Source: Bacillus sp. FJAT-29790
GTDB taxonomy: Bacteria; Bacillota; Bacilli; Bacillales; Cytobacillaceae
Length of the DNA: 64,000 nt
Assembly (NCBI RefSeq): GCF_019039215.1
Contig: NZ_JAHNZZ010000001.1
Location: 1,380,678 to 1,444,677 of the forward strand
Direction of reading: 5' to 3'
The notes below the pieces were generated by a model. That model saw only the letters and a list, made by a program, of their open reading frames with translations, had not been told where the DNA came from and searched no databases. Position 1 is the first letter of the stretch; each line of letters starts with the position of its first letter. Below are positions 1 through 64,000 of this stretch, one piece after another. Both the position numbers and the translations under genes were made by a program.

Positions 1-106
1 TCGCTCCCTCTATTTCCCGCAGGAGTCAAGTGCCCTCCGCTCCAATCAACTCAGATATTTAAATAAAATCACACTAAAAAAGCAACAAAGTTTACGAAAA
101 CAGCCT
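1..106. repeat. Dispersed MITE-like repeat, copy 1 (partial)
   Basis: This is the right-hand part of an element that recurs near 4613, 21296 and 52946. The shared text includes the ctccgctccaatcaactc block and the terminal acgaaaacagcct. The left part lies outside the window. The rest of the gene-free stretch to 315 holds no ORF that I trust. It has an AT-rich segment with a weak inverted repeat around aactgcc/gcagttt near 230-262 that may terminate the que operon. Confidence 0.85.
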
Positions 107-315
107 TTAATTTTGATCATGTATGGACAAATCGAATCCATACGTGTAATTGCAAAACATACAATCGTAATAATACCATAGTTTGGGTCCATACTCACAT
201 ATGTTTGCGAGAAAGTTTTGCGTGAAAATAAACTGCCACCCTTTTGATAAGGATCGCAGTTTATTTGACAGTTTTTTGAAAAAAGTCGGACATTAAATGT
301 AGCTTTTTTTAACTT

Positions 316-1044
316 TTAAACGCCTCGTCTATTTCCCCAAATATACGTATGCAGTTGTGGAAGGATTTTCACATCTCTTAACTCGTCATCCTCCATAACC
401 TTCTGGATAAGCCAATCATATTTTCCAAGTAATCGTTTGATTAGATCTTGATCATCTGTCGTTCCAATGTCGTCATTTCCCACCTGCAAGTAAAATGGAA
501 TTCCAGGGTAACGAAGATATACCTCTCGTGCATATTCATAATCAGCATCATCAAAAATGACAATCTTCAGGCTGACATTGTGGGTTGGATTTCTTTGTTG
601 TAATCTTTCCAATATCTTATTTAGAACATCAAAATCTGTATTCATTCCCGAGCTTGGGGGCTTCGGGGAAATCGTTAATTCATTAATATCGAAAAACCAA
701 TCCTGCCACTGGCTGCCTTGCGTTTCTAGGCAAATTTTGATCCCTTTTTCTTTTAGCAATCCTATCAATCCGCTTAAATTTTTTAATAAAGCGGGATTTC
801 CACCAGAAATGGTCACAAAGGAAAAGCCATTTCCTCCTAGTGCTTGTAGCTCTCCCCAAATTTCATCCGGATTCATTTGCCGAATGGCATCCTTTCCAGT
901 TCCATCCCAAGTAAAAGCAGAATCACACCAAGAACAGGAGTAATCGCAGCCTGCTGTACGGACAAACATCGTTTTCTGCCCAACAACCATTCCTTCGCCT
1001 TGTATGGTTGGTCCAAAAATTTCCATAACAGGTATTTTACTCAA
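316..1044 (-). CDS. queE: 7-carboxy-7-deazaguanine synthase QueE
   Basis: Radical SAM enzyme that converts 6-carboxy-tetrahydropterin to 7-carboxy-7-deazaguanine in preQ0/queuosine synthesis. The Bacillus-type iron-sulfur motif CDYSCSWCD is visible, after the EIFGPTIQGEG opening that is diagnostic of QueE. I place the start at a TTG at 1044 that overlaps the queD stop by 8 bases. This gives 242 residues, close to the roughly 243 of the Bacillus protein, and leaves out an N-terminal extension that only reads through queD in another frame. It is last in the queC-queD-queE operon. A queF gene, which often follows in Bacillus, is not present here. Confidence 0.93.
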   Translation of the reverse strand: MSKIPVMEIFGPTIQGEGMVVGQKTMFVRTAGCDYSCSWCDSAFTWDGTGKDAIRQMNPDEIWGELQALGGNGFSFVTISGGNPALLKNLSGLIGLLKEKGIKICLETQGSQWQDWFFDINELTISPKPPSSGMNTDFDVLNKILERLQQRNPTHNVSLKIVIFDDADYEYAREVYLRYPGIPFYLQVGNDDIGTTDDQDLIKRLLGKYDWLIQKVMEDDELRDVKILPQLHTYIWGNRRGV

Positions 1045-1519
1045 CTTCCATCCACTCCCTTCTTGCCTCTGCATAGCTTGTAGGAGTTTCATATAGTCGA
1101 ACAAACTCAACTCTGGCACCGTTATATTGATTGATTCTATCCTTACTCTGCAGTGATTCAGCCATTTTTTCATATATCCAAACAACGATATTTTCAGCCG
1201 TTGTATTCATCGGCGGTAACGTTTCATTTAAATATTTATGATCAAGAAAAATTTCAATTTCGTTCTTCCATATGTCTTTAATGTCGCCAAAATCGATCAT
1301 CAAGCCTCTTTCATCGACAAAGCCGCTAATGCCAAAAATGACTTTGTACGTATGCCCGTGAAGATTTTTGCACTTTCCCTCGTAACAGTGCAAATGATGA
1401 GCAGAATCAAACGTAAACTCCTTGCTGACAAGGACTCGTTTCGAATGATATTTTAATTGTTCAGGTTTTATATCTTCATTTATTTTTTGAAGTTTATCGA
1501 CGATCCGAAATCCATACAT
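1037..1519 (-). CDS. queD: 6-carboxy-5,6,7,8-tetrahydropterin synthase QueD
   Basis: Converts 7,8-dihydroneopterin triphosphate to 6-carboxytetrahydropterin, the second step of preQ0 synthesis. The PTPS-fold zinc ligands are seen in FDSAHHL and NLHGHTY. The catalytic cysteine lies between them, in CYEGKCKN. The protein has 160 residues, with about 30 residues ahead of the core that are longer than in some homologues. It starts 3 bases after the queC stop with GAGGAG about 11 bases upstream, and overlaps queE at its end. Translation is therefore probably coupled along the operon. Confidence 0.92.
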   Translation of the reverse strand: MYGFRIVDKLQKINEDIKPEQLKYHSKRVLVSKEFTFDSAHHLHCYEGKCKNLHGHTYKVIFGISGFVDERGLMIDFGDIKDIWKNEIEIFLDHKYLNETLPPMNTTAENIVVWIYEKMAESLQSKDRINQYNGARVEFVRLYETPTSYAEARREWMEVE

Positions 1520-1522
1520 GGC

Positions 1523-2182
1523 CTAAAGATCTCCTCTTTCCATCAGGTATTCTTCAAGTCCTTTTTTTCTTAAAAGACAAGCAGGACACTCTCCACAGCC
1601 ATCTGCAATGATCCCGTTATAGCACGTTAATGTGTTCTTTCGGATATAATCAAAGGCATTCAATTCATCTGCTAACTTCCAAGTCTCTGCTTTATCGAGC
1701 CACATTAATGGCGTATGAATGACAAAAGATGTATCCATAGAAAGATTGAGCGTAACATTCAGTGATTTGATAAAAACATCTTTGCAATCTGGATATCCGC
1801 TGAAATCGGTCTCACAAACGCCAGTAACAATATGTTTAGCGTTGATTTGGCTCGCGAGAACCCCGGCAAAAGATAGAAATAACAGATTTCGACCAGGTAC
1901 AAAGGTAGATGGAAGCTCCCCATCCTCGCCATCTTCCACCTCAATGTCCTGACGAGTCAGGGCGTTTGGGGCCAATTGATTCAAGAGGGACATATCGAGA
2001 ATATGATGATTCACGCCTAGCTCTTTTGCTATGTTTTGCGCACATTCAATCTCCAACTTATGTCTTTGATTGTAGTTAAATGTCACGGCCTCCACTTCTT
2101 TAAACCTTTCCAATGCCCAGTATAAGCACGTCGTACTATCCTGGCCACCACTGAAAACAATCAATGCCTTTTCATTCTTCAT
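1523..2182 (-). CDS. queC: 7-cyano-7-deazaguanine synthase QueC
   Basis: ATP-dependent amidation and dehydration of 7-carboxy-7-deazaguanine to preQ0. The PP-loop SGGQDSTT lies near the N-terminus, and the C-terminal zinc site [13 protein letters not shown] is present. I use the ATG at 2182 (219 residues, the usual Bacillus length). A TTG two codons upstream has better spacing to AAAGGAG and is an alternative. The longer reading frame upstream runs into the riboswitch leader and is not coding. This is the first gene of the operon under the preQ1 riboswitch. Confidence 0.94.
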
Positions 2183-2220
2183 TTTCAAAAAATCTCCTTT
2201 ACAACGAAAAAACAGCACCA

Positions 2221-2290
2221 CTAAGAAAGCAGTCCTGTTTTCCTTAGTTTTTTTGAGAGGGTAGCTAGAACCTCTACCGTATAAAACGGG
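2221..2290 (-). promoter_or_regulatory. preQ1-I riboswitch and attenuator
   Basis: On the minus strand the segment at 2275-2243 reads AGAGGTTCTAGCTACCCTCT followed by an A-rich stretch ending in ACTAA. This is the class I preQ1 aptamer consensus (P1 stem, CTAGCTA loop, A-rich H-type pseudoknot tail). An AACAG...CTGTT hairpin followed by T residues lies just downstream and could be the terminator. High preQ1 would shut off queC-queD-queE. Confidence 0.9.
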
Positions 2291-2428
2291 TTATATTTAG
2301 CTATCAGAAATCATTTTAACATATCTTTCGGTTGCAGGCACCACCCGAATTTTGTCGAAAAAAACTACATACTAAATCCGTTCGCTAATTTTCCTTAAAT
2401 GAACTAAATTTAAATAACCAACTTATTT

Positions 2429-3106
2429 TTAAATACGATATGCCCCTGCCCTTAATCCTGCAAAGAGGAAGAAGATCGCCTGTACGAAGAAGAATATCCC
2501 CCACATTTGCACTGGAATAAAAATGGTAGCATTCGCAAGCCCTGTTGCGTCACCCGCTGCATGTGGCTGAATAAAGCTTAATAATAAAATCGTAAAGGAA
2601 GATGTGATCGATTCAACTAGGAGAATACTCGCAATTAGTAACAAACATTTTTGCACAAGGGCCTCAGACCCCTTCGACAATAACAGTAAAAATCCAGCAC
2701 CAAATGAAGTAAGCCAAAATAAGCCATAGAAATTCCGCACCCAAAATACAAGATTTAACACAATAAACAAAAGTAAAATGAATATAAGTACTTTGTATTT
2801 TTTCCGGCTAATGAGCCAAAACGATAAAAACGCAAACAAAGAGGAAAAAACATAACCTGCTCCACCGGTCAATAATCCCCCTATCCACGTACTGTGGCTT
2901 GTGTATGTTACACCTTCTGTATTCATAAACAATGCTATTTTATGAACATCCCCGCCTAAAAGGGCCATTAACGCGTGACCCGATTCATGAATAACTGTAT
3001 TAATCACGCGAACATAGTTACCTAGAATAGGAATATACGTAAGGATAATCGCAATCCCAATAAACAAAAAGAATTTCCAACTTATAAGATCTCTAATCGC
3101 TCTCAT
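2429..3106 (-). CDS. M50B-like membrane metalloprotease family protein
   Basis: Polytopic membrane protein of 225 residues with about six hydrophobic segments. The HESGH motif (an HExxH zinc site) sits in the region after the first membrane segment, in VIHESGHALMALLGG, as in peptidase M50B-like proteins. Substrate is unknown. The start at 3106 is chosen because AAGGAG lies 7 bases upstream; the longer frame has no ribosome binding site. It stands alone between the que operon and the divergent AI-2E gene. Confidence 0.7.
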   Translation of the reverse strand: MRAIRDLISWKFFLFIGIAIILTYIPILGNYVRVINTVIHESGHALMALLGGDVHKIALFMNTEGVTYTSHSTWIGGLLTGGAGYVFSSLFAFLSFWLISRKKYKVLIFILLLFIVLNLVFWVRNFYGLFWLTSFGAGFLLLLSKGSEALVQKCLLLIASILLVESITSSFTILLLSFIQPHAAGDATGLANATIFIPVQMWGIFFFVQAIFFLFAGLRAGAYRI

Positions 3107-3520
3107 ATTATTTCTCCTTATTAACAAGCCTAATATTCCATTAATTTTTAAAGGCAAAAAAATGAGTCTTAACTACGATTATATACTACGGAAAATCTTG
3201 CTGAAAAGTTTCAACAGCCATCAATCTCCACTTATTCCCAACCCCAAATATGACGTTAAGGCTATTCCTTTAAAGTGAATGAAATTGATAGCCACCATAT
3301 TTCATTGAAGCAAAAAACCGGATTAAATTACTAATTTGCACACAGGGGCGGAGTTTGTTAAAAACTCTCTTCTTTTTTTCATACAAATGATTATGAATAA
3401 ATATTAAAATAGATTAAAATAGAATATAGGCTGTATTTTAAACGAAAAGTTCGAAGCATATCAGCTTTGTATAGGCAATGGCTAACTTTACGAACGGTAT
3501 ATCGGAGGAATGTAGAAATA
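3107..3520. other. Intergenic, divergent promoter region
   Basis: 414 bases between two divergent membrane protein genes. It is AT-rich near 3395-3425 with no RNA motif or trustworthy ORF. It should hold both promoters, but I cannot assign boxes with confidence. Confidence 0.5.
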
Positions 3521-4531
3521 ATGGATACAATTAATGCGTTTATTAATAAAAATGGCCTTAGAAGATTGATTATTTTTGGGATATTAGTATTTGTCTTATA
3601 TTTGCTTAAGAGCCTGATTAATTTGATCCTCATCACCTTTATCTTTTCATTTTTAATGGATCGACTTGTGAACCTTGTATCAAATAATTTCAAGCTGCAT
3701 CGGAAGTTAACGGTGGTAATATTATATTTGCTGATTATCGGTTTGTTATCAATTGGCATCATAAAGTACTTACCGATGATTGTCTTTGAAATATCACAGT
3801 TGGTTTCACAGATTCAACATTTCTATACACAAGAGCATGATAATATCATTATAAATTATATCTTAAGCATCATTGAGAAGAATCAAATATCAAATTATTT
3901 GGAGCAAGGCTTTACTTTTCTACTCAAATACTTTAGTGGTGTGAGCAAAATTGGCATTCAAGTTATGATGTCGCTCGTTTTGAGTTTATTTTTCTTATTA
4001 GAAAAACCAAAACTGATCGAGTTTACCTCCAAATTCAAATCCAGTAAGATCGCACCATTTACAAATGAAATCGAGTTTTTCGCGAAAAAATTCGTCTTAA
4101 CTTTTGGTAAAGTAATTGAAGCGCAGTTTATTATCGCGCTTGTTAATTGCGGACTCACCACATTAGCATTATGGATAATGAACTTTCCGCAATTGATGGG
4201 TCTGTCCATTCTGATCTTTGTCCTCGGCTTAATACCCGTCGCAGGAGTAATTATCTCGCTTGTCCCTTTAACTATTATTGCTTATACACTTGGCGGCTTA
4301 ATGCAAGTCGTATATATTCTCGTTGTAATTATGATTATTCATTCAATTGAGGCATACATTCTAAATCCAAAACTCATGTCCTCAAAAACGGATTTACCCG
4401 TTTTCTACACGTTTATCGTCTTAATTTTTTCAGAACACTTCTTTGGCGTCTGGGGTCTAATTGTCGGAATTCCAGTCTTTGTATTTTTCCTTGATGTGTT
4501 GGAAGTGAGGAACAAGAAGGTAATACCTTGA
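3521..4531 (+). CDS. AI-2E family transporter
   Basis: Integral membrane protein of 336 residues with hydrophobic segments grouped in the N-terminal quarter and the C-terminal half, as in the AI-2E/PerM (YtvI, TqsA) family. The conserved late motif GLIPVAGVIIS and the terminal GVWGLIVGIPVFVF are characteristic. Members export autoinducers or act as ion/proton antiporters; the substrate cannot be read from sequence. The start at MDTINAF follows GGAGG with long (12-base) spacing; an upstream in-frame start would add 18 residues. Followed by a strong terminator. Confidence 0.8.
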   Translation: MDTINAFINKNGLRRLIIFGILVFVLYLLKSLINLILITFIFSFLMDRLVNLVSNNFKLHRKLTVVILYLLIIGLLSIGIIKYLPMIVFEISQLVSQIQHFYTQEHDNIIINYILSIIEKNQISNYLEQGFTFLLKYFSGVSKIGIQVMMSLVLSLFFLLEKPKLIEFTSKFKSSKIAPFTNEIEFFAKKFVLTFGKVIEAQFIIALVNCGLTTLALWIMNFPQLMGLSILIFVLGLIPVAGVIISLVPLTIIAYTLGGLMQVVYILVVIMIIHSIEAYILNPKLMSSKTDLPVFYTFIVLIFSEHFFGVWGLIVGIPVFVFFLDVLEVRNKKVIP

Positions 4532-4583
4532 GAAAGATTATCAGGTTCACTTCTTAGGTTAACAATCATATCCACAAGAAAAC

Positions 4584-4612
4584 ACACAGCATCTTACTGT
4601 GTGTTTTTTTTA
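4584..4612 (+). terminator. Rho-independent terminator after AI-2E gene
   Basis: ACACACAG...CTGTGTGT hairpin followed by a run of eight T residues, 50 bases after the stop. Confidence 0.9.
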
Positions 4613-4904
4613 AGGCTCTTTTCGCATATATTGTTGTTTTTAGCCTTGAAATTTTGCCCGTTGATTTCCGCTGCGGGCACTTGCTTTCCGCGGGAGGGAC
4701 GGGAGCCTCCTCGGCGTTACCGCCTGTGGGGTCCCCCGCTTCCCTCTATTTCCCGCAGGATACTGAATTTACATCCTTGAATCTGCCCATGCACGAAGGA
4801 AATGCGGTAGCATTTTCGAGGAGTCAAGTGCCCTCCGCTCCAATCAACTTAGATGGTTAAATAAAATCATACTTAAAAAGCAACAAAGTTTACGAAAACA
4901 GCCC
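4613..4904. repeat. Dispersed MITE-like repeat, copy 2 (with about 62-bp insertion)
   Basis: Full-length copy bounded by aggctcttttcgc and acgaaaacagcc, which are imperfect inverted ends. Relative to copies 3 and 4 it carries about 62 extra bases (roughly 4758-4820, from atactgaattt to attttcgagg), bracketed by the short repeat AGG. A 68-codon reading frame across it is not considered a gene. Confidence 0.88.
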
Positions 4905-4924
4905 TTTTAAAAAAAGTTATTCAT

Positions 4925-5359
4925 CTAATTATTCTTAGCAACATATGTCCCAGCAATAAGGTCATGAATGCCTCGCTTATCCTCTCGGAAAATAACCATC
5001 AATCCGCTTACGATTGCTGCAATACCGAAAGTAATGGCTACTAAAATATACATTCCGACTACTTCACGCAAAAACATATTCAGTATCGTTAACTTTTCTC
5101 CATCAACCCTCTTAATCTTAATTTTACAAAGTCGTTTTCCAATTACATAACCACTCCAGAGTAGTGGCGTGATTACAAGATAGATCCGATATAGAATATC
5201 CCACGTCCAAGTATCTGACCAATCAAAAGTGAACTCTCCTGTGACGAAGTAAATTCCTATAGCAATTGGGGTGTATATAATTAAAAAGTCTATTAAGTTC
5301 GCGATCAATCGGATGCCAAAACCGGCAGGCTCGATTTCTGTATTTTCATAAGTTTGCAT
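4925..5359 (-). CDS. RDD family membrane protein
   Basis: 144-residue protein with the RDD-family pattern: GFGIRLIANLIDFLII at the first membrane segment, a second pair of segments, and a charged C-terminal HDLIAGTYVA. The function of RDD proteins is mostly unknown; some act as sodium or proton exporters. The start at 5359 has AAGGAG 6-7 bases upstream and avoids a 16-residue extension without a ribosome binding site. Its 3' end lies next to repeat copy 2. Confidence 0.82.
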   Translation of the reverse strand: MQTYENTEIEPAGFGIRLIANLIDFLIIYTPIAIGIYFVTGEFTFDWSDTWTWDILYRIYLVITPLLWSGYVIGKRLCKIKIKRVDGEKLTILNMFLREVVGMYILVAITFGIAAIVSGLMVIFREDKRGIHDLIAGTYVAKNN

Positions 5360-5477
5360 TTTTTCTCCTTCAATCTGTGTATTAACTCTCTTTTGTTGAT
5401 TATTCACTATACTATAATAATTCGTTATATTTGTGAACCTTGTAATCTACTAGTTGTCAGAAAATTTTCTTTCTCGT

Positions 5478-5792
5478 TTATGAAGTAAGCTTCAACCCAA
5501 TTGCTGCCCCGAGCACCATCGAAATAAACAAGAGCCGTTTCCAATCCTTTGGCTCGCCATATAAAACCATACCTAGTATTGCCCCACCTGAAGCACCTAT
5601 TCCTGTCCAGATCGCGTAAGCCGTTCCCATCGGTAATTCTTCCATAGCGAGAGCAAGAAATAGAAAGCTCGCGCCAAAACCTCCAAGGAGAAGCAAAAGA
5701 GACTGCCAATTGCGGTTTTTATGGAAGCTGTTAATCATGACAACACCCAGCATTTCAAAAATACCCGCAAAAATAAGATAAAGCCAACTCAT
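5478..5792 (-). CDS. ykkD: SMR family transporter subunit, YkkD-like
   Basis: 104-residue small multidrug resistance protein with four membrane segments, the membrane glutamate in IFAGIFEMLG and the family signature GTAYAIWTGIGA. It overlaps the preceding SMR gene by ATGA, so the two are translated together and probably form an antiparallel heterodimer. The guanidine-I riboswitch upstream suggests that the pair exports guanidinium-type cations (established for Gdx/SugE-type SMRs, inferred here). Confidence 0.88.
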   Translation of the reverse strand: MSWLYLIFAGIFEMLGVVMINSFHKNRNWQSLLLLLGGFGASFLFLALAMEELPMGTAYAIWTGIGASGGAILGMVLYGEPKDWKRLLFISMVLGAAIGLKLTS

Positions 5793-6127
5793 GATGTAAT
5801 CTCTCCTTGTGAATTATTTTCTTTCGTAACGAGCTTTAACCCGACGACACCACATAACAGAATAAACACAAGGATGATTTTGGAGATTTTCAAAGGTTCT
5901 TCAAAGAATATGATCTCTGATAAAACCGTTCCGGCTGTGCCCATCCCAACAAAAACGGCGTACACTGTGCCAACGGGCAATTTCTTCCCCACCATGATCA
6001 ATAAATAAAAACTGACTATAATAGAAACGATGGTTCCCGCCCATGTCCACAAATCATCCGCATGCTTTAAACCAATCACCCAAAACACTTCAAAAAACGC
6101 AGCAATAAATATCTTAATCCAGTTCAA
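5789..6127 (-). CDS. ykkC: SMR family transporter subunit, YkkC-like
   Basis: Partner of the downstream SMR gene. Four membrane segments, membrane glutamate in AAFFEVFWVIGLKHAD and the GTVYAVFVGMGTAGT signature. The first ATG (6142) has no ribosome binding site. A TTG at 6127 follows GGGAGTGAAGG and gives 112 residues, starting where the Bacillus YkkC protein does, so I prefer it. Transcription is controlled by the guanidine-I riboswitch directly upstream. Confidence 0.88.
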   Translation of the reverse strand: MNWIKIFIAAFFEVFWVIGLKHADDLWTWAGTIVSIIVSFYLLIMVGKKLPVGTVYAVFVGMGTAGTVLSEIIFFEEPLKISKIILVFILLCGVVGLKLVTKENNSQGEITS

Positions 6128-6156
6128 TTCCTTCACTCCCATCCGTTGATTAAAAA

Positions 6157-6285
6157 CAAAAAAAGCCCGCGAGATGCTAAAGAACAGCGATCTCCCAGGC
6201 TTTTATCCTTCCGTGGCACAGCATCAGCTGTGAGTTTTCTCTCGGACCAGTCCAGCACAAGGCTGCGGAACCCTAGAAAACATTT
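6157..6285 (-). promoter_or_regulatory. Guanidine-I (ykkC) riboswitch with terminator
   Basis: On the minus strand the leader shows the ykkC core elements in order: CTAGGGTTCCGCA at 6276-6264, ACTGGTCCGAGAGAAAAC around 6252-6235, a GCTGATGCTGTGCCACGG arm, then GGATAAAAGCCTGGGAGAT. The last part forms the 5' arm of a terminator (AGCCTGGGAGAT pairing with ATCTCGCGGGCT, 6201-6164, then seven T residues). Guanidinium binding is known to prevent terminator formation and turn on exporters. Confidence 0.95.
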
Positions 6286-6304
6286 CGTATATTAATTCTT
6301 CTTA

Positions 6305-6640
6305 TCATTGACGAGGTGCAAATAATATCACCGAAACACCAACTAAGCATATCACAGCTCCTACCCAATCATACATATCAGGCGTTTTTTTATCAACCCC
6401 CCATCCCCATAGCACGGACAGAACAATAAACACCCCTCCATAAGCGGCATAAACTCTGCCAAATGACGGAAATGTTTGAAATGTAGCAATCACACCGTAT
6501 AATGCTAAAGCGATCCCTCCAAAAACACCCCAATAAAGCGGCTTTCCTTCTCTAAGCCATAACCAAATCAGATAACCTCCACCAATTTCCCCCAAGCCTG
6601 CTAATATAAACAATACGATAGCATAAACGATAAAAACCAC
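6305..6640 (-). CDS. YnfA/UPF0060 family membrane protein
   Basis: 111 residues, four membrane segments, with the family hallmarks [13 protein letters not shown] and [16 protein letters not shown]0060 proteins are related to SMR transporters and some are small efflux pumps. Three SMR-superfamily genes in a row (this one and the YkkCD pair) share one strand, but the guanidine leader separates them. The start is a GTG at 6640 placed very close to AAAGGA, so the exact start is uncertain. Confidence 0.85.
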
Positions 6641-6674
6641 TTCCTTTGGATCTTGATGGGAACTATGAAGCAGA

Positions 6675-6718
6675 AAAAAGGGTAGAGAATCTTTCTAATT
6701 TCATACCCTCTCTTTTTT
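6675..6718 (-). terminator. Terminator after exoA
   Basis: AGAGGGTA/TACCCT hairpin with T runs on both sides; placed 20-60 bases after the exoA stop, before the ynfA-like gene. Confidence 0.8.
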
Positions 6719-6738
6719 GCATCCCCCTATAAAAGTGA

Positions 6739-7506
6739 TCAATTATGTTCCGAAAAATCCATTTCAAGTACGATCGGACAATGATCACTTCCCATGACAT
6801 CACAATGAATTTGCGCAGCTTCAATCGAATTCTTCATTCTCTCAGACACGATAAAATAATCAATTCGCCAGCCGATATTCCGCTCTCTTACTTTTGCCAT
6901 GTAGGACCACCACGTGTAAGCTCCTTCAGCATCCGGGTACACATATCTGAAAGAATCCACGAAACCAGATTCTAGCAAACTAGTCATTTTGCCCCGCTCT
7001 TCTGCTGTAAAGCCTGAATTTCCATCATTTGATTTTGGATTTCTCAAGTCAATCTCGTTATGTGCGACATTTAAATCTCCACAATACACAACAGGCTTCT
7101 TTTGGTCAAGCTCATAGAGATATTTCTGAAGTTCGTTTTCCCATTCTAATCGGAATGAAAGCCGCGCTAAATCCCTTTGCGAATTCGGCGTATACACATT
7201 CACTAAATAGAAGTTTTCGAACTCAAGTGTAATAATTCGGCCTTCCGGTTCAGTTTCGTTCTCCCCCACTCCATACTTGACAGATAGAGGTTTCTTTTTC
7301 GTAAAAACAGCCGTCCCAGAATACCCTTTTTTCAGGGCATAGTTCCAATACTGATGATAACCATCCAAATCTAGCTCAATCTGCCCTTCTTGCAGCTTCG
7401 ATTCTTGAATACAGAAAATATCTGCATCCACCTCTTGAAAATATTCTAAAAAGCCCTTCTTCACACAGGCTCTAATTCCATTCACATTCCAGGAAACGAA
7501 TTTCAT
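6739..7506 (-). CDS. exoA: Exodeoxyribonuclease III (AP endonuclease)
   Basis: 255-residue EEP-fold nuclease of the ExoA/XthA family, acting in base excision repair by cutting at abasic sites and removing 3' blocks. Active-site motifs in order: SWNVNGIRA at the N-terminus, CIQESKLQ (metal-binding Glu), GDLNVAH, and the terminal GSDHCPI with catalytic Asp-His. Length matches the Bacillus protein. It has its own terminator and faces a long upstream spacer. Confidence 0.93.
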   Translation of the reverse strand: MKFVSWNVNGIRACVKKGFLEYFQEVDADIFCIQESKLQEGQIELDLDGYHQYWNYALKKGYSGTAVFTKKKPLSVKYGVGENETEPEGRIITLEFENFYLVNVYTPNSQRDLARLSFRLEWENELQKYLYELDQKKPVVYCGDLNVAHNEIDLRNPKSNDGNSGFTAEERGKMTSLLESGFVDSFRYVYPDAEGAYTWWSYMAKVRERNIGWRIDYFIVSERMKNSIEAAQIHCDVMGSDHCPIVLEMDFSEHN

Positions 7507-7818
7507 GATGATACTGCTCCTTTTGATAAATTATTCTAGATTCATAGCGTACCATTAAATTGGGATCCTTGCATAGAAAAGAAGAAACTGCTATTAAAAG
7601 AATGAACACAAGCATTATAATTATTTTATCTTCTGTTTCTGTTTTCTTTGTGATTACTTATAGTATAGTGACATCGGTATTCAAAATACTGAGTATATAG
7701 TTTCCTTTTAAAGATCAAAGAATGACCTGATAAACTATTTTTGAACCCACTTCTTTTAGACACCTGATTGGAAAAATTTTAATAATCGTATATGATCAAT
7801 GGAAAGGGGGCATTCACT
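7507..7818. other. Intergenic, divergent promoter region
   Basis: 312 bases between exoA and the OsmC gene. No RNA motif, repeat or ORF with a ribosome binding site was found. It must contain the promoters of both genes. Confidence 0.5.
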
Positions 7819-8280
7819 ATGGCATTACACCATTTTCACTTGAAAGCACGTTGGCCGGGACTAAGGAATGATGTCGGTGAAATCGAGTCAGGACAACTAA
7901 AAACTAAGGTTTCGATCCCTCCGGAAATGGATGGACCCGGTGTCGGAACGAATCCAGATGAAATGCTCCTCGGAGCTGCCGCGACCTGTTATATTATCAC
8001 CCTGGCGGCCATGCTGGAACGAACCAAATTAGAGAAAGTAGATTTAACGATGGAATCAGTAGGTATTGTCGATGTAACAAAAGGAGTTATAACATACAAA
8101 AAAATCATTCACCGCCCTGTCATCGTGCTAAAAACTGATGCTTCTGATAAAGATGTCCAATTGGCAATGAAACTTGCCCAAAAGGCCGAAACATCATGTA
8201 TGATTTCCCGTGCTTTAAAAGGCAATGTGGAGATTGAATTGGAAGCTTCCATTATAAGACAGATAAAAGAAATGATCTGA
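7819..8280 (+). CDS. OsmC/Ohr family peroxiredoxin-like protein
   Basis: 153-residue OsmC-fold protein. The first cysteine is in the helix motif GAAATCYIITLAAMLER and the second in AETSCMISRALKGN, the arrangement of thiol-dependent hydroperoxide reductases. The start at MALHHFH has AAAGGGGG eight bases upstream; the longer frame begins inside the spacer. A monocistronic unit: a strong hairpin overlaps its stop codon. Confidence 0.85.
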   Translation: MALHHFHLKARWPGLRNDVGEIESGQLKTKVSIPPEMDGPGVGTNPDEMLLGAAATCYIITLAAMLERTKLEKVDLTMESVGIVDVTKGVITYKKIIHRPVIVLKTDASDKDVQLAMKLAQKAETSCMISRALKGNVEIELEASIIRQIKEMI

Positions 8281-8297
8281 GGAGATCATTTCTTTTC
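8269..8297 (+). terminator. Terminator overlapping the OsmC stop codon
   Basis: Perfect 10-bp stem GAAATGATCT/AGATCATTTC with a GAGG loop and following T residues. The stem begins inside the last codons of the gene. Confidence 0.92.
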
Positions 8298-8324
8298 CAA
8301 AGATTAACTATAATTGATTTTCAC

Positions 8325-9074
8325 TTACAGCGCCCACTTTCGGATAGCCGCGGCCACTCCATCCTCTGTATTTGAACTTGTTACAACATCAGCTGTTTCC
8401 TTAACGATATCTTGGGCATTCCCCATCGCTACCCCCCATCCGCATTCCTTGATCATCGCGATATCATTCAGACTATCACCAACAGCCATGACATTCTCCA
8501 TTGAAATTCCAAGGCGATCGCAAACTCGTTGGATACCCTTTGCTTTGTTGACACCCATTGCGTTTACTTCAATATTTTTCAGGCTCGAATTGCTGATTTC
8601 CAGATTCCCTTTTGCTTGAAGATCTTTCAAAATCGTTTCCCTTACTGCATCGTCATCGATATCAAAGCCGAATTTAAGCCATTCATAAGCAGTTAAATTC
8701 TCAGGCATTTCATTCCTCCAAACCTGATCACAGCTTGTTGCCCAGAATTTCGTTTTATGAGTTTTGGAAAGATCCCACATCCATTGTATAACCTCAGTTT
8801 CAACAAGATTTCTTTCCATTAATTCTCCCTCAGGCCCCCAAATTTCACTGCCATTTACGGTAATCAAGTAAGAATGAAGCTCAAGTGACTCGGCATGTTC
8901 TCGGGAAGTTAATATTGAACGACCTGTACTTATGACAACTTCAATTCCTTTTTCCTTTGCCTCTTTAATGGCTTTTCGGTTCTGAACTGAAATTTCTCCA
9001 TGTTCATCCAATAATGTACCGTCCATATCGAGAGCAATCAATTTGATCTTAGGGGTATTTTTGTATTTTTCCAT
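8325..9074 (-). CDS. Cof-type HAD family hydrolase
   Basis: 249 residues. HAD motif I is IALDMDGTLLDEHG at the N-terminus, motif II is VVISTGR, and motifs III and IV are GVNKAKGIQ and VMAVGDSLNDIAMI. This is the order of Cof/YitU-type sugar-phosphate or nucleotide phosphatases (subfamily IIB). The substrate cannot be predicted. The ATG at 9074 has GGAGAAAG upstream; an upstream TTG would add seven residues. Convergent with the OsmC gene. Confidence 0.85.
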   Translation of the reverse strand: MEKYKNTPKIKLIALDMDGTLLDEHGEISVQNRKAIKEAKEKGIEVVISTGRSILTSREHAESLELHSYLITVNGSEIWGPEGELMERNLVETEVIQWMWDLSKTHKTKFWATSCDQVWRNEMPENLTAYEWLKFGFDIDDDAVRETILKDLQAKGNLEISNSSLKNIEVNAMGVNKAKGIQRVCDRLGISMENVMAVGDSLNDIAMIKECGWGVAMGNAQDIVKETADVVTSSNTEDGVAAAIRKWAL

Positions 9075-9350
9075 GTAAATTCTTTCTCCTTTCAACCATT
9101 CACAATAACATTAGTATAGGTAATAATCCGGTTAATAAGCTAGAAAAAAGCTCTTGGCACCTTTAATGCATGGATCCTCTGCAGATGTGAGTTCAGATTA
9201 ATTATATTTTCAACCAACCCATCTACACTCTGATAAAGTTCTGCTTTATTATTTACCGGCATAAATATGAACTGTATGCATGAAAATTCGATGGTCATTT
9301 TGACAAAACAATCCATATGATAACGAAATAAAAACAATGGTGGTGAACTC

Positions 9351-9779
9351 ATGGCAGTCGTGAGGTATAACACAGCAGATATTAATTTACTAGCCAGATT
9401 ACTTAGGGCTGAAGCAGAGGGAGAAGGAACCAAAGGAATGATGCTTGTCGGAAATGTCGGAATAAACCGAATCAGAGCAAATTGTTCTGATTTTAAAGGG
9501 TTACGTACCATTCCGAATATGGTTTTTCAGCCACATGCATTTGAAGCAACTACAAAGGGGTATTTTTATCAAAGGGCGAGGGAAAGTGAACGTCGCTTAG
9601 CACGTCGGTCAGCTAATGGCGAATCAACATGGCCTGGTAAATATAGTTTGTGGTATTTTAGACCTGTAGGTAATTGTCCATCAACTTGGTATAATCAGCC
9701 ATTAGTAGGACAGTATAGACTCCATTGTTTTTATGAACCAACAGCAACAGAATGTCAAAATGTTTATAATACGTTTTAA
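9351..9779 (+). CDS. cwlJ: Spore cortex-lytic cell wall hydrolase CwlJ
   Basis: 142 residues, the exact length of the Bacillus CwlJ family and highly similar throughout (RLLRAEAEGEG, GNVGINRIRANCSDFKGLR, YFYQRARESERRLARRS, and C-terminal ENVYNTF-like QNVYNTF). CwlJ degrades muramic-lactam cortex peptidoglycan during germination, mainly in response to Ca-DPA, and is made in the mother cell. It lacks a signal peptide, as expected. GGTGGTG precedes the ATG. A CATATGAT box at about 9315 could be a sigma-E -10 element, but this is weak. It supports an endospore-forming host. Confidence 0.95.
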   Translation: MAVVRYNTADINLLARLLRAEAEGEGTKGMMLVGNVGINRIRANCSDFKGLRTIPNMVFQPHAFEATTKGYFYQRARESERRLARRSANGESTWPGKYSLWYFRPVGNCPSTWYNQPLVGQYRLHCFYEPTATECQNVYNTF

Positions 9780-10135
9780 TTTTCGTGCCGATCTCCGTTT
9801 CGTTATTGTATTAACGCTAAGGGGATCAGGCATTTTTTTGCGTTATTTTTCATACTATCCTGGTGATATTTGCCTATTAGGGAGAAGTTATCCTTATTTC
9901 AATTTGAAAAATAGGAGCAATAAATTAATATATAGGACCAATTATGTGAAAATTGAGCTCAATTTTTTTCTGGCAAGCCTTTCAAGATGAAAGGGGAATT
10001 TTTCTAATAATAATATAAAATAAAAATTACATTTATAAAGTGAAGCGATTTCCGCCTCGCTGTCGTCTAAATATCGGAGATTTGCAAAGGCGCCCGGAAA
10101 CCAATGCACATACATAGAAAAAAGGAGATGACAAA
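9780..10135. other. Spacer between cwlJ and the ECF sigma gene
   Basis: 356 bases. It contains a self-complementary AAAATTGAGCTCAATTTT followed by T residues at 9949-9969 (a terminator-like hairpin) and the ECF-type promoter described separately. An 85-codon frame starting inside cwlJ is not believed, because it has no ribosome binding site and overlaps a known gene. Confidence 0.6.
10041..10069 (+). promoter_or_regulatory. ECF sigma-dependent promoter (likely autoregulatory)
   Basis: TGAAGC at 10041-10046, a 17-base spacer and CGTCTA at 10064-10069. It matches the TGAAAC-N16/17-CGTC pattern of Bacillus ECF promoters with one -35 mismatch. It lies 67 bases before the sigma gene, so the sigma factor probably drives its own operon. 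Confidence 0.7.
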
Positions 10136-10702
10136 GTGAGCCGCGAAGAGCATCTAGCGAAGTCGATCGCTTCAAAGATGGATCGAGCTCTCGCCCTAGA
10201 AATGATCATGGATGAATATGGAACAATGATAAAACGACTGATTTATTCATATGTGAAAGATTGGGAGATTGCAAGTGACCTAACGCAGGAAGTCTTTCTT
10301 ACGGTCTATGAGAAACTGGAAACCTTTCACCAACGTTCATCCTTTAAAACATGGATTTTTTCCATTGCCATTAATAAAAGTAAGGATTATTTAAAAAGCT
10401 GGCACCACCGCAATTTGATAATCAATGAAAAAGTGTTCTTTTTTAAAAAAGATACGGCAAAGAATCCGGAGGCGCAACTACTTCAGTTAGATAAGCAGAA
10501 CGAACTACTTAAAGGCGTCTGGTCTCTTCCGGTCAAATATCGAGAAGTCCTTCTCCTTCATTATTATCAGGACTTTTCCTTTCATGAAATAAGCACGACA
10601 TTAAACATCCCGCTTTCGACGGTAAAAACGCGTTTATATCGGGCACAGGAAAAAATGAGAAAGTTACTTTCAATGGAGAATAGGGGTGAATTATATGGAT
10701 AA
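10136..10702 (+). CDS. ECF-type RNA polymerase sigma factor
   Basis: 188 residues. Region 2 is visible as DWEIASDLTQEVFLTVYEKL with the promoter-melting segment FKTWIFSIAINKSKDYL. Region 4 is visible as LPVKYREVLLLHYYQDFSFHEIS and the recognition helix LSTVKTRLYRAQEKMRKLL. The GTG start follows AAAAAGGAG at ideal spacing. It overlaps the next gene by 8 bases, giving a sigma/anti-sigma pair. It is SigV/SigY/SigM-like in size, but I cannot name a subgroup. Confidence 0.92.
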   Translation: MSREEHLAKSIASKMDRALALEMIMDEYGTMIKRLIYSYVKDWEIASDLTQEVFLTVYEKLETFHQRSSFKTWIFSIAINKSKDYLKSWHHRNLIINEKVFFFKKDTAKNPEAQLLQLDKQNELLKGVWSLPVKYREVLLLHYYQDFSFHEISTTLNIPLSTVKTRLYRAQEKMRKLLSMENRGELYG

Positions 10703-11825
10703 GTTGGAGAAAAAGCTAAAAGAAGCGATGAATCAAGTTATGTCAGACGAATCGGCATTTTCTGAAATTGAAAAGCAGCGTGTCCGCAATCGGATTAATC
10801 AAATAGCGCCTTCCCATATAAAGACGAAACGATTTCTCCTTCCAAAAGCGCTCACAGTTATTGCGGCAGCTGGCTTTATCGCTATAATTAGCGGGATTAT
10901 TAGTGATAACGATGGATTGATCGGGCAGAATAATGGCGAAACGATCGAGAAAGAATTGGAATCCTTTTACCCTGGTTTAGAATATGGAGACTTATTGAAT
11001 GGCTGGAAATTAATCAATAAAGGTCCATATGACGGTGCAAAGCCGAATCCTTCAGGAAAGTTGAAAGCAGTGTTTGAGGGTGAAGCAGAAATCACCGGAA
11101 AGTTAATCTATTATGATGACAACGATCCTGAGTTTCCTGGAAGATTATTATTTACACCGAATAAAGAAGAAGTCAATTCATTACCACTGCTGAACGACAC
11201 CATTCCGGACTTAATTTTTAATCGTCAGGATCAAGAGCTTATCCGAAAGGAATATGGAATTGCGGCTTCAGGCAGCTTTGATCATATCACCATAAAAATT
11301 AATCGTTTTACGACAAATTATAAATCTGGAGAAGACATCCCGGATCTCGTATCTGTTCAAGAAGTTGTGGTACAGCAGGAAGATGAACGAAGCTCAACTC
11401 CATTTACTATTTTATTGGATAGCAGTAACAGAATGATGCTACCAAAGAAATTACAAAAGATATATGATGAGTTTTCCATTACAAAGGATGATGAAATTTT
11501 AGCAGAGCTAACCCCTTCACAAGTATTTCAGTTCTACTACTACTCTGAGGAACAAGAAGATTATGAAGTCCAATATAACTTATATATCGATGATGAAGAA
11601 TACATCAGAGTTTTCGAAACATTCGAAGACTATCTTAAAGCAATTGAAACCACTGGTTCGAAAAATAAGGAAATGTTAATAATCGATAAAATAAAATCGG
11701 CGTCATTACAAGAAATTTTGGTTAATGATACCTATGCATACGTTGCCATTTCGAAAGACCAAGGTTTCAGTTTACAAAAAAACCGCAAAGGGATCTGGAA
11801 GGTAAACTGGTTGCCTCTCCAATAG
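10695..11825 (+). CDS. Putative membrane-anchored anti-sigma factor
   Basis: 376 residues. A short acidic-basic cytoplasmic segment (about 45 residues) is followed by one membrane helix (LLPKALTVIAAAGFIAIISG) and a roughly 300-residue outside domain with no recognisable motif. This architecture, and translational overlap with an ECF sigma gene, point to a cognate anti-sigma factor. The extracellular domain does not show RsiV or RsiW landmarks that I recognise. The ATG at 10695 is preferred to a GTG three codons earlier, because AGGGGTG is correctly spaced. Confidence 0.75.
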   Translation: MDKLEKKLKEAMNQVMSDESAFSEIEKQRVRNRINQIAPSHIKTKRFLLPKALTVIAAAGFIAIISGIISDNDGLIGQNNGETIEKELESFYPGLEYGDLLNGWKLINKGPYDGAKPNPSGKLKAVFEGEAEITGKLIYYDDNDPEFPGRLLFTPNKEEVNSLPLLNDTIPDLIFNRQDQELIRKEYGIAASGSFDHITIKINRFTTNYKSGEDIPDLVSVQEVVVQQEDERSSTPFTILLDSSNRMMLPKKLQKIYDEFSITKDDEILAELTPSQVFQFYYYSEEQEDYEVQYNLYIDDEEYIRVFETFEDYLKAIETTGSKNKEMLIIDKIKSASLQEILVNDTYAYVAISKDQGFSLQKNRKGIWKVNWLPLQ

Positions 11826-11833
11826 AAACAAGC

Positions 11834-11867
11834 GCTTGTATCAGCATTAAAGATACAAGCTTTTTTT
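11834..11867 (+). terminator. Terminator of sigma/anti-sigma operon
   Basis: GCTTGTATC/GATACAAGC 9-bp stem followed by seven T residues. Confidence 0.92.
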
Positions 11868-11925
11868 ATTCTTCTTCAGAAAAAATCTCTGTCAAAAACC
11901 GCTATTAAACTGAATTGTAGATCAC

Positions 11926-11956
11926 CTAAAAACAACAAAGGCTAAGAAAACAGCCT
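11926..11956. repeat. Remnant of the dispersed repeat end
   Basis: The sequence acaacaaaggctaagaaaac followed by agcctaaa resembles the right end of the MITE-like element (caacaaag...gaaaacagcct). The rest of the element is absent. Confidence 0.45.
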
Positions 11957-11999
11957 AAATACCATAAGTTTACATAACAATATTATTAGAAACATTGTT

Positions 12000-12029
12000 T
12001 AAAAAAGGTGCTTGAGATCCAAGCACCTT
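12000..12029 (-). terminator. Terminator after the antiporter gene
   Basis: AAGGTGCTT/AAGCACCTT perfect 9-bp stem; on the minus strand it is followed by six T residues. Confidence 0.92.
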
Positions 12030-12066
12030 CCGTTATTCATTCAGCTCGCTCCCTGAACCTATTTTC

Positions 12067-13230
12067 CTAGCCTGCATTTTTAGCATCATTAAATTTAGAC
12101 TGCATTTTAGATTTAAAAAACAATTTCATCATCGGCGGAGTCACAATTGTTGTAACGAGAATCACAATAACAATTACCGCAAACAAATCTTGAGTTAATA
12201 GCTTCGATTCTAACCCAATTGCTGCAATAATTAATGCAACTTCCCCACGGGAAACCATTGCTGAACCTATTGCCATTGAGCTATTCCAGGAAAACCCTGC
12301 TGCTTTTGCTCCAAGGGATGCACCGATTAATTTCGTTAAAATAGCTAAAATACTTAGACCAACAATAAGACCAAGATTGTCAATCACGCCATTAAACTGA
12401 GCAGAAATCCCGATGGATGCAAAGAATACGGGAACAAAAATCGAATAGCTAATCGTTTCTACTTTTTCAAAAATCTCATTTTTGAAGCCAGTTAAACTAA
12501 TCGCTATTCCTGCGATATATGCACCAATAATTGCTGCAACCCCCGTATATTCCGCTAAATATGCAAAAACAAAACAGATGATCAAAGCAGATGAAATGAT
12601 CGTTTCAGTAACCTTTAACGGTGCAAACTTTTTCATGAACCAAGGAACAACCTTCCACCCAACAAGGGTAGCACCTGCGAAAAATAGTATTTTCTTCATG
12701 ACAACTACACCTAAGTTCACATCCCCGCCAGCCAGGCTCATTAAAAATGCCAAAGCAAGAATGACTACGACGTCATCAATAACTGCCGCTCCTAGAATGG
12801 TTGCCCCTTCACGCGACTTTAATTGATTCATCTCTTTGAGCGCTTGAACAGAAATACTAACACTAGTTGCTGAAAGTAATAATCCCAAAAACAGCGATTG
12901 GACAGAAGTAAGATCGAGAACCATACCAGCAAAATAGCCTAAAACAAGCGGAACAATAATGCCGCCTAATCCTACAAATGCAGCAGGTTTTCCAGTCCGT
13001 TTAAACTCATCGATATCAGTCTCTAGTCCTGCGATAAACATCAGCAATATCACACCAATTTGACTAAACTGTGCTAAAGTTTCTGTCTCAGTCACTAAAC
13101 CTAAAACAGATGGACCCAAAATAATCCCAATCAATAACTTACCCAAAACAGAAGGCTGACCTAACCTTACACTAATGTCTCCGAAAATTTTGGAGGCAAA
13201 TAAAATGATTGCTAATTGAAGGATTAACAT
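12067..13230 (-). CDS. CPA2-family Na+(K+)/H+ antiporter, NapA/GerN type
   Basis: 387 residues with about 12 membrane segments and no cytoplasmic RCK domain. The CPA2 signature AAVIDDVVVILALAF (paired acidic residues of the ion site, here Asp-Asp) lies mid-protein. It has the size and layout of GerN and NapA, which exchange Na+ and/or K+ for H+; GerN functions in spore germination. A KefC-type role is less likely without a TrkA-N domain. The start follows AAAGGTGG. A strong terminator-like hairpin sits in its leader (see findings). Confidence 0.82.
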   Translation of the reverse strand: MLILQLAIILFASKIFGDISVRLGQPSVLGKLLIGIILGPSVLGLVTETETLAQFSQIGVILLMFIAGLETDIDEFKRTGKPAAFVGLGGIIVPLVLGYFAGMVLDLTSVQSLFLGLLLSATSVSISVQALKEMNQLKSREGATILGAAVIDDVVVILALAFLMSLAGGDVNLGVVVMKKILFFAGATLVGWKVVPWFMKKFAPLKVTETIISSALIICFVFAYLAEYTGVAAIIGAYIAGIAISLTGFKNEIFEKVETISYSIFVPVFFASIGISAQFNGVIDNLGLIVGLSILAILTKLIGASLGAKAAGFSWNSSMAIGSAMVSRGEVALIIAAIGLESKLLTQDLFAVIVIVILVTTIVTPPMMKLFFKSKMQSKFNDAKNAG

Positions 13231-13269
13231 GTAACTTCCACCTTTCCATTTAAAAAATTTACAAAAAAA

Positions 13270-13317
13270 CAAAAAAAAAGCCTGTCACCAAGGGCATAAT
13301 TATCCCTTGGTGACAGA
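13270..13317 (-). terminator. Hairpin with T tract upstream of the antiporter gene
   Basis: CTGTCACCAAGGG/CCCTTGGTGACAG 13-bp stem, with a long T-rich tract on the minus strand just before the antiporter ribosome binding site. It may end the upstream selenoprotein transcript or act as an attenuator for the antiporter. Confidence 0.85.
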
Positions 13318-13421
13318 CTCCTCCAAGTGTTCTTTGTATTTTATTATTTTTAGAATAACATACTTTCAGGTAATTGGCATCATTTTATCGAAAGGATTAA
13401 TATGTAATACAACTTGAATAA

Positions 13422-13658
13422 TTAAGCTTGCATTTTTTCAATAATATCCTGTGATTTTGGAAATAACCCTGTGTCATCCTTCGAGTAAATTTTCACTCCG
13501 TTCACCGTGACTTCGAATACCCCGCCAGAGCTAGGGATTAACTCCATTTTTTGAATGTTGGTACGAAAATGTGTAAATAGGTCTTCCGCGAACCTCGCGG
13601 CTTTTGGTGCGTAGTTTCACTGCATGCAAAATTCTACAATAACATGGAAATTCCCCAT
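13422..13658 (-). CDS. SelW/Rdx-family selenoprotein with in-frame UGA (Sec)
   Basis: Reads as a 78-residue protein only if the TGA at 13619-13617 is decoded as selenocysteine at position 14. The protein then starts MGNFHVIVEFCMQ-Sec-NYAPKA, the CxxU redox motif of the SelT/SelW/SelH (Rdx) thioredoxin-like family, and ends with SSGGVFEVTVNGVKIYSKD, the family's second conserved block. AAGGAGG precedes the ATG at ideal spacing. A perfect short hairpin follows the UGA by 16 bases. It is divergent from selD, whose enzyme makes the selenium donor. ORF finders miss it. Confidence 0.9.
13586..13600 (-). promoter_or_regulatory. bSECIS-like hairpin in the Rdx selenoprotein mRNA
   Basis: CCGCGA-GGT-TCGCGG: a 6-bp perfect stem with a three-base loop beginning GG, starting 17 bases after the UGA. 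Distance, stem size and G at the loop start fit bacterial SECIS elements bound by SelB. Confidence 0.75.
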
Positions 13659-13692
13659 CTTTATTCCTCCTTAAAGATTAATAATCATTGCC

Positions 13693-13721
13693 ATTGTAAG
13701 ACAAGTTTTATTTTTCCGCAA
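13693..13721 (-). promoter_or_regulatory. Sigma-A-type promoter of the Rdx selenoprotein gene
   Basis: TTGCGG at 13721-13716, a 17-base spacer and TACAAT at 13698-13693, about 35 bases before the start codon on the minus strand. Confidence 0.6.
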
Positions 13722-13787
13722 ACGATACAATTCAATGATGTGATTTTAAGGCTTAAAATATGTATACTGAAGATGGAGGTGGTACTG

Positions 13788-14861
13788 TTGAGCGAGCATG
13801 AAAAAATTCGCCTGACTTCATTGTCAACGAAGGCTGGCTGAGGCTGCAAAATCGGTCCTGAGGACTTGGCGCAAGTTTTGCGTCTTTTACCAAAGCAAGA
13901 ACCAGTGCCTGAGCTGCTTGTTGGCCATGAAACATCTGATGACGCTGGCGTGTATCAATTAACAGATTCAATCGCTTTAATACAAACGATCGACTATTTC
14001 ACCCCGATTGTCGATGATCCATATATGTTTGGCCAAATTGCTGCTGCCAATGCACTCAGTGATGTGTATGCGATGGGCGGTCAGCCAAAAACAGTGCTGA
14101 ATATTGTGGGCTACCCTGTTAAAAAACTTGGTGCTGAAATGCTTGCGGAAATACTTAGAGGTGCTGGAGATAAAGTCACAGAAGCAGGCGCTATTACAGT
14201 CGGCGGGCATTCTATTGATGACCAGGAACCGAAATTCGGGCTCTCTGTTACCGGAATTGTTCATCCGGATCGCGTTTGGAAAAATGTCGGCGCAAAGCCT
14301 GGAGATATTTTAGTGCTAACAAAGCCAATTGGTGTCGGAATTTTGACGACCGGAATTAAACGAAGTGCAGTCACATCTGAGCAGGAAAAAACGGTCACTG
14401 AAATCATGGCTACGCTAAATAAAACAGCTGCCGAAATTTTAACTTCTTTTTCGCCACATGCAGTGACCGATGTAACCGGATTCGGGCTACTCGGGCACGG
14501 AAGTGAGATGGCACGTGGAAGCGATGTGAGCTTAGAGATTGATTTTGAAAAAGTTCCGATTCTAAATGGTACATACGAACTGGCTCAGCAAGGTGTCATC
14601 CCAGGTGGTTCAAAATCTAACCATAAGTGGCTAGAGAATGATGTGTTGTATGATCAGATTCCGCTAGAAGAACAGTATATTTTATGTGATGCGATTACGT
14701 CCGGGGGATTGCTTGCAGCCATTTCAGCAAATGAAGCAAACCAATATATCAAAAAGCTTCATGAAGCGGGCATTCATCAAGCTGGAGTAATTGGAAGAGT
14801 AGTAGAAAAACGGGATAAGCTCATTTATGTGCAACGTTCGAAAAATGCTTGGAGTTACTAA
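13788..14861 (+). CDS. selD: Selenide, water dikinase SelD (selenoprotein, Sec18)
   Basis: Makes selenophosphate from selenide and ATP for Sec-tRNA synthesis. An open frame starts at a TTG (13788) preceded by GGAGGTGG and is interrupted once by TGA at 13839-13841. Read as selenocysteine, this gives KAG-Sec-GCKIGPEDL, with Sec in the known catalytic Cys/Sec position and the essential Lys three residues later. The rest has the SelD landmarks (GHETSDDAGVYQL, NALSDVYAMGG, VTDVTGFGLLGHG, GGSKSN). Total 357 residues. A caller would begin it falsely at 13866 and lose the active site. Divergent from the Rdx selenoprotein gene. Confidence 0.95.
13846..13881 (+). promoter_or_regulatory. bSECIS-like hairpin in selD mRNA
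   Basis: An outer stem GCAAAA/TTTTGC (13846-13851 with 13876-13881) encloses an inner stem GTCC-TGA-GGAC (13855-13865), placed just after the Sec codon. It has a small apical loop with G at its second position, in the range expected for bacterial SECIS elements. Confidence 0.6.
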
Positions 14862-15039
14862 TAAGAGCGGTGGAATTCTTCCCCGTTCTTATTTTTGATC
14901 ATTGTGTATACATGATGTTTCTAATTATTAGCAGCTATATAATTAAACAGTTGCCTTCAAACTATCATGGAAGAACGAGATATACTTTTCATTCTCTGTG
15001 GTGTTACTGCGATGCATGGTTGGCTTAAGGGGTGATTAC

Positions 15040-15780
15040 GTGGATATCCAAGCATATTTACAACGGTTTTCAGTTGAACAAGAAAGTCAGCTCGATCTAA
15101 ATTATTTAACCAAACTTCAGAAATGTCATTTGGAAAAGATTCCGTTTGAAAATTTGGACGTAACAAGAAAAGTCGAAATAATATTAAATGTAAGCAGATT
15201 TTTTGAAAAAATTGTCGACAGACATCGTGGTGGCTACTGTTATGAACTCAATGGACTTTTTCATAAACTATTAACGGATTTGGGTTTCGAGGCGCATCTA
15301 ATTGCTTGCACAGTTAAAAGACCGAATGGCTGGGCAAAGGAAAATACCCATGCAGCGATTATTGTCCATTTGGATCAGCCATTCCTTGTTGATGTAGGCT
15401 TTGGGGATTCTGTCCGGCAGCCTCTTCCATTAACTGGTGAAGAGCGGAAAGATGTAAGCGGAACTTATCGAGTAAAAAAGAACGGTGAAGCCATTTATCA
15501 CCTAGAACGGCTTGAGGGTAAAGAGTGGAAAACACTCTACCGGTTTACTGTTTCCCCTAAAGAATTAATCGATTTTACAGAGGGATGCCTTTATAATCAA
15601 ATCTCCCCCGAATCTAGTTTTACCCATGGCGATATTGTTACGCTTGCGACGAAATCCGGGAGAATCACTCTTAACGGTTTAATCGTTACTCGGACAGAAG
15701 ATGGAGTGAAGGAAAAGTTCGAATTGACAGAGGAAGAAAAGAAAAAATATCTCGAGGAACATTTTAAGATTGTCATTTAA
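15040..15780 (+). CDS. Arylamine N-acetyltransferase
   Basis: 246 residues. The catalytic triad of NATs is visible: Cys67 in RGGYCYELN, His104 in ENTHAAI and Asp118 in LVDVGFGD. These enzymes acetylate arylamines and hydrazines with acetyl-CoA through a cysteine intermediate. The start is a GTG after AAGGGG; a longer frame from 14998 has no ribosome binding site. No functional partner is adjacent. The 3' side is the 52-bp repeat array. Confidence 0.9.
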   Translation: MDIQAYLQRFSVEQESQLDLNYLTKLQKCHLEKIPFENLDVTRKVEIILNVSRFFEKIVDRHRGGYCYELNGLFHKLLTDLGFEAHLIACTVKRPNGWAKENTHAAIIVHLDQPFLVDVGFGDSVRQPLPLTGEERKDVSGTYRVKKNGEAIYHLERLEGKEWKTLYRFTVSPKELIDFTEGCLYNQISPESSFTHGDIVTLATKSGRITLNGLIVTRTEDGVKEKFELTEEEKKKYLEEHFKIVI

Positions 15781-15870
15781 TGCTCCATAATTTGTGTCTT
15801 ATTCCAAAGAAAATTATATAAAAAGGTTTTTTTGCAAACATTGTTACTTTTGTAACAGTATTTATAATTT

Positions 15871-16201
15871 CGAAAACTCCTCAGAAAGGAAAAGCCGGTC
15901 CTCATGAGGAGTTCATGGCGACCGAAAACTCTTCGAAAAAGGGAAAACGGTCCTCATGAGGGCTTCATGGCGATTGAAAATTACTCGAAAAAGGTAAATC
16001 GGTCCTCATGAGAGCTTCATGGCGACCGAAAACTCTTCGAAAAAGGAAAAACGGTCCTCATGAGGGCTTCATGACGACCGAAAATTACTCAAAAAAGGTA
16101 AAACGGTCCTCATGAGAGGTTCATGGCGACCGAAAATTACTCGAAAAAGGAAAAACGGTCCTCATGGGGGTTCATGGCGACCGAAAACTCCTCGAAAAGG
16201 G
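15871..16201. repeat. Tandem repeat array A, 52-bp unit, about 6.4 copies
   Basis: Five 52-base units and one of 51, then a 20-base partial unit. Each unit runs from cgaaaa(c/t)t to ttcatggcgac and has the core cggtcctcatgag, which contains the palindrome CTCATGAG. Units differ at scattered positions. Fills most of the 595-base gap between the NAT gene and glyA; no ORF is supported. Confidence 0.95.
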
Positions 16202-16375
16202 TTCAGAAAAAAACACTTTTGATTACTAAATGCAACAATCCATTAGAATTGCCCTCCAATAAAAAATGACTATCAAATTAACATATAATTTGATAGTCAT
16301 TTTTCTTCATATTGTTAATGTTTGCGATGGATAACGGAACTCGTTAACAGCATAGTCCTTTTAGCAATGTTACTC

Positions 16376-17629
16376 TTATACATGAACCGGCATTTGTTGA
16401 AATAACGGAAACTCAGCACAAATGGCTTTTGTCGTTTCTTTCGCCTTTTCTAAAACCTCGGCATCACCCTTGCTCTTCAAGACAGTTGCAATGACTTTCG
16501 CAATTTGTACCATTTCTTCCTTTTTCATTCCGCGCGTTGTTAACGCTGGTGTACCCATGCGGATTCCGCTTGTCACGAACGGGCTTTGTGGATCGTACGG
16601 GATCGTGTTTTTATTGACTGTAATACCTGCCTCTTCAAGTAGCTTCTCCGCCTCTTTCCCCGTTAAATCCCATGGACGAACATCGAGTAATACGATATGA
16701 TTGTCTGTTCCTCCAGAAACAAGGACTGCCCCTTCTTTCACTAACTCTTCACCAAGTGTTTCTGCATTCTCGATCACTTGTTTCGCATACTCTTTAAAGC
16801 TCGGCTGCAATGCTTCGTTAAAAGCAACCGCTTTCGCTGCAATAATATGCATTTGCGGACCGCCTTGAATTCCAGGGAATATAGCTTTATTAATCGCTTT
16901 AATCATCTCTTCATCATTTGTTAAAATTATGCCACCGCGCGGTCCTCTCAATGTTTTATGCGTCGTGCTTGTCACCACATCTGCATATGGAACCGGTGAT
17001 GGGTGAAGTCCTGCAGCAACAAGCCCTGCAATATGTGCCATATCGACCATCAATTTCGCGCCAACTTTATCAGCAATTTCTCTAAAACGGGCAAAATCAA
17101 TCGTCCTTGAATAGGCGCTTCCACCTGCAATGATCAATTTTGGTTTTTCTTTTACGGCGATGGCTTCCAGTTCATCATAATCGATCAGATGAGTATCTTC
17201 CCTAACACCGTAGGACACGATTTCAAACCATTTACCAGACATGTTTACCGGACTACCATGTGTTAAATGTCCGCCATGGGATAAATTCATCCCCATTATT
17301 TTATCGCCTGGCTGCAGCAAGGCGAAAAATACGGCAGTATTTGCTTGTGCGCCTGAGTGAGCTTGAACATTAGCAAATTTAGCGCCAAATAATTTTGTTA
17401 AACGTTCAATGGCCGCGTTTTCTACAACATCAACATTTTCGCATCCACCGTAATAACGCTTTCCTGGATAGCCTTCTGCATATTTATTCGTCAAAATGCT
17501 CCCCAATGCTTCTAATACATCATCACTGACAAAGTTTTCTGATGCAATTAGCTCTAAAGCATGATGCTGGCGGTGATTTTCCTTTTCGATCGCTTCAAAA
17601 ATAGTTGAATCATTTTCTCGTAAACTCAT
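16376..17629 (-). CDS. glyA: Serine hydroxymethyltransferase
   Basis: PLP enzyme interconverting serine and glycine with tetrahydrofolate; the main one-carbon entry point. 417 residues, full length. ELIASENF near the N-terminus, [23 protein letters not shown], and the PLP lysine in [13 protein letters not shown] are all present. AGGAGG lies 8 bases before the ATG. A tandem glycine riboswitch precedes it, unlike the usual placement before gcvT. It lies in a block with an amino acid permease and threonine-to-glycine genes. Confidence 0.97.
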
Positions 17630-17795
17630 AATTATTCCTCCTTGTTTTTCTGTCCATAATTTTCTCTAGCTACAATAAGCAACTGTTGTTAAAAATCGGA
17701 AATATCCCGATGTTTAAAGCGCTTGTAAAGCTGCAAACGTTATTTTCCGAGAAAACTGCAGAAAACAATACGCTTTTCTGTCATTTTTTGAACGC

Positions 17796-17848
17796 AAAAA
17801 AGGACAGAAAAGGGTATTGTTGCGTTCGCTCCCCTTCTCTGTCCTTTT
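17796..17848 (-). terminator. Terminator of the glycine riboswitch leader
   Basis: AAAAGGACAGAGAAGGG/CCCTTTTCTGTCCTTTT long stem with T run, directly after the second aptamer and 165 bases before glyA. It is the likely expression platform. Confidence 0.9.
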
Positions 17849-18012
17849 ACCTGAGAGATTAACTCCTTTTCAGAGTTTTCCCCTTTGGTGGCGTTTAATA
17901 AACGCGCTCTCCAGAGTAACGTCCAGTTGTAGTACTTCTACCTGAGAGATTAGTTCCAAGGGTATTTTTGGAACTTGCTCCTTCGGTGGCATTTGCAATT
18001 ACACTCTCCCAC
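17848..18012 (-). promoter_or_regulatory. Tandem glycine riboswitch (two aptamers)
   Basis: On the minus strand two copies of the gcvT motif follow each other. Aptamer 1 (18012-17941) has GGGAGAG, GCCACCGAAGGAGCAA and CTCTCAGGTA. Aptamer 2 (about 17918-17848) has GGAGAGCGC, GCCACCAAAGGGG and CTCTCAGGTA. The short linker and terminator are typical. In Bacillus this RNA normally activates the glycine cleavage operon; here the next gene is glyA. Confidence 0.95.
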
Positions 18013-18162
18013 AACTATCATCCGTACTTAATTCAATTTTTGTAATTTTAAGATTAAATGATTTATTTAAATATGTCAATCTTTTTTGGAAACACTTTTA
18101 TCTATTTAGAAAGTAAGTTGATTAACCTACTTTTCTGAATTTTTATTCATTGCATCTTAATT

Positions 18163-19536
18163 TTAGGCTACATTTCCTTGGTTCGCCTGTTTTGCCTTTG
18201 TCTTCCGAAGCTTATAAATCACAATCAGCATAACAAACCAAACAGGAGTTACAAACAAAGCAACACGAGTATCTTCTGCAAGTGCAAGCACGACAAGCAC
18301 GAACGCTAGGAAAGCAAGGATCAAGTAATTGGAAAATGGATAAAGTGGTAATTTAAATTTATTCACTTTCGCTAGATCTGGTCTTGTTTTACGGTATCTC
18401 AAATGGCTGATGACAGTAATTCCCCAAATAAAGATGAAACATACTGTAGAAACACTTGTAATCAGTGTAAATACTCCTTCTGGCATTACATAGTTCAAAA
18501 TAACGGAAAGAAGTATGACGCTAGTTGAAAAGATCAATGCATTGGAAGGCACTTTTCGGGAATCAAGTTTTGTAAATGGTACAGGTGCATTATTATCTTT
18601 GCCAAGTGAGTATAACATCCGGCTTGTACTGAAAACGGCACTATTACCTGCAGAAGCTGCGGATGTTAAGACTACAAAGTTAACGATACCAGCAGCTGCA
18701 GCAATACCTAGCCCTACGAAAACTTGAACGAACGGACTTTCCATTGGGTTGATTGAGTTCCACGGATAAACACTCATAATGACAACCAGTGCACCAATGT
18801 AGAAAATAATAATCCGAATAGGGATACTATTAATAGCTCTTGGGATTACTTTTTCTGGATCTTTCGTTTCACCTGCTGTCAGTCCCACAAGCTCAATACC
18901 AACAAACGCAAATACTACCATCTGGAATGAGAGAATAAAACCATTTATGCCATTCGGGAACATTCCGCCGTGACTCCATAAATTCGTGAGACTAGCTGTC
19001 CCTGCATTCGAAGTAAAGCCAGTAATAATCATAAAAGTTCCGACAACAATTAGCGCTAGAATCGCGATAATTTTAATTAATGCGAACCAAAACTCCATTT
19101 CTCCAAAAAGCTTTACAGTTGCAAGGTTCATAACGAGCAACACGACAAGCGCAATTAAAGCTGGCATCCACTGTGGTACACTAGGGAACCAATACTGAAA
19201 ATAAAGACCAACAGCTGTTAAGTCGGCCATTGCGATTGAAATCCAGCAAAACCAGTAAGTCCAGCCGGTGATAAATGCTGCCATATTACCACAATAATCT
19301 TGCACAAAATCAACAAAAGAATGATACTTCAAATTGCTTAAGAGTAACTCTCCAAGTGAGCGCATGATTAAAAAACAAATTAAACCTGTAATCATGTAAG
19401 CAAATAGAATCGACGGTCCTGTCAAATGGATAGATTTACCTGCTCCAAGAAATAATCCTGTTCCGATCGCCCCGCCAATAGCGATTAGTTGAACGTGCCT
19501 GTTTTTTAAACCTCTCTCCAGTTCTTGTTCCTGCAT
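18163..19536 (-). CDS. APC-family amino acid permease (CycA/AlaP-like)
   Basis: 457 residues, 12 membrane segments. The N-terminal GLKNRHVQLIAIGGAIGTGLFLGAG is the APC amino acid transporter signature, and FGEMEFWFALIKI is typical of the AAT subfamily. It resembles the D-serine/D-alanine/glycine (CycA) and YtnA/AlaP branch more than GabP or AnsP, but substrate is inferred mostly from the neighbouring glycine and serine genes. ATG at 19536 used; a GTG 12 bases upstream is alternative. It has a long untranslated upstream region with a structured segment. Confidence 0.82.
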   Translation of the reverse strand: MQEQELERGLKNRHVQLIAIGGAIGTGLFLGAGKSIHLTGPSILFAYMITGLICFLIMRSLGELLLSNLKYHSFVDFVQDYCGNMAAFITGWTYWFCWISIAMADLTAVGLYFQYWFPSVPQWMPALIALVVLLVMNLATVKLFGEMEFWFALIKIIAILALIVVGTFMIITGFTSNAGTASLTNLWSHGGMFPNGINGFILSFQMVVFAFVGIELVGLTAGETKDPEKVIPRAINSIPIRIIIFYIGALVVIMSVYPWNSINPMESPFVQVFVGLGIAAAAGIVNFVVLTSAASAGNSAVFSTSRMLYSLGKDNNAPVPFTKLDSRKVPSNALIFSTSVILLSVILNYVMPEGVFTLITSVSTVCFIFIWGITVISHLRYRKTRPDLAKVNKFKLPLYPFSNYLILAFLAFVLVVLALAEDTRVALFVTPVWFVMLIVIYKLRKTKAKQANQGNVA

Positions 19537-20270
19537 GGAATTTCCCACTCCCTACTTTTCAAGTTTGTTTGGAATTTTTTCAGCAATAGATTCGATCAAA
19601 GGTGCTTCTATTAAACAAGGTATCCATCAGACCATAGTTAGCTATTAATCCATCTGTCTAGGGCGTTTTGAATGAGCTTAATTGCTAGATTTGAATTAGA
19701 TTAGATAGTTACATATCAGGCCTGTTCTATGAAGTTCTTTTAACGATCGATCCATCCATTTCCTCTTTGTTAGTTTTCGAAAAAGTAATAGGACTTAAAT
19801 GAAAGGGCTTTCAAAAGTATCACTTATTAAAAGTTGGCTCACCCTAAAAGCGAAAAATGACATCTTCCCTGGAAGATTAACTGCTAGTTTATTTTAACCC
19901 AGCTAGGTACCCATTTGGGTCGCAGATTGCATCCCCCTTCCTCTTTACAAGTACCTATCTTCCCAAAGTATGAATGAGGAAAAGATAATCGCATTCCTAT
20001 TTCTCTATAATAAAAATATAAATGCATAGATTAATAATGTCAACTAAATTTTCTCAATATATTCTATTTTTCGATCTATTTAAATAGATTAATCACTATA
20101 ACTAATGGGTTTATTAACTATTACTTTCAAAACCTTATTGATTCAACCTGGAGGGATTTATATTAAAAATATTCTAAATAATTTAGACAATAGTATTCTA
20201 ATAAATAAAAATAGTGTCAAACTGTATAAAAAATACCCATTTCTAAGTGAATAAAAGTTTTCCAAAACAA
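19537..20270. other. Long leader/intergenic region before the permease
   Basis: About 735 bases without a credible ORF. On the minus strand it has a promoter-like TTGACA (20220-20215), 17 bases, AATACT, and a structured block at about 19865-19970 closed by GGAAGAT/ATCTTCC. No known riboswitch or T-box consensus was matched by eye. Confidence 0.5.
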
Positions 20271-20273
20271 TAA

Positions 20274-20302
20274 AAAAAGGCAGCTACATGTTCTGCCTTT
20301 TT
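20274..20302 (-). terminator. Terminator after the threonine dehydrogenase gene
   Basis: AAAAAGGCAG/CTGCCTTTTT stem with T/A runs on both sides, 15 bases after the stop. Confidence 0.88.
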
Positions 20303-20316
20303 GTTTGTATTCATTA

Positions 20317-21255
20317 TTATTTTCGAAGTTTATCTAACATATCTGCTGTCATTTTCGCAAGATCGTATTCGGCTTTAAATCCCCATTCTTCCATTGCTGA
20401 AGTTGCATCAATTGAATTAGGCCAGCTGTTGGCAATTTGTTGGCGGACAGGATCGACATCATAGGAAATTTCAAAGCCAGGAATTGACTTCCGAATCTCA
20501 GCAGCAATTTCTTCTGGTTCAAAGCTCATTGCTGTGACATTAAAGGCATTGCGGTGCTTTAATTTCGAAGCGTCCGCTTCCATTAGGTCCACAATTGCAT
20601 TCAACGCATCCGGCATATACATCATATCCATATACGTGCCTTTATTAATATAAGAAGTATAGCGGCCATTTTTGATTGCCTCGTAGTAAATTTCAACGGC
20701 ATAATCCGTTGTTCCGCCTCCTGGAGGTGTTACATACGAAATTAATCCAGGGAAGCGCAAACCTCTCGTATCAACGCCAAATTTATGAAAATAATAATCA
20801 CCCAGCAATTCTCCCGCAACTTTGTTTACCCCATACATCGTAGTTGGACGCTGAACCGTATCCTGAGGGGTCATATCTTTCGGAGTTGACGGACCGAATG
20901 CGCCGATCGAGCTCGGCGTGAAAAACTGACAGTTTAATTCCCTTGCTGTTTCAAGTGCGTTCATTAGGCCGCCCATATTTAAATTCCATGCAAAAACAGG
21001 ATTCGCTTCTGCAGTAGCTGAAAGAAGAGCAGCCATATGAATGACTGTATCCACATTATGTTTCCTTGCTGTCTCAATCATCGTCTTTGTATCTGTGACA
21101 TCGACAACTTCAAATGGACCAGAAAGGGCTGTTTCGGAATCATTTTTCCGAATATCGGTTGCGATTACATTGTCATTCCCGTAAATATTTCTAAGCTTTA
21201 ATGTCAACTCAGAACCAATTTGCCCTAAAGCACCTGTAATAAAAATCCGCTTCAT
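20317..21255 (-). CDS. NAD-dependent L-threonine dehydrogenase, SDR (epimerase-like) type
   Basis: 312-residue extended SDR protein. NAD-binding [12 protein letters not shown] at the N-terminus, and YGVNK of the catalytic Tyr-xxx-Lys with a preceding [13 protein letters not shown]. The segment [25 protein letters not shown] is characteristic of SDR-type threonine dehydrogenases rather than sugar epimerases. It oxidises L-threonine to 2-amino-3-ketobutyrate, the substrate of Kbl encoded upstream on the same strand. A dispersed repeat copy lies between the two genes. Confidence 0.88.
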
Positions 21256-21295
21256 ATGAACCCCTCATCTTCCCTGTTGGTAAAATTTTTTCTCT

Positions 21296-21525
21296 AGTCT
21301 CTTTTCGCATATATTGATGTTTTTAACCTTCAAAGTTGGCCCGTTGATTTCCGCTGCGGATACTTGCTTTCCGCGGGGAGGGACGGGAGCCTCCTCGGCG
21401 TTACCGCCTGTGGGGTCTCCTGTTCCCTTTATTTCCCGCTGGAGTCAAGTGCCCTCCGCTCCAATCAACTCAGAGCGTTATATAAAGTCATACTTAAAAA
21501 GCAACAAAATATACGAAAACAGCCT
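21296..21525. repeat. Dispersed MITE-like repeat, copy 3
   Basis: Full 230-base copy running from agtctcttttcgc to acgaaaacagcct, without the insertion seen in copy 2. It lies in the spacer between kbl and the threonine dehydrogenase gene, so it is probably transcribed as part of that unit. Confidence 0.9.
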
Positions 21526-21662
21526 TTTTCTTAAACACTTTCCGTTTGCTTGAATATCTATATTTCGAAAAAAAATACGAACGGGGCGATTTGCCTGATG
21601 GGAACCGTTTTATAAATCCCTCTTCTCAGATGGTAAATCTAACCCCGTTTTTCAAAATGCGA

Positions 21663-22853
21663 TTAAATAATACCCATTTCTTTCCCGACTTTTTCATAGA
21701 TGGCAATCGCGTTATCAAGCATTTCCTTCGTATGAGCAGCTGAAGGCATGTTTCTGACCCTTCCTGTACCACGTGGAACAGTTGGGAACACAATCGATTT
21801 TGCATAGACGCCTTCTTCATTTAACTTTTTGCTGAAATCTTGGGTTTTCACTTCATCGCCAATAATACATGGCGTGATTGGCGTTTCACTTTCACCAATA
21901 TCAAACCCTAATTTCTTTAAGCCAGCTTTTAAGTAGTTCGCATTTTCCCATAGCTTTTCGTTCAGCTCCGTGCTTTCCATTAAAAGATCGATCGCTTTCA
22001 TACTTGCAGCTACATCAGCAGGTGTTAATGATGTTGAGAAAAGGAATGGTCTGCTTCGAACTTTCAGCCAGTCAATCAATTCTTGCTTCCCGGCTACATA
22101 TCCGCCGACAACACCGATTGCTTTTGAAAGTGTTCCGATTTGGAAATCAATTTTATCGGATAAGCCGAAGTGCTTAACAGTACCAGCGCCATCCCCTAAT
22201 ACACCTGAACCATGGGCATCATCAACATATGTGATCAGATCAAATTCTTCAGCAATATCAACGATTTCAGGAAGTTTCGCAATATCTCCGTCCATAGAGA
22301 AAACACCGTCTGTAATGATCATAATCTTATTGTAAAGGCCAGATTCCTTTGCTTCTTTCGCTTTTGTTCGTAAATCCTCCATATCAGAATGGTTCACACG
22401 GATGATCTTTGCTCTTGATAAGCGGCAGCCGTCAATGATTGAAGCATGATTTAATTCATCAGAAAGAATCGCATCGTTTTTGTCCATTACAGCTGAAATC
22501 GCAGCCATATTACAATTGAAGCCTGATTGGTAGGCAATCGCAGCCTCTGTATGTTTGAATTCAGCTAATTTTTCTTCCAGCTTTACGTGAATATCCATCG
22601 TTCCGTTAATCGTCCGAACTGCCCCCGCGCCAACGCCATACTTGTTGATCGCTTCTTTAGCAGCTTCTTTCAATCGGTTATCTGTCGCTAACCCTAAATA
22701 GTTATTTGATGAAAGATTGATTAATTCTCTGCCATTAATTTTGATCATTGGACCGTTTGGGCTTTCTAGTGGGTCGATTACATTATATAAACCCTTCCCC
22801 TTTAAATCTTCCAGGTTTTCTTTTAAAAAAGCATCTAATGTTTTGCTTGACAT
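21663..22853 (-). CDS. kbl: Glycine C-acetyltransferase (2-amino-3-ketobutyrate CoA ligase)
   Basis: PLP enzyme of the alpha-oxoamine synthase family that splits 2-amino-3-ketobutyrate with CoA into glycine and acetyl-CoA. 396 residues. [49 protein letters not shown] and the PLP lysine in [13 protein letters not shown] all fit. GGGGG precedes two successive ATGs; the second is better spaced. With the dehydrogenase downstream it completes threonine breakdown to glycine, which glyA could then convert to serine. Confidence 0.93.
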
Positions 22854-23410
22854 CATAAATCCCCCAATATCATATTTTATCCCGCGTGTCGTCTTCTTGA
22901 ATACAAATGTATTTATACAGTGGACACAAAAAACCTCGTAAAAACGAGATATATAAAGGAACTTCATGTATTACTTTATCATATTTTTAATTTTTGTACA
23001 TATAGCAAGGACAATATTTTTATATTTTTTATTTAGGAAAATGCCATTTCTTCTTAGTTTGTCCATTTATCTTAAAACCCACCTTAAAAAGAAATGCCAT
23101 GAGGCTTAGAATAATAAAAATATTCAGAAACATGGAAGGATTATGAAGGAAGAACATTGAAATTATTTAGAAAGTAATTTCGTAAATCTTATATAGGAAG
23201 TTCTTTTGGCCAAGTTCGAAAATATAGATAGAGTAATGCCGTTATTTTGGACTGACTTTTTTAAATGCATTGGATCTTTTTAATAAGTATTTATTTATAT
23301 TTACTTTTTATTTATATTAATTATAAATAAATATTGATTTTCTTTTGATAAGTGTTATCATTAAAACATGAGTTACTTTTTAAAATAATTAATTCAGGAG
23401 GTAATTTTTC
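22854..23410. other. Divergent intergenic region kbl/katA
   Basis: 557 AT-rich bases. A small CTCGT-AAAA-ACGAG hairpin lies at about 22934-22948 in the kbl leader. The katA promoter and PerR box are near the right end. No ORF is supported. Confidence 0.6.
23312..23326 (+). promoter_or_regulatory. PerR box upstream of katA
   Basis: TTATATTAATTATAA matches the 15-base PerR consensus TTATAATNATTATAA with one mismatch. It lies just upstream of a promoter-like TTGATT (23335-23340), 16 bases, TATCAT. PerR, a metal-dependent peroxide sensor, represses katA in Bacillus. Confidence 0.75.
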
Positions 23411-24898
23411 GTGAATAAGAATGATAATCAAAAGAAATTGACTACTGCGGCAGGCGCCCCTGTTGCTGATAATCAGAACTCAATGACAGCAGGTCCTAGA
23501 GGTCCGGTACTATTGCAGGATGTTTGGTTACTAGAAAAACTAGCTCATTTTGACAGAGAGGTTATTCCTGAGAGACGAATGCATGCGAAGGGATCCGGGG
23601 CATATGGTACGTTTACCGTCACTCATGACATTACAAAGTATACAAATGCGAAAGTTTTTTCTGAGATTGGTAAACAAACAGATATGTTCGTTCGTTTCTC
23701 TACGGTTGCTGGTGAGCGCGGTGCAGCAGATGCCGAGCGTGATATTCGCGGATTTGCCATGAGATTTTATACCGAACAAGGAAATTGGGATCTCGTTGGA
23801 AATAATACTCCCGTGTTCTTCTTCAGAGACCCGATGCAATTCCCTGATTTGAACCATGCTGTGAAGCGTGACCCGCGCACGAATATGCGAAATGCTAACA
23901 ACAACTGGGACTTCTGGACTTCACTGCCCGAAGCATTACACCAAGTGACAATTGTAATGAGTGACCGCGGGATTCCGAAGTCTTACCGTACGATGCATGG
24001 GTTCGGCAGCCATACATTCAGTATGATCAATGATCAAAATGAGCGCGTATGGGTGAAATTCCACATGCGTTCGCAACAAGGCATTGAAAACTTCACTGAC
24101 GAAGAGGCAGAGGTACTTGTTGGGAAAGACCGTGAAAGCCATCAAAGAGATCTTTATGAAAATATCGAAAATGGCAACTTCCCGAAATGGAAAATGTACA
24201 TTCAAGTGATGACAGAGGAACAAGCAAATAGACACCCATACAACCCATTTGATTTAACAAAAGTATGGTATAAAAAGGACTTCCCTCTAATCGAGGTTGG
24301 AGAATGGGTGCTTAATCGCAATCCAGAAAACTATTTTGCTGAAGTCGAACAAGCTGCCTTTACACCGGCTAATGTCGTACCAGGTATAGGCTTCTCCCCT
24401 GATAAAATGTTACAAGGCAGGTTATTCTCTTATGGTGATGCGCAACGTTATCGTTTAGGTGTGAACCACCATCAAATTCCTGTTAACCAGCCAAAATGTC
24501 CGTTCCACAGCTACCACCGTGATGGAGCTATGAGAGTGGATGGAAATAAAGGCAGCACGATTCACTATGAACCAAACAGTTATGGTGAATGGAAGGAACA
24601 GCCGCAATATAAAGAACCATATCTTGCTCTCCAGGGGGATGCTGGACATTGGGATTTCAGAGAAGATGATGACAACTACTTTGAACAACCTGGTCTCCTC
24701 TTCAACCTCATGACTAAAGAGCAACAACAAGTACTGTTTGAAAATACTGCTCGTAATATGAATGGTGTTGAAAGACATATTCAGATTCGCCATATCAAAC
24801 ATTGCTATCAAGCGGATCCTGCTTACGGAGAAGGTGTAGCAAAAGCGATTGGGATTCCAATGAGTGAAGTCGAAGTGGAAGTAAGTGAAGGTAAATAA
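23411..24898 (+). CDS. katA: Vegetative catalase KatA (clade 3 haem catalase)
   Basis: 495 residues, small-subunit haem catalase that dismutates hydrogen peroxide in the cytoplasm. Distal histidine in [41 protein letters not shown] with the distal Asn, and the proximal haem tyrosine in [21 protein letters not shown] precedes the GTG start. The PerR box predicts peroxide induction. Confidence 0.97.
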
Positions 24899-24956
24899 TT
24901 TTATTGACAAATATGGTGTCGCAAGAATTGTAATAGTTCCTAAACCCGTTCGTTTC

Positions 24957-24985
24957 TTTACTTTTAGGAAATTTATGTTTATAAT
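24957..24985 (+). promoter_or_regulatory. Promoter of putative antitoxin RNA
   Basis: TTTACT (24957-24962), 17 bases, TATAAT (24980-24985). It points toward the 3' end of the small toxin gene on the other strand. Confidence 0.55.
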
Positions 24986-24990
24986 TTTAG

Positions 24991-25131
24991 TATAAAGATC
25001 ATAAATTAAAAAAGAGTTCCGGTTGCACCCGGAACTCCCTGTACAGCTAGCTGCTTGAAGTGCAGCGACCAAATCCGAATAGAAGTAATCTACTCATACA
25101 TTGGTGGTGCAGGGTAGGTTACTTCTTTTTA
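24991..25131 (+). ncRNA. Candidate antisense antitoxin RNA (RatA-like)
   Basis: Predicted RNA of about 140 nt from the promoter at 24957-24985 to a terminator at 25081-25131 (AGAAGTAA..CTAC pairing with GTAG..TTACTTCT, then five T residues). It would overlap the last bases of the toxin CDS and its whole 3' untranslated region, as in txpA/RatA of Bacillus. Alternatively the terminator simply serves katA. Confidence 0.5.
25007..25037 (-). terminator. Terminator of the toxin mRNA
   Basis: GAGTTCCGG/CCGGAACTC 9-bp stem; on the minus strand it is followed by a TTTTTT run. Confidence 0.88.
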
Positions 25132-25214
25132 TTTAAAGAAATACCAATTGCGATTACTGCAACGATTAATGTAGAAAAGCTTACTACTAGGTTCATTGCA
25201 TCATACGTAACCAT
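25119..25214 (-). CDS. Small hydrophobic type I toxin (holin-like toxin family)
   Basis: 31 residues: MVTYDAMNLVVSFST, then a single hydrophobic helix and the basic tail SLNKKK. This is the layout of the Bacillus/Staphylococcus putative holin-like toxins (Hol_Tox, related to TxpA/BsrG). A ribosome binding site AAAGGGGGTG lies upstream. An extended -10 TGGTATAAT (25292-25287 core) drives it, and a terminator hairpin closes it. It is too short for ordinary gene callers. Confidence 0.78.
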   Translation of the reverse strand: MVTYDAMNLVVSFSTLIVAVIAIGISLNKKK

Positions 25215-25286
25215 CAGCGTCACCCCCTTTCTACTTTCAGAAATGGAGGCGGCCGCTGCCCACCCTGCAATTTACTGTACCCCTAA

Positions 25287-25292
25287 ATTATA
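25287..25292 (-). promoter_or_regulatory. Extended -10 promoter of the toxin gene
   Basis: TATAAT preceded by TGG (TGn extension) on the minus strand, 73 bases before the toxin ATG; a TTGAGA -35-like box is 19 bases upstream. Confidence 0.65.
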
Positions 25293-25475
25293 CCATATAG
25301 GCAACTGAAACTCTCAAACGAATTTATTTTCCTCGTGTATTCTCTCTTCAATTTCCGCCGAAAACAACACCTTGGTTAATTTTGATAATAAACGGATTTT
25401 GGCTATATTCAAAGCTTAAGGATAAGTCATACAATTTATTTTCTGTAAATATTGAATTAATACTGTCATTCAAAA

Positions 25476-25513
25476 AAAACAGGCTCCGTTCCAATTGAGA
25501 ACGCAGCCTATTT
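25476..25513 (-). terminator. Terminator after the 52-residue gene
   Basis: AGGCT..GTTC/GAAC..AGCCT interrupted stem followed on the minus strand by a run of T residues. Confidence 0.85.
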
Positions 25514-25518
25514 TTTAC

Positions 25519-25677
25519 TTACTCTTCCATAAAAACTCTCGCATAATACATACTCTCTTGATCAAGCTCACCATTTTTTAACATTTCGTCTAATGATATT
25601 TTCTGCTCTTCACTTGCAACCTGATAAGTCCCTGAAACATTTGGAGCAGGTTTATTTTTTTTGTTATTCACACGCAT
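25519..25677 (-). CDS. Small hypothetical protein (52 aa)
   Basis: Hydrophilic protein beginning MRVNNKKNKPAPNVSGTYQV, rich in Asn/Lys then acidic, ending YYARVFMEE. AAAGGAG lies 6 bases before the chosen ATG and a terminator follows the stop, so it has a complete small transcription unit. I do not recognise the family. No membrane segment or cysteine. Confidence 0.65.
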   Translation of the reverse strand: MRVNNKKNKPAPNVSGTYQVASEEQKISLDEMLKNGELDQESMYYARVFMEE

Positions 25678-25884
25678 TTTCATCTCCTTTCATCCCATTA
25701 CTAATTAAGATGTGATTTATTTTTTTATTTATACAAATATGGCGGGTTGGAGCCGAAAGTAATGGGTAAACCAAGTGGCTAACGGACTGGTAAGGAACCT
25801 AGAACGTTGAAACCACTTCTCGCCAAAGGAGATTTGTTGTGTAAGTTAACTAGTTTAAAATAGATCCTTTATTTCAAAACCATG

Positions 25885-26025
25885 TTAATTTTTTTCGATA
25901 CTTCTTCTAAAGAATTCAACAATGGGGATAGGTATTCGATATTTTTTATAGAAATCAACACTCTTCATTTGCGGATGAACTTCTAATTCTTTTTTAATCA
26001 AATTGATAATATCTTCTTTTTTCAC
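25885..26025 (-). CDS. Small hypothetical protein (46 aa)
   Basis: GTG start with AAAGGTG six bases upstream, encoding MKKEDIINLIKKELEVHPQM then VDFYKKYRIPIPIVEFFRRS, predicted as two charged helices. Family not recognised. It lies directly downstream of the beta-propeller gene on the same strand (48-base gap), so they may be co-transcribed. Confidence 0.5.
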   Translation of the reverse strand: MKKEDIINLIKKELEVHPQMKSVDFYKKYRIPIPIVEFFRRSIEKN

Positions 26026-26072
26026 TTGAATCACCTTTCATTGATTATTCATTCCTATCAAGATAACTCTGT

Positions 26073-27221
26073 TTAAAGTGTAAAGGGAGTAATGGCAATC
26101 GCCGTAGGACCAAACATATTCCCTAAGTCAATAGGGGAACCGATGACCGTATTAGTTGCAGTGTTAATGACAATAAGCCCCTTTTCACCACTGGTTATAT
26201 AGGCACGAGAACCGTCCGGCGTGATGGCAATCCCTTCAGGAAATACTTTTTCGCCTAAAAAAATGGTAGTCAGAACGGTATTGGTTACAGTACTAATGAC
26301 GGAAACCGTGCTGTTTAAGTCATTTGTCGTATAAACACGTGAACCATCAGGTGTGATTGCAACGCGATCAGGACCTATTCCATCTGAAAAGAGTGAAATG
26401 GTAGTCAGAACGGTATTGGTATCCGTATTAATGACGGAAACCGAATTGTCTGAGAAATTTGTTGTATAGGCAAGTGAACCATCAGGTGTAATAGCAATGT
26501 CTAAAGGACCAAAATCAAGGGGAGTGAGAGAAATAGTTGTCAGAAGAGTATTGGTTGCTGTATCAATGACGGAAACTGTGCCTAAGAAATTTGCCGTATA
26601 GACGCGAGAACCGTCCGGTGTGACAGCAATGCCAAAAGCACCTACTCCATCGGAACCGAGAGAAATAGTGGTTAGAAGGGTATTAGTTGCTGTATTAATG
26701 ACGGAAACCGTACCGTTTAAATTTGCCGTATAGGCGCGCAAACCGTCCGGCGAGATAGCAATGCCATTAGAATTTAGAGATCCATCATCGGAGAGAGAAA
26801 TGGTAGTCAGAACGGTATTGGTTACAGTACTAATGACGGAAATTATATCGCTAAAATGTGTCACATAGGCACGGGAACCGTCCGGGGTAATAGCTAAAAA
26901 AAAAGGGGATGTTTCAACCGGAATCAAGTCGAAGACCGTATTGGTTGCAGTATTAATGACAGTGACCGTATTGTCTGAGAAATTTGTAGCATACGCAAAC
27001 GGACCATAATCGATGGAGCTAATCGAACAAATTGGAATGATGCGTGTTCCAAATACACCAACGAGAATCAGTTTTCCTTCATCCACTCTGAATATACGTC
27101 CTTGTATAATTTCACAACTTTCCGAAAGCCTAACGGAAATAAACTGGCCTTCTAATTCCTGGAGAGTCATCCTTAAATCTTGAAAACATATGCTTCCCGG
27201 TTTTATTGGCTTTATTCCCAA
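26073..27221 (-). CDS. Seven-bladed YVTN beta-propeller protein
   Basis: About 382 residues. An N-terminal domain of roughly 65 residues (TLQELEGQFISVRLSESCE...) resembles the small beta-barrel of spore/envelope proteins. Seven near-identical propeller blades of about 45 residues follow. Each carries xAYTTNFSxxSVSVI, TNTVLTTISL and AITPDGSR, and the last strand (GPTAIAITP) can close the ring with the first. No signal peptide is evident. The TTG start at 27221 is spaced correctly from GAGGTG. Function unknown; a surface or spore-coat binding role is a guess. Confidence 0.82.
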   Translation of the reverse strand: MGIKPIKPGSICFQDLRMTLQELEGQFISVRLSESCEIIQGRIFRVDEGKLILVGVFGTRIIPICSISSIDYGPFAYATNFSDNTVTVINTATNTVFDLIPVETSPFFLAITPDGSRAYVTHFSDIISVISTVTNTVLTTISLSDDGSLNSNGIAISPDGLRAYTANLNGTVSVINTATNTLLTTISLGSDGVGAFGIAVTPDGSRVYTANFLGTVSVIDTATNTLLTTISLTPLDFGPLDIAITPDGSLAYTTNFSDNSVSVINTDTNTVLTTISLFSDGIGPDRVAITPDGSRVYTTNDLNSTVSVISTVTNTVLTTIFLGEKVFPEGIAITPDGSRAYITSGEKGLIVINTATNTVIGSPIDLGNMFGPTAIAITPFTL

Positions 27222-27487
27222 AAATATCACCTCATATTGTATGTTTAATCATACTCATCATATGTATTGAAATTTGTGAAGCGTAGGATGTTGTCCAAAT
27301 CAAGGAGTACAATTTTCTCAAATTAGGATTTGTTAAAAGATCTCAGGTGAAAATCCTTAGTTCAACTCCTTTTTCCTTTTTATCCATTAAACTTTCCTAC
27401 CTCCTAACTATAGAAACTCTAGTTTTATGAGAAAAAATCTTGTATTATGTAAAAATGGATTACTTATGGACAAAGTGGGGAATATAA

Positions 27488-29044
27488 ATGAGTTTATTAA
27501 ATGTTGAAAAATTGAGCCATACTTTCGGGGATCGAACTTTATTTAAGGATGTTTCTTTTCGGCTGCTGGCTGAAGATCATGTCGGGCTTGTTGGTGCAAA
27601 TGGGGTTGGAAAATCGACCTTAATGAATATTATTACTGCTCAATTGATCCATGATTCTGGTCGTGTAGAATGGACACCAACGGTTCATTATGGATACTTG
27701 GATCAGCATACGGTTCTAACACCTGGAAAAACAATGCGAGATGTCTTAAAGGATGCTTTTCTTCCGCTTTTTGAACAGGAAAAGGCTCTTAATGAAGTGA
27801 CTTCGAAAATGGCGGAGGCAACACCTGAAGAATTGGAAGAGTTGTTAGAAGAAATGGGGACTATTCAGGATCGTCTAGATGCAGGCGGCTTTTATTCCCT
27901 TGATATTAAAATTGAAGAAGCGGCCCGTGGGCTTGGGTTAGATGCCATCGGATTGGACCGGGACGTTTCCGCATTAAGCGGCGGCCAGCGTACAAAAGTT
28001 TTATTGGCAAAACTGCTTTTAGAACAGCCGCAAGTATTATTGCTTGATGAGCCGACCAACTATTTAGACGTCGAGCACATACGCTGGCTAACGAACTATT
28101 TGAAAGAATACCCATATGCGTTCATGCTAATTTCCCATGATACAGAATTCATGAACCAAGTTTCAAACACGATTTTCCATTTGGAATTTTCAAAGCTCAC
28201 TCGCTATACAGCCAGCTATGATAAATTCCTTGAATTAGCGGAAATCAACAAAAATCAACATATTAATGCGTATGAGAAGCAGAAGGAATTCATCAAGAAG
28301 CAGGAAGATTTCATTGCAAAAAATAAAGCCCGTTATTCAACAACAGGCCGGGCGAAGAGCCGTCAGAAGCAGCTTGATCGCATGGAAAGAATCGATCGCC
28401 CTGAAACAGCAATGAAACCGTCCTTTGAATTTAAAGAGTCCCGTGGCAGCAGCCGTTATGTCTTCGAGGGAAAAGATTTCGAAATTGGTTATACGCAAGC
28501 CTTACTGCCGAAAATGTCTGTAACAATTGAACGCGGAGAGAAAATCGCGATTGTCGGCTGTAATGGAGTCGGAAAATCGACGCTACTTAAAACAATGCTT
28601 GGAAAAATCAATCCAATCAGCGGAAAAGTGGAGCGTGGCGACTTCCTCTATCCTTCTTATTTTGAACAAGAAGTTAAAGCAGACAATATTACACCGATTG
28701 ATGATGTTTGGAATGCTTTTCCATCAATGGACCAACACCAAGTTCGGGCCGCTCTTGCGAAATGCGGATTGAAGAATGAACATATTTCGCGTCCTCTCAA
28801 CCAATTAAGCGGTGGCGAGCAGGCAAAAGTCCGCTTATGCAAGCTGCTCATGAACGAAAGCAACTGGCTATTATTTGACGAGCCGACAAACCACCTTGAT
28901 GTCGTTGCTAAAGAAGAATTGAAACGGGCCTTAAAAGCTTATAAAGGAACGATAGTGTTAGTTTGTCACGAACCTGATTTTTATGAAGATTGGGTAACGA
29001 AAGTATGGGATGTTGAAGAATGGTCCCAGCAGCTATCCCACTAA
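27488..29044 (+). CDS. ABC-F family ATP-binding protein
   Basis: 518 residues with two ABC domains and no membrane segments. First Walker A GANGVGKST, signature LSGGQRTKVLLA and Walker B VLLLDEPTNYLD; second GCNGVGKST, LSGGEQAKVRL and LLFDEPTNHLD. A basic, helical inter-domain linker (KKQEDFIAKNKARYSTTGRAKSRQKQ, the P-site tRNA interaction motif) lies between. ABC-F proteins act on the ribosome, in translation rescue or antibiotic protection. Size and sequence suggest the YfmM-like housekeeping group of Bacillus rather than a dedicated resistance protein. Confidence 0.9.
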   Translation: MSLLNVEKLSHTFGDRTLFKDVSFRLLAEDHVGLVGANGVGKSTLMNIITAQLIHDSGRVEWTPTVHYGYLDQHTVLTPGKTMRDVLKDAFLPLFEQEKALNEVTSKMAEATPEELEELLEEMGTIQDRLDAGGFYSLDIKIEEAARGLGLDAIGLDRDVSALSGGQRTKVLLAKLLLEQPQVLLLDEPTNYLDVEHIRWLTNYLKEYPYAFMLISHDTEFMNQVSNTIFHLEFSKLTRYTASYDKFLELAEINKNQHINAYEKQKEFIKKQEDFIAKNKARYSTTGRAKSRQKQLDRMERIDRPETAMKPSFEFKESRGSSRYVFEGKDFEIGYTQALLPKMSVTIERGEKIAIVGCNGVGKSTLLKTMLGKINPISGKVERGDFLYPSYFEQEVKADNITPIDDVWNAFPSMDQHQVRAALAKCGLKNEHISRPLNQLSGGEQAKVRLCKLLMNESNWLLFDEPTNHLDVVAKEELKRALKAYKGTIVLVCHEPDFYEDWVTKVWDVEEWSQQLSH

Positions 29045-29082
29045 AATGCGAATACCCTACTTATTTAAAAAGTAGAAAAATG

Positions 29083-29119
29083 AAAAGAAAGGTCAGAATA
29101 TTAATCTGCCTTTCTTTTG
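29083..29119 (+). terminator. Terminator after the ABC-F gene
   Basis: AAAGAAAGG.CAG/CTG.CCTTTCTTT stem followed by a T-rich tract. Confidence 0.85.
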
Positions 29120-29245
29120 TTTTTCTATTAAAAGTTTCACTTTGACACGTGTGATCAAAATTCGACATTTTTTTCAGATCCCGTACAAAGGTATGCTATT
29201 AGTGTATAATAAAAGAGCCCGATATAATTGAAATTAACTATTGAA

Positions 29246-29259
29246 TGTAAGCGTTTTTA
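29246..29259 (+). promoter_or_regulatory. Possible CcpA (cre) site upstream of degV-like gene
   Basis: TGTAAGCGTTTTTA matches the cre consensus TGWAANCGNTNWCA at all but one position. It lies in a 323-base spacer, 109 bases before the DegV gene. Otherwise this spacer shows no gene. Confidence 0.35.
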
Positions 29260-29367
29260 ATAAGTGATTTATGGGAAATATTACTTACTATATAATATTC
29301 AACTTTGTTTCACTTTAATTGGCAAAGCTTATACTGGGTAAATATTTAATAAAGGACTAATACATAC

Positions 29368-30258
29368 ATGACTAAAAAAAAGATTGCCTGGATTACAGAT
29401 AGCACTGCTTTTATCACTGATGAATTATCGAATCACCCCGATGTTTATGTCATTCCCCTTTCCATCACATTTGGAGAAGAAACATTCGAAGATGGCGTTG
29501 AGTTAAATACGGACCAGTTATATGCGCGGATTCGTTCGCAAAAAGAAATCCCAAAAACCTCCCAGCCATCTGCAGGAAGATTCGCTGAACTTTTTGAACA
29601 ATTAAAGGATAAATACGAATCCGCGATTGCTGTTCATGTATCAGGCAAATTAAGCGGGACATTAAATAGTTGTTTGGCTGGAGCAGAGCTTGCGGGATTC
29701 CCGGTAGAAACCGTCGATTCGAAATCGATGTCTTATGCGATTACGACTTTAATTAATAAAGGCCAAATGCTTTCTGATAATGAGATGCCTTATACTAAAA
29801 TAGCTGAAATCCTTCAGGAGGAAGCAGATAAATCCGAAAACTATATTTTGCTTGGCAATCTGGAGCAATTTTACAAAGGCGGCAGAATGTCGGGAACACA
29901 ATATTTGCTCGGCAGCATTCTTAAAATAAAGCCAATCATCCGGATTAACAGGAATGGTGAATTTGAGCTTTTTGATAAGGTACGTTCTGAGAAAAAGGCT
30001 GTAAAGCGCATGTTAGAATTACTTGGAGAATCCTATAAAAAAAATGCTATTTTACAAGTTCAAATCATGCATGGAAATGTACATACAAAAGCTGAGGAAC
30101 TAGCAAAAGAAATTAAAACAATATTTCCGAGCATCGGGATTTTTATTGGTGAAATCAGCTCAACCATCGCGGCTCATGCCGGGGAAGGCACTGTTGCTAT
30201 TTTATGGCAAAACGAACAATATGAAACTTCCTCCCTCTTACTGCCCGTAAATCTGTGA
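29368..30258 (+). CDS. DegV family fatty acid-binding protein
   Basis: 296 residues, DegV fold. N-terminal WITDSTAFITDEL, then TSQPSAGRFAELFEQL, VHVSGKLSGTLNS, and the C-terminal domain with GNLEQFYKGGRMSG and IGEISSTIAAHAGEGTVAIL. DegV/FakB proteins bind fatty acids and present them to the kinase FakA, which is not encoded here. AAAGGA lies 11 bases before the ATG. Ends at a bidirectional terminator. Confidence 0.88.
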   Translation: MTKKKIAWITDSTAFITDELSNHPDVYVIPLSITFGEETFEDGVELNTDQLYARIRSQKEIPKTSQPSAGRFAELFEQLKDKYESAIAVHVSGKLSGTLNSCLAGAELAGFPVETVDSKSMSYAITTLINKGQMLSDNEMPYTKIAEILQEEADKSENYILLGNLEQFYKGGRMSGTQYLLGSILKIKPIIRINRNGEFELFDKVRSEKKAVKRMLELLGESYKKNAILQVQIMHGNVHTKAEELAKEIKTIFPSIGIFIGEISSTIAAHAGEGTVAILWQNEQYETSSLLLPVNL

Positions 30259-30322
30259 TCAATAAAATGGTGGAAGATTGCCCCTATATATTATAAAAAA
30301 ACTACCGCAATAGCGACTCATA

Positions 30323-30352
30323 AAAAAGCATTGGTTAAACCAATGCTTTTTC
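30323..30352. terminator. Bidirectional terminator
   Basis: AAAAAGCATTGG/CCAATGCTTTTT stem between two convergent genes. Confidence 0.92.
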
Positions 30353-30357
30353 TAATA

Positions 30358-30741
30358 TCATTTGTTCCAAATCGTTTTGCTTTGTTTGGCTTTTCCTTGT
30401 AAAACGACTTTATTTACATCTGAGAAATTATCATTGATAACAATGTTCTCAGTGACAAATGACTGTCCTAATCGGTTAACTAGTGTTCCTCCTCTAAGTT
30501 TTATATACACAGTTTTATCTTTCACATAATAGTCAAAGCCGCTGATCGTTTTTGCGCTGTTTGGATTAAAAGCATGAATCATAATGGTCTCGTTTGAAAC
30601 ATCTACATTATTTATTCTTAGCCAGTTTACATCTTGAGTCGTTCCTCGAACAAAGAACATATAAACTCCCAATGCAACTGCTAAAGCAATAACACCTACT
30701 AATTTAATTTTAAAATTCGACTTTTTATGCTCATTTTTCAA
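30358..30741 (-). CDS. Hypothetical membrane-anchored protein (127 aa)
   Basis: TTG start after AAGGAGG. One N-terminal membrane helix (KLVGVIALAVALGVYMFFV) followed by an outside domain of about 95 residues, predicted mostly beta and without cysteine. No family is recognised. Stands alone at the border of the aromatic catabolic island. Confidence 0.7.
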   Translation of the reverse strand: MKNEHKKSNFKIKLVGVIALAVALGVYMFFVRGTTQDVNWLRINNVDVSNETIMIHAFNPNSAKTISGFDYYVKDKTVYIKLRGGTLVNRLGQSFVTENIVINDNFSDVNKVVLQGKAKQSKTIWNK

Positions 30742-30832
30742 ATATCGCCTTCCTCCTTATCTGTACCCTTCAGTTATATATTAACGGAAAATAAGGAAGA
30801 TTCAAATATCACTAATTGAAAGTGCACCTCTA

Positions 30833-31987
30833 TTAACCCACCCAAGTATACATATATTTCTCGTCTTCAATCACTTTAGCCTGCTTTACAATTTTGAGCG
30901 GCTTGAACGTGTCGATCATGACGGCTAGCTCGAGGGTTTCTTTTTTTCCGATGCTTGCTTCCGTTGTTCCGGGATGGGGGCCATGGGGAATTCCGCTTGG
31001 ATGCAGGGTGATGGATTCTTTTTTTATCCCCTTTCGGCTCATAAAATTTCCTTCTACATAGTAAAGTAGCTCGTCGCTGTTTACATTGCTGTGGGTATAT
31101 GGCGCAGGAATTGACTGTGGGTGGTAATCAAACATTCTTGGTACAAAGGAACAGACAACGAAATTATGGCCTTCAAATGTTTGGTGGACTGGAGGCGGTT
31201 GATGAACTCTGCCCGTAATCGGTTCAAAATCTTCTATATTGAATGCCCACGGATATAAAAAGCCATCCCATCCTACTACATCAAGTGGATGATGATTCAG
31301 AACATGAGAATGAAGATGGCCTCTCGTTTTTGTGATGACCTCAAACTCACCCTTCTGATCAAAAGTTTCTAATGTATCAGGACCGCGAATATCCCGCTCA
31401 CAAAAAGGGCTATGTTCGAGTAACTGGCCGTACTCATTCCGATATCTCCTCGGCGTTGTTATTTGGCTAAACGATTCAACAATCAACGCTTTCGTCCTTT
31501 CGCCTTCATTTGGAATCACCCGAAAAATCGTGCCGATCGGGATAATGATATAATCTCCAGGCCGGTAAGCAAGCGTTCCAAACATTGTTTCGATTCGGCC
31601 TGTTCCATAATGAATAAAAAGCATTTCATCGCCATCGCCGTTTCGATAAAAACTTCTCATTGGCTCATTTATATTCGCTGTGCCGATAAGCAAATCGTCA
31701 TTTCCTAATAAATACTCCCTTGCCTCCAGTGCATTCCCTTTTTTCTGAATCCTGTCAGTTAAGAGATGACGATGCTTCAACGATTCTTGTTCCTCATATT
31801 CTGGCAAATACGACCCGAGTAATTCCGTCCTTGCCACTTCTGTCGGCATATAATAATGATAGAGAATCGACTGCGTTCCAGAAAAACCCTTCGTCCCCAT
31901 CACTTGTTCTCTGAATAGACTGCCATCATCTTTCTTAAACATCGTATGGCGCTTATGCGGGATTTTCCCAAGTTGCCGATAAAACAT
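30833..31987 (-). CDS. hmgA: Homogentisate 1,2-dioxygenase
   Basis: Opens the aromatic ring of homogentisate to maleylacetoacetate using Fe(II) and O2. 384 residues, the shorter bacterial form. The cupin-like iron region PAPYTHSNVNSDELLYYVEG and the later LHPSGIPHGPHPG supply the histidine and glutamate ligands. GRVHQPPPVHQTFEG is also typical. It ends an operon with the fumarylacetoacetase-family and flavin reductase genes (13- and 4-base gaps). Confidence 0.93.
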   Translation of the reverse strand: MFYRQLGKIPHKRHTMFKKDDGSLFREQVMGTKGFSGTQSILYHYYMPTEVARTELLGSYLPEYEEQESLKHRHLLTDRIQKKGNALEAREYLLGNDDLLIGTANINEPMRSFYRNGDGDEMLFIHYGTGRIETMFGTLAYRPGDYIIIPIGTIFRVIPNEGERTKALIVESFSQITTPRRYRNEYGQLLEHSPFCERDIRGPDTLETFDQKGEFEVITKTRGHLHSHVLNHHPLDVVGWDGFLYPWAFNIEDFEPITGRVHQPPPVHQTFEGHNFVVCSFVPRMFDYHPQSIPAPYTHSNVNSDELLYYVEGNFMSRKGIKKESITLHPSGIPHGPHPGTTEASIGKKETLELAVMIDTFKPLKIVKQAKVIEDEKYMYTWVG

Positions 31988-32000
31988 CTCCCCACCTCCC

Positions 32001-32903
32001 TTATTTAATCGTATTTTTTAATGTCCCGAGCGCCGTAATTTCTAGCTCCACCTCGTCTCCCGGCTCAAGCCAGCGATGAACATCTGTTCCGAGCTCTAAA
32101 ATACAGCCACTCCCAACTGTCCCTGACCCGATTAATTCGCCAGGATATAAAGTGACACCATCTGAGGCCCGCGCAATCATTTCTCCAAATGAATAATAGA
32201 TATCCTTCATATTCCCTTCAGAAAGAAGAACCCCATTAATTTTGGCAGTCATCTTTAAGTCATAGAAGTTTTCAACCCGGAAGATTTCCAGCTCATCCTT
32301 CGTCAATAGATAAGGACCGATGGATGTCGCAAAATCCTTTCCTTTTGCAGGGCCGAGCCCAACTTTCATTTCTTTTCTTTGTAAATCTCTTGCACTCCAG
32401 TCATTCAAAATGCAGTAACCGAAAATATATTCATCGGCATTTTCCGCTTTGATATTCTTTCCTTCCTTCCCGATCACACAGGCAATTTCCAATTCATAAT
32501 CAAGCCACTCGCATGTTTCTGGGCGAACAATTTCATCACATGGCCCTTTAATCGCCAAGTGATTGGAAAAATAAAATACAGGAATATCGTACCATTCTTG
32601 AATCATATCCAAGCCGCGGTTTTCTCTTGCTGTTTTCACATGTTCCTCAAAGGCATAAAAATCCCTAAAACTTCTTGGGTTTGAAAGTGGAGCTTTTAAA
32701 AGAACCTCTTTTATTGGATATACTCCTTTGTCTGTCAAAGTTAATGTTTGCGACAAATAAAAAGCTTGGTTTTCTAGGAATGAAAGTATATCTTTTGGCA
32801 ATACACCATTTGAAGCTTCGTGCATATCGACGACGTATCGTTCATTTTTTATCCAACCTGCTCGAACTGTTCCATCCTTTTTTTGAAAAGTAATGAATTT
32901 CAT
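32001..32903 (-). CDS. Fumarylacetoacetate hydrolase family protein
   Basis: 300 residues, FAH fold. Metal-binding and catalytic segments are visible as ETCEWLDYELEIACVIGKEGKNI, NDWSARDLQ, GLGPAKGKDFATSIGPYL and ELIGSGTVGSGCILELG. Between flavin reductase and hmgA genes, it most likely hydrolyses fumarylacetoacetate (or maleylacetoacetate) to fumarate/maleate and acetoacetate. GAGGTGATG precedes the ATG. Confidence 0.9.
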   Translation of the reverse strand: MKFITFQKKDGTVRAGWIKNERYVVDMHEASNGVLPKDILSFLENQAFYLSQTLTLTDKGVYPIKEVLLKAPLSNPRSFRDFYAFEEHVKTARENRGLDMIQEWYDIPVFYFSNHLAIKGPCDEIVRPETCEWLDYELEIACVIGKEGKNIKAENADEYIFGYCILNDWSARDLQRKEMKVGLGPAKGKDFATSIGPYLLTKDELEIFRVENFYDLKMTAKINGVLLSEGNMKDIYYSFGEMIARASDGVTLYPGELIGSGTVGSGCILELGTDVHRWLEPGDEVELEITALGTLKNTIK

Positions 32904-32907
32904 CGCA

Positions 32908-33528
32908 TCACCTCGGCTCCTTTTTTCGAATTAATTCAAAGACATCCGCCAATGGCTTCGTATACATTTGTCCAGCCAGACGTCCAACTGGTTTCAGCTT
33001 TTCGGTATTGATCCTACCTTTCTCGTAAAGCTCTTCAGCAATATGGACATGTTCAACTTTACCAATAACAAGGCTGCCTGCACCTGCTTGTTCCCCGAAA
33101 TGAAGCACTTGATGGAGTTTACATTCAAGATGGATTTTTGATTCTTTCACTCTCGGTGCACGTACCGTTTGACTGCTTTCTTTTGTAAGACTTGCAAACT
33201 CTAGCTCGTCAATGGAGGCTGGAAATTCAATTGCACAGGTATTCATTTTTTCTATAAAATCCTCGCTGACGATATTAATGACAAACTCCTTTGTCGCTTC
33301 AATATTAGCAAGCGTATCCTTTTTATTTCCATCCGTCCCTCTTCTCATTGGCGAAAAGCAAATGAGCATTGGTTCAGCACAAATGGCTGTAAAAAAACTA
33401 AATGGCGCCGCATTCCCAATCCCGTTTTCATCGATTGTTGTCACAAATGCGATCGGACGCGGCAAGATAGAACCAACTAATAATTTATATGCCTCTCGCC
33501 ATTCAAGGTTTTCCGGGTTTATTTCCAT
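32908..33528 (-). CDS. Flavin reductase family protein
   Basis: 206 residues of the FMN-binding split-barrel family (PRPIAFVTTIDENGIGNAAPFSFF; CFSPMRRGTDGNKKDT). These proteins bind FMN and may supply reduced flavin to a monooxygenase or act by themselves. The start follows GAGGGCGGTG. First gene of a three-gene operon with the FAH-family gene and hmgA; its role in homogentisate breakdown is not known. Confidence 0.83.
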   Translation of the reverse strand: MEINPENLEWREAYKLLVGSILPRPIAFVTTIDENGIGNAAPFSFFTAICAEPMLICFSPMRRGTDGNKKDTLANIEATKEFVINIVSEDFIEKMNTCAIEFPASIDELEFASLTKESSQTVRAPRVKESKIHLECKLHQVLHFGEQAGAGSLVIGKVEHVHIAEELYEKGRINTEKLKPVGRLAGQMYTKPLADVFELIRKKEPR

Positions 33529-33713
33529 GCTATAGACACCGCCCTCTCGCACAACGTAAATTGCATATGAATCTATTTTTTTTCAGGAGGTTTGGATATA
33601 TTTACGTAAGGTGCTAGTATACTCATAAAATTACAAACATACTTACGAAACTTATATTTATCTCTTAAGGTATCTAATTTATCCTGACAGCAACAAAGTT
33701 TGGAAGAATAATA

Positions 33714-34832
33714 TTATAAATTTCCACGTCTTGCCTGCTCACGTTCAATTGATTCAAATAGGGCTTTGAAGTTTCCTTCGCCAAATCCTCGTGCGCCTTT
33801 TCGCTGAATGACTTCAAGAAATAGGGTTGGTCTGTCTACAACTGGTTTCGTAAAAATTTGCAGCAAATAACCTTCGTCATCACGGTCTACTAAAATACTA
33901 AGTTCTTTCAGTTTTTCGATTTCCTCATCAATTTTTCCGACCCGTTCAGATAAGGCATCATCATAATAAGAGGCTGGCGTTTTTAAAAACTCAACCCCAT
34001 TTTTCTTAAGGATGCTGACTGTATTTACTATATCTTCAGTCAAAATGGCAAGATGCTGAACACCGGGGCCATTATAAAATTCAAGATATTCTTGAATTTG
34101 GGATTTTCTTTTTCCTTCAGCTGGCTCATTAATCGGGAATTTGATCCTGCCGCCATTGTGCATGACCTTTGACATGAGGGCTGAGTATTCGGTGCTAATA
34201 TCCTTATCTGTAAAATGTGTCATTTCTATAAAACCCATGACATTCGCATAATAATTGACCCATTCTTCCATGCTTTCAACATTGCCGACAACGTGATCAA
34301 TCCCAATGAAACCAGCATCTTCAAAAGGAATTGACATTTTCTGCGGTTCATATCCAGGCATAAAGATTCCACGATAGTCATTTCGTTCAACTAATGTGTG
34401 AATCGTATCCCCATATGTGCCAATCACCGCCTTTTTTACCGTCCCATGCTGATCTTTTATTTCGGCAGGAGGTGAAATGGCAATGGCGCCTCTTGATACA
34501 GCTTCTGTATACGCCTTTTCTACATCATCGACAGTTAAGGCAACATCTTTCACCCCATCCCCATGTTTTTTAACAAACGATGCCACGCTGCTGTTTTCTG
34601 TTAAGGAACCTGTTATCACAATGCGGATCTTTCGCTGCTGAAGAACATAGGACACTGTTTCCCTGTTGCCTGTTTCAAGTCCTGAATACGCGACAAGATT
34701 AAAGCCAAAAGAAGAGCAAAAATAATGGCAAGACTGCTTTGCGTTGCCAGAATAAATTTCTAAATAATCCACTTCTTTAACTGGAAAAAAGTCTTCAACA
34801 TTTTGCTGTTTCGCACTCTTTTTCTCTTTCAT
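33714..34832 (-). CDS. hppD: 4-hydroxyphenylpyruvate dioxygenase
   Basis: Converts 4-hydroxyphenylpyruvate to homogentisate with Fe(II) and O2. 372 residues, two vicinal oxygen chelate domains. The iron ligands are visible as His180 (GIDHVVGNV), His260 (GVQHLAILT) and Glu340 (LFLEVIQR). The C-terminal GFGEGNFKALFESIEREQ is family-typical. GAGGAGG precedes the ATG. It is separately promoted, 185 bases upstream of the hmgA operon; an inverted repeat (34921-34938) lies upstream. Confidence 0.95.
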   Translation of the reverse strand: MKEKKSAKQQNVEDFFPVKEVDYLEIYSGNAKQSCHYFCSSFGFNLVAYSGLETGNRETVSYVLQQRKIRIVITGSLTENSSVASFVKKHGDGVKDVALTVDDVEKAYTEAVSRGAIAISPPAEIKDQHGTVKKAVIGTYGDTIHTLVERNDYRGIFMPGYEPQKMSIPFEDAGFIGIDHVVGNVESMEEWVNYYANVMGFIEMTHFTDKDISTEYSALMSKVMHNGGRIKFPINEPAEGKRKSQIQEYLEFYNGPGVQHLAILTEDIVNTVSILKKNGVEFLKTPASYYDDALSERVGKIDEEIEKLKELSILVDRDDEGYLLQIFTKPVVDRPTLFLEVIQRKGARGFGEGNFKALFESIEREQARRGNL

Positions 34833-34920
34833 ACAAACTCCTCCTCAATAATATAGTTAATATTCAGAATTAATAATATATTAAATATAAAAATGTTCTC
34901 AAGAGTGTAAATTGAAGCTA

Positions 34921-34938
34921 TAATGCACTTCTGCATTA
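34921..34938. promoter_or_regulatory. Inverted repeat upstream of hppD
   Basis: TAATGCA-CTTC-TGCATTA, a perfect 7-bp dyad 89-106 bases before the hppD start. It could be an operator for an aromatic-amino-acid regulator; no regulator gene is adjacent. Confidence 0.4.
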
Positions 34939-35054
34939 AAGTGAATTTATTTAAAGTCAAAGTAAATCCTTTATTCTGTCACCTGATTTTTTTGCCGATA
35001 GGGTTAAATTGATTTGAAGTAAAAAGAAAAACGGGAATGAGGTATCACTTAATT

Positions 35055-36494
35055 TCAAACGTTAAATCTTTCCTTTTTCAAATTAGGAGTCAGATGGATG
35101 GCCTGATTTTTAAGAGCTTCGACTGCTTCGAGCAGTGCTTCGTTGATGCTTGGATGCGGATATAACGGAAAAAGCAAATCCTCGTCCCTTGCAATCATTT
35201 CTAAAGATAAAATGCCGCTCGAAATTAATTCAATCGCTCCATCGCCAATCATGTGCATGCCTAATAAAAGTTTGCTTTTCTTGTCAAAAATGACTTTAAT
35301 GAATCCATCTTTTTTGCCAATAAGCCCGGCGTATCCATTATTTGAGAGTGGAAATTGACCAATTTCAACTTCATAACCGTGCGCGAAAGCTTCTTGTTCC
35401 GTTAGACCGGCACTTGCGATTGGCGGCCTTGTATGGGCAACAGCCGGTATAAAGCGAAAATCTGCTTCAGCCCCTATGCCAGCGATAGCTTCAGCAGCAA
35501 CTTTCCCCTGTTTCATCGCTTTAACCGCTAATACCGGTCCCTCTGTCACATCGCCTATGGCAAAGATATTCGAGCAAGTAGTTTGGCACTGCTTATTCAC
35601 TTTAATAAAACCGCTCTCCGTCGTTTCAATTCCGATTCGATCCATTCCTATATTTTCGATGTTCGGCTTCGCAAAGGATGAAGTAAATAAATGGGTCCCA
35701 GTTATTGTTTCTATCCGATTCCTATTTTGAAGAATTATCGTGACAGCTTTTTCATCAGAATATGCCTTTGAAATCGAGGCGTTCCTAATTACTTGAATCT
35801 GATTCTTTTTAAAAACCCTTTTTAATTCGCGGTTAATAGACAAATCGTAATCAAAATCATCCTTACTGTTATCAAGGATGAGTGTAACTTGAGATCCGAG
35901 AGCTTCAAAAGCCATAGACATTTCGAGCGCAATATAGTCGCTGCCATAAACGAAGAGATTTTCAGGGATCAAATCAAGACTCGTAATCGACCAGGAATCG
36001 AGGATTCGCTTATTGTCTACTTTGATTCCTTCAGGTGCTTGCGGGGAACTCCCAGTGGCGATAATCGCGTGCTTAAAACGATAGACATTATACTGGTCCC
36101 CGTTTTCGACACCGACTTTATTTTCCGAAAGAAAAAAAGCTGCTCCTTTGATCATTTCAACTTTATTTGCGGTACATAATAACTGAACACTTTCGCGCAG
36201 CTTTTTGATCGTTTTATGTTTATATTCGGTGAATGTGTTCATATTAAAAGTGACATTTTTGCTTTCTATGCCAATGTTCTCGGATTCCCGTATCGATGCA
36301 AATTTTTCTGCTCCATGCGTAATGATTTTTGATGGAATACACCCTTTATTTAAGCAAACACCGCCCCATTGATCTTTTTCAATTAATGTGACTGATTGAC
36401 CAAGCTGTGCTGCGCGGATGGCGGCATGGTACCCGCCAGGCCCCCCCCCGATGATGATGAGATCGCGTTCGTGTGCAAGCTCGCCAACAACCAT
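35055..36494 (-). CDS. Dihydrolipoyl dehydrogenase (E3)
   Basis: 479-residue FAD/NAD disulfide oxidoreductase. FAD-binding LIIIGGGPGGYHAAIRAAQLG, redox-active CLNKGCIPSK, second FAD motif FAIGDVTEGP, and the C-terminal His-Glu dyad in YPHPSINEALLEA. It re-oxidises the lipoyl arm of the E2 encoded directly upstream (ATG immediately follows the E2 stop). Some replacements in the central domain relative to housekeeping E3s suggest a dedicated complex (inference). Confidence 0.92.
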   Translation of the reverse strand: MVVGELAHERDLIIIGGGPGGYHAAIRAAQLGQSVTLIEKDQWGGVCLNKGCIPSKIITHGAEKFASIRESENIGIESKNVTFNMNTFTEYKHKTIKKLRESVQLLCTANKVEMIKGAAFFLSENKVGVENGDQYNVYRFKHAIIATGSSPQAPEGIKVDNKRILDSWSITSLDLIPENLFVYGSDYIALEMSMAFEALGSQVTLILDNSKDDFDYDLSINRELKRVFKKNQIQVIRNASISKAYSDEKAVTIILQNRNRIETITGTHLFTSSFAKPNIENIGMDRIGIETTESGFIKVNKQCQTTCSNIFAIGDVTEGPVLAVKAMKQGKVAAEAIAGIGAEADFRFIPAVAHTRPPIASAGLTEQEAFAHGYEVEIGQFPLSNNGYAGLIGKKDGFIKVIFDKKSKLLLGMHMIGDGAIELISSGILSLEMIARDEDLLFPLYPHPSINEALLEAVEALKNQAIHLTPNLKKERFNV

Positions 36495-37751
36495 TTACAC
36501 CAACTCCAACAAAAGCATTTTGGGATTTTGAATCAACCCAGCAAAACGATTTGTAAAACGAACAGCGGCTGCCCCGTCTGTTACCCGGTGATCAAAGGAC
36601 ATGGAAATGTTCATCATAGAGCGGATGACAATTTGGTCGTCATCCGTGACAACCGGCATTTTTTTCGTTTTATGAAAAGAAATAAGCGCTGCTTCTGGAT
36701 GCTGAATGATCGGCGTCGCCCCAAAACTTCCACCAAGTGGGCCAACATTACTGATCGTAAAAGTCCCGCCAGAAATGTCCTTAATGCTTAATTCGTTAGC
36801 TAATGCTTTTTCTGTTAGCTGTTTCATTTCAGCATGTATGATGCGAATTGATTTCTGCTCGACATTTCGAAGAACCGGAACGATCAACCCATCCTCCGTA
36901 TCGACCGCAATCCCGATATGATGCTCATGCTGAAGGCGAATCACTTCATTTTCTTCATCCAGACGCGCATTGAAGATTGGAAATTCCTTTAGACAAATGG
37001 ATATTGCCTTCATAAAAAAAGCTGTCGCAGAGAAGCTTTCGTTTAATTTTTTTAACTCGGTTCGAAATTGGATTAGATCGGTGACATCCACCTCCTCAAA
37101 ATGGGTACAATGTGGAATCGTATATAAAGACTGGGCCATTTTTTTGGCGATTTGCTTTCTTCTGCCTCTGAAAGGGATGGTGTCATTTCTTAGTGGATTT
37201 TTTTCTGAGAGTGGTGCGGTATGTTCTTGCTTTTCCGGTTTTAACGGCTGGATTTTTTGATGTGAGGCGGTCATCAGTTTATAAATATCTTCATCTGTAA
37301 TCCGGCCAGCTGGTCCTGATCCTTCTACCATTTCGATATCAATGGAGTTGTCACGAGCCATTTTTCTCGTATAAGGGGAAGCAAGGATCCGCTTCGGCTT
37401 CGCCTGCTTTTCTGCGAAATTGAATTTATTCTTTTCTTCGAGTTGCTGGCTCCATTTGTTTGCAGTCATTTCCGCTAGCATTGGAGAATGATTCCCAATT
37501 TTAGACACTGCATCTGTGTCTTCCAATATTAACAAAGTAGTCCCGACCGCTACGATTTGCCCGGGATTAACTTTGAATTCCCGAATGATTCCAGCCCGTG
37601 GAGCTGGGATTTCTGCTGTCATTTTATCCGTTTGTACTTCAATTAATGGGTCATCTACTTTAACAATATCGCCGGGCTTCACTAAAAAGCAGTTGATTTC
37701 TGCCTCTATCATGCCTTCGCCGATATCATGAAGTTTGACTTCCATCTCCAC
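36495..37751 (-). CDS. 2-oxoacid dehydrogenase E2 (lipoyl acyltransferase)
   Basis: 418 residues in the classical order: one lipoyl domain at about 1-80 with the lipoyl-lysine in EVQTDKMTAEIPAP, a linker, a peripheral subunit-binding domain (ASPYTRKMARDNSIDIEMVEGSGPAGRITDEDI), and the catalytic core ending in MSFDHRVTDGAAAVRF, whose His and Asp are catalytic. It transfers the acyl group to CoA. Overall closest in layout to branched-chain 2-oxoacid (BkdB) E2s. Second-last in the E1a-E1b-E2-E3 operon. Confidence 0.9.
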   Translation of the reverse strand: MEMEVKLHDIGEGMIEAEINCFLVKPGDIVKVDDPLIEVQTDKMTAEIPAPRAGIIREFKVNPGQIVAVGTTLLILEDTDAVSKIGNHSPMLAEMTANKWSQQLEEKNKFNFAEKQAKPKRILASPYTRKMARDNSIDIEMVEGSGPAGRITDEDIYKLMTASHQKIQPLKPEKQEHTAPLSEKNPLRNDTIPFRGRRKQIAKKMAQSLYTIPHCTHFEEVDVTDLIQFRTELKKLNESFSATAFFMKAISICLKEFPIFNARLDEENEVIRLQHEHHIGIAVDTEDGLIVPVLRNVEQKSIRIIHAEMKQLTEKALANELSIKDISGGTFTISNVGPLGGSFGATPIIQHPEAALISFHKTKKMPVVTDDDQIVIRSMMNISMSFDHRVTDGAAAVRFTNRFAGLIQNPKMLLLELV

Positions 37752-37755
37752 CCTC

Positions 37756-38757
37756 CTAAAATGCCATTACTTTTTTGATCGCATGCATAACTCTATCAAC
37801 GCTCGGCAAATAATGGTCTTCAAACCCGAAATATGGAACCGGTACATCAAATCCCGCAACCCGCTCTACAGGGGCCTTTTGATATAAAAATGACGTATCA
37901 TTGATGATTGCTACCACATCATTCCCCACCCCGCCAGTTGCATGTGCTTCATGAACAATAACAGTCCTGCCGGTTTTTTGGACCGACTCAGCAATGATGT
38001 CCTTATCGAGCGGAAAAAGAGTCCTTAAGTCAATAACGTCACAATGAATCCCTTTTTTCCTCATTTCTTCAGCTGCTTTTCGTACAATCGGAACCATTGC
38101 TCCCCAAGTAATAACCGATACAACATCGCCATCCATCAGCCTCATGCCTTTCCCGATTTCAACTGTATACTTCCCTTCTGGCACTTCCCCTCTTTCTGAT
38201 CGGTAACAGCGCATCGGCTCTAAAAATAAGACAGGATCAGGATCTTCAATCGCTGCAATCAACAATCCCTTTGCATCATACGGGCTAGATGGACAGACAA
38301 CCTTTATACCGGGCATATGCGTAAAAAGAGCTTCTGTACTGTCACAATGGAGTTCAGGAGCCCTCACACCTGCACCATATGGAGCGCGAATCACGATCGG
38401 AACCGTGAAATGGCCCATCGTTCGCATCCGCAGGCGGGTTGCATGAGTCATAATCTGTTCATAGGCAGGATAAATGAAACCTAAAAATTGGATTTCAATA
38501 ACAGGTAAAAAACCATTAACCGCCATGCCAATTCCAGCACCGACAAAACCGGCTTCGCTTAACGGGGTATCAATTACACGGTCTTCTCCGTATTTCGCCT
38601 GGAGCCCATCCGTCGCTCGAAATACACCACCATTTATCCCGATGTCTTCCCCTAATAATAGGACTTCATGCCTTTCTGCTAACATCGTATCAAGCGCATC
38701 CGTTATGGCTTGTATCATTGTCATCGTTTTTATTTTAGCAGCCGTTTTCAACTTCAT
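37756..38757 (-). CDS. 2-oxoacid dehydrogenase E1 beta subunit
   Basis: 333 residues, transketolase-like. LLGEDIGINGGVFRATDGLQ, RVIDTPLSEAGFVGAGIGMA, YPAYEQI, RAPYGAGVRAPELHCDSTEA and EAHATGGVGNDV are all E1-beta landmarks. It forms the a2b2 decarboxylase with the upstream subunit, overlapping it by ATGA. In the aromatic context its natural 2-oxoacid may be phenylpyruvate or a related aryl-pyruvate, though branched-chain acids remain possible. Confidence 0.88.
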   Translation of the reverse strand: MKLKTAAKIKTMTMIQAITDALDTMLAERHEVLLLGEDIGINGGVFRATDGLQAKYGEDRVIDTPLSEAGFVGAGIGMAVNGFLPVIEIQFLGFIYPAYEQIMTHATRLRMRTMGHFTVPIVIRAPYGAGVRAPELHCDSTEALFTHMPGIKVVCPSSPYDAKGLLIAAIEDPDPVLFLEPMRCYRSERGEVPEGKYTVEIGKGMRLMDGDVVSVITWGAMVPIVRKAAEEMRKKGIHCDVIDLRTLFPLDKDIIAESVQKTGRTVIVHEAHATGGVGNDVVAIINDTSFLYQKAPVERVAGFDVPVPYFGFEDHYLPSVDRVMHAIKKVMAF

Positions 38758-39818
38758 TCACCCCCAATAAACCGCAGATACTCCTCTTTTTGCTGCCTGA
38801 TCTGCCATGTTGGTTCCGCAAATACATGATCAAATATATCTGCAGGATTTGCAGGCGGAAACGCTTCCATTTCTGCGACCGCTTTTTCAATCTCCTGTGC
38901 AGCATCGGCTTCCATTTCAAGGACCCGATTTTCCTCATAGATCCCTTCCTTTTTCAGCCATCTTTCCACACGGAGAATCGGATCTGTTTCGGATCTGCGG
39001 GTGCTGCTTTCTGACTGGTCCCGATATTTAGCTGGATCATCAGCTGTCGTATGAGCACCATATCTCCACGTAACAGCTTCTATCAATGTCGGACCCCCAC
39101 CGTTTCTTGCTCGTTCCAATGCTTTTAATGTTTCGAAATATACAATCAAGACGTCATTGCCATCGATCCGGACTCCCGGCATATCATAAGCCAAAGATTT
39201 CTGTGCGATCGTTTTTGAATTCATTTGTTTTTCGAGTGGAACAGAAATCGCGTATTGGTTATTTTGATTAAAAAAGACGACAGGCACTTGAAACACGCTG
39301 GCAAAATTCAGCCCTTCATGGAAATCTCCCTCAGATGTAGCACCATCACCAAAATAAGCAATTGCTGCGGTTTTTGACCCTTTTTTCTTTTCCGCAAAAG
39401 CAGCGCCGGCAGCATGTGGAATTTGCGTAGCAATTGGAATGCCTGGCGGAAAAATCTTTTTGCCATCCGGAGGGATGCAACCTTCATTTCTTCCGTTCCA
39501 AAACAGGAGGATATTTCTTAACGAATGCCCGAACACCATCGCTGCCCCGTGATCACGGTACGTCGGAAACATCCAATCTTCGGGATTCAATGCCAGTGCA
39601 CTACCAACTTGGGCTGCCTCCTGTCCTTCAAAAGGGGCGTATGTGCCGATTCTCCCTTGACGCTGTAAGCTGATTGCTTTTCGATCAAACATTCGAATTC
39701 TAATTAGCTGTCTGAGAAAATGGTATACAAGCTCAGCCGTAACTTTTTCTTTATAATCAGATGAAACAATCTTTCCGTTAGAGTCCATGATTTGCTGGAT
39801 CGGAAATTGATTTTCCAT
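38754..39818 (-). CDS. 2-oxoacid dehydrogenase E1 alpha subunit
   Basis: 354-residue thiamine-diphosphate enzyme subunit. RQGRIGTYAPFEGQEAAQVG, the ThDP motif GDGATSEGDFHEGLNFASVFQVPVVFFNQNN, and the phosphorylation-loop-like YRYGAHTTADDP region are visible (the last as WRYGAHTTADDP). It resembles pyruvate and branched-chain E1-alpha. The ATG at 39818 follows AAAGGGTGAG; a 24-residue upstream extension is unsupported. First gene of the E1a-E1b-E2-E3 operon. Confidence 0.88.
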   Translation of the reverse strand: MENQFPIQQIMDSNGKIVSSDYKEKVTAELVYHFLRQLIRIRMFDRKAISLQRQGRIGTYAPFEGQEAAQVGSALALNPEDWMFPTYRDHGAAMVFGHSLRNILLFWNGRNEGCIPPDGKKIFPPGIPIATQIPHAAGAAFAEKKKGSKTAAIAYFGDGATSEGDFHEGLNFASVFQVPVVFFNQNNQYAISVPLEKQMNSKTIAQKSLAYDMPGVRIDGNDVLIVYFETLKALERARNGGGPTLIEAVTWRYGAHTTADDPAKYRDQSESSTRRSETDPILRVERWLKKEGIYEENRVLEMEADAAQEIEKAVAEMEAFPPANPADIFDHVFAEPTWQIRQQKEEYLRFIGGE

Positions 39819-40006
39819 ATTCTCACCCTTTTCTCCGTAATCATATTGGTAATAATAACAACGGATATCATTCATGGATAAGGGGATCAAATTCTTCTTT
39901 GCGTATTTGCACCCAGATTTTCACCTTAGCTTGCTCGATAAATTCCTCAAAAAAATCAAAAGGCTCGCCGGAGGCTTAACTTCCTACTTCCTAGATGCAA
40001 TAGTTA

Positions 40007-40801
40007 TTAGGACAAAAGAGTACGATCACTTGCCATTTTTGAGCCTCTAATTCTTTGAAATTCATTTAAAAGCTGTTCGATCGTCAATTTTCTTTTTTGT
40101 TCTTCGTCTACTTCGAAAATAATCTGTCCATTGTCCATCATGATTAGTCTATTTCCAAGGTCAAGAGCTTGCTGCATATTATGAGTAACCATCAATGTGG
40201 TCAGATTAATTTTTCCGACGATTTCTTTCGTTAAGTTTGTAATCAGTTCCGCACGGGCAGGGTCAAGTGCGGCTGTGTGCTCATCTAATAATAGAATTGC
40301 TGGCTCGGTAAAAGTCGCCATTAATAACGACAGTGCCTGACGTTCTCCTCCAGACAGCAGCCCTACTTTCGCTGTTAACCGGTTTTCCAAACCGAGGTGG
40401 AGGGTTGCTAGAATCTCTTGAAAAAACTCCTTCCGCTTCTTTGTCACCCCTTTTCTTAAAGTTCTAGACCTATCTCTTGAAAAAGCCATCGCCAGATTTT
40501 CCTCAATTGTCATGCTTGGAGCTGTTCCTGCCATTGGATCCTGAAAAACACGGCCGATTAGCTTCGCTCTTTTATACTCGGGTAGATTGGTGACATCCTG
40601 GTCGTCAATCGAAATAGCCCCAATATCTGGGTTCATCACACCCGAAATCATATTCATCAATGTCGATTTCCCTGCTCCATTGCTGCCAATAACAGTTACA
40701 AAATCTCCCGCAATTAAAGTAAGATTTATGCGATCTAGTGCTACTTTTTCATTAGGCGTCCCTTCATTGAATACTTTATGAATCTGACTTAATTTCAGCA
40801 T
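40007..40801 (-). CDS. ABC transporter ATP-binding protein (TrpZ-like)
   Basis: 264 residues: Walker A GSNGAGKST, Q-loop VFQDPMAGTAPSMTIEEN, signature LLSGGERQALSLLMA, Walker B ILLLDEHTAALDP and H-loop VTHNMQQ. The DPMAGTAP segment and DEHTAALDP (His instead of Pro after DE) are typical of ATPases paired with TrpXYZ/ABC-type aromatic amino acid permeases. Starts at 40801 behind AAAGGGTGAGG, overlapping the end of the permease gene. Confidence 0.85.
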   Translation of the reverse strand: MLKLSQIHKVFNEGTPNEKVALDRINLTLIAGDFVTVIGSNGAGKSTLMNMISGVMNPDIGAISIDDQDVTNLPEYKRAKLIGRVFQDPMAGTAPSMTIEENLAMAFSRDRSRTLRKGVTKKRKEFFQEILATLHLGLENRLTAKVGLLSGGERQALSLLMATFTEPAILLLDEHTAALDPARAELITNLTKEIVGKINLTTLMVTHNMQQALDLGNRLIMMDNGQIIFEVDEEQKRKLTIEQLLNEFQRIRGSKMASDRTLLS

Positions 40802-41807
40802 CTGCCTCACCCTTTCTATCTGGTGATAAATGCAAAAGGGCCAAGTGTTCCTCATGTCTTCTAGCCTTCCGATTCTTTTCTTTCGTCCTATCAATAATTT
40901 TCGGTGCGATAAGGGCCAAGATGACAATAGTGGCGGTGATCAGCTTCATATCTCCCGGCTGAAGGAAATCGACTCGCAAAGCTAATGTGACAACGATCCG
41001 ATAAATGATTGCCCCACCAATAACAGCTAACGTTGTCCTTGCGATTGTTTTCGTTCCAAATATGGCTTCACCGATGATTACAGATGCGAGACCGATAATA
41101 ATCATCCCGATCCCCATCCCGACATCAGCAAATCCACTTTGCTGAGCGATGAGTGCACCGGAAAACGCCACCATCGCATTTGCAAGGCCAAGCCCGAGAA
41201 TGACCATTGAATTCGTGTTGGCTGACAGGCTACGAATCATCCTTTTATTGTCACCTGTTGCCCTTAGTGCCAGGCCAATTTCTGTTTGTAAAAAGCGATC
41301 AGTCAGAAATTTTATGGCCAAGGTAACAAGCAACATGAAAATGAATATTCCCCATGTCCTTGGCAGGCTGTCTCCAAACCCAACAGTAATGAAAACACGA
41401 TTAATAATCGAATCGAATCCTGTTTTTTCCCATGTCTCTCTTAGACTTGTCATTGCAGTTTCTGTATTTAATAATGGTACATTGGATTTCCCCATGATCC
41501 GCAGATTAATTGAATAAAGGCCAATCATCATTAATATTCCAGATAGGAGAGCATTGATTTTTCCAAAGGTATGAAGGATACCTGTTATACATCCAGCAGC
41601 AAAGCCGGCCACAAGCGCTGAAAATGTTGCTACAAAGGGGTTAATTCCGCTGACAATCATCGTTGCCGCTACAGCTGCTCCTGTTACAAAACTTCCATCA
41701 ACGGTCAAATCGGGAAAATCAAGGACCCGAAAAGATAAGTAAACACCAAGTGCCATAATCGCATAGATGATTCCAGATTCAAACGCCCCAAAGACTGCTG
41801 TGAACAC
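40776..41807 (-). CDS. ABC transporter permease (TrpY-like, aromatic amino acid type)
   Basis: 343 residues, about eight or nine membrane segments, with ALGVYLSFRVLDFPDLTVDGSFVTGAAVAA near the N-terminus. That block marks the permeases encoded with TrpX-type tryptophan/tyrosine binding proteins in Firmicutes. GTG start after GAGGGTG. No substrate-binding protein gene is adjacent, although these systems normally have one. Likely imports the amino acids or acids broken down by the surrounding genes (inference). Confidence 0.8.
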   Translation of the reverse strand: MFTAVFGAFESGIIYAIMALGVYLSFRVLDFPDLTVDGSFVTGAAVAATMIVSGINPFVATFSALVAGFAAGCITGILHTFGKINALLSGILMMIGLYSINLRIMGKSNVPLLNTETAMTSLRETWEKTGFDSIINRVFITVGFGDSLPRTWGIFIFMLLVTLAIKFLTDRFLQTEIGLALRATGDNKRMIRSLSANTNSMVILGLGLANAMVAFSGALIAQQSGFADVGMGIGMIIIGLASVIIGEAIFGTKTIARTTLAVIGGAIIYRIVVTLALRVDFLQPGDMKLITATIVILALIAPKIIDRTKEKNRKARRHEEHLALLHLSPDRKGEADAEIKSDS

Positions 41808-41968
41808 TTAGAATCACACCCTCTATTGTGATTTTCGCTTATCGAAACCGATTCTAATAAAAGCCACCCCCTTCGTTTTTGAATTGGATGGCCCTACAAT
41901 TAAAGGATGATCAAGGACAACCTATTCCTCATCCTTATGTAATCATTAAAAAAATAAACTCTTTTCAA

Positions 41969-42742
41969 TTATTCACCTTGAAAAATTGGTTTTCGTTTCT
42001 CTTTAAAAGCTGCTACGCCTTCTTGATGATCGGCAGTCATACCCGCAATTCGCTGTCCTTGTGCATCTCGTTCCAGACTTTCCTGTAGTGTTGAATCCCA
42101 GCTCGCCTTCAGGTTTCTTTTTATCAATCCGATTGCTTTTGTTGGCATACTGGCGAGCCTTTCTACAAAAACCGTCACCTCTTCCGTCCAATTTTCAATC
42201 GGGATCACTTTTGTAGCTAAGCCCAGTTCCTTCGCATCATGGGCGGAAATTTTTTCACCTAGAACGGCCAGTTCAAGAGCTTTTGCATGCCCAATGAGTT
42301 TCGGAAGATAATATAGATTTCCTGCATCGGGTACAAGACCCACGTGTATAAAAGCTTCGATAAAACTTGCCTTTTCAGATAAAAGACGGAAATCACAAGC
42401 AAGTGCCAGACTCATTCCCGCACCGGCTGCTACCCCGTTTACCGCCGCAATGATCGGCTTTTCGCAATTATGAAGCTCCATGACCATCGGGTTATAGCGC
42501 GTACGCAAGACTTCACCATGATCCATTTCATCATTGACTCCTTCGAGATCCTCCCCTGAACAAAAAGCTCGCCCTTCGCCCGTTATCACAATAGCACGGA
42601 CACCAGCATCTCTGTTCGCCAATTTAATCACATGCTGGACTTCTTTATTTAGTTGTTCCGTAAACGCGTTTAACTTGTCTGGCCGGTTTAAGGTGATCCA
42701 GGCCACTTGATTGGAAACTTTATATTTAATTGCTTCATACAT
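41969..42742 (-). CDS. paaG: Enoyl-CoA hydratase/isomerase family, PaaG-like (ring 1,2-epoxyphenylacetyl-CoA isomerase)
   Basis: 257-residue crotonase. Substrate-binding FCSGEDLEGV and oxyanion-hole VNGVAAGAGMSLALACD. The PaaG-typical HVGLVPDAGNLYYLP carries Asp where hydratases have Glu, fitting an isomerase that converts the epoxide to the oxepin-CoA. Ends the paa gene run on this strand. Confidence 0.82.
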   Translation of the reverse strand: MYEAIKYKVSNQVAWITLNRPDKLNAFTEQLNKEVQHVIKLANRDAGVRAIVITGEGRAFCSGEDLEGVNDEMDHGEVLRTRYNPMVMELHNCEKPIIAAVNGVAAGAGMSLALACDFRLLSEKASFIEAFIHVGLVPDAGNLYYLPKLIGHAKALELAVLGEKISAHDAKELGLATKVIPIENWTEEVTVFVERLASMPTKAIGLIKRNLKASWDSTLQESLERDAQGQRIAGMTADHQEGVAAFKEKRKPIFQGE

Positions 42743-42757
42743 AGGCTATGAATCCCC

Positions 42758-43537
42758 CTATTTCCCTTTAAAATGTGGCTTTCGTTTTTCTTGAAATGCT
42801 TTCATACCCTCTTTTTGATCCTCGGAAGAGAATAATAGGTAGAAGTTTTTACGTTCAAACTGCATGCCTTCATTTATTGGTGTATCTACGGCCTTGAGAA
42901 CGGATTCTTTGATGAGCCGGATGGACAATGGTGCCTGTCTTGCAATCGATTCAGCCATTTTGATCGTTTCCTCCAAGAGTAGCTCTTTAGCGATCAAACG
43001 GTTTATGATTCCGAAATGGAGAGCTTCTCGTCCGGAAATTCTCTTTCCTGTAAACAGCCATTCCATAGCTTTTGTTCTTCCAACAAGCTTTGTTAAACGC
43101 TGTGTTCCCCCGGCCCCTGGCATGACGCCAAGATTCACTTCCGGAAAGCCAAATTCCGCATCTTCTGCGGCAAAAAGCAAATCACAGCAAAGTGCCAACT
43201 CGAAACCGCCCCCGAGAGCAAAGCCCTGTACAGCCCCGATGATCGGTTTTTTGATCATGGCAATCCGGTCCCAATCCTTAAATTGATTACGAAGCTCAAA
43301 ATCTACTGCATTTTCGTCAGCCATTTCAGCAATATCTGCTCCAGCCGCAAAAGCCCGGCCATTCCCGCTTAATACTATCGCACGGACATTTTCATTTTTA
43401 TCGAATTCTTCCAGAACCGTTACAATTTCAGAAACCATCGGGCGGTTGATGGCATTTAGGACGGAAGGACGATCTAAAGTGATGAAACCAAGCTGTCCTT
43501 TAACGGACGTCTCGATATATTCATAGCTTTTATTCAT
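42758..43537 (-). CDS. paaF: Enoyl-CoA hydratase, PaaF-like
   Basis: 259-residue crotonase with both catalytic glutamates present (NLGVMPGAGGTQRL region, preceded by GFPEVN), FAAGADIAEM and VQGFALGGGFELALCCD. In the phenylacetate pathway PaaF hydrates the dehydroadipyl-CoA formed after ring opening. ATG overlaps the end of the EthD gene by 8 bases, indicating coupling. Could also serve general beta-oxidation. Confidence 0.78.
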   Translation of the reverse strand: MNKSYEYIETSVKGQLGFITLDRPSVLNAINRPMVSEIVTVLEEFDKNENVRAIVLSGNGRAFAAGADIAEMADENAVDFELRNQFKDWDRIAMIKKPIIGAVQGFALGGGFELALCCDLLFAAEDAEFGFPEVNLGVMPGAGGTQRLTKLVGRTKAMEWLFTGKRISGREALHFGIINRLIAKELLLEETIKMAESIARQAPLSIRLIKESVLKAVDTPINEGMQFERKNFYLLFSSEDQKEGMKAFQEKRKPHFKGK

Positions 43538-43838
43538 CAACTTCCTCACCAATCATCATAGTAATTAAATTGCCGGCAAAGCTCATCACATCTTTTCCAG
43601 AAGCTTTCCCTTCGTCTGTTTTCATCGCTGCCTTTAATGCCTCTTGGCTGTCATAATACATTTCACACATTAAATAATATTTTCCTTCTCCCCCCATCGG
43701 ACTGCCAACAATTTTCGTAACCTCCATTTTCCTTAGTCCTGGAATTTTTGCTGTAAGCGGTGCATGCGTATTAAAATAATGCTCATCGAAAGCGTCTTTA
43801 TTTTCGGGGTGTTTGTATAAAGCGATTAATTTGATCAT
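43530..43838 (-). CDS. EthD family protein
   Basis: 102-residue ferredoxin-like (dimeric alpha-beta barrel) protein. LIALYKHPENKDAFDEHYFNTHAPLTAKIPGLR is the EthD signature. Such proteins are found in many catabolic operons, including Gram-positive paa clusters; their job is unclear. Start at 43838 behind AAAGGAAG. Confidence 0.82.
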   Translation of the reverse strand: MIKLIALYKHPENKDAFDEHYFNTHAPLTAKIPGLRKMEVTKIVGSPMGGEGKYYLMCEMYYDSQEALKAAMKTDEGKASGKDVMSFAGNLITMMIGEEVDE

Positions 43839-43981
43839 TTTCTTAACTTCCTTTCGGTTTGAGACTTTTATTTTCAATTAGTGAATAGAATTTCGCTGTA
43901 AAATGGATCAAAATTTCAATTTTCATGTAATTTCTGAAGAATAATAGCAAAATGGCGCCTGTTTTTTTAGCAAATATTAAA

Positions 43982-44056
43982 ATATCGGCCAATTGCGGAC
44001 ATTTATCGGCCAATTATTACATTTTAACGGCCAAATTCTAATTTTATCGGCCAAAT
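43982..44056. repeat. Four 21-bp spaced repeats (CGGCCAA)
   Basis: The core (t/a)(a)cggccaa occurs at about 43986, 44007, 44028 and 44048, spaced 21, 21 and 20 bases, in the 288-base gap between paaD and the EthD gene. The spacing equals two helical turns, so the sites face the same side of DNA. Confidence 0.7.
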
Positions 44057-44126
44057 GAAAATCTGTTTCCCTTTTCTATTAAAATCGAAGAAAATTGCCC
44101 GTTTCTTTCATTTAATCTAAAAAAAG

Positions 44127-44624
44127 TCACATCATCGTGGAAACAGGTTTCATAGCTTCAAACGGATTTTTGCAAGATTTGCAGTATAGGATACTACGGC
44201 ATGCTGTCGGACCAAATAAATTTTCAATTGTCGTGTAGGTGGCATCGCAATACGGACAATCAACATGCCATTCTCCTGTTTCACTAATTTGTTTAGGAGG
44301 AGGTGCAATGCCGAACTCCTTTAAATGAACCCTTCCATCATTTGTAATTCTGTCTGAGGTCCAAGGCGGATGGTATATAAATTGGACATCGATTTTGTCA
44401 AACAAGTTTAATTTATTCATTTCCTGCACTACATTTTTACGGATAATATCAAGAGCCGGACAGCCCATAAAAGTTGGGAGAAGCTCAATGAGTACTGATT
44501 TTCCGCTCACATCTACTTTTTCTACCATCCCTAAATCGACGATTGAAATAGCTTCGATTTCCGGATCTTTCACGTTATTAAGCGCTATCAAAACAACGGA
44601 TTTCATTGTGTGATTTTGTTGCAT
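44127..44624 (-). CDS. paaD: Phenylacetyl-CoA epoxidase maturation subunit PaaD
   Basis: 165 residues. N-terminal MIP18/DUF59 domain (NNVKDPEIEAISIVDLGMVEKV, LPTFMGCPALD with the conserved Cys). The C-terminal zinc ribbon CPYCDATYTT...CKSCKNPFEAMKP is specific to PaaD. Thought to help metal-cluster assembly for the epoxidase system. Lies 38 bases downstream of paaC. Confidence 0.88.
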   Translation of the reverse strand: MQQNHTMKSVVLIALNNVKDPEIEAISIVDLGMVEKVDVSGKSVLIELLPTFMGCPALDIIRKNVVQEMNKLNLFDKIDVQFIYHPPWTSDRITNDGRVHLKEFGIAPPPKQISETGEWHVDCPYCDATYTTIENLFGPTACRSILYCKSCKNPFEAMKPVSTMM

Positions 44625-44662
44625 ATCTCATCAATCCCTTAAAAAAATTCTGACATTACACC

Positions 44663-45481
44663 CTACCAACTCACAGCAGGATTAGAGTTATACACTTCGG
44701 CAAGGATCGCTAAAGCAGAGTCCAAATCCTGTGTATGTCTGCCATTACGGCCGTTTCCATTCTTCATTCCAAAATTTTCAGGGAGAGACAGGTTCACAGA
44801 ATCAAAGATTGGTTTCATAACAAACTTCCATTTCTTTTTCAAAATTTCCTCATTTTCGATTAATCCTAGATTCTCCATTTCACTTCCTTGAGGCCCGAGT
44901 GTCAACACACCTTCGATATCATCAAATACCCTTTTAATGGCTGCTGCCATCCTCTTTCTTGCGTCATCCCCTGCCTGCATTAATTGGACAAACCATGTTT
45001 TCCAGTGCATGAGGTGATAATAGAGCTCCATATTCACCTTAACAGCAACATTCGCTAAAGGCTCATAGGATGAATGTTTCAAGGACTCCATGCGGATTTT
45101 TTTTGCCTGGATATAAAAATAATTTCTTACAACTGCAAACGCCCAGTCATATCGAGGCTCGGATAAATAGTGACCAGGGCCATTCACCATTTCTAACAAC
45201 ACGGCGTTTTTCCGGTTTGCTGCCTTTCGTCCATGGGCGAGATCATCCATATTTCCCTCCCCAAGTTCCTCGAGAAGCTGATAGAACATCGCCGCATGGC
45301 CCATTGTATCCTGGCTGATTGAAGAAAAGGCGACATCTTCCTCAATATGGGGAGCAAGGCCAAGCCATTCCGACCCCCGGTAGGCGAGAATAAAATCATC
45401 ATCTGCCAGTTGATATAACAAGGCGGTTAAAGCCGATTTATAAACAGTATCCATTGGTGGTGATCCGTCAATCTTTTTCAC
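44663..45481 (-). CDS. paaC: Phenylacetyl-CoA epoxidase structural subunit PaaC
   Basis: 272 residues, ferritin-like helical protein that pairs with PaaA. YQLADDDFILAYRGSEWLGLAPHIEEDVAFSSISQDTMGHA is highly typical. GTG start inside the end of paaB (14-base overlap) with GGAGGG upstream. A break in co-linearity with Proteobacterial order: paaE, the usual reductase, does not follow. Confidence 0.9.
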   Translation of the reverse strand: MKKIDGSPPMDTVYKSALTALLYQLADDDFILAYRGSEWLGLAPHIEEDVAFSSISQDTMGHAAMFYQLLEELGEGNMDDLAHGRKAANRKNAVLLEMVNGPGHYLSEPRYDWAFAVVRNYFYIQAKKIRMESLKHSSYEPLANVAVKVNMELYYHLMHWKTWFVQLMQAGDDARKRMAAAIKRVFDDIEGVLTLGPQGSEMENLGLIENEEILKKKWKFVMKPIFDSVNLSLPENFGMKNGNGRNGRHTQDLDSALAILAEVYNSNPAVSW

Positions 45482-45824
45482 TTTTATTCAACCCTCCCCA
45501 TGACATGATCTCCTTCTCATCAAGTATCTCCTGTTCATATTGACGCCATTTTTTCTTTAAATACCCATACCCCTTTGTGTTTCGGTAATCTTTATTGTCT
45601 AATCGCTTTAAAGAATGTTTTTCTTCAAGCGACATTTTTCGAATATCTGACCGCTTGACGACCCAAATATCTGCAACTGGCTCTCGCCTCATGAAATTTT
45701 CCTGTGCCATCACGAGCGCGAGGTCTTTGTTTGGTGCTAATAGAGAAAATTGATATTGAAGTGGAGAGGTATCAGTTCTTTTACTAAAAACCTCAAATTC
45801 CTGATAAAATCCTGCACTGTCCAA
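45468..45824 (-). CDS. paaB: Phenylacetyl-CoA epoxidase subunit PaaB
   Basis: 118 residues, including YQEFEVFSKRTDTSPLQYQFSLLAPNKDLALVMAQENFMRREPVADIWVV, the conserved PaaB core, with a C-terminal helical tail longer than in E. coli. PaaB bridges PaaAC dimers. TTG start behind GGAGGAAG. Confidence 0.9.
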   Translation of the reverse strand: MDSAGFYQEFEVFSKRTDTSPLQYQFSLLAPNKDLALVMAQENFMRREPVADIWVVKRSDIRKMSLEEKHSLKRLDNKDYRNTKGYGYLKKKWRQYEQEILDEKEIMSWGGLNKSEKD

Positions 45825-45979
45825 GGGGCTTCCTCCAGTCTGGATTTATGTTGATGTTTTCGAAATTATTGTATCTGTTGAGGTGAGTAGTCAGAGGTGA
45901 AACATGGAGTAATCATCGATTAAAGTACCATCTCTTTAGTTTATGGCACTAATTTCTTTGAAAAGAACTTCATTTTTTG

Positions 45980-46948
45980 CTATTTTTCTTTTGTCAATGC
46001 TTCACGGACCCACTTATTTTCTAAATAAGAAGTCTGACGAAGCTGTAATCGCTCTTTAGATTTTGGGCCGTTGTTCTTGATGATTTCCTTAAAACGGTTC
46101 CAGTCAGGCTGCTGATAAATCCAAAGTTTCTGTTCTTGATCGTAATGCATCGTTTCATCCGGTATCGTCAATCCAAGTGATAATACCCTTGGAATATACT
46201 TTGTGAAAAAATCCTGCCGGAGTTCTTCATTCGTTTTCGTCCGGATCTTATACTTAATGGTCGTATCTTGTTTAGAAGTCCCAGTTGTTGATGCATCTGC
46301 TGGGCCAAAAAACATGAGAAGGGCATCCCACCATCTATTTATAGCAGCCTGAACCATCTCCCGCTGCTCCTTTGTGCCTTCTGCTAAAGCCATAATAATC
46401 GACTCTCCATGCTGAGCATGAAAAACCTCTTCTGCACAAATTCTTTTTAATGCCCGAGCATAAGGTCCATATGAAGCATCAAGCATATTTGTTTGCGAAA
46501 TAATAGCTGCCCCGTCAACAAGCCAGCCAATTAACCCAGCATCTCCCCATGTCGGTGCCTCCATATGGAAAACATTATGGAATTTTAAACGCCCGCTAAA
46601 CAAATCTTGCATAATATTCTCACGAGTCTTTCCATAAGGCTTCATCAGATCCTCTGCCACTCTAAGCAGTAATTGCCCATGGCCCATTTCATCTTGAACC
46701 TTAGCCATAATCCCAAGCTTTCTTTTTAAAGATGGTGCTTTCGGAACCCACTCCTTCTCCGGGAGAGCTCCCATAATTTCACTTATTCCATGCATCGAGA
46801 TTAATTTAATGAGCGTTAGACGATAGTCATCAGGCATCCAATCATCCGCTTCAATTTTTTCACCGGACCCGATCCGTTTCATAAAATGCTCATATTTTTC
46901 CTCATCCGCTATTGGATCAAAAAAAGTGAACTCTGCCAAAGCATTCAC
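45980..46948 (-). CDS. paaA: Phenylacetyl-CoA epoxidase catalytic subunit PaaA
   Basis: 322 residues; di-iron oxygenase forming ring-1,2-epoxyphenylacetyl-CoA. Metal-binding segments KVQDEMGHGQLLLRVAEDL and CAEEVFHAQHGESIIMALAEG supply Glu/His ligands. GTG start at 46948 sits directly against AGGAGG; a TTG nine bases later (46939) has better spacing. First gene of the paa run and divergent from the ketosynthase-like gene. Confidence 0.92.
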   Translation of the reverse strand: MNALAEFTFFDPIADEEKYEHFMKRIGSGEKIEADDWMPDDYRLTLIKLISMHGISEIMGALPEKEWVPKAPSLKRKLGIMAKVQDEMGHGQLLLRVAEDLMKPYGKTRENIMQDLFSGRLKFHNVFHMEAPTWGDAGLIGWLVDGAAIISQTNMLDASYGPYARALKRICAEEVFHAQHGESIIMALAEGTKEQREMVQAAINRWWDALLMFFGPADASTTGTSKQDTTIKYKIRTKTNEELRQDFFTKYIPRVLSLGLTIPDETMHYDQEQKLWIYQQPDWNRFKEIIKNNGPKSKERLQLRQTSYLENKWVREALTKEK

Positions 46949-47235
46949 ACCTCCTAAAATCTACTATTTGTCATTCGAAGATAACTTATATTTAATGTTT
47001 TTATCGTCACAGTACTTATATGTAATATATTTAACGAAAAGTACAGGGAAAATAGGTAAACTCAATAAGAGTTAGAATATTCGTTACTTTAGTTCTATTC
47101 ATTTCAAAATAATTAGACAGAGTTATAAAAATTGCGACAATTTTGGGAATAAACAGCCATTTACCTATTAATGCTTTATAATGAAATGGTAAATAAGATA
47201 CATAATCAATATACTTATGAAAGGTTGATATACGA
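46949..47235. other. Divergent promoter region paaA / ketosynthase-like gene
   Basis: 287 AT-rich bases. No RNA motif was recognised and no regulator gene is adjacent to paaA. Confidence 0.5.
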
Positions 47236-48453
47236 ATGAGTAAAATTGTCGTAACCGGATATGGTATAATAGCCCCAAACACCCAAAATAGGAAAGAATT
47301 TTTACATAACCTTCGTGATGGAAATTGCTGTCTACAATCAGTTATTGGATTAGGACCAAATAGCGAATCCATTGTCGTTGGGCTAATTGATAAAGGTTTG
47401 GAAGAATTTGAGAATAATAAGTATATAAAACGGCTACCTCGTGTGACAAAATTAGGAATAAAAGCAGCGAAAGAAGCTTTAGAGCAAGCAAAAATAACGA
47501 ACTTAAATGAAAAAAAAGTAGGCTTGTTTTTTGGAACCTCATTGGGTGCTGGCGGGGAAAAGTCCTTTCAAAATGCAATTATCGAAGGAAACCGAAACAA
47601 TTTCAATAAAATCCCCGTCACGTTTTCGCATATTGCTAACTACCATTGCATCACATCCGCGATTGGCCATTATCTCGGAGTAAAAGGAATAACAAAAACC
47701 ATAACTACCGGCTGCACATCAAGTTTAGAAGCCATCCAGGACGCAATGGTTTATCTAAAGAGTGGGATAATCGATATTGCCATAGTAGGCGGAAGTGACA
47801 GTCCGATTTGCCAAGCGACAATATACGCATTCGCTAAAACAAAAGTCATCCCGTTAGGACAGTCACTTGAAAACGGAGCCGTTCCTTTTCATGAAGAAAG
47901 CGACGGATTTGCAATGTCCGAAGCGGGTGGAGTCCTTATTTTAGAAAAAGAGGATGCAGCCATAAAAAGAGGCATTGAAATCAAAGGAGAAATTGCATCC
48001 ATTGTTTCTAATAATGATGGAGTGTATACTTATTCTGTGGATGAAACTGGGGATCAGATGGTCAATCTACTACACGAGATTGCTAGAGATAAGAATCCTA
48101 GTTATATTAATAGTCAAGCACTTGGCATCCAGACACATGATCAAATTGAAAAACGATGTTCGCAGGAAATTTTCAATCACAAAACTCCGTATACTTCAAT
48201 TAAAAGTATGTATGGAAATCCTTTTGGTGCGATAGGCGTTCTGCAAGTTATTTCATCTCTTCTTAGTATTGAGCACGGATTCATTCCTCCGACAATTCGT
48301 ACAACAAAAAGAGGATTTGAGAATATGAATATCGTTACCTCAACTGTCTATCAGGATATTAATGAAGTACTGATAACGAATCATGGTCATGGCGGCAATA
48401 ACGCATGTGCTTCTATTAAAAAATATGAAGGTGACATGAATGTCTTAAGATAA
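47236..48453 (+). CDS. Ketosynthase-like protein lacking both catalytic histidines
   Basis: 405-residue FabF/KAS-II-type thiolase fold. The nucleophile region TTGCTSS is intact (Cys160) and so is Lys323 in SIKSMYGN. Aligned without gaps to FabF, the first catalytic His (NAHGTS) is Gln294 (NSQALG) and the second (TGHLLGAAG) is Asn328 (YGNPFGAIG). Normal decarboxylative condensation is therefore unlikely. The terminal NHGHGGNN resembles the usual C-terminal loop. The protein may bind or transfer acyl groups. The next gene, 23 bases on, is a histidine kinase. Confidence 0.85.
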   Translation: MSKIVVTGYGIIAPNTQNRKEFLHNLRDGNCCLQSVIGLGPNSESIVVGLIDKGLEEFENNKYIKRLPRVTKLGIKAAKEALEQAKITNLNEKKVGLFFGTSLGAGGEKSFQNAIIEGNRNNFNKIPVTFSHIANYHCITSAIGHYLGVKGITKTITTGCTSSLEAIQDAMVYLKSGIIDIAIVGGSDSPICQATIYAFAKTKVIPLGQSLENGAVPFHEESDGFAMSEAGGVLILEKEDAAIKRGIEIKGEIASIVSNNDGVYTYSVDETGDQMVNLLHEIARDKNPSYINSQALGIQTHDQIEKRCSQEIFNHKTPYTSIKSMYGNPFGAIGVLQVISSLLSIEHGFIPPTIRTTKRGFENMNIVTSTVYQDINEVLITNHGHGGNNACASIKKYEGDMNVLR

Positions 48454-48476
48454 ATGGCACTGGCGGAGTTGGTAAT

Positions 48477-49922
48477 GTGATTTTCGGATTATTAGTAATG
48501 ATTATTGGGATCATTCCCATTGTACTGGCAATTAATACAAGAAGGATATTTAAAGGGACAGAATTATCCTTAGCGCTTTTAATATACATGATTCTAATCA
48601 GTATATGGCAATTAAACATAGGGATTCTTTATTTTGTCGGGAATATACCGGAGTCCTGTATATTGTTTTTATTTAAATTTTTACGATTTGCCACTACTTT
48701 TGCGATTCCTAGTTTATTTTATGTCGTTTACATTATCTTGAAAAATAACAGTTTAAGCTTTACGAATAATAAATATATACATAGTTTGACTAAACTGTTC
48801 TCAAGAAAAACACTTTTAATTTTTTTCATTTGGAGCACTGTTGTTTATATACTTAATTGGACCTCACTTGGAATAAAGGGGCTTACGATCAAACAAATTT
48901 ATGGATCCCATATAGATTTTTATTTTCCGGTATATGGACAGTTCCAATGGATTTATATACTTCACATGAGCAGCTTTATAGTGTTTTTGTTTATTATCAT
49001 TTTTGTATCAAAAAGTCTTAAAGATCAATACATCAAGGAGTTTTTAAGGAGTTTTTCTACTTATTCTATCCTGCTTTTCATTTCAGGTTTCATTAATTTT
49101 ATCCCGGGTACCGGAGCCATTGCAAGCAGCATTGGTGTGGTAATCTTTTCTGTTATGATTATTTTCTCATTCATTAAAATGAATCTTCTTATCACATTGC
49201 AGTACAATTTGTTAATTGAGAGACAAAAAAAAATGGACTATACGGGAAATTTGGCGGGAAGTCTTATTCATGAAGTGAAAAATATCAGTCAAGTTATAAA
49301 AGGATTTTCCCAAATATTACTGGCATCTCCTACGCTAGCCAGTAATGAAAAAGAAATGATTACTATTATTCAGGGGGCCACTCAACAGCTTGAAGACTTA
49401 TCTAATAATTATAATGACTATATTAAATTTTCTAAAATGGATTTAAAAATAGAAGATCTCAATAAAATTATTTTTGAATCGATTAGTTTTGTGTCAGAGA
49501 TCGTTAAAGAAAACAGCGTTACGATTGATTTTCAGAATAGATACAGCTCTTTAAAAGCATATGTCAATAAACCATACCTTCAACAAGTCTTTATTAATAT
49601 GTTAAAAAATTGTTCCGAGGCAATACCTGGTGAGGCTTTAGAACGTTCGATTACGATTGAAGCAGAAATCATAAATGAGAGTATCTATATACACCTTAAA
49701 GATACTGGAAAAGGAATACCAGCGGATAATTGGGAAAGTGTTTTTGATCCATTCACCTCTTCCAAAAGTTCAGGTATGGGCATGGGATTACCTTTTGTTA
49801 AAAAGATTATCTTTGAACATAGAGGAGATATCAAAATTGTAAATAGCGGCCCAAATGGCACTCACTTTCAAATTGAGATTCCACAATATGAGTTAAGTGA
49901 TCTGACAAATAAGCTTAACTAA
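48477..49922 (+). CDS. Membrane sensor histidine kinase
   Basis: 481 residues. About seven membrane helices in the first 255 residues, then a kinase core: H-box SLIHEVKNISQVIKGF, N-box FINMLKNCSEAI, G1 LKDTGKGIP, F-box and G2 GMGMGLPFVKKIIFE. GTG start behind GGAG. No response regulator is adjacent. Directly downstream of the ketosynthase-like gene and probably co-transcribed, suggesting a sensor linked to an acyl or lipid signal (inference). Confidence 0.85.
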   Translation: MIFGLLVMIIGIIPIVLAINTRRIFKGTELSLALLIYMILISIWQLNIGILYFVGNIPESCILFLFKFLRFATTFAIPSLFYVVYIILKNNSLSFTNNKYIHSLTKLFSRKTLLIFFIWSTVVYILNWTSLGIKGLTIKQIYGSHIDFYFPVYGQFQWIYILHMSSFIVFLFIIIFVSKSLKDQYIKEFLRSFSTYSILLFISGFINFIPGTGAIASSIGVVIFSVMIIFSFIKMNLLITLQYNLLIERQKKMDYTGNLAGSLIHEVKNISQVIKGFSQILLASPTLASNEKEMITIIQGATQQLEDLSNNYNDYIKFSKMDLKIEDLNKIIFESISFVSEIVKENSVTIDFQNRYSSLKAYVNKPYLQQVFINMLKNCSEAIPGEALERSITIEAEIINESIYIHLKDTGKGIPADNWESVFDPFTSSKSSGMGMGLPFVKKIIFEHRGDIKIVNSGPNGTHFQIEIPQYELSDLTNKLN

Positions 49923-50092
49923 TCATTTTATCTCAGAGAAAAACGGTCTATTTTCTTTCTACTATTAGATAATCAGCTTGAATCGAATGAAAACTTCAGG
50001 TTTGATATTTAATATGCAATACTCTTTTTCAAAATTTATATGAAATCCTTGTGATGCAATAAATTTAAGATAAATGACATGGAGGTATTTAA

Positions 50093-50644
50093 ATGAAGAA
50101 AAGAGCTTTGTTAAATATCGATTATACATATGATTTTGTGGCTGATGATGGAAAGTTAACTTGCGTGAAGCCTGGACAGGAAATTGAGGCGGCCATCGTG
50201 AAATTAACAAAAGAATTTATTGAAGCGAATGAGTTTGTCGTTATCGCTGTTGATCGTCATGAAGAAGGAGACACGTTGCACCCTGAATCAAACCTGTTCC
50301 CACTACATAATATTGCGGGCACACGTGGAAGAGATTTGTACGGTTCACTAGCTCCGTTGTATGAACATCATAAAAATGACCCAAATGTTTATTATATGGA
50401 TAAAACTCGCTACAGTGCTTTTACAGGAACAAACTTGGAAATTAAGTTGCGTGAACGTGGAATAGAAGAATTACATTTAAGCGGCGTTTGTACGGATATA
50501 TGTATTTTGCATACAGCTGTTGATGCTTATAATAAAGGATTTAACATTGTTATCCATAAAGATACGGTAGCAAGCTTTAATGAAGCTGGGCATGAGTGGG
50601 CGCTAGAGCATTTTGCGAATACTTTAGGCGCAAAAGTTATATAA
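50093..50644 (+). CDS. pncA: Nicotinamidase
   Basis: 183-residue isochorismatase-fold amidase converting nicotinamide to nicotinate for NAD salvage. Catalytic triad Asp10 (LLNIDYTYDF), Lys104 (MDKTRYSAF) and Cys137 (GVCTDICILHTAVDAYNKG); metal ligands Asp54, His56 and His72. Same length as Bacillus PncA. TGGAGG precedes the ATG. Confidence 0.93.
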   Translation: MKKRALLNIDYTYDFVADDGKLTCVKPGQEIEAAIVKLTKEFIEANEFVVIAVDRHEEGDTLHPESNLFPLHNIAGTRGRDLYGSLAPLYEHHKNDPNVYYMDKTRYSAFTGTNLEIKLRERGIEELHLSGVCTDICILHTAVDAYNKGFNIVIHKDTVASFNEAGHEWALEHFANTLGAKVI

Positions 50645-50665
50645 TATGCGGCATCTATTTTCCTA

Positions 50666-50700
50666 CCCCCACTGTCATTTGTTATAGAAGTGGGGGTTAA
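50666..50700 (+). terminator. Terminator after pncA
   Basis: CCCCCACT/AGTGGGGG stem with a T-poor tail; probably also read from the other strand. Confidence 0.7.
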
Positions 50701-50721
50701 TGATCTTTAAATGTCGGTAGA

Positions 50722-50904
50722 TCAATTCGAACACGCTCTTATTAACAATGCAACCACTATAATGATTATTATTGAAATAATATTGACCAAGCAACCACCA
50801 TCTGGAGACCCTGTAATTGCTCTTGATAGGGCACTATTAAGAGTTCCTACAGGGTTTTTCTGCTGCTCTTTAGCCTGTAATCTTTCTCTCTCCTCCTTTG
50901 ACAC
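50722..50904 (-). CDS. Small membrane protein (60 aa, DUF6366-like)
   Basis: Charged N-terminus SKEERERLQAKEQQKNPVGT and one C-terminal membrane helix (LVNIISIIIIIVVALLI). GTG start behind GGAG. Resembles the DUF6366 group of short Bacillus proteins with an early NPxG motif; function unknown. Confidence 0.6.
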   Translation of the reverse strand: MSKEERERLQAKEQQKNPVGTLNSALSRAITGSPDGGCLVNIISIIIIIVVALLIRACSN

Positions 50905-51030
50905 GTTAATCAACTCCTATATAAATGTTAACAACTGTTCTAATCTGAGGGTAGACTATAATAGCGCAGTGCCTAGCACTATTCGCTATTATTTAATCAC
51001 CAAATGCAAAAATCATTTCTGCTCCGTAAA

Positions 51031-51618
51031 TTAATTCTCTATGCTATCCCTAAGGTCAAAACGTGCAATTTCTTTGCCCTCAATATAAATCACTAACGCA
51101 GCTTCCAACGAATTTTTTAATAACTTATCTAATTGTTCTTGTGAGGGTGCGAGGCTTAGTTCCGGATTTTCCTCTCGTGCACCTAATATAAAATCAAAAG
51201 TATATTCTCCTTCTTGATTTGGTTCAAGAACCGCAATAAATGTTTTTCCCATTCCTAATCTTGCTTGTGTACCCTCTTCATTATTATAAATATTAAAACC
51301 CATCACTTCTTTTGTTACCGTTTGTAATTTTTCGTTAGGTTCGATAGATAATTTTATTCCATCATCATATTCAAATGTTTGGTTATTAGGCTTTTTCGCG
51401 CCTCCAAGAGTTTTCTTACTAGTATTCTTTAAAACGAAATCATAACTAAGTGAAATGGGATAAATATATTCACCTTCTTTATCTCCAGACATAATACCAA
51501 TTCCTCCTGACCTATCATCCCTAACATCAACAGATGCACTTATTAGTTCTAAAGATGGTTTACTTGAACAGCCTGACAACAAGATTAGAACAATGAAAAT
51601 GCTCGTAAGGAACCTCAT
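51031..51618 (-). CDS. Putative lipoprotein (195 aa)
   Basis: Type II signal peptide MRFLTSIFIVLILLSGC with lipobox LLSGC (Cys17). The mature part is hydrophilic and beta-rich, and no domain is recognised. AGGGGGG precedes the ATG. Likely attached to the outer face of the membrane. Confidence 0.75.
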   Translation of the reverse strand: MRFLTSIFIVLILLSGCSSKPSLELISASVDVRDDRSGGIGIMSGDKEGEYIYPISLSYDFVLKNTSKKTLGGAKKPNNQTFEYDDGIKLSIEPNEKLQTVTKEVMGFNIYNNEEGTQARLGMGKTFIAVLEPNQEGEYTFDFILGAREENPELSLAPSQEQLDKLLKNSLEAALVIYIEGKEIARFDLRDSIEN

Positions 51619-51658
51619 GAAATCCCCCCTGAATATGCAAATGATCTTAAATCCTTTT

Positions 51659-51702
51659 AACTTTATTTAGCAGAAGTCCCCCACTTCTGCTGAATAAAGT
51701 TA
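51659..51702. terminator. Long inverted repeat, terminator-like
   Basis: AACTTTATTTAGCAGAAGT and its inverse around a CCCCC loop (19-bp arms, one mismatch). It is followed by gttaagcctccggcg, a motif also seen inverted at about 39970-39985. Lies between two minus-strand genes. Confidence 0.65.
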
Positions 51703-51737
51703 AGCCTCCGGCGGATGCCTCAGATTTTTTAAAGGAA

Positions 51738-52142
51738 TTACACTTTTTTATAAAAACTTGTCATTATTCCATATCCAAATGTCAAACCGAATATTGGGTA
51801 TGGTTTAGCAGATAATATTGCTGATCCTATTACCATCGGCAAAGAAATAAATGGTTGGAAATGAATCCACGCATAGAATAATAGATATAGAGACGGCAAG
51901 CATATACTGAGAAAATACACCGTATGAAATGACCATTTTCCAGGTTTCCTTCCTTCGTTTAGATTATTTAAACTTCCTAAAATAACCCCTAATGGGATGT
52001 AGGTGAATCCAATTAAAAAGACATAGGGATAGACCCGAAATTGATCGTTCAGAATAGCGCGTAATAGATCATGAATGTAAAAAGCTAATAACGAATAGCT
52101 AAAAAACAAAATGATTAACATGAAATGTCTCTTTTTAAACAA
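51738..52142 (-). CDS. Hypothetical four-helix membrane protein (134 aa)
   Basis: TTG start behind GGGGGAGGG. Four hydrophobic segments (LIILFFSYSLLAFYI, VFLIGFTYIPLGVILG, FLSICLPSLYLLFYAW, SLPMVIGSAILS). No family recognised. Confidence 0.6.
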   Translation of the reverse strand: MFKKRHFMLIILFFSYSLLAFYIHDLLRAILNDQFRVYPYVFLIGFTYIPLGVILGSLNNLNEGRKPGKWSFHTVYFLSICLPSLYLLFYAWIHFQPFISLPMVIGSAILSAKPYPIFGLTFGYGIMTSFYKKV

Positions 52143-52149
52143 ATTGATC

Positions 52150-52460
52150 CCTCCCCCAAAAATTTACTCCATGTCAAAAGGAAACTGTGATAATGCAATT
52201 TGAAAAGCTTCAGTTTCATTTTTGCCATACCAATTGTAGTATCGTTATACCCTATATATTCTTCAAATCGTTCATAATTCCTTTTATTTCCACTCCACTT
52301 AATTGCATTCGCATCAAAAATAAATTCAATAATTCCATTTTTCTGATGAATCCGTCGGAAACAAAAAGTCTGAAATAATCGTCTAATAAAGTAAGGGGTG
52401 AATTTAGGGTATGTAGTTTTATGGGACGGCTTACTGGGATGCGTGGGATACGTCTATTTT
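52150..52460 (-). pseudogene. Possible gene remnant (no start codon)
   Basis: An uninterrupted minus-strand frame reads, among others, NGIIEFIFDANAIKWSGNKR and FEEYIGYNDTTIGMAKMKLK, which looks protein-like in composition. It lacks a plausible start and ribosome binding site, and runs into the start of the next gene. The family is not recognised; it may be decay or chance. Confidence 0.25.
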
Positions 52461-52573
52461 TCGAACGAGATTCGGGTTTTTATTTCGGACAAATGATATT
52501 TCATTTTTTTGCAAAAGTTACGAAAAGGAAATCTTTACTACACAATGATTATAATATGTCGAGGAGGTCTATT

Positions 52574-52921
52574 ATGAAGAGATTTGGTCTATCCAATTTT
52601 TTAAATATTATTTTTCCAGCAATAGTGATAATAATTATTGGATATGTATCTTTTACAGACGTATTCATTCAACAAACAGACCACAAATATTTCTTTATTA
52701 CGCTAATCATTATTTATCCAGCTTTATTTCTTTTACAAGGTGTAATAACCGCAATTTTGAAAAGCAATATTTTAATATCATTAGGTATTTCTAGTTTGGG
52801 GTATTTTATTACAATCTTTATATGGGCAAATAGCAGTGCCATTGGTTACATTTTTGTATATCTATTATTTGGATTCTTAGGTTATGGAGTAGTCCGTTTA
52901 TTTCAAAAAAGAAAAAGATGA
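52574..52921 (+). CDS. Hypothetical membrane protein (115 aa)
   Basis: Four membrane helices, ending RLFQKRKR. The ATG at 52574 is preceded by GAGGAGG; the longer upstream frame is not supported. No family recognised. Ends 24 bases before repeat copy 4. Confidence 0.65.
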   Translation: MKRFGLSNFLNIIFPAIVIIIIGYVSFTDVFIQQTDHKYFFITLIIIYPALFLLQGVITAILKSNILISLGISSLGYFITIFIWANSSAIGYIFVYLLFGFLGYGVVRLFQKRKR

Positions 52922-52945
52922 AATCGCAGCACTTTTTTTAAGCTT

Positions 52946-53175
52946 AGGCTGTTTTCGCATATATTGTTGTTTTAGCCTACAAAGTTTGCCCGTTGATTTC
53001 CGCTGCGGACACTTGCTTTCCGCGGGGAGGGACGGGAGCCTCCTCGGCGTTACCGCCTGTGGGGTCTCCCGTTCCCTCTATCTCCCGCTGGAGTCAAGTG
53101 CCCTCCGCTCCAATCAACTCAGATTATTAAATAAGAATCATATTATAAAAGCAACAAACTTTACGAAAACAGCCT
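52946..53175. repeat. Dispersed MITE-like repeat, copy 4
   Basis: Complete 230-base copy with ends aggctgttttcgc and acgaaaacagcct, which are reverse-complementary for about 12 bases and then loosely to 30. Its right end encodes the last 15 codons of the neighbouring gene, so it inserted into that gene. Flanks AAGCTT and AAACTT may be a degraded target duplication. Confidence 0.92.
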
Positions 53176-53564
53176 AAACTTATTTGCAAATCGAAAAATA
53201 GATAAACAATTCCTAGGACCAAACAAACGAAAAGTAAGCCGTAATTAATTAAAATTCCCACTCTAAAGATGGAAAATGGAATCGTAACAATCCAAGCGAT
53301 AAGGATATAAATATAGGCGATTTGAAAAGCTTTAAATTGAAACTGATTGATCCAGACTGGAATATTGCCATCAATCAAGTCATCTATTTTCGTCATGCTG
53401 GTTTTGGCTTTCGCAATCGCCTCTTTCTCATCCAATCCTTCTTGCATTAAATGTGATACCTTCGCCTCTAAATTCCCTAAAATCTCTTCCTTCAGCTCAA
53501 AGATCCCATGATGGTTCTTATAATTTCTGAATAAGTGATCAACATGTTTCTTTAGCTCCTTCAT
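53127..53564 (-). CDS. Permease-prefix-domain protein truncated by repeat insertion
   Basis: 145 residues. The N-terminal helical domain (KELKKHVDHLFRNYKNHHGIFELKEEI, then DEKEAIAKAKTSMTKIDDLI) is the domain found with PadR regulators in Firmicutes. Two or three membrane helices follow. From residue 130 the frame enters repeat copy 4 and ends with GCFRKVCCFYNMILI encoded by the repeat. The original C-terminus is gone. The ATG directly follows the padR stop. Confidence 0.8.
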   Translation of the reverse strand: MKELKKHVDHLFRNYKNHHGIFELKEEILGNLEAKVSHLMQEGLDEKEAIAKAKTSMTKIDDLIDGNIPVWINQFQFKAFQIAYIYILIAWIVTIPFSIFRVGILINYGLLFVCLVLGIVYLFFDLQISLGCFRKVCCFYNMILI

Positions 53565-53912
53565 TTACTTCCTCCTCCTAACAATCAACTGATCAATCAG
53601 TTCTTTCGCCAACGCCCATTCAGCAACTGCTTCTTCATAAGCCTTTTCTCCACTTTGGGTGATTTTATAATACTTTCGCCTTCCACCCTGACTTTCATTA
53701 CCCCAATAAGCTGTAATCAGCTGTTGTTTTTCAAGCCTCTTTAAGCTCGTATAAAGGGAGGGTTCCTTCAGCTCAAACTTCCCATTGCTTTGCTCAAATA
53801 TCGATTTAATTATTTCATATCCATAGTTATCACCATCAATCAACACCCGAAGGATCATCGTATCGATGTGTCCTCGAATGAGATCGCTACTAATTGGAGT
53901 CACTTTTTGCAT
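53565..53912 (-). CDS. PadR family transcriptional regulator
   Basis: 115 residues, winged helix: LIRGHIDTMILRVLIDGDNYGYEIIK, EPSLYTSLKRLEKQQLITAYW, GGRRKYYKITQSGEKAYEEA. AAGGAGGG precedes the ATG at 53912. First gene of a two-gene operon; a long perfect palindrome sits 28 bases upstream and is the probable autoregulatory operator. Confidence 0.9.
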   Translation of the reverse strand: MQKVTPISSDLIRGHIDTMILRVLIDGDNYGYEIIKSIFEQSNGKFELKEPSLYTSLKRLEKQQLITAYWGNESQGGRRKYYKITQSGEKAYEEAVAEWALAKELIDQLIVRRRK

Positions 53913-53939
53913 AAATACCCTCCTTGCTCCTATACATCG

Positions 53940-53963
53940 TATCACACATTACTATGTGTGATA
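53940..53963. promoter_or_regulatory. PadR operator palindrome
   Basis: TATCACACAT-TACT-ATGTGTGATA, a perfect 10-bp dyad with 4-base centre. PadR proteins commonly bind ATGT/ACAT dyads over their own promoters. Confidence 0.75.
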
Positions 53964-54116
53964 AAGTACTAAATGTTAAATAGATAAGTTTTGGCTAATA
54001 CCAACCAACATTCATCTCCCAACTACCCACCTGAGCTTCACCCTTCACATTCCTTGAGGTTGGAGTCTTCTTTCGGAAAATGATAAAATGGGAAAAAAAG
54101 ATAAGGAGTATTCAAT

Positions 54117-54794
54117 GTGAATTCGAAAAAAAGTGTCATTGAAAAATTAAATTTTAGTAAATATCCTACAAAACTCATTCTCCATGCCCCTGAAGACATA
54201 GATGACTTTAGTGAAATAGAATATGATTCATCTATTAAAAATGATAAATATCATCTTATTTTTATATTTGTTTTTAATTTAGAGGATATGTCCAAGCATT
54301 TACAGTTAGTGATTGAAAAACAGTTAATCGAGGATAACGGATATTTATACTTTGCTTATCCTAAAAAGAACAACCCACAATATAAAGAATACATAGAACG
54401 GGATAATATCTTTACAGGAATAAATATGAATGAGGAAGGATATGTTCATGGATGCAACTTAAAGTTTTCAAGAATGATTAGTCTAAATGATGTATTTACT
54501 GTGGTGGGGCTGAAATCTGCACCGCAGCGGGCGAAAAAGCCTACAAGCACCAAAAAAAATCAATGTGTCGATGACTATATTGTGCATGTTGAAGATATAA
54601 AGCTATATTTATACAATAAAGAGGATTTATTTAGGACATACGACCAGTTAACCTTTGGCTACCAAAAGGATTGGGCGCGTTATGTTTATAGTGCTAAAAG
54701 AAAAGAAACTCAAGAAAAACGATTGATGGAAATGGAGGCAATACTAGGCGAAGGCTATAAATCAATTGATTTGTATAGGCGAAAAAAGAAATAA
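54117..54794 (+). CDS. DUF3052-like/YdeI C-terminal domain protein
   Basis: 225 residues. The N-terminal half (KYPTKLILHAPEDIDDF, YHLIFIFVFNLEDM, YLYFAYPKK) resembles DUF3052. The C-terminal DQLTFGYQKDWARYVYSAKRKETQEKRLMEMEAILGEG is the YdeI/OmpD-associated helix pair. Function unknown. GTG start behind AAGGAG. Confidence 0.7.
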   Translation: MNSKKSVIEKLNFSKYPTKLILHAPEDIDDFSEIEYDSSIKNDKYHLIFIFVFNLEDMSKHLQLVIEKQLIEDNGYLYFAYPKKNNPQYKEYIERDNIFTGINMNEEGYVHGCNLKFSRMISLNDVFTVVGLKSAPQRAKKPTSTKKNQCVDDYIVHVEDIKLYLYNKEDLFRTYDQLTFGYQKDWARYVYSAKRKETQEKRLMEMEAILGEGYKSIDLYRRKKK

Positions 54795-54839
54795 TGATCA
54801 GTTAACCAGTCTATGGAAGGCAGATTCATATAGTAAATA

Positions 54840-54886
54840 CAAAAGAAGATGAACACTACATTTAGTAGCAGATCATCTTCTTTTTG
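54840..54886. terminator. Bidirectional terminator
   Basis: AAAAGAAGATGA/TCATCTTCTTTTT stem between convergent genes. Confidence 0.88.
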
Positions 54887-54937
54887 GAATGAGCAGTATC
54901 CCACAGATCCTTTTAAGAATCATTTTACAATCATATA

Positions 54938-57532
54938 CTATATACTTTCCTGCTTTAATGCATCAATAATATTCTCTTTTTTTACTTTGGCGCTGGAGTA
55001 TAGCATTGCTGAGCTAACGATGATAAATACGGCAGCAATTACATATAAAATACTTATCCAAGGAAGTGCGAATCCATAGCTAAAACTGTTCATCAATGCC
55101 CTGTGGATCAAATACATTACAATGAAGCTGACCGGAAGCCCGTAGAGCAGCGATTTTATTCCGTAAAAGATACTTTCATAATTCATCATTTTATTAAAGC
55201 CTTTTGGCGTCATGCCAACAGATTTTAGCATCGCAAATTCTCGTTTTCGAAGGGAAATACTCGTGGAGATCGTATTGAAAATATTCGCAATCGAAATCGA
55301 CGTAATTAACACGATAAAGCCATAAGTAAATACGGACATTAACATGATCAACTGTTCTTCCTGTTGTCTACTTTGGTACATATTGTGAACGTACATATTG
55401 CTTTCTTTCATTTCCTCGATTTCCTGTTGTGTTTTCATTGGATCGGTACTTTTTAGAATAAGATATTTCCAAATGTCGGCTTTCAACTTATCGGAGATCA
55501 ATTGATCCATGACTCGTTCTGAGACGATGATATTTAGCCCGCCTACCCCAGCTGGATGAATACCCATCGGAAATTGATCTGTCAATGCAACAATTTCCAC
55601 TTTATTTAAATACGTCTCTTCTTCTGTTTCCCGATCTTTATAGATTAAATCAATACTTTGACCAACTCTCGTATTGATGGCCTTCGTTTCGATATACTTC
55701 TTTGTTTCTATATCCTGTAAAGGAATTGTATCAATTACAATTGCAGTTAAATGGTTATGATCCCTTAACTTTTCGTAATCTGCTCCAACCTCCTTTGCGT
55801 ATGCTTGCAAGTATTCCTCATTTAATCCATGTATGTTAATGAAATAGGGGAATTTTCCGTTCTCAAGCATACTCTTATCATTCTTCACCATCTTTTGTAA
55901 TTCATCGGCGATCGCTGCTTCTTCAATCCAAGAATTCACACCTAACTCGTTAATCATACTATATTCCGCTACATCACCGAGAGAAGCAATCGATTTCATT
56001 AAGCGATCTTCTGTTTCAGTAGTCCCACTGGGTATTGATACTTGAATATCATAATTCACACCATCCTGTGAAAGTTCAAGCGATTTTTTCAAATTTGCGG
56101 TAAAAAATGACACGGCTAAAAACAGTACAATGCTAATGACAAGTGAAAAGACTGTTGCTTGATACCTGCGTTTATTTCTTTTTAAGTTTTTTAATCCAAT
56201 TTCTGCTTCGATTCCAAATAGCTTGCGAATGAGCTTCGACGTTTTTACTGCTTTCCTAGTAAGCTTAATATCGGCTGTTTGCCTAATCGCCTCAATGGCA
56301 GAGATCTTAGATGCCTTCATTGCTGGAAGATACGTTGAAATGAAAATCGTCATCATCGAAACTGCACTAGCAATCAAGATCGAAAAGGGTGTAACGGTTA
56401 ACGTTAACTTTTCGGTCATCCCTAATGCTCCTTGAATTATTGAGTTAATGAACCAAAAGGTAATGCCGATTCCGACAAGACCGCAAATAATGCCAATTGG
56501 GATACTGATCAACCCAATAATTACTCCCTCAAAAAACACCGAATTTCTTTTCTGCCTTTTCGTAGCTCCCACACTTGCGAGCATTCCTAAATGACGAGAA
56601 CGTTCTGAGACGGAAATTGCGAAAGCATTATAGATTAACGAAACAGAGCCAATAATAATGACCGCCATAATGATCGCTGATAATGAAAAAAGTGTACTTC
56701 GTAAGCCGTCGTTTTTTATTGCACCATAATAGCGTAGTAAATTATGATTAAATTGGATCGATTCTACTTTGTTTTTATTTGCTAATTCCTCTGCATGTGT
56801 GAATAAGGAGCTTTTGACCTTTTTTAATAAAACCGCCGCATTGACTGTATCGTTTGCTCCAATCATGCTTTCATCCACATAGGTAATGATCGTATATCCG
56901 GGCGCCCATGTTGGTTCCCATTTGGGTCGTTTTATGAAGCCTACAACCGTGTAGTTTCTTGTTGTTGTATTTTTTAAGGTTTCGGTAATTTCACCATTTT
57001 CCATATTTAATGGGTCAAATTGTTCTAGTCGGCTATCGTTAACTTCTAGGAATCGTTCGCCAACATCAAGTGTTAAACGATCACCAATCTCGTATTCTAC
57101 CTTCGCGTTCGTGGGAATTGCCTCTGAAATTACTACTTCATTGTTTGCTTGCGGAAGCCTCCCCTCACTCAATTCAATCGGAAACTGTTTAAAACCTTGT
57201 GCATTATACTCCTTGATAAACAAATATGGCTTGTTTTCATTTTGTCCCCCCTCTAAAAGGGCATAACCTCGATCTCGTGAGATCACAAGTGTTTTTGTTG
57301 CTTCATCATTTTTAACCGCTTCAAGCTGATCCTTGTTCACATCCTTATAAAGAACATGCCATTCTCCATCGTTTGCAATCGTCTGCCTTTGCATTAATTC
57401 CAAAAAAGATACCCCAAGCGTCGCAACAGCTGTCACCATGGCGACTGAAATAATGACGCCAATGAGTGTCACAAGCGTTCGTCTTTTGTTCTGCTTCAAA
57501 TGTCTTACCGTTAGTTTATTGACAATATTCAC
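54938..57532 (-). CDS. FtsX-like ABC transporter permease
   Basis: 864 residues with two FtsX domains. A first membrane helix (VTLIGVIISVAMVTAVATLGV) and large outside loop, three helices near 280-420 with SERSRHLGMLASVGATKRQ, then a second helix near 470, a second large loop, and a C-terminal triplet with LRKREFAMLKSVGMTPKGF. The paired outside loops fit MacB/LolE-type machines acting on envelope substrates or peptides. It is larger than BceB-type permeases. GTG start overlaps the ATPase stop by GTGA. Confidence 0.88.
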   Translation of the reverse strand: MNIVNKLTVRHLKQNKRRTLVTLIGVIISVAMVTAVATLGVSFLELMQRQTIANDGEWHVLYKDVNKDQLEAVKNDEATKTLVISRDRGYALLEGGQNENKPYLFIKEYNAQGFKQFPIELSEGRLPQANNEVVISEAIPTNAKVEYEIGDRLTLDVGERFLEVNDSRLEQFDPLNMENGEITETLKNTTTRNYTVVGFIKRPKWEPTWAPGYTIITYVDESMIGANDTVNAAVLLKKVKSSLFTHAEELANKNKVESIQFNHNLLRYYGAIKNDGLRSTLFSLSAIIMAVIIIGSVSLIYNAFAISVSERSRHLGMLASVGATKRQKRNSVFFEGVIIGLISIPIGIICGLVGIGITFWFINSIIQGALGMTEKLTLTVTPFSILIASAVSMMTIFISTYLPAMKASKISAIEAIRQTADIKLTRKAVKTSKLIRKLFGIEAEIGLKNLKRNKRRYQATVFSLVISIVLFLAVSFFTANLKKSLELSQDGVNYDIQVSIPSGTTETEDRLMKSIASLGDVAEYSMINELGVNSWIEEAAIADELQKMVKNDKSMLENGKFPYFINIHGLNEEYLQAYAKEVGADYEKLRDHNHLTAIVIDTIPLQDIETKKYIETKAINTRVGQSIDLIYKDRETEEETYLNKVEIVALTDQFPMGIHPAGVGGLNIIVSERVMDQLISDKLKADIWKYLILKSTDPMKTQQEIEEMKESNMYVHNMYQSRQQEEQLIMLMSVFTYGFIVLITSISIANIFNTISTSISLRKREFAMLKSVGMTPKGFNKMMNYESIFYGIKSLLYGLPVSFIVMYLIHRALMNSFSYGFALPWISILYVIAAVFIIVSSAMLYSSAKVKKENIIDALKQESI

Positions 57533-58212
57533 GGACGAATCACCTCATCCTTGGCAATCCTTCCATCTTCAATTGCAATAACTCTGTCAGCTTGCAAAGC
57601 AATCCGTTCATCATGGGTAATGACGATCAAGGTCTGATTATACGTTTTATTAAACATTTTTAATAAGTCAATGATTTCACTACTATTCTTACTATCTAGA
57701 TTACCAGTTGGCTCATCTGCCAGCATAATAGCAGGATTGTTGATCAATGCTCTACCAATTGATACCCTCTGCTGTTGTCCGCCGGAAAGCTGATTGGGCA
57801 GATGGTTTAAGCGATTTTGCAGATTTAAAATCTTTACAATATCATCTAACTGTTTCTTATCCACCTTATGTTCATCAAGCAGCAATGGCAGAGTTATATT
57901 CTCTTCAACCGTAAGGACCGGAATCAGGTTGTAAAACTGATAAATCAAGCCAATTTGCCTACGTCTAAAAATCGCCAACTGAGTTTCATTCAGCTTATAT
58001 ATGTCCGTATTATCAACGAGTACTTTTCCACTGGTCGGTCGATCCACACCGCCAAGCATATGCAGAAGCGTTGATTTTCCTGATCCGGACGGACCGATAA
58101 TCGCAATAAATTCACCTTTTTTTACCGAAAAAGAAACGTCATCTAGTGCCTTTACTGCCGTCTCGCCTTTCCCATATATTTTAGACAGATGTTCTATTTT
58201 TAAAATTTCCAT
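57529..58212 (-). CDS. ABC transporter ATP-binding protein (MacB/LolD type)
   Basis: 227 residues: Walker A GPSGSGKST, QFYNLIPVLTVEENI, signature LSGGQQQRVSIGRAL, Walker B IMLADEPTGNLD and H-loop VITHDERIA. Partner of the FtsX permease. TGGAGG precedes the ATG. Its promoter carries direct repeats likely bound by the adjacent response regulator. Confidence 0.92.
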   Translation of the reverse strand: MEILKIEHLSKIYGKGETAVKALDDVSFSVKKGEFIAIIGPSGSGKSTLLHMLGGVDRPTSGKVLVDNTDIYKLNETQLAIFRRRQIGLIYQFYNLIPVLTVEENITLPLLLDEHKVDKKQLDDIVKILNLQNRLNHLPNQLSGGQQQRVSIGRALINNPAIMLADEPTGNLDSKNSSEIIDLLKMFNKTYNQTLIVITHDERIALQADRVIAIEDGRIAKDEVIRP

Positions 58213-58244
58213 TGTATAACCTCCATATTATTGGTGTTGAGTTC

Positions 58245-58287
58245 AGTATATCTGTCTAAAATGACTTTCAAGTGACTGTAAAATGAC
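58245..58287 (-). promoter_or_regulatory. Response-regulator direct repeats and promoter of the ABC operon
   Basis: On the minus strand GTCATTTTACA, GTCACTTGAAA and GTCATTTTAGA follow each other with exact 11-base spacing (cores at 58287, 58276 and 58265), the pattern of OmpR-family regulator sites. A TATACT -10-like box follows at 58250-58245 with TTGAAA as a possible -35. Confidence 0.65.
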
Positions 58288-58389
58288 AATCTAGTCACTT
58301 AACGTTTATTGTAAAAAGCTGTTTTCGTAAACTTTATCTACGAAAAATATAATTTATCTAAGAAACTTAATGATTTATCTGCGAAACTA

Positions 58390-59391
58390 TTAAATGATTT
58401 GTTTATAAAATTTAATCCGAAACTGAGTGCCCTTTACTTTCCGATTCTTTACTTCGAGATCACCATTTTGGCTTGTGATAATGCTGTGAGCCATGGCAAG
58501 ACCTATGCCGATGCTATCCTCGCTTGCATTTTTTCCTTTATAAAAACGTTTAAATATATAAGGTATTTCTTCCTTTGGGATTCCTTTCCCGTTGTCAGTA
58601 ATGATGATTTCCGTAAACAAAGGGTTTTCTGAAAAAGAAATGGCAATCACTTCACCTTTAGGAGTATGCTCCAAACAGTTTTTTAAAATATTGATCATTG
58701 CTTCGGATGTCCAATTGAGATCACCGAGAAAAGAGACTGTGTCTTCGCCCTTTATTGAAACTGTTTGTTCTTTAATTTCCATCGGAATCAGAACAGGCTC
58801 TAGCGCTTTTTGAATTAACTTTCTCACCGCTATTTGATCTTTTTTGAATTGCACTGTTCCTGCGTCAATTTTCGATAGCTTTAAAAGGGAAGAAACAAGC
58901 CATTCAATCCGTTCAAGTTGAATACGAATATTGCGTGTAAATTCCGTTCTTTTCGCTTCTGGAAGCCCAGTATCACTTAACAAATCTGCCATCACCAACA
59001 TGGAGGTAAGCGGAGTTTTGAGCTGATGGGATATATCAGAAATCCCATCTGTGAGTGAGATTTTATCTTGTTGCAAAAGTGAGCGCTGCTCTGATAACAT
59101 GAGGGTCACTTTATAAATATCACTCTTCAAAATACTTAGCTCGCCCTCACGATTATCGCGAACATCAAGAGCATAATCACCGCCGCTAATTTGGCGCAAA
59201 TAGCCTGAAAGCTTTTCGATTTCACGATATCTCCAGCTTGTAAATAATAAGCTGCATCCAATTAGCAATACAGAAGTAATAAAAATGAGCGCAGCGGTAC
59301 TGAGCGAAAAAAATACCGAAATAACGGTCGCCACAAAGGTGATCGAGCACATCACTAGTATTAGAATTTGGATCTCGCGATTACGCAGCAT
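58390..59391 (-). CDS. Sensor histidine kinase with short extracytoplasmic loop
   Basis: 333 residues. Two adjacent membrane helices (about 7-50) with almost no outside loop, as in intramembrane-sensing BceS-like kinases. Then HAMP-like region, H-box DISHQLKTPLTSM, N-box INILKNCLEHTP, G1 ITDNGKGIP, G2 GIGLAMAHSI. ATG at 59391 after AAGGTGGG, overlapping the response regulator stop. Probably senses damage or flux through the nearby ABC transporter. Confidence 0.9.
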   Translation of the reverse strand: MLRNREIQILILVMCSITFVATVISVFFSLSTAALIFITSVLLIGCSLLFTSWRYREIEKLSGYLRQISGGDYALDVRDNREGELSILKSDIYKVTLMLSEQRSLLQQDKISLTDGISDISHQLKTPLTSMLVMADLLSDTGLPEAKRTEFTRNIRIQLERIEWLVSSLLKLSKIDAGTVQFKKDQIAVRKLIQKALEPVLIPMEIKEQTVSIKGEDTVSFLGDLNWTSEAMINILKNCLEHTPKGEVIAISFSENPLFTEIIITDNGKGIPKEEIPYIFKRFYKGKNASEDSIGIGLAMAHSIITSQNGDLEVKNRKVKGTQFRIKFYKQII

Positions 59392-59392
59392 G

Positions 59393-60076
59393 CTAATCAC
59401 CCACCTTATAGCCTAAACCGCGCACAGTTTTGATAATTGTTGGATTTTGCGGATGATCCTCTAGCTTTTCCCGTAACCTTTTTATGTAAACCGTTAATGT
59501 ATTATCATTCACGAAGTCCCCTGCCACATCCCAAATCCGCTCTAAAAGCTGATTTCTTGAGAGGACCTGTCCGATATGGTTAGCAAAGATAAGTAATAAC
59601 CGATACTCTAACGCAGTCAATGGAATTTCATCGCCATTTTTAAAAACCTTTCCCTCGAGTGTATTAATCCGAATATTTTCTATTTCAATTATTGCTTTTG
59701 TCTGATTCTGCTTATGGTATCTACGTAAAACCGATTTGATTCTTGAAAGAAGCTCACGAATACGAAAGGGCTTTGTTATATAATCATCCGCTCCCATGTC
59801 AAGTCCCATCACAACATTGACTTCATCATCAATTGCTGTTAAAAAAATGACAGGAATATCGCTCCGTTCTTTCACAATACGGCACAAGTCATAGCCGCTA
59901 CCATCCGGCAATGATAAATCAAACAAACATAAAGCGAATTGCTTTAAATCTTCGGCTAACACTTTTTTCGCAGTTGCAACATCATGACAAAGAACCGTTG
60001 AAAAGTGATCCTGCTGCAGTGAATATTCAAGTCCAGATGCGATCGTTTTATCATCTTCCACAAGCAAAATTTTCAT
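59393..60076 (-). CDS. OmpR/PhoB-family response regulator
   Basis: 227 residues. Receiver domain with phospho-acceptor Asp in LFDLSLPDGSGYDLC, the conserved Thr (IFLTAIDD) and Lys (DYITKPF). C-terminal winged helix ends in NDNTLTVYIKRLREKLED and TVRGLGYKVGD. AAGGGG precedes the ATG. First gene of the regulator-kinase operon. Confidence 0.94.
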   Translation of the reverse strand: MKILLVEDDKTIASGLEYSLQQDHFSTVLCHDVATAKKVLAEDLKQFALCLFDLSLPDGSGYDLCRIVKERSDIPVIFLTAIDDEVNVVMGLDMGADDYITKPFRIRELLSRIKSVLRRYHKQNQTKAIIEIENIRINTLEGKVFKNGDEIPLTALEYRLLLIFANHIGQVLSRNQLLERIWDVAGDFVNDNTLTVYIKRLREKLEDHPQNPTIIKTVRGLGYKVGD

Positions 60077-60313
60077 CTAATGATCCCCTTAACTTTCTTT
60101 ACTTTGAAAAACATCGAATTCCAACACAATATTTCGTAAATAATTTTTGTAAGATATATGCATGATAACATGAATAGATAAGGGTATCTTTAATATTTAA
60201 GGGAATATTGTATGAAGGAAATAGGGACGGAGCTTTTGTTTACTTAGCTAGTAATCCAAGCTATTTAGTAAATAGCCTAAATTAACTTTAAAAGGTAGTT
60301 TAATAATACTCGA

Positions 60314-60729
60314 GAGCTGATCTATTTGCCCTTTAACATAGTATTTCTCCAGTTGCAGTCCAATAGAGCTCATCTATTTGCCCTTTAACATGGTATTTCT
60401 CCAGTTGCGGTCCAATAGAGCTCATCTATTTGCCCTTTAACAGGATTTTTCATCAGTAACAGTCCAATAGAGCTCATCTATAAGCCCTTGAACAGGATTT
60501 TTCACCAGGAACGGTCCAATTGAACTGTTCTATTAGAACTTTAACATGAGTTTTCACCAGTAGCGGTCCAATAGAGCTCATCTATAAGCCCTTTAACACA
60601 GTATTTCTCCAGTTGCGGTCCAATAGAGCTGTTCTATTAGCATTTTAACATGAGTTTTCACCAGTAGTAGTCCATTAGAGCTGTTCTATTAGCACTTGAA
60701 CATAATATTTCTTCATTAGGGGTACAATA
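60314..60729. repeat. Tandem repeat array B, 52-bp unit, eight copies
   Basis: Eight units of exactly 52 bases from gagct(c/g) to gtccaata, with no indels. Units form two sub-types alternating in the variable middle (e.g. tatttctccagttgcgg versus gagttttcaccagtagcgg). Fills half of an 827-base gene-free gap between the regulator and bcrC. No ORF is supported. Confidence 0.95.
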
Positions 60730-60847
60730 AAATCATTTAAGGAGCCCCAAAAAGGCACATACGGACATCGGTAGTTGTTTCAAAGTTGGAATCTATAAAT
60801 GATTAATTTTTTGAAAACAACATTCCCATAGAAAAGATCCTCAATAA

Positions 60848-60891
60848 AAAAGGAGAAAACAACTTTGTTTAAATTGTTTCCTCCTTTTAAT
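60848..60891 (-). terminator. Terminator after bcrC
   Basis: AAAAGGAGGAAACA/TGTTTTCTCCTTTT stem with T run on the minus strand, just beyond the gene end. Confidence 0.85.
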
Positions 60892-60903
60892 ATCATTTTA
60901 AGA

Positions 60904-61479
60904 TCAAGAAGATTTATTAGCTCTATTTCTTTTACCAATAATTGATTCATAGATAGAAATAATCCAGTTTACAAGTGGGTCGAACCATCTTGATAATTTT
61001 ACAATCACATAGGAGACAACAATGGCCACAATTAAGCTGCCTAATACGTCAAACGGATAATGAACTCCCGCCCAGATACGGGAATAGCCTGTTAAAAGGG
61101 CTAAAATGAACATTGGAATACCGACTTTTTTATATCGAAACCACATGGCGATTGCGATCGCAAAAGCACCTGTCGAATGATCACTAGGAAATGAGGCATC
61201 CGCTGCATGAGGGATCAAGGTCTCGATGTGATGCGTAACAAATGGACGCGGCTCAAAGTAAATCAGAGAAATAAGAACATTTACAACTAACGCAACGACT
61301 CCTGTTCCACCGGCATATAATACAGCGCGTTTCATAGATTTCCCACCAAATACCCAAAGAACTAATAGTGTAAGTGCAAAAATGTAAATAGCATTATTCG
61401 TGATAAAAACCATAATGTTATCCAAAACATTACTATGACCAGATAGATTATGGATGCTTTTAAATAATTCGTAATTCAT
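60904..61479 (-). CDS. bcrC: Undecaprenyl-diphosphatase BcrC (PAP2 family)
   Basis: 191 residues, five or six membrane helices. PAP2 motifs in order: YFEPRPF, ADASFPSDHSTGA and SRIWAGVHYPFDV. Closely resembles Bacillus BcrC (same length and N-terminus). It regenerates undecaprenyl phosphate and confers bacitracin tolerance. Neighbouring two-component/ABC genes suggest an envelope-stress locus. Confidence 0.93.
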   Translation of the reverse strand: MNYELFKSIHNLSGHSNVLDNIMVFITNNAIYIFALTLLVLWVFGGKSMKRAVLYAGGTGVVALVVNVLISLIYFEPRPFVTHHIETLIPHAADASFPSDHSTGAFAIAIAMWFRYKKVGIPMFILALLTGYSRIWAGVHYPFDVLGSLIVAIVVSYVIVKLSRWFDPLVNWIISIYESIIGKRNRANKSS

Positions 61480-61702
61480 ATAATCAATCCTTTTCTTTAA
61501 TTTCCTTGATTAATTTAGAAGCTTTTTTTAGCACCATTTATATTAACACAATTGTTCTTTATATGGATACTGTCAACAATTCAACTCTAACCTATTTCAA
61601 GAATTGCAGCCGATCGTATTTAATAACTTAGTGAAAAATTGTAATAAACACCAAGTAAATAATCCTAATTTCCCAGCCTAATGTTAACCACCTCAGCAGA
61701 AA

Positions 61703-62257
61703 CTAATTAGGATAGTGAATTAAAACAATACATTTTACAGGGCTATTTCCGTTGTTCCTGTATATATGAGGCCTATCTGCTTGAAAAGTAATAGAGTCCT
61801 CGCTATCCACCACGTAAACCTCTTCCCCAATAACTACCTCTACCTTACCTTCATTTACAAAAATGTATTCTTCTACCCCTACATTATGTGCTTCTGATTT
61901 ATGCTCACATCCTGATTGGAGGATTATAGAAAAGACCTCAAACTGTTTTTCTGCATTAAATGGAAAAACGGGATATACCTGATACTGTCCATCGTTTTCA
62001 ACAACTGGCTTCAGGGAATTCTTTTTTATTACAGTAACTGATGGACGATCTCCACTTATTAGCGAAGTGAATGATAGACGTAATCCATTCGCTATTTTCC
62101 ACAGGGTTGTGACAGTTGGATTCGATTCACCTCTTTCAATTTGTCCTAACATCGTTTTACTAACACCTGTTATTTCAGATGTTTTATCTAAACTCAAATT
62201 TCTCTCCTTCCTTATTCGATTTATATTTTTGCCGATATTTTTATTAATTTGGTCCAT
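61703..62257 (-). CDS. XRE-family regulator with cupin domain
   Basis: 184 residues. N-terminal HTH (GKNINRIRKERNLSLDKTSEITGVSKTMLGQIERGESNPTV), then a cupin (EAHNVGVEEYIFVNEGKVEVVIGEEVY, DRPHIYRNNG). Such proteins sense a small molecule in the cupin. Divergent from the cysteine-synthase-like gene, which it probably controls through the inverted repeat between them. Confidence 0.9.
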   Translation of the reverse strand: MDQINKNIGKNINRIRKERNLSLDKTSEITGVSKTMLGQIERGESNPTVTTLWKIANGLRLSFTSLISGDRPSVTVIKKNSLKPVVENDGQYQVYPVFPFNAEKQFEVFSIILQSGCEHKSEAHNVGVEEYIFVNEGKVEVVIGEEVYVVDSEDSITFQADRPHIYRNNGNSPVKCIVLIHYPN

Positions 62258-62278
62258 GTCAGATCCTCCAAATAATTA

Positions 62279-62339
62279 TTTGTACGTTATATTGTATATC
62301 TGCACACTATATATTACAATGTACAATATAACGTACAAA
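62279..62339. promoter_or_regulatory. Long inverted repeat between XRE regulator and PLP enzyme
   Basis: Perfect 18-base arms (TTTGTACGTTATATTGTA, 62279-62296, and its reverse complement, 62322-62339) around 25 bases. The right arm with its flank contains the dyad TGTAC-N8-GTACA. Likely a pair of operators in the divergent promoter. Confidence 0.75.
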
Positions 62340-62384
62340 CGGGTACTATATTGTTTAACATGCCGAAAAAGGGGAGAATTATCT

Positions 62385-63344
62385 ATGGAAAACAGGTCAA
62401 TATTTTCAGGTGTGCATCAAGTTATCGGTAACACACCAATGGTTCATCTATCTAGAATTACTGAAGGTTTAGATGGGAACATCTTTGCCAAACTAGAATA
62501 CTTGAACCCTGGGTTTAGCAAAAAAGACAGAATTGGTTTACAAATAATTGAAGAGGCTGAAAAGGCAGGAATACTTAAACCAAATCAAACAGTTGTGGAA
62601 CTGACAAGTGGGAATACAGGGACAGGGCTTGCTATTGTATGCGGAGTGAAAGGGTATAATTTTGTTGCTGTCATGTCTAAAGGAAATTCATTAGAAAGAG
62701 CACGAATGATGAAAGCACTTGGAGCAGAAGTGGTTCTTGTTGACCAAGCCCCCGGTTCACCTGTAGGGCAAGTGTCTGGAGAAGACCTTGCTAAAGTTGA
62801 AGAAGTAGCACAGCAAATAACAAAAGAAAGAAATGCGTTTCGTGCTGACCAGTTTAATCATGTTGGAAACATACACGCTCACGAATATCATACAGGGGAA
62901 GAAATGTGGAAACAAGCAAATGGTGAAATAGATGTTTTTCTTGATTTTGCTGGATCTGGTGGTACGTTTACAGGATGTGCAAAAGCATTAAAAAAATATA
63001 ATCCCGATATACGCTGCTATTTAGTTGAACCCCATTCTGCACCCTTTTACTCTGGTAAAATCCCAACTAATCCAAACCATAAGATACAAGGTGGTGGATA
63101 TTCTATGAATCTACCCCTTCTTGATAAAAGTTTAGTTGCAGATTATATTCATATAACGGATGAAGAAGCAACACGAGTTGCTAGGGAATTAGCAAAAAAA
63201 GAAGGAATATTTGCTGGCTTTTCTTCTGGTGCGAATGTGGCAGCTGCATTGGAACTATTGAAAGGGAAGGAAAAAGGGGCAAATATCGTTCTAACGATAA
63301 ATGATTCAGGTCTCAAATATCTGAGTACAGACATGTATGAATAA
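62385..63344 (+). CDS. Cysteine synthase family PLP-dependent enzyme
   Basis: 319 residues, fold type II. VIGNTPMVHLSR, PLP lysine in NPGFSKKDRIG, ELTSGNTGTGLA, the phosphate loop GSGGTFTGCAKAL, and C-terminal FAGFSSGANVAAAL. Sequence differs enough from CysK that the natural substrate may be another beta-substituted amino acid. ATG behind AGGGGAG; an upstream 106-residue extension reads through the regulatory region and is rejected. Confidence 0.85.
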   Translation: MENRSIFSGVHQVIGNTPMVHLSRITEGLDGNIFAKLEYLNPGFSKKDRIGLQIIEEAEKAGILKPNQTVVELTSGNTGTGLAIVCGVKGYNFVAVMSKGNSLERARMMKALGAEVVLVDQAPGSPVGQVSGEDLAKVEEVAQQITKERNAFRADQFNHVGNIHAHEYHTGEEMWKQANGEIDVFLDFAGSGGTFTGCAKALKKYNPDIRCYLVEPHSAPFYSGKIPTNPNHKIQGGGYSMNLPLLDKSLVADYIHITDEEATRVARELAKKEGIFAGFSSGANVAAALELLKGKEKGANIVLTINDSGLKYLSTDMYE

Positions 63345-63380
63345 TTGTTGTTATTTTGTGTGATTTCTCATAGCAACAAT

Positions 63381-63421
63381 ACAAAATTCTGCCTATTTCC
63401 ATTGCGAATAGGCGGAATTTT
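63381..63421 (+). terminator. Terminator after the PLP enzyme gene
   Basis: AAAATTC.GCCTAT/ATAGGC.GAATTTT stem followed by a short T run. Confidence 0.85.
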
Positions 63422-63635
63422 CAATCCCTTCTACATTCGCACACTCTCCTTCTAATTTATTGGCTAATGTGGTTTTCCCTGAACCTCTGCTGCCATCAAT
63501 TACAATTTAAAGCGTAAATTGTTTTCTAGGAATTTTATCAATAGACCTAATCAATCGTTCAAAGGTTTTACAATCTTCCTTTTTATTTCGAAATCCAAAT
63601 AACTCCAGCCCTTCAATATGAATTAATATTTATTC
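63393..63635 (-). pseudogene. Remnant of a P-loop NTPase/kinase gene
   Basis: One minus-strand frame reads LIHIEGLELFGFRNK, DCKTFERLIRSIDKIPRKQF, then a TAA stop followed in the same frame by IVIDGSRGSGKTTLANKLEG. The last part is a clear Walker A motif. Only the first part of the gene survives, with one nonsense codon, and its 3' end merges into the terminator of the next unit. No start codon is evident. Confidence 0.7.
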
Positions 63636-63680
63636 TGTAAATATGTAGTGATACCTTACTGCATAAACTCTTTTTACATG

Positions 63681-64000
63681 TCAATCCTTCACTAATCCTG
63701 TTCTCAATGTATTAACACCAAATTCTAAATAACCCTTTAAACAGGTCAACATATATACCCAGCCTTCTTTATTATCTACCAATTTATGTATTAGCTCATC
63801 ATCATTTTCTTTAAATCCTTCTTCGTTAACTTCAATAATTGTATTCGAGTGATCCAGCTCGATCAGCGTAATCGTAACAGTACGTTCTTCAGCCGATAGA
63901 CCCCATTTGAACACGATTTTTTTATTTATCTCGACTTCCACTATTTTAATATCCAGCTGTGCATTGTATTCATTATAGCTCAATGTAATTGTCTTATCTT
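63681..64000 (-). CDS. SRPBCC (AHSA1-like) family protein, 5' end outside window
   Basis: The frame is open to the window edge, so the start is beyond position 64000. Visible residues include LSYNEYNAQLDIKIVEVEINKKIVFKWG, TVTITLIEL, then EGWVYMLTCLKGYLEFG near the end. This is the AHSA1/START-like pattern with the terminal long helix. Function unknown. Confidence 0.75.
   Translation of the reverse strand, partial: DKTITLSYNEYNAQLDIKIVEVEINKKIVFKWGLSAEERTVTITLIELDHSNTIIEVNEEGFKENDDELIHKLVDNKEGWVYMLTCLKGYLEFGVNTLRTGLVKD

Follow-up and report, generated by a model that had tools for sequence, protein, structure and literature searches.

The DNA analysed here, a window of 64,000 nucleotides (C1:1380678-1444677; genome of 4.55 Mb in nine contigs), almost certainly carries two genuine selenoprotein genes, rdx and selD, that diverge from a common intergenic region and whose in-frame UGA codons would be read as selenocysteine (Sec) by means of SelB and a hairpin. 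The interpretation first proposed from the sequence alone is, as a whole, supported. Both genes belong to known families, the Sec-containing Rdx and SelD proteins, as can be taken from the consulted parts of earlier publications (PMC1088965, PMC1794560, PMC9312934). The informative parts of the present analysis are the breadth of their distribution, a conserved gene cluster and a cysteine allele. The features of the locus are collected in Table 1.

Table 1. Features of the rdx-selD locus (positions within the window).
Feature	Position	Strand	Basis
Terminator-like hairpin and T run behind rdx	13274..13324	-	fold z -6.75
rdx (SelW-like/Rdx selenoprotein gene, 78 aa, CxxU)	13422..13658	-	profile matches; frame with one TGA
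Predicted bSECIS of rdx, 5-bp stem, G in small loop	13586..13600	-	UGA+19 to +33; comparison
rdx in-frame TGA, codon 14, read as Sec (predicted)	13617..13619	-	conserved in relatives
Divergent intergenic region	13659..13787	.	conserved columns, 73 aligned relatives
Conserved TATACT, possible selD -10	13763-13768		conserved columns, 73 aligned relatives
Ribosome-binding site GGAGG	13775-13779		conserved columns, 73 aligned relatives
selD (selenophosphate synthetase, Sec form, 357 aa, TTG start)	13788..14861	+	TIGR00476 match
selD in-frame TGA, codon 18, read as Sec (predicted)	13839..13841	+	conserved in relatives
Predicted bSECIS of selD, 6-bp stem, GTT loop	13869..13883	+	UGA+30 to +44; comparison
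Terminator-like hairpin behind selD	14860..14893	+	fold z -5.55

The TGA of rdx is the sole in-frame stop and completes the motif C-M-Q-U. The product scores 75.7 bits against the Pfam family Rdx (PF10262, cut-off 22.6) and 61.8 bits against CXXU_selWTH (TIGR02174, cut-off 34.2), and 80.3 bits against NF041051, which is under the cut-off of 88. Seven distinct PDB sequences match it with E-values from 4.8e-12 to 3.3e-5, two of which are named SelT/SelW/SelH or selenoprotein-W-related. With an Rdx domain and a C-x-x-U motif arising from an in-frame TGA, the gene falls among the SelW-like Rdx selenoproteins, and a full-length Sec-containing product is predicted. Proteins of the Rdx family are in general C-x-x-U redox proteins, and the product of the window gene would be a small redox protein with such an active site. 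In selD, the only in-frame stop is likewise a TGA, here within the motif U-G-C-K. The protein reaches 413.1 bits against the selD equivalog TIGR00476 (cut-off 125) and, carrying U at the U/C-G-C-K position, is assigned to the Sec form of SelD; its selenophosphate synthetase activity is predicted. Frames and profile matches thus confirm the initial claim of two selenoprotein genes with one in-frame TGA each at the Sec/Cys position of the family.

The machinery for Sec decoding is encoded elsewhere in the genome. SelA was found with 477 bits, SelB as a frame of 629 aa with a SelB winged-helix match of 30.5 bits (cut-off 22.3), and tRNA-Sec with two matches of 60.4 and 50.9 bits (gathering score 47), both of which ARAGORN also calls tRNA-Sec (UCA). 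The genome therefore unites selA, selB, selC and selD, as in Sec-decoding organisms. The sequence-only reading had expected selA, selB and tRNA-Sec outside the window and had offered a genome devoid of selB or tRNA-Sec as its own refutation; since both are present, it stands on this point. MnmH exceeds the cut-off of its model in 32 of the 36 genus genomes, including the window genome. In the proposed mechanism, SelB bound to the hairpin just 3' of the UGA would deliver Sec-tRNA-Sec, and the UGA would then be read as selenocysteine in rdx and selD. SelD, which would need Sec for its own synthesis, would make selenophosphate for both SelA (Sec-tRNA) and MnmH (2-selenouridine in tRNA).

Two further observations concern regions outside the window. 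A molybdopterin oxidoreductase frame (C1:730304-731572, L016) contains one in-frame TGA in the context NNIDGCNRT-U-HAPSVAGL, which we take to be a formate dehydrogenase active site; the frame is probably a Sec-containing formate dehydrogenase. The two tRNA-Sec genes lie on one strand and 22 kb apart (C1:605488-627590; L002, L003, L011, L012). They differ mainly in the variable arm, whose pairing the changes preserve. Behind the first of them is a tyrosine-recombinase-like gene, and five of the ten proteins tested from the interval between them match defence-system models. Two tRNA-Sec genes occur in 5 of the 36 genus genomes, and of 29 other loci of the genus, 6 have a related integrase gene beside tRNA-Sec. 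In the window genome, selC looks like the attachment site of an island.

The distribution of the system was followed from the genus to the phylum. Rdx is present in 32 of the 36 genus genomes, with one TGA in 31 and without in the remaining one (G004). SelD was found in 33, every best match having a TGA, and tRNA-Sec in the same 33 genomes. SelA matches occur in 34, of which that of G035 is weak (3.8e-5); the other 33 are the genomes with SelD and tRNA-Sec, and their matches are full-length. Rdx, SelD and tRNA-Sec are jointly absent from G012, G013 and G035. Rdx is absent as well from G022, where SelA and tRNA-Sec are found together with a SelD that appears to be split over two frames; in its locus (L231), selA, an open frame at the position of the Hsp20 gene of L015 and selD succeed one another, with no rdx between them. 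Of the 193 family genomes at least 160 have Rdx, as do at least 165 of 397 genomes drawn from the order; among the matches listed, each has one TGA except that of G004. In the phylum it occurs in 27 of 398 genomes drawn, 25 of the matches having one TGA and two having none. Sec use is thus widespread in this Bacillaceae group, and the earlier opinion that it is uncommon in Bacillus-like bacteria has to be abandoned for this group, given the family count.

The pair of genes is likewise no oddity of one strain. The divergent arrangement of selD and rdx, already noticed from the sequence, is kept in 64 of 80 named relatives (the best 80 of 201), the aligned ends being 123-191 bp apart, as well as in C. 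spongiae. All 81 loci measured (the 80 named relatives and L015) have selA 3' of rdx and in the same orientation; divergent selD is present in 65 of these and selB is within reach in nine. Three further families of the order contribute four loci with the same gene arrangement (L224-L227). Since selA follows rdx in all loci measured, rdx and selD are to be seen as members of a selD<>rdx-selA cluster, which in some relatives includes selB. In the window genome the cluster is disrupted and its selA end has been lost: selA is located about 343 kb from rdx, and its place is taken by a frame (12067-13272) whose likeness to membrane proteins is putative. The 'compact selenium module' of the sequence-only reading is part of this larger cluster. 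Within the genus, selD adjoins rdx divergently in 10 of the 32 genomes with Rdx and is found about 3.5 kb from it in G010 and G011. In the other 20, selD is far off or on another contig, and its product is about 62% identical to that of the window. By identity to the window SelD, the SelD proteins of the genus form two groups, one at about 80% and the other at about 62%, and the genes of the latter group do not adjoin rdx; replacement or transfer of selD within the genus is possible. In 24 loci outside the order (L234-L257), neither selA nor selB nor selD was detected up to about 1.5 kb from Rdx (E<=1e-4).

The region between rdx and selD contains conserved columns (Table 1), and a scan with consensus promoters found no sigma-70-type site in it. 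An inverted CCGCA/TGCGG pair, present in part of the 73 aligned regions and weak in the window, was dropped as a candidate element. Neither of the terminator-like hairpins was listed by a consensus terminator scan. In relatives with a short gap between rdx and selA, a hairpin is located close behind rdx in 24 of 24 folds, and 17 of the 24 have a run of at least five T within about 120 bases. With these hairpins and T runs, a single rdx-selA operon is not favoured. The hairpins behind both genes of the window and behind rdx in relatives point to rdx probably having its own transcript; rdx and selD would be transcribed singly, each probably as a transcription unit of its own. As to annotation, it had been anticipated that rdx would be lost and selD truncated. 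In the one record checked, that of C. spongiae in the PLSDB gene table (which describes itself as incomplete), rdx lacks a gene entry, but selD is annotated intact across its TGA. A conserved selenoprotein gene is thus unlisted in an annotated relative. Elsewhere in the window, three riboswitches exceed the Rfam gathering scores, all on the minus strand: PreQ1 (2238-2280), guanidine-I (6190-6287) and tandem glycine (17829-18021).

Being linked to selA and selD, rdx may code for a protein that takes part in selenium handling itself. An extension of the preferred reading, which does not contradict it, is that Rdx has a dedicated role in Sec synthesis, e.g. reducing selenium or handing it on for SelD or SelA, rather than a general redox protein. 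The constant position of selA 3' of rdx, the frequency of divergent selD, the occasional selB and the recurrence of the order in three other families would all agree with such a role. Nevertheless, G022 keeps selA, tRNA-Sec and a frame-broken selD without Rdx, G004 uses cysteine, and the 24 loci outside the order are unlinked, all of which speak against a strict need for Rdx in selenium handling. In addition, selD stands right beside rdx in less than a third of the genus genomes with Rdx, and rdx seems to have its own terminator. The dedicated role is accordingly regarded as rather unlikely. If it were true, gene order would reveal the biochemical role of a SelW-like protein.

The reading of both UGAs as Sec depends in part on the hairpins downstream of them. 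A bSECIS element is described as a stem-loop located shortly 3' of the UGA, whose small apical loop contains a G (PMC1088965, in the part consulted). Both hairpins have this form, and no distinct sequence lacks the loop G (75 of 75 for Rdx, 67 of 67 for SelD). The comparison with covariance models that had been suggested for them yielded no curated match: in a search of 13560-13900 against Rfam, no family was found at gathering scores or at E<=5. Folded alone in two stretches each, the hairpins are not outstanding (z -1.20 and -1.29 for Rdx, -0.75 and +0.28 for SelD), and single-sequence folding, without significance in the four stretches, was rejected as proof of a hairpin.

The comparison of relatives was more telling. 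A total of 150 Rdx and 114 SelD stretches were reduced to 75 and 67 distinct sequences, which alone were counted (longer stretches gave 77 and 80, respectively). All 74 distinct TGA-bearing Rdx sequences retain the five pairs of the stem, against a mean of 12.8 and a maximum of 24 in 2000 trials of a synonymous-codon null, and the SelD stem is complete in 66 of 67, against a mean of 0.8 and a maximum of 5; this null applies the codon usage of the window to all species, and the sequences are related. Pair 2 of the Rdx stem is C-G in 58 of the TGA-bearing sequences, U-A in 14 and U-G in 2, a change that is silent because each of the two bases is the third of an alanine codon. Similarly, the SelD stem occurs as CAA/TTG in 59 of the distinct sequences, as CAG/CTG in 7 and as CAC/CTG in one, the first two being silent alternatives (third base of Gln, first base of Leu). 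A pair count on the Rdx hairpin was based on 38 chosen sequences, of which 37 are distinct: that of the window, the cysteine allele and 36 from among the 80 named loci. Paired cells, doubly changed cells and the covariation score exceeded those of all 500 shuffles. The number of pairs with a double change (1, mean 1.0) and that of further pair types (2, mean 3.0) stayed within the range of the shuffles because only one of the five pairs covaries. On a SelD tree limited to the 73 loci holding both rdx and selD, the state of the covarying Rdx pair changes at least 12 times. The tree provides three well-supported independent pairs only, 2.8 of 3 going the same way (p ~0.25), and the independence of the covariation was dropped as support since such pairs are too few.

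The sole cysteine-containing Rdx in the genus set, that of G004 (L028), has TGT in place of the TGA; its hairpin retains three of the five pairs, and the SelD of the same genome still has its TGA. This decay is what would be expected of a hairpin serving Sec insertion only, in what is a single case. Going beyond the synonymous-codon null and showing silent covariation, both hairpins appear convincing once relatives are compared. The proposal of bSECIS-like hairpins was therefore upheld by comparison, with full stems throughout the TGA-bearing Rdx set and in all SelD sequences but one, but not by lone folding, in which they are unremarkable.

It could still be argued that the UGAs are read by another route, such as a near-cognate tRNA or general suppression, or that they persist as regulated stops, the hairpins having no part in it. 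The insignificant lone folds and the missing Rfam match would fit this. On the other hand, the full Sec machinery is present in the genome, the three genus genomes without tRNA-Sec are also without Rdx and SelD, the stems are conserved beyond the codon null and the cysteine allele has lost pairs, which together make such a route very improbable. That the genes are pseudogenes or sequencing errors, with TGAs arising as nonsense mutations or as base errors in Cys codons, would agree with exactly one stop interrupting each frame, but was rejected as next to impossible because the TGA is conserved, in 31 of 32 genus Rdx matches and, across independent assemblies of the named relatives, in 80 of 80 Rdx genes and in 64 of 64 selD genes where selD is in reach. 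Decoding as Sec through SelB and the hairpins thus remains the preferred reading for both genes.

In comparison with known systems, the window SelD is like other Sec-containing SelD proteins in its match to the selD equivalog and in the TGA at the U/C-G-C-K position, with no structural difference. SelD is listed among the common bacterial selenoproteins in the consulted portions of PMC1794560 and PMC9312934. The Sec trait of Firmicutes and Bacillales was also known already by 2006, since a table in the part of PMC1794560 consulted counts three families and three selenoproteins for Bacillales; the broad spread of Rdx was found here. SelW-like genes were counted 48 times in the Sargasso Sea (PMC1088965, in part), and SELENOW-like proteins are given as pfam10262 with CxxU in a table of PMC9312934 (in part). 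The Rdx protein of the window resembles these bacterial selenoproteins in its PF10262 and CXXU_selWTH matches, in C-x-x-U and in the TGA at the Sec position. In a limited search of the literature, no description of the selD<>rdx-selA cluster was found, and the portions consulted of PMC5322559, PMC2398784 and PMC5029168 contain none. The order of this cluster offers a testable lead to the role of bacterial SelW-like proteins, and the G004 allele, with its cysteine and its decayed hairpin, a natural control for bSECIS function. The difference from known SelW-like genes therefore lies in the surroundings of the gene: in the relatives measured, rdx sits inside the selD<>rdx-selA cluster.
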